This document shows, piece by piece, positions 1 through 8,503 of a stretch of DNA of 8,503 bases. This DNA is from Bacteroidota bacterium (GTDB lineage Bacteria; Bacteroidota; Ignavibacteria; Ignavibacteriales; Melioribacteraceae): NCBI GenBank assembly GCA_021812745.1, contig JAKAMS010000096.1, positions 1-8,503 on the forward strand, in the 5' to 3' direction. Made by a program: the position numbers and the translations under genes. The first letter of the stretch is position 1, and every line of letters begins with the position of its first letter. The notes below the pieces were generated by a model. It was not told where the DNA came from. It did not search any database and saw only the letters and a list, made by a program, of their open reading frames with translations.

Positions 1-1463
<1,463 letters not shown>

Positions 1464-1480
1464 TTATCTGTTTTCCTTCT

Positions 1481-1780
1481 TTACAAAAATCTAATTGATT
1501 TGATTATTTGCTGGTTGAAGTGCTTATTTATTTTATCTGCTATTAAATTCTTTTTGAAATTAAGCTCGCTTTTCCAGACAGAATTTTCTACGCGCAGAAA
1601 GAGAATTTGTTTATCAACTCTAACCGCTTGTGCGATCATTTTCAGTTCAGGAAAAATTTTTTCAAATTCATCAACTATATCGTAATTCTTCAGAGATTCC
1701 CTCAAATTCGAAAATTCATTTTCGTTTTTGAGAAGGTCGTCTAAAGTTCTAAAACTGCTACGCGTATGCTGCCGTGCCAT
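1481..1780 (-). CDS. DUF721/DciA-family protein, putative replicative helicase loader/operator
   Basis: A 99-residue basic protein of the DUF721 family. Members called DciA act with the replicative helicase DnaB in bacteria that lack DnaC or DnaI. What is visible is the short-form DUF721 pattern: a helical N-terminal half (residues about 12-45), then a strand-like segment ILFLRVENSVWKSEL (59-73) with the family's typical small/aromatic 'sS.W..EL' core, and a basic helix plus final strand ending in IIKSIRFL. The ATG at 1780 lies inside recF, giving a 23-nt overlap, so translation is probably coupled to recF. No Shine-Dalgarno is visible upstream. Its place between recF and gyrB in the origin cluster supports a replication role. 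The family call is confident; helicase loading in this organism is inference. Confidence 0.82.
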   Translation of the reverse strand: MARQHTRSSFRTLDDLLKNENEFSNLRESLKNYDIVDEFEKIFPELKMIAQAVRVDKQILFLRVENSVWKSELNFKKNLIADKINKHFNQQIIKSIRFL

Positions 1781-2870
1781 TGCTAACTTTTATTAATTTA
1801 TTCTCTGCGTTTATTTTAAATCCTTCGGTTTTTGTAAGATCTGTCATTGTTATAAACGCTTGCCCTATTAGAGAAAGATACTCGCTTATCCTTCCCGCTC
1901 TATATGTGTCTAATTCGCCAAACACATCGTCCATTAAAAAAATCGGTGTCTTGCCCAACTTCTCTTCCATAAAAAAGAATTGCCCAAACCGTAATGCTAT
2001 TTGAAAAGTTTTATGCTGTCCCTGTGAACCGAACCGTTTTAACTCTAGTCCGTTAATAGAAAAAATGAAATCGTCTCGGTGTGGTCCCACAAGATTTGTT
2101 CCTCTACGAAGTTCATCTTCGCGCATAAACTCCAGTTCTTCGCGAAATTTCTCGGCTGCGTTTTCTTCTGTTACTTCCGTGAGTGAATCGTAAATAATTA
2201 ATGGTTCCTCTGCGCTTTCGATTATGTGATTATACGCTTCGTGCAGATAAGAGTTAAATTCCCCTACAAAACGAATCCTATGTTTAATTATTTCCGTTCC
2301 AGTTGTTATAAGCGTCTCTGTCCAAGCATCAAGCTGGCTGAATAAATTTATGTTTCTAGATTCTTTTATTTGTGATAAAAGCGATGAGCGCTGGCGCAAC
2401 GTTTTATTGAATTCTAAAAGCATTTCTAAATAAGAGTGACTTGCTTGAGAAATTACCGAATCAATAAAGCGTCTTCTTTCCGATGGCGCGCCTTGTGTTA
2501 TAGCGTGATCTGTTTGTATTAATGTTACTACCGGAAATTTTCCGATTATAGATGACGAGTTGAGGATCGGTTTTTCGTCCAAGAAAAAATTTTTTTTATT
2601 TTTTACTGCATCGAAAAAAATACGTGTTTGATTTTCTGTCAAATCAGAAAAAATTCCTTTTGTATCAAAGTATTGTTCGCCAAATAAAACTACGTCGTTC
2701 TCGTTTGCCAGATTTAAATTTTTTGTAGTACACAAATAATAAATTGCCTCTAAGATGGATGTTTTGCCCTGCCCATTTCCACCCACTATAAAATTCAGTT
2801 TGTCGGAAAAATTCAGCGATGTGTTTTTATGCAGCCTGAAATTTTGCAATTCGATTTGTCTAAGAACCAT
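1758..2870 (-). CDS. recF: DNA replication and repair protein RecF
   Basis: SMC-like ABC ATPase that binds gapped DNA and, with RecO and RecR, helps load RecA at single-strand gaps and stalled forks. At 370 residues it is full length for the family. Visible motifs are Walker A GGNGQGKT at 30-37, the RecF segment APSERRRFID at 128-137, VGPHRDD at 261-267, an ABC-type signature region FGSQGQHKT at 280-288, and Walker B with D-loop PIFLMDDVFGELD at 309-321. The central helical arm (about 140-250) is present. The ATG lies one base after the dnaN stop and has no Shine-Dalgarno, which suggests translational coupling. Its 3' end overlaps the DUF721 gene by 23 nt. No missing key residue was noticed. 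Confidence 0.97.
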   Translation of the reverse strand: MVLRQIELQNFRLHKNTSLNFSDKLNFIVGGNGQGKTSILEAIYYLCTTKNLNLANENDVVLFGEQYFDTKGIFSDLTENQTRIFFDAVKNKKNFFLDEKPILNSSSIIGKFPVVTLIQTDHAITQGAPSERRRFIDSVISQASHSYLEMLLEFNKTLRQRSSLLSQIKESRNINLFSQLDAWTETLITTGTEIIKHRIRFVGEFNSYLHEAYNHIIESAEEPLIIYDSLTEVTEENAAEKFREELEFMREDELRRGTNLVGPHRDDFIFSINGLELKRFGSQGQHKTFQIALRFGQFFFMEEKLGKTPIFLMDDVFGELDTYRAGRISEYLSLIGQAFITMTDLTKTEGFKINAENKLIKVSNGTAAYA

Positions 2871-2871
2871 T

Positions 2872-4002
2872 TTAAGTATTCAAACGTACCGGCATCAAAA
2901 GCATCATTAAATCTTGATTCTCTTTTTTTTGAACCGGTTCTATCACTACCGCTTTTGTCGGAGAATGAAGTTTAAAAATAATTTCCTCTTCTGTATTCAA
3001 ATGGCTCAAAACATCATTTACGTATGCTGAGTTAAAGCCTATTTCTATTGAGTCTCCTTCGTATTCACAAACAACCTTCTCTTCACCCGACGCACCGATA
3101 TCTAAATCTTCCGCTGAAATTTCCAATGCGTCTTTCGAAATTGAAAATTTAACTCGGCGTGTACTGCTCGTTGAAAAAAGCATCATTCTCTTTATTGAAT
3201 CATGAATATCTTTGGTATTAACCTTCATTTGAAATTCGTTTTCTAATGGAATGACGCTTGCATAATCCGGATATTTTTGAGCGATGAGACGTGTTATTAA
3301 TTCAATGTCGTTCAACTTAAAAGAAACAAAAGTTTTTGTTAAATGAATTTTTACATCTTTTTCGTCCAATATTTTTGATAAGACGGACACCGCTCTTTCC
3401 GGTATTACATACTGCTGGTTAAATGCCGCTTTAATATTTTTCTTTAAGATATTTACTAGACGGTGACCGTCGGTAGTTACAAAGCGTAAACCGTCATCTG
3501 TAAATTCAAAGAGTGTTCCCATCATAGCGGGTCTCATCTCTTCTTTGCTCATTGCAAATGCGCATTTATCAAACGCTTGCCTTAACTCTGCTCCATTTAC
3601 TAAAACTTCATTTATGTCTTTTGCATTTTTTTCTGCGTCTACCGCTGGTATTTCCGGAAACTCGTCTGCATCTAAGTAGCTGATCGTATATTTTCCCATA
3701 TCAGTTACAATATTGATTTTTTTATTCGCCATCAATTTAAAATGAATTGTCGTGTCTTTAAGGGAACGGACAACATCGTTTAATAAACGGGCGGGTACTA
3801 CTATTTTTATGTTTTCTTCTGCTACTATGTTTAAGGAAGACTTCAGAGAAATTTCAAGATCGGTAGCATAAATGGTTAACTGTCCGTCTTTCACTTCAAA
3901 TAAAAAGTTTTCTAGGATTGGCATTGGCGTACGTGCAGGAACTGCCGGAATTATTTTACTGAGAAGTTTTTCTAGTTCTTTACTATTTACTTTGAATTCC
4001 AT
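2872..4002 (-). CDS. dnaN: DNA polymerase III beta subunit (sliding clamp)
   Basis: Ring-forming processivity clamp that holds DNA polymerase III on DNA and recruits other clamp-binding proteins. The chosen start gives 376 residues (E. coli is 366), beginning MEFKVNSKELEKLLSKIIPAVP, a typical first-domain start, with the family segment YLDADEFPEIP at the end of domain 1. It ends in LMLLMPVRLNT, matching the usual C-terminal P-x-R-L clamp end. The frame stays open upstream to an ATG at 4047, but those 15 extra residues do not look like DnaN. The internal ATG at 4002 has GGAG seven bases upstream, so 4002 is preferred. recF starts one base after the stop. As first gene of the leftward group after the 4003-4318 spacer, its promoter should lie in that spacer; none was assigned. 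Confidence 0.97.
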   Translation of the reverse strand: MEFKVNSKELEKLLSKIIPAVPARTPMPILENFLFEVKDGQLTIYATDLEISLKSSLNIVAEENIKIVVPARLLNDVVRSLKDTTIHFKLMANKKINIVTDMGKYTISYLDADEFPEIPAVDAEKNAKDINEVLVNGAELRQAFDKCAFAMSKEEMRPAMMGTLFEFTDDGLRFVTTDGHRLVNILKKNIKAAFNQQYVIPERAVSVLSKILDEKDVKIHLTKTFVSFKLNDIELITRLIAQKYPDYASVIPLENEFQMKVNTKDIHDSIKRMMLFSTSSTRRVKFSISKDALEISAEDLDIGASGEEKVVCEYEGDSIEIGFNSAYVNDVLSHLNTEEEIIFKLHSPTKAVVIEPVQKKENQDLMMLLMPVRLNT

Positions 4003-4009
4003 AATCCGT

Positions 4010-4013
4010 CTCC
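4010..4013 (-). promoter_or_regulatory. dnaN ribosome-binding site
   Basis: Minus-strand GGAG followed by a 7-nt spacer (ACGGATT) to the ATG at 4002. It is one of the two clearest Shine-Dalgarno motifs in the window (the other precedes the asparaginase gene) and decides the dnaN start in favour of 4002 over 4047. Confidence 0.65.
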
Positions 4014-4071
4014 ATGTTGGATCAAAAAATATCAAAAATTGGTGCAATTTTCAATTTATGTATGAACTTGT

Positions 4072-4080
4072 TTATCAACA
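4072..4080 (+). promoter_or_regulatory. DnaA-box-like site TTATCAACA
   Basis: One mismatch to the TTATCCACA consensus, and identical to the box at 5951-5959 on the other side of dnaA. It lies about 70 bp upstream of the dnaN start, on the dnaN side of the AT-rich stretch, where it could serve the origin or dnaN control. Confidence 0.55.
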
Positions 4081-4117
4081 TTTCAACATCTCTATTATTA
4101 TACTTAAGTAATATTTT

Positions 4118-4159
4118 TAAAAGGAATAATAATAATAAGGGGTGTTGATATGTTAGTAA
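4118..4159 (-). promoter_or_regulatory. Candidate basal origin-unwinding element: tandem boxes, GC tract, DnaA-trio-like triplets
   Basis: Read on the minus strand (the dnaA sense strand): TTACTAACA (4159-4151), ATATCAACA (4151-4143), CCCC (4142-4139), then four TTA triplets (4138-4127), followed after one imperfect triplet by CTT and TTA, and then an AT-rich stretch (4091-4120). The B. subtilis basal unwinding system has the same order: DnaA box, short GC-rich spacer, then DnaA-trios of form 3'-[G/A]A[T/A]-5' that guide a DnaA filament onto one strand. Six of the first seven triplets fit that form. Function is inferred from this arrangement. Confidence 0.5.
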
Positions 4160-4269
4160 CCGATATATATTTCCTTTTTATGCATGAATGATAACTAATA
4201 ATTATATGTAATATGTTAATAACTCATTAACAACATCGACTTATATCCCCACCAGTTGAAAGCTTGATA

Positions 4270-4311
4270 TTATTAACACCCTTTATACAAGTTATACACC
4301 TCATATCAACA
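4270..4311 (+). promoter_or_regulatory. 11-bp-periodic DnaA-box-like array
   Basis: Four 9-mers on the same strand begin at 4270, 4281, 4292 and 4303, exactly 11 bp apart: TTATTAACA, CTTTATACA, TTATACACC and ATATCAACA. The first, third and fourth are one or two changes from TTATNCACA/TTATCAACA; the second is weak. One-turn spacing on the same strand would place DnaA protomers on one helical face. The array ends only 8 bp after the dnaA stop codon. Confidence 0.5.
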
Positions 4312-4318
4312 AAAAAAA

Positions 4319-5722
4319 TTAGGTGACACTATTTTCTATTTTCGTTTTTAATGAATCTAAAATCTCTTTCATTTTAGGATCCTTCAATGTTAATTCTTCA
4401 ATGCTCGTTTGAGAATGAATAACTGTCGAGTGATCTCTTCCTCCAAAATGTAAGCCGATAGTTTTGAGAGAAGATTTAGTTAGCTGTTTTGAAAGATACA
4501 TAGCCACTTGGCGAGCAAGAACAACTTCCTTTTTACGGTTTTTTTCACGCAGCTTATTTTCTTCAACGCCAAAAAATACGCAGACAACTTTTGTAATAAG
4601 TTCAACTGAAATATTTACTTGTTTATTGGTGGAGACTTCCCGCACAGTTTTTTTTACTAACTCAAAATCAATCTCTTTAGAGTTTAGAGAAGAATTCGCC
4701 AAAAGTTTTATTAAGCACCCTTCAAGTTCTCTTATATTGGAAGAGATATTTTGTGCAATATACTCTACTATCTCTCTGGAAAGATTTATTCCATAAACTT
4801 CACTTTTGTTCTTTAGTATAGCAACGCGAGTTTCAAAATCTGGCGGTTGGATATCTGCGGATAAACCCCAAGAAAACCGAGATATTAACCGCTCGTTTAA
4901 TCCTTTTAAATCTTTAGGTGGCTTATCACTTGATAAGATTACTTGTTTTCCGGATTGGTGTAAAGTATTAAAAATCTGAAAAAACAAATCTTGTGTCTTT
5001 TCTTTACCGACGAGAAATTGAATATCGTCTATTATTAATGCGTCCATGCTTTTGTAAAAACCCGAGAATTCGTTTAAAGTATTGCTTTGAATAGCTTCAA
5101 CAAATTCTACCGTGAACGCATCAGAGGAAATATAAATGACTCTTTTATTTTGATCTTTTTCTAAAATTTTATTTCCTATCGCATGAATTAAATGAGTCTT
5201 TCCGAGACCAACGCCGCCGTATATAAATAATGGATTAAATGATGTTTGACCTGGACTATCGCCGACCGCCATTGCTGCAGCGCGGGCAAGTTGATTTCCC
5301 TCGCCTTTAATAAAATTCTCGAAAGTATAACGCGGGTTGAGATAGGTTTCGTAATCACGTTTGATAATTTGAATTGCTGTGGCAGCGCTACCATTGCTGG
5401 GCGTTTCTCTGGTTTGCTCTTCTGCTGTTTCTTTCTCTTCGTATATTACATAAACTAATCTGCCGTTGTTGCCAAGAACCTGTGAAACCGTTTTATTAAT
5501 TAGTGTATTATAATGCTCTTCTATCCACTCGATAAAAAAATTATTAGGGACATAAATTTTTAGAGTAGAATTTTCTAATTCAAAAGGCTTTATGGGTAAG
5601 AACCAGGTGTTGTAGGTTATGAAAGGGACATTTTCTTTTATAAGACTTAAGCACTCCTTCCACAGATCCTTTGCATTTTTTTCTAATGGAGGATTCTGAA
5701 GATTAACAGCTGCGTTTTGCAT
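4319..5722 (-). CDS. dnaA: Chromosomal replication initiator protein DnaA
   Basis: AAA+ initiator that binds DnaA boxes, melts oriC and recruits the helicase; it also usually represses its own gene. From ATG 5722 it has 467 residues, full length. Domain I is at about 18-85 (LWKECLSLIKE...YNTWFLPIKPF), a short linker domain II at about 95-120, and the AAA+ module from about 125. Walker A is GGVGLGKTH at 169-177, Walker B LIIDDIQF at 229-236, the arginine-finger segment NERLISRF ends at 283 (R282), and the sensor-2 region is SNIRELEG near 328-335. Domain IV has a basic loop (KNRKKEVVLARQ) and the signature GGRDHSTVIH at 427-436. A GTG nine bases upstream (5731) is an equally in-frame start lying within a DnaA box. 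Neither start has a Shine-Dalgarno; ATG is preferred by codon type only. It is flanked by two box-rich spacers. Confidence 0.98.
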   Translation of the reverse strand: MQNAAVNLQNPPLEKNAKDLWKECLSLIKENVPFITYNTWFLPIKPFELENSTLKIYVPNNFFIEWIEEHYNTLINKTVSQVLGNNGRLVYVIYEEKETAEEQTRETPSNGSAATAIQIIKRDYETYLNPRYTFENFIKGEGNQLARAAAMAVGDSPGQTSFNPLFIYGGVGLGKTHLIHAIGNKILEKDQNKRVIYISSDAFTVEFVEAIQSNTLNEFSGFYKSMDALIIDDIQFLVGKEKTQDLFFQIFNTLHQSGKQVILSSDKPPKDLKGLNERLISRFSWGLSADIQPPDFETRVAILKNKSEVYGINLSREIVEYIAQNISSNIRELEGCLIKLLANSSLNSKEIDFELVKKTVREVSTNKQVNISVELITKVVCVFFGVEENKLREKNRKKEVVLARQVAMYLSKQLTKSSLKTIGLHFGGRDHSTVIHSQTSIEELTLKDPKMKEILDSLKTKIENSVT

Positions 5723-5723
5723 A

Positions 5724-5732
5724 TTATCCACA
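5724..5732 (+). promoter_or_regulatory. Perfect DnaA box TTATCCACA overlapping the dnaA start
   Basis: Exact match to the canonical 9-bp DnaA box. It begins two bases from the ATG at 5722 and contains the alternative GTG start (5731-5729). DnaA bound here would sit on the translation-start region and could block transcript elongation or initiation, a plausible autoregulatory site as well as an origin box. Confidence 0.75.
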
Positions 5733-5798
5733 ATACAGAAGATTGAAAAAGGTGTAAAAAACAGATTATTTATTAATTAAAAACAACAAACCACAGCA

Positions 5799-5818
5799 CT
5801 ATCCACAAATTACTAACA
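5799..5818 (+). promoter_or_regulatory. DnaA-box-like pair at 11-bp spacing
   Basis: CTATCCACA (5799-5807), one mismatch to TTATCCACA, followed 11 bp later by TTACTAACA (5810-5818) in the same orientation. TTACTAACA also occurs at 4151-4159 on the minus strand beside the candidate unwinding element, which supports its being a weak DnaA site rather than chance. Confidence 0.45.
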
Positions 5819-5926
5819 TTAATTAGTCCCCGTAAGCTGTTTATATAAAAGCACTTTCAAGAAAAAATGAATTATGGTAAACATCTAAGCAAAGAAAAAA
5901 ACCAAAACCAATCAACCGATTATAAA

Positions 5927-5942
5927 TGTGGAACGTTCCACA
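5927..5942. repeat. Perfect 16-bp palindrome TGTGGAACGTTCCACA
   Basis: Every base pairs with its symmetric partner. Each half ends in TCCACA, the core of a DnaA box, so it could be two overlapping divergent low-affinity DnaA sites. It could also be an operator for a dimeric regulator. It resembles a ParB parS site (TGTTCCACGTGGAACA in B. subtilis) with the two half-sites in swapped order, so it is not a parS match as written. It sits 8 bp before the TTATCAACA/TTATTAACA pair. Confidence 0.6.
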
Positions 5943-5950
5943 AAAACAAG

Positions 5951-5970
5951 TTATCAACATTTTATTAACA
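5951..5970 (+). promoter_or_regulatory. DnaA-box-like pair TTATCAACA / TTATTAACA at 11-bp spacing
   Basis: TTATCAACA (5951-5959) and TTATTAACA (5962-5970) lie in the same orientation, 11 bp start to start. The same two 9-mers occur in the dnaN-dnaA spacer (4072-4080, 4270-4278, 4214-4222), linking the two sides of dnaA as one DnaA-binding system. Confidence 0.55.
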
Positions 5971-6026
5971 AGACAATTTATTCGTTGTGAAGAGAGGTGA
6001 AGATATGTTAAGCATCCCTTTTGTGC

Positions 6027-6065
6027 AAATTAAATTTACTAAAAAATAATATTTAAAATATTTTT
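6027..6065. other. AT-rich stretch with near-perfect inverted repeat, possible duplex-unwinding element
   Basis: 38 of 39 bases are A or T (only 6039 is C). It includes a 7-bp inverted repeat AATATTT-A-AAATATT at 6048-6062. It lies about 55 bp beyond the box pair at 5951-5970. It could melt easily as a DUE, or simply be an UP-like element upstream of the asparaginase promoter. No triplet run like that at 4127-4138 is present here. Confidence 0.4.
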
Positions 6066-6071
6066 CTAACC

Positions 6072-6102
6072 TTTGAAGATAAGAAAGGTAGAGCTAATTT
6101 TG
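6072..6102 (+). promoter_or_regulatory. Bacteroidota-type promoter for the asparaginase gene
   Basis: TTTG at 6072-6075, then exactly 19 nt, then TAATTTTG at 6095-6102. This matches the TTTG / N19-21 / TAnnTTTG consensus of the primary sigma factor in Bacteroides and relatives. Transcription would begin about 6109, giving a leader of roughly 35 nt before the ATG at 6146. Confidence 0.55.
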
Positions 6103-6145
6103 TGCCGACAAAAATAATAAAGCAAAAATTCTATTTAGGAAAATA

Positions 6146-7114
6146 ATGAAAAACATATTGGTTGTTTTTACTGGCGGAACTTTTTCTATGAGAATAGATG
6201 AAAAGACGAAATCCGCAATTCCCTTTTTTAATGGAGATGAGTTGGTTCAAATGATTCCTGCGGCAAGAACACTTGCAAAAATTTCAGTTTATGAATTTGG
6301 AAATTACCCTGGACCCCACATTACTCCGGAATTGATGCTGGAACTGTCTAAAAGTATAAATGATTTTGTTAAGCGAGATGAAGTAGACGGTGTAATAATT
6401 ACTCACGGAACTGATACGCTCGAAGAAACTGCCTATTTCTTAGATTTAACGATCAAGACAGAAAAACCGATTGTAATTATAGGTGCAATGAAAACTAGCA
6501 GCGAACCTGACTGGGATGGACCGCGAAACCTTTTGGATGCGATTCATATCTGTAATAATGTTAACAGTCAAGGATTAGGCGTATTAGTTTGTTTAAATGG
6601 GGAGATAAATGCTGCCAGCGAAGTAACAAAAACTCATACTGAAGATGTAGAGACTTTTCGCAGTTTGGATTTTGGATCTCTAGGATTTGTTGATAGAGGC
6701 AGAGTTATTTATAACAGACTGCCGCGTAAAATTGAAACGATAAAAACAGAAATTATAAACCCGAATGTAGATCTTATAAAAGTTTATGCGGGAATGGATG
6801 AAAATTTTTTTCTATTTTCTGCCGATAGAGGCGTTGACGGAGTGGTTGTAGAAGCGATGGGAGTTGGAAATGTTCCCCCGCCCGCATTTGAAGGAATTAA
6901 ATATATAGTGGAAAAAAATATTCCGGTCGTTCTTGTGTCGCGCTGTCCAGCCGGCGAGACACTTGATATTTATGGCTACCCAGGTGCCGGTAAATGGCTA
7001 AAGCAGATTGGTGTAATATTTACCGACTATTTAAATGGGCAAAAGGCGAGAATTAAATTGATGATTTGTTTGGGCTTAACTAGAGATCAAAATGAATTAA
7101 GAAAAATGTTTTAG
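6146..7114 (+). CDS. L-asparaginase (type I/II family), cytoplasmic
   Basis: Hydrolyses L-asparagine to L-aspartate and ammonia. At 322 residues it is a normal length for the bacterial asparaginase/glutaminase family. The nucleophile motif TGGTFSM lies at 9-15 (T12), the second catalytic motif HGTDT at 87-91 (T89, D90), and the lysine motif VTKTHT at 160-165 (K162), so both catalytic triads are intact. The segment GPHITPE at 56-62 covers the place where E. coli AnsB has its substrate-binding Ser58; by eye that residue is Gly here. No signal peptide is visible, so a cytoplasmic ansA-like role is likelier than a periplasmic one. AGGA lies 5 nt before the ATG, and a Bacteroidota-type promoter is about 45 bp upstream. 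The stop TAG is directly followed by the next gene's ATG. Specificity for asparagine over glutamine cannot be fixed from sequence alone. Confidence 0.93.
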   Translation: MKNILVVFTGGTFSMRIDEKTKSAIPFFNGDELVQMIPAARTLAKISVYEFGNYPGPHITPELMLELSKSINDFVKRDEVDGVIITHGTDTLEETAYFLDLTIKTEKPIVIIGAMKTSSEPDWDGPRNLLDAIHICNNVNSQGLGVLVCLNGEINAASEVTKTHTEDVETFRSLDFGSLGFVDRGRVIYNRLPRKIETIKTEIINPNVDLIKVYAGMDENFFLFSADRGVDGVVVEAMGVGNVPPPAFEGIKYIVEKNIPVVLVSRCPAGETLDIYGYPGAGKWLKQIGVIFTDYLNGQKARIKLMICLGLTRDQNELRKMF

Positions 7115-7660
7115 ATGAGAGATTACAAACCGGTATCACGAAAATCTTTTTGGGAAGCTTTCTCGCCATGGATCGGAACGGCAATCTTATTGCCTGTAGT
7201 TATCTACTACACTCTTAATGAAGGTAAATTTACCTTTATTGATTACATTAACCTTCTAATACATGAAGGCGGGCACGGCGTATTTAAGATTTTTGGAAAA
7301 TTTATTTATACGCTTGGCGGAACGCTAATGCAGATTATAATTCCAAGTATGTTTATAGTTTTCTATTTTATTAAAAAGAAAAAATTTGGAACGCAGGTAT
7401 CCCTGGTATTTCTAGGGGAAAATTTAATTAATATTAGTGTATACGCTGCAGATGCGCGCGCTCTAAAACTCCCTCTTCTTGGCGGCAATAAAGTTTATCA
7501 TGATTGGAATTGGCTTTTAAGAGAAACCGGATTACTTGAATATGATTCTTACATCGGGCATTTCTTTTTTGGTTTAGGGGTTTTGATGTTTCTCTACGCT
7601 CTTCTAATTCCCCTGCTGATGAAAGAAAATAAATATGTAAACATTCCTCTAGGAATATAA
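7115..7660 (+). CDS. Uncharacterised integral membrane protein with HEGGH (HExxH-type) motif
   Basis: A 181-residue hydrophobic protein that I cannot assign to a characterised family. Probable membrane segments are at about 18-33, 66-86, 92-112 and 147-169, with a KKKK turn at 87-90. HEGGH at 50-54 fits the zinc metallopeptidase HExxH pattern. It sits in a mostly hydrophobic stretch followed by GGTLMQIIIP, reminiscent of M50/M50B-like site-2-type peptidases. Other conserved-looking polar features inside or near membrane segments are LGENLINISVYAADAR (100-115, with E102, N103 and D113) and HDW at 129-131. The canonical third-helix NPDG-type motif of M50 is not evident. The ATG follows the asparaginase stop with zero spacing (TAGATG) and no Shine-Dalgarno, so it is probably translated by coupling. 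Peptidase activity is inference only. Confidence 0.85.
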   Translation: MRDYKPVSRKSFWEAFSPWIGTAILLPVVIYYTLNEGKFTFIDYINLLIHEGGHGVFKIFGKFIYTLGGTLMQIIIPSMFIVFYFIKKKKFGTQVSLVFLGENLINISVYAADARALKLPLLGGNKVYHDWNWLLRETGLLEYDSYIGHFFFGLGVLMFLYALLIPLLMKENKYVNIPLGI

Positions 7661-7682
7661 AAGATAAAAATTCTGCAAAGAA

Positions 7683-8503
7683 TCATTTATTCTCTCGTAT
7701 TTGCCACGCCATAAGGCGTCGAAGATGAAATGTATCGTTGAAATTTCTATTAAGATTTGTAAGAGCAAAAAAGTAGCCGACAACTTTTTCTATGTCATTT
7801 CTATATAGAGCCGAAACCGCTCCTAAATAGTAATAGTTTTCAGCGTCAATTGAGTTTAACAAATTTGGATTAGCACGCAAAATCTTTTCAATTCGCGCGC
7901 ATAAATTTTCAGCCGAAGAATACTCTCCGTTTAGCAAGTAAATTTTAGAAAGTTGTAAATACACGGCGACTTTTGAAACGCTGTCCGGCTTCGCCGTCTT
8001 AATAAATGCACTAGCTTCCTCTTTAATAGAATATAATTTTAAGAAAGTTGTAGCGTTGGTTTTCTCAAGAATCGTTTCGTTGCCGTAATCTTTTATAATT
8101 TCTGCAGAATCCGGAAATAAAGCAATTAACTTTTCGAGCACAGCCGTACTGGAATTAGTTATGCCGAGTTTCTTAAATGATTTTGAGAAAAGAAGGTTTG
8201 TTCTGTAATCAGTTGGATATAATTCTCTTAAATATTTCGACAACCCGTATGCAAATCGGCTGTTAACGTTTGTATTAAGATTATACTCTATTGCATTAAT
8301 AATGTCATCTTTATTGGGAGGATCAACCGCAACAAAATTTTTAATCAACAAGCTGTTTGATAAAGTATCAAATTTCTCATCAAAAGAATAGACATACGAA
8401 GACGACTTTCCGATATAAAACGATTTAGGTGCAATAAATTCAAGCAGAGGATGAATTTCAGAATTTAAAGGTGCTTCGGCGGACAAAGCAAAAAATCCTC
8501 TTG
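7683..8503 (-). CDS. Probable exported TPR-like repeat protein, N-terminus off-window
   Basis: An open frame of 272 residues reaching the right edge, with its start outside. An in-frame TTG at 8486 is unlikely to be the true start because the frame continues. The first visible residues, RGFFALSAEAPL, look like the end of a signal peptide with an A-x-A-like cleavage region (LSAEA), so probably only a few tens of residues are missing and the protein would be exported. The rest is helical, with TPR-like helix pairs such as VYLQLSKIYLLNGEYSSAENLCARIEKIL (about 180-208) and YYYLGAVSALYRNDIEKVVGYFFALTNLN (about 223-251). No catalytic motif is visible. It ends 22 nt from the convergent HEGGH gene. 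I do not recognise a specific family; TPR-type scaffold or adaptor is the best description. Confidence 0.75.
   Translation of the reverse strand, partial: RGFFALSAEAPLNSEIHPLLEFIAPKSFYIGKSSSYVYSFDEKFDTLSNSLLIKNFVAVDPPNKDDIINAIEYNLNTNVNSRFAYGLSKYLRELYPTDYRTNLLFSKSFKKLGITNSSTAVLEKLIALFPDSAEIIKDYGNETILEKTNATTFLKLYSIKEEASAFIKTAKPDSVSKVAVYLQLSKIYLLNGEYSSAENLCARIEKILRANPNLLNSIDAENYYYLGAVSALYRNDIEKVVGYFFALTNLNRNFNDTFHLRRLMAWQIRENK

Follow-up and report, generated by a model that had tools for sequence, protein, structure and literature searches.

The spacer between dnaA and dnaN in the 8,503-bp window (the whole stretch of DNA analyzed here) is probably the opening part of a chromosome origin, in which two convergent modules resembling the basal origin-unwinding system (BUS) of Bacillus subtilis would direct DnaA filaments onto opposite strands (probability about 0.6). 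The two modules lie in opposite orientation, are separated by a nearly constant distance, and are conserved among relatives. The element that an earlier, sequence-only reading had described in this spacer is one half of the convergent pair; the mirror half was missed.

The genes of the window are arranged in the order gyrB, dciA, recF, dnaN, and dnaA, all on the minus strand; a gene for an asparaginase, encoded on the plus strand, comes next. The reading frames of recF and dciA overlap by 23 bases (1758–1780), and a 181-aa open reading frame at 7115–7660 combines hydrophobic stretches with a HEGGH (HExxH-like) motif and has no Pfam match at E 0.001. The predicted DnaA is an ordinary representative of its family: residues 19–464 of 470, i.e., nearly the full length, align with the protein in PDB entry 8btg, which we take to be DnaA of B. 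subtilis on its BUS. Residue I190 of B. subtilis DnaA, which is involved in the binding of single-stranded DNA, aligns with V211 of the window protein. The 50 dnaA relatives (97 to 63% identity) stem from records labeled Bacteroidetes, Ignavibacteriae, Ignavibacteriales, Melioribacter, and the like. The dnaA–dnaN spacer has a length of 316 bp (between the dnaA end at 4319 and the dnaN start at 4002) and contains eight DnaA-box-like 9-mers, compared with 2.2 in shuffled sequences (at most 6). At its dnaN end, it carries a probable promoter with a motif that is presumably of the Bacteroidota type (–33/–7).

Several lines of evidence bear on the position of the origin. In Melioribacter roseus, the 303-bp dnaA–dnaN spacer has been proposed as the likely origin on the basis of GC skew, and its DnaA boxes have been marked (PMC3534657). 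Among the genomes compared here, GC skew in G142 fits an origin at dnaA–dnaN in 16 of 20 samples (7/10 on one arm, 9/10 on the other) if the terminus lies opposite; the skew of G039 is too noisy, and skew places the origin roughly at best. Sites resembling parS (0–1 mismatch) are present in five of the seven genomes scanned, and three of the seven have one within about 112 kb of dnaN (about 112 kb in G142, if the contig is circular, 93 kb in G111, and 92 kb in G048). Exceptions are G138, where the distance is 916 kb, a second, far site in G048, and G003, whose sites are on another contig; no parS-like site was found in G039 and G110. Gene order, the clustering of boxes, the prediction for M. 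roseus, the partly agreeing GC skew, and the parS-like sites make the spacer of the window a candidate, but not a proven, origin.

Table 1. Features of the dnaA–dnaN region of the window and parS-like sites in related genomes (the latter given as genome:contig:position)
Feature	Position	Strand	Basis or remark
dciA, helicase-loader family DciA (PF05258)	1481..1780	-	E 8.9e-12
dnaN	2872..4002	-	ATG start at 4002
Probable dnaN promoter (TTGAAA ... TATTTTTTG), conserved	4022..4058	-	spacer alignment
Mirror outer DnaA box TTATCAACA	4072..4080	+	1 mismatch to TTATCCACA
Mirror inner DnaA-box-like sequence ATTTCAACA	4080..4088	+	3 mismatches to TTATCCACA
Mirror linker TCT	4089..4091	+	direct reading
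Mirror triplet array CTATTATTA	4092..4100	+	module score
AT-rich centre between triplet arrays	4101..4126	.	sequence not conserved, length nearly constant
Forward triplet array, four TTA	4127..4138	-	direct reading
Forward linker CCCC, inner box to triplets	4139..4142	-	direct reading
Forward inner DnaA box ATATCAACA	4143..4151	-	2 mismatches to TTATCCACA
Forward outer DnaA box TTACTAACA	4151..4159	-	3 mismatches to TTATCCACA
Distal direct DnaA box TTATTAACA, conserved (0.78 identity)	4214..4222	-	63 bp upstream of forward outer box
dnaA	4319..5731	-	GTG start
parS-like sites	G142:C1:38851-38924; G111:C3:1455472; G048:C1:3347806; G003:C126:13468-13603		

The forward module is composed exactly as the sequence-only reading had claimed, with two tandem box-like 9-mers, CCCC, and four TTA triplets at 4159–4127 and AT-rich DNA beyond them. 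In a BUS, too, a box is followed by a short linker, by trios (here of the AAT type), and by AT-rich DNA, in this order and polarity. The boxes TTACTAACA and ATATCAACA overlap by one base, which results in a period of 8 bp, and on the sense strand of dnaA, the TTA array is followed by TTCC and then by AT-rich DNA. The strand bound by DnaA at this array is presumably the plus strand, which reads 5′-TAATAATAATAA-3′ (3′-AAT-5′ trios). The B. subtilis DnaA extends from boxes 6/7 onto the trios of a single strand, and both elements are required for opening (PMC6669920, PMC8287927). The published search rule for a BUS allows up to 2 mismatches of a box to TTATCCACA (2 and 4 in the case of tandem boxes) and calls for three or more NAN trios no farther than 16 nt from the box (PMC8287927). 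Both modules of the window fall within this rule: ATATCAACA and TTACTAACA have 2 and 3 mismatches and the mirror boxes TTATCAACA and ATTTCAACA have 1 and 3, and there are four trios after the 4-nt linker of the forward module and three after the 3-nt linker of the mirror. The most frequent proximal trio of known systems, 3′-GAT-5′, which represents a tendency and not a requirement, is absent from the forward module, where all trios are of the AAT type; the first triplet of the mirror module (CTA) is of the GAT type. With a literature-based module score (two boxes, a linker of 3–4 nt, and three [CT]T[AT] triplets), the forward module reaches 22.3, compared with 21.5 for the best result when the whole window was dinucleotide-shuffled 100 times, and none of 1000 shuffles of the spacer attained its score.

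The relatives compared are mostly metagenome-assembled genomes. A search for dnaN in the order matched 152 of 164 genomes, and the regions of 110 matches (L051–L160) were read; together with the 50 dnaA loci and the window, these are 161 regions, of which 136 were usable and 112 had unique upstream sequences. The best forward module exceeded all 100 shuffles in 62 of the 112 regions (50/76 of those adjacent to dnaA and 12/36 of the others), and 61 of these were used further (one lacked room); after the removal of near-copies, 49 representatives with less than 70% core identity remained, the window included. That the forward module falls short of significance in 26 of the 76 dnaA-adjacent regions counts against a twin BUS. 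A strict regular-expression scan of the 112 regions gave a forward match in 53 and a match on the opposite strand, anywhere in the region, in 36; such a scan is blind to cases with one mismatch, and the graded score was therefore used instead.

Of the 62 regions in which the forward module is present, 59 have its boxes at a period of 8 bp, and the commonest form of its outer box is TTATCAACA. Mean pairwise identity is 0.70 for the forward boxes, 0.79 for the forward triplets, and 0.70 for the mirror triplets, but decreases to 0.46 in the centre between the modules and to 0.37 in the DNA upstream. Since the sequences between and upstream of the modules have diverged to this extent, the similarity of the modules reflects constraint rather than recent kinship, which the p-values given below ignore. 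The forward boxes and triplets thus stay alike while the flanking DNA approaches saturation, which supports the presence of a BUS-like element. The register of box, G/C tract, and triplets proposed for this element is conserved in part: boxes and triplets remain alike in diverged relatives, whereas the CCCC tract and the exact 4-nt spacing do not. Among the 49 representatives, the three nucleotides preceding the triplets are richer in GC (0.47) than the spacer (0.25), but their sequence is not fixed; of the linkers in the 62 regions, 52 comprise 3 nt and 10 comprise 4 nt, and the latter include those of the window and several near relatives. In an alignment of 23 spacers, and apart from the promoter-like block of dnaN, 9-mers whose identity to the window is 0.75 or higher are found at the distal box (4222–4214), at the inner box and the triplets of the forward module, and at a second triplet block (4102–4094; 0.83), which belongs to the mirror module; weaker peaks of identity (0.68–0.69) are found at other boxes.

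The mirror module (4072–4100, plus strand) scores almost as high as the forward module (22.1), and its score was likewise reached by none of 1000 spacer shuffles; the strand bound by DnaA at its triplets is presumably the minus strand. The first bases of the two arrays are 47 bp apart (inclusive), and the same distance emerges from the relatives. When the forward site was chosen independently in each of the 62 regions, the mean module score on the opposite strand peaked at a span of 47 (–0.99, with a rise at 46–47), whereas the best span in 60 shuffled sets averaged –16.4 (sd 0.5, max –15.0). In 31 of the 49 representatives, the best mirror is located at a span of 44–49 within an allowed range of 19–91 (p = 6e-22, ignoring kinship). 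A scan of offsets from –110 to +110 in the same representatives yielded a peak for the inverted orientation at +46 (neighbors at 43–47); the peaks for the direct orientation lie upstream, at offsets of –70 and –60, probably because of the distal box. If the mirror is located by its triplets alone, the flanking inverted boxes score 7.92, compared with 2.13 in shuffled sequences (p = 4e-12). That base composition or chance would account for these patterns is hardly credible: TTA runs are common in spacers as AT-rich as these (mean GC 0.25), but dinucleotide shuffles reproduce neither module nor spacing, and the spacing is fixed across nearly saturated sequences.

The main rival explanation, which we regard as less likely, is a single, ordinary BUS (the forward module) that opens the origin. 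The mirror triplets would then form the far edge of the AT-rich element, e.g., as a place where SSB, helicase, or DnaA docks, while the mirror boxes would serve as extra DnaA boxes that raise the local concentration of DnaA. The forward module is indeed stronger and more widespread than the mirror, whose boxes are more degenerate and vary in period (8–11 bp), which also counts against a twin BUS. In the 23-spacer alignment, the identity of the mirror boxes (window 4090–4070) is just 0.41–0.52, in part because their distance varies. Direct boxes beside the mirror triplets also score slightly higher than in shuffled sequences (0.10 vs. –1.35; p = 0.003), a further point against the twin arrangement, and a box in the distal region of B. 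subtilis is functional in either orientation (PMC6669920). By contrast, the inverted orientation clearly prevails in the order, and at one main distance: of the 61 regions, 44 have an inverted box above the threshold (compared with a mean of 3.4 and a maximum of 9 in shuffled sequences) and 17 do not, and 6 have a direct box above it (compared with a mean of 1.2 and a maximum of 4). Moreover, the mirror triplets keep the same polarity relative to these inverted boxes.

The distribution beyond the order also speaks for a single BUS. In a sample of the class (245 genomes, 238 with a match), 50 loci were read (L181–L230), 41 of which were unique and outside the order set. Of the 41 regions, 21 contain the forward module; nine of these 21 have far triplets with a direct box and one has an inverted box. 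In a sister clade (L181, L182, L185, L186, L192, L194, L197, L198, and L204), triplets resembling AATAATAATAG occur at about the same distance, but the adjoining box is direct; L205 and L223 have a forward module without a mirror. The far triplets are more widespread than the inverted boxes, which is the main complication for the twin-BUS model, and those of the sister clade would thus have another partner or another job. The inverted boxes themselves are concentrated in the order of the window. In a quick, long-branched DnaA tree of the 56 rows for which a DnaA fragment as well as a forward module was available, they occur in 29 of 40 rows of the window's clade but in only 1 of 16 across the root; the window and three others of these 29 rows pass the threshold for a direct box as well. 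The label is patchy on this tree because 13 changes are needed to explain it (mean of shuffled labels, 18.9), which is another point against the twin BUS.

If the spacer contains a twin BUS, DnaA on the forward boxes (4159–4143) would form a filament on the plus strand, proceeding triplet by triplet from 4138 toward 4127, and DnaA on the mirror boxes (4072–4088) would form another on the minus strand, starting at 4092 and running toward 4100. The two filaments would each grow 3′ to 5′ on their own strands, toward the AT-rich centre. Each strand would be kept open on its own side, so that each filament could mark the loading place of one helicase; the outcome would be a pair of divergent forks that do not depend on the DnaD route used by Bacillus. 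We infer DnaA binding, opening, and the loading of one helicase per filament from the architecture of the modules. As a general feature of the order Ignavibacteriales, a mirror-symmetric twin BUS whose two filaments converge across about 47 bp and each place one helicase is a tentative proposal, with a chance that we put slightly below even.

With such an arrangement, the DNA sequence itself, rather than an accessory protein such as DnaD, would specify bidirectionality. The authors of the BUS studies regard the loading of two helicases onto the two strands of a bacterial origin as an unsolved problem (PMC10721633, PMC10201434), and in Bacillus, the second strand has been proposed to be marked by DnaD (PMC10201434). 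The DnaD/DnaB_2 domain (PF07261) was not found in 10 genomes of the order, whereas the B. subtilis and L. lactis controls were positive; a DnaD recognition element as the route to the second strand is therefore unlikely. The window encodes DciA, a member of a loader family of bacteria that lack loaders of the AAA+ type (PMC13326638). In a lineage that has DciA and no detected DnaD domain, a DnaA loading module on each strand would provide a DNA-encoded answer to the second-strand problem. A caution against the twin BUS comes from Thermotoga maritima, where annotated DnaA-trios proved merely supportive (PMC10316083).

The closest parallel is the incC BUS of B. subtilis (DnaA-box 6/7 and DnaA-trios), which shares the tandem boxes, the short linker, at least three trios of the same polarity, the AT-rich DNA behind them, the location in the dnaA–dnaN spacer, and a distal box upstream. 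The window differs by its second, facing module on the other strand, about 47 bp away, by forward trios that are all of the AAT type, and by a box distance of 8 bp, and its order differs by the lack of a DnaD/DnaB_2 domain in the 10 genomes mentioned above. AAT-type trios beside DnaA boxes are found also in the experimentally tested BUS at oriC2 of Helicobacter pylori, for which the available text describes no facing second module (PMC10316083). The left and right DnaA arrays of Escherichia coli oriC are likewise two oppositely oriented sub-assemblies that are both implicated in helicase loading (PMC13220808, PMC10316083); according to these sources, however, both arrays flank one side of a single unwinding element, whereas the window has boxes and triplets of its own on each side of the opening region. 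The predicted oriC of M. roseus belongs to the same lineage, is located in the same place, and has marked DnaA boxes, but its description, as far as the accessible text goes, comprises GC skew and DnaA boxes and neither trios nor a facing pair (PMC3534657). No description of convergent or facing BUS modules was found in the part of the open-access literature that was surveyed. The oriC of Streptomyces reportedly contains two putative unwinding elements (cited as Plachetka, 2019) and is similar in combining two such elements in one origin.

The arms of the twin modules might instead form a cruciform or hairpin for origin recognition, in which case their complementarity, and not the binding of DnaA to trios, would be conserved. 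We consider this highly improbable. The strand of the window folds somewhat better than its shuffles (z = –2.27; 5 of 200 shuffles fold equally well), and the mean z over 47 representatives is –1.08, but z is below –2 in just 9 of the 47 and above 0 in 8. The two arms of the same genome match slightly better than arms from different genomes (0.679 vs. 0.658; p = 0.028, n = 33, uncorrected for kinship; p = 0.34 with n = 8); however, the arms consist almost entirely of A and T, and the loop would comprise 20–27 nt. Inner and outer boxes keep the form of a DnaA box at differing periods, and therefore do not pair throughout. In sum, the support for a hairpin is weak.

DnaA is a known regulator, and the intergenic location of the modules, next to the conserved promoter-like block, would suit a role in the control of dnaN or in the termination of dnaA transcription, without any function in opening. 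This explanation is very unlikely. The promoter-like block (4022–4058) is separate from the modules, and the pair persists where the start of dnaN is 600–800 bp away (L037, L111, L036, and L151). Among the nine representatives whose forward module is more than 500 bp from dnaN, the best mirror is at a span of 43–47 in six and has a positive score in four of these six; the mirror is therefore not a dnaN promoter.

Other sites of the window lie upstream of dnaA. The segment 6027–6065, which had been named as an alternative melting site, is outside the eight best module matches and is not conserved in the 12 rows of an alignment that comprises the window and 11 chosen relatives. The highest score of all (23.7) was obtained for a site at 5974 on the plus strand, upstream of dnaA, but stems from its two boxes; the triplets that follow them (CAATTTATT) are poor and not conserved, and the site was rejected as a module. 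The boxes TTATCAACA and TTATTAACA at 5951–5970 (plus strand, upstream of dnaA) are conserved (z 3.0–7.9 in 12/12 rows), whereas the triplets are not; if the origin is bipartite, this two-box element may be its other half. A 16-bp palindrome upstream of dnaA (TGTGGAACGTTCCACA, 5927–5942) is within one mismatch of TGTGRAACGTTYCACA in 12/12 rows, and it occurs once per genome in five of seven genomes and is absent from the other two. The palindrome, which reads like parS with its half-sites swapped, is perhaps an operator of dnaA.
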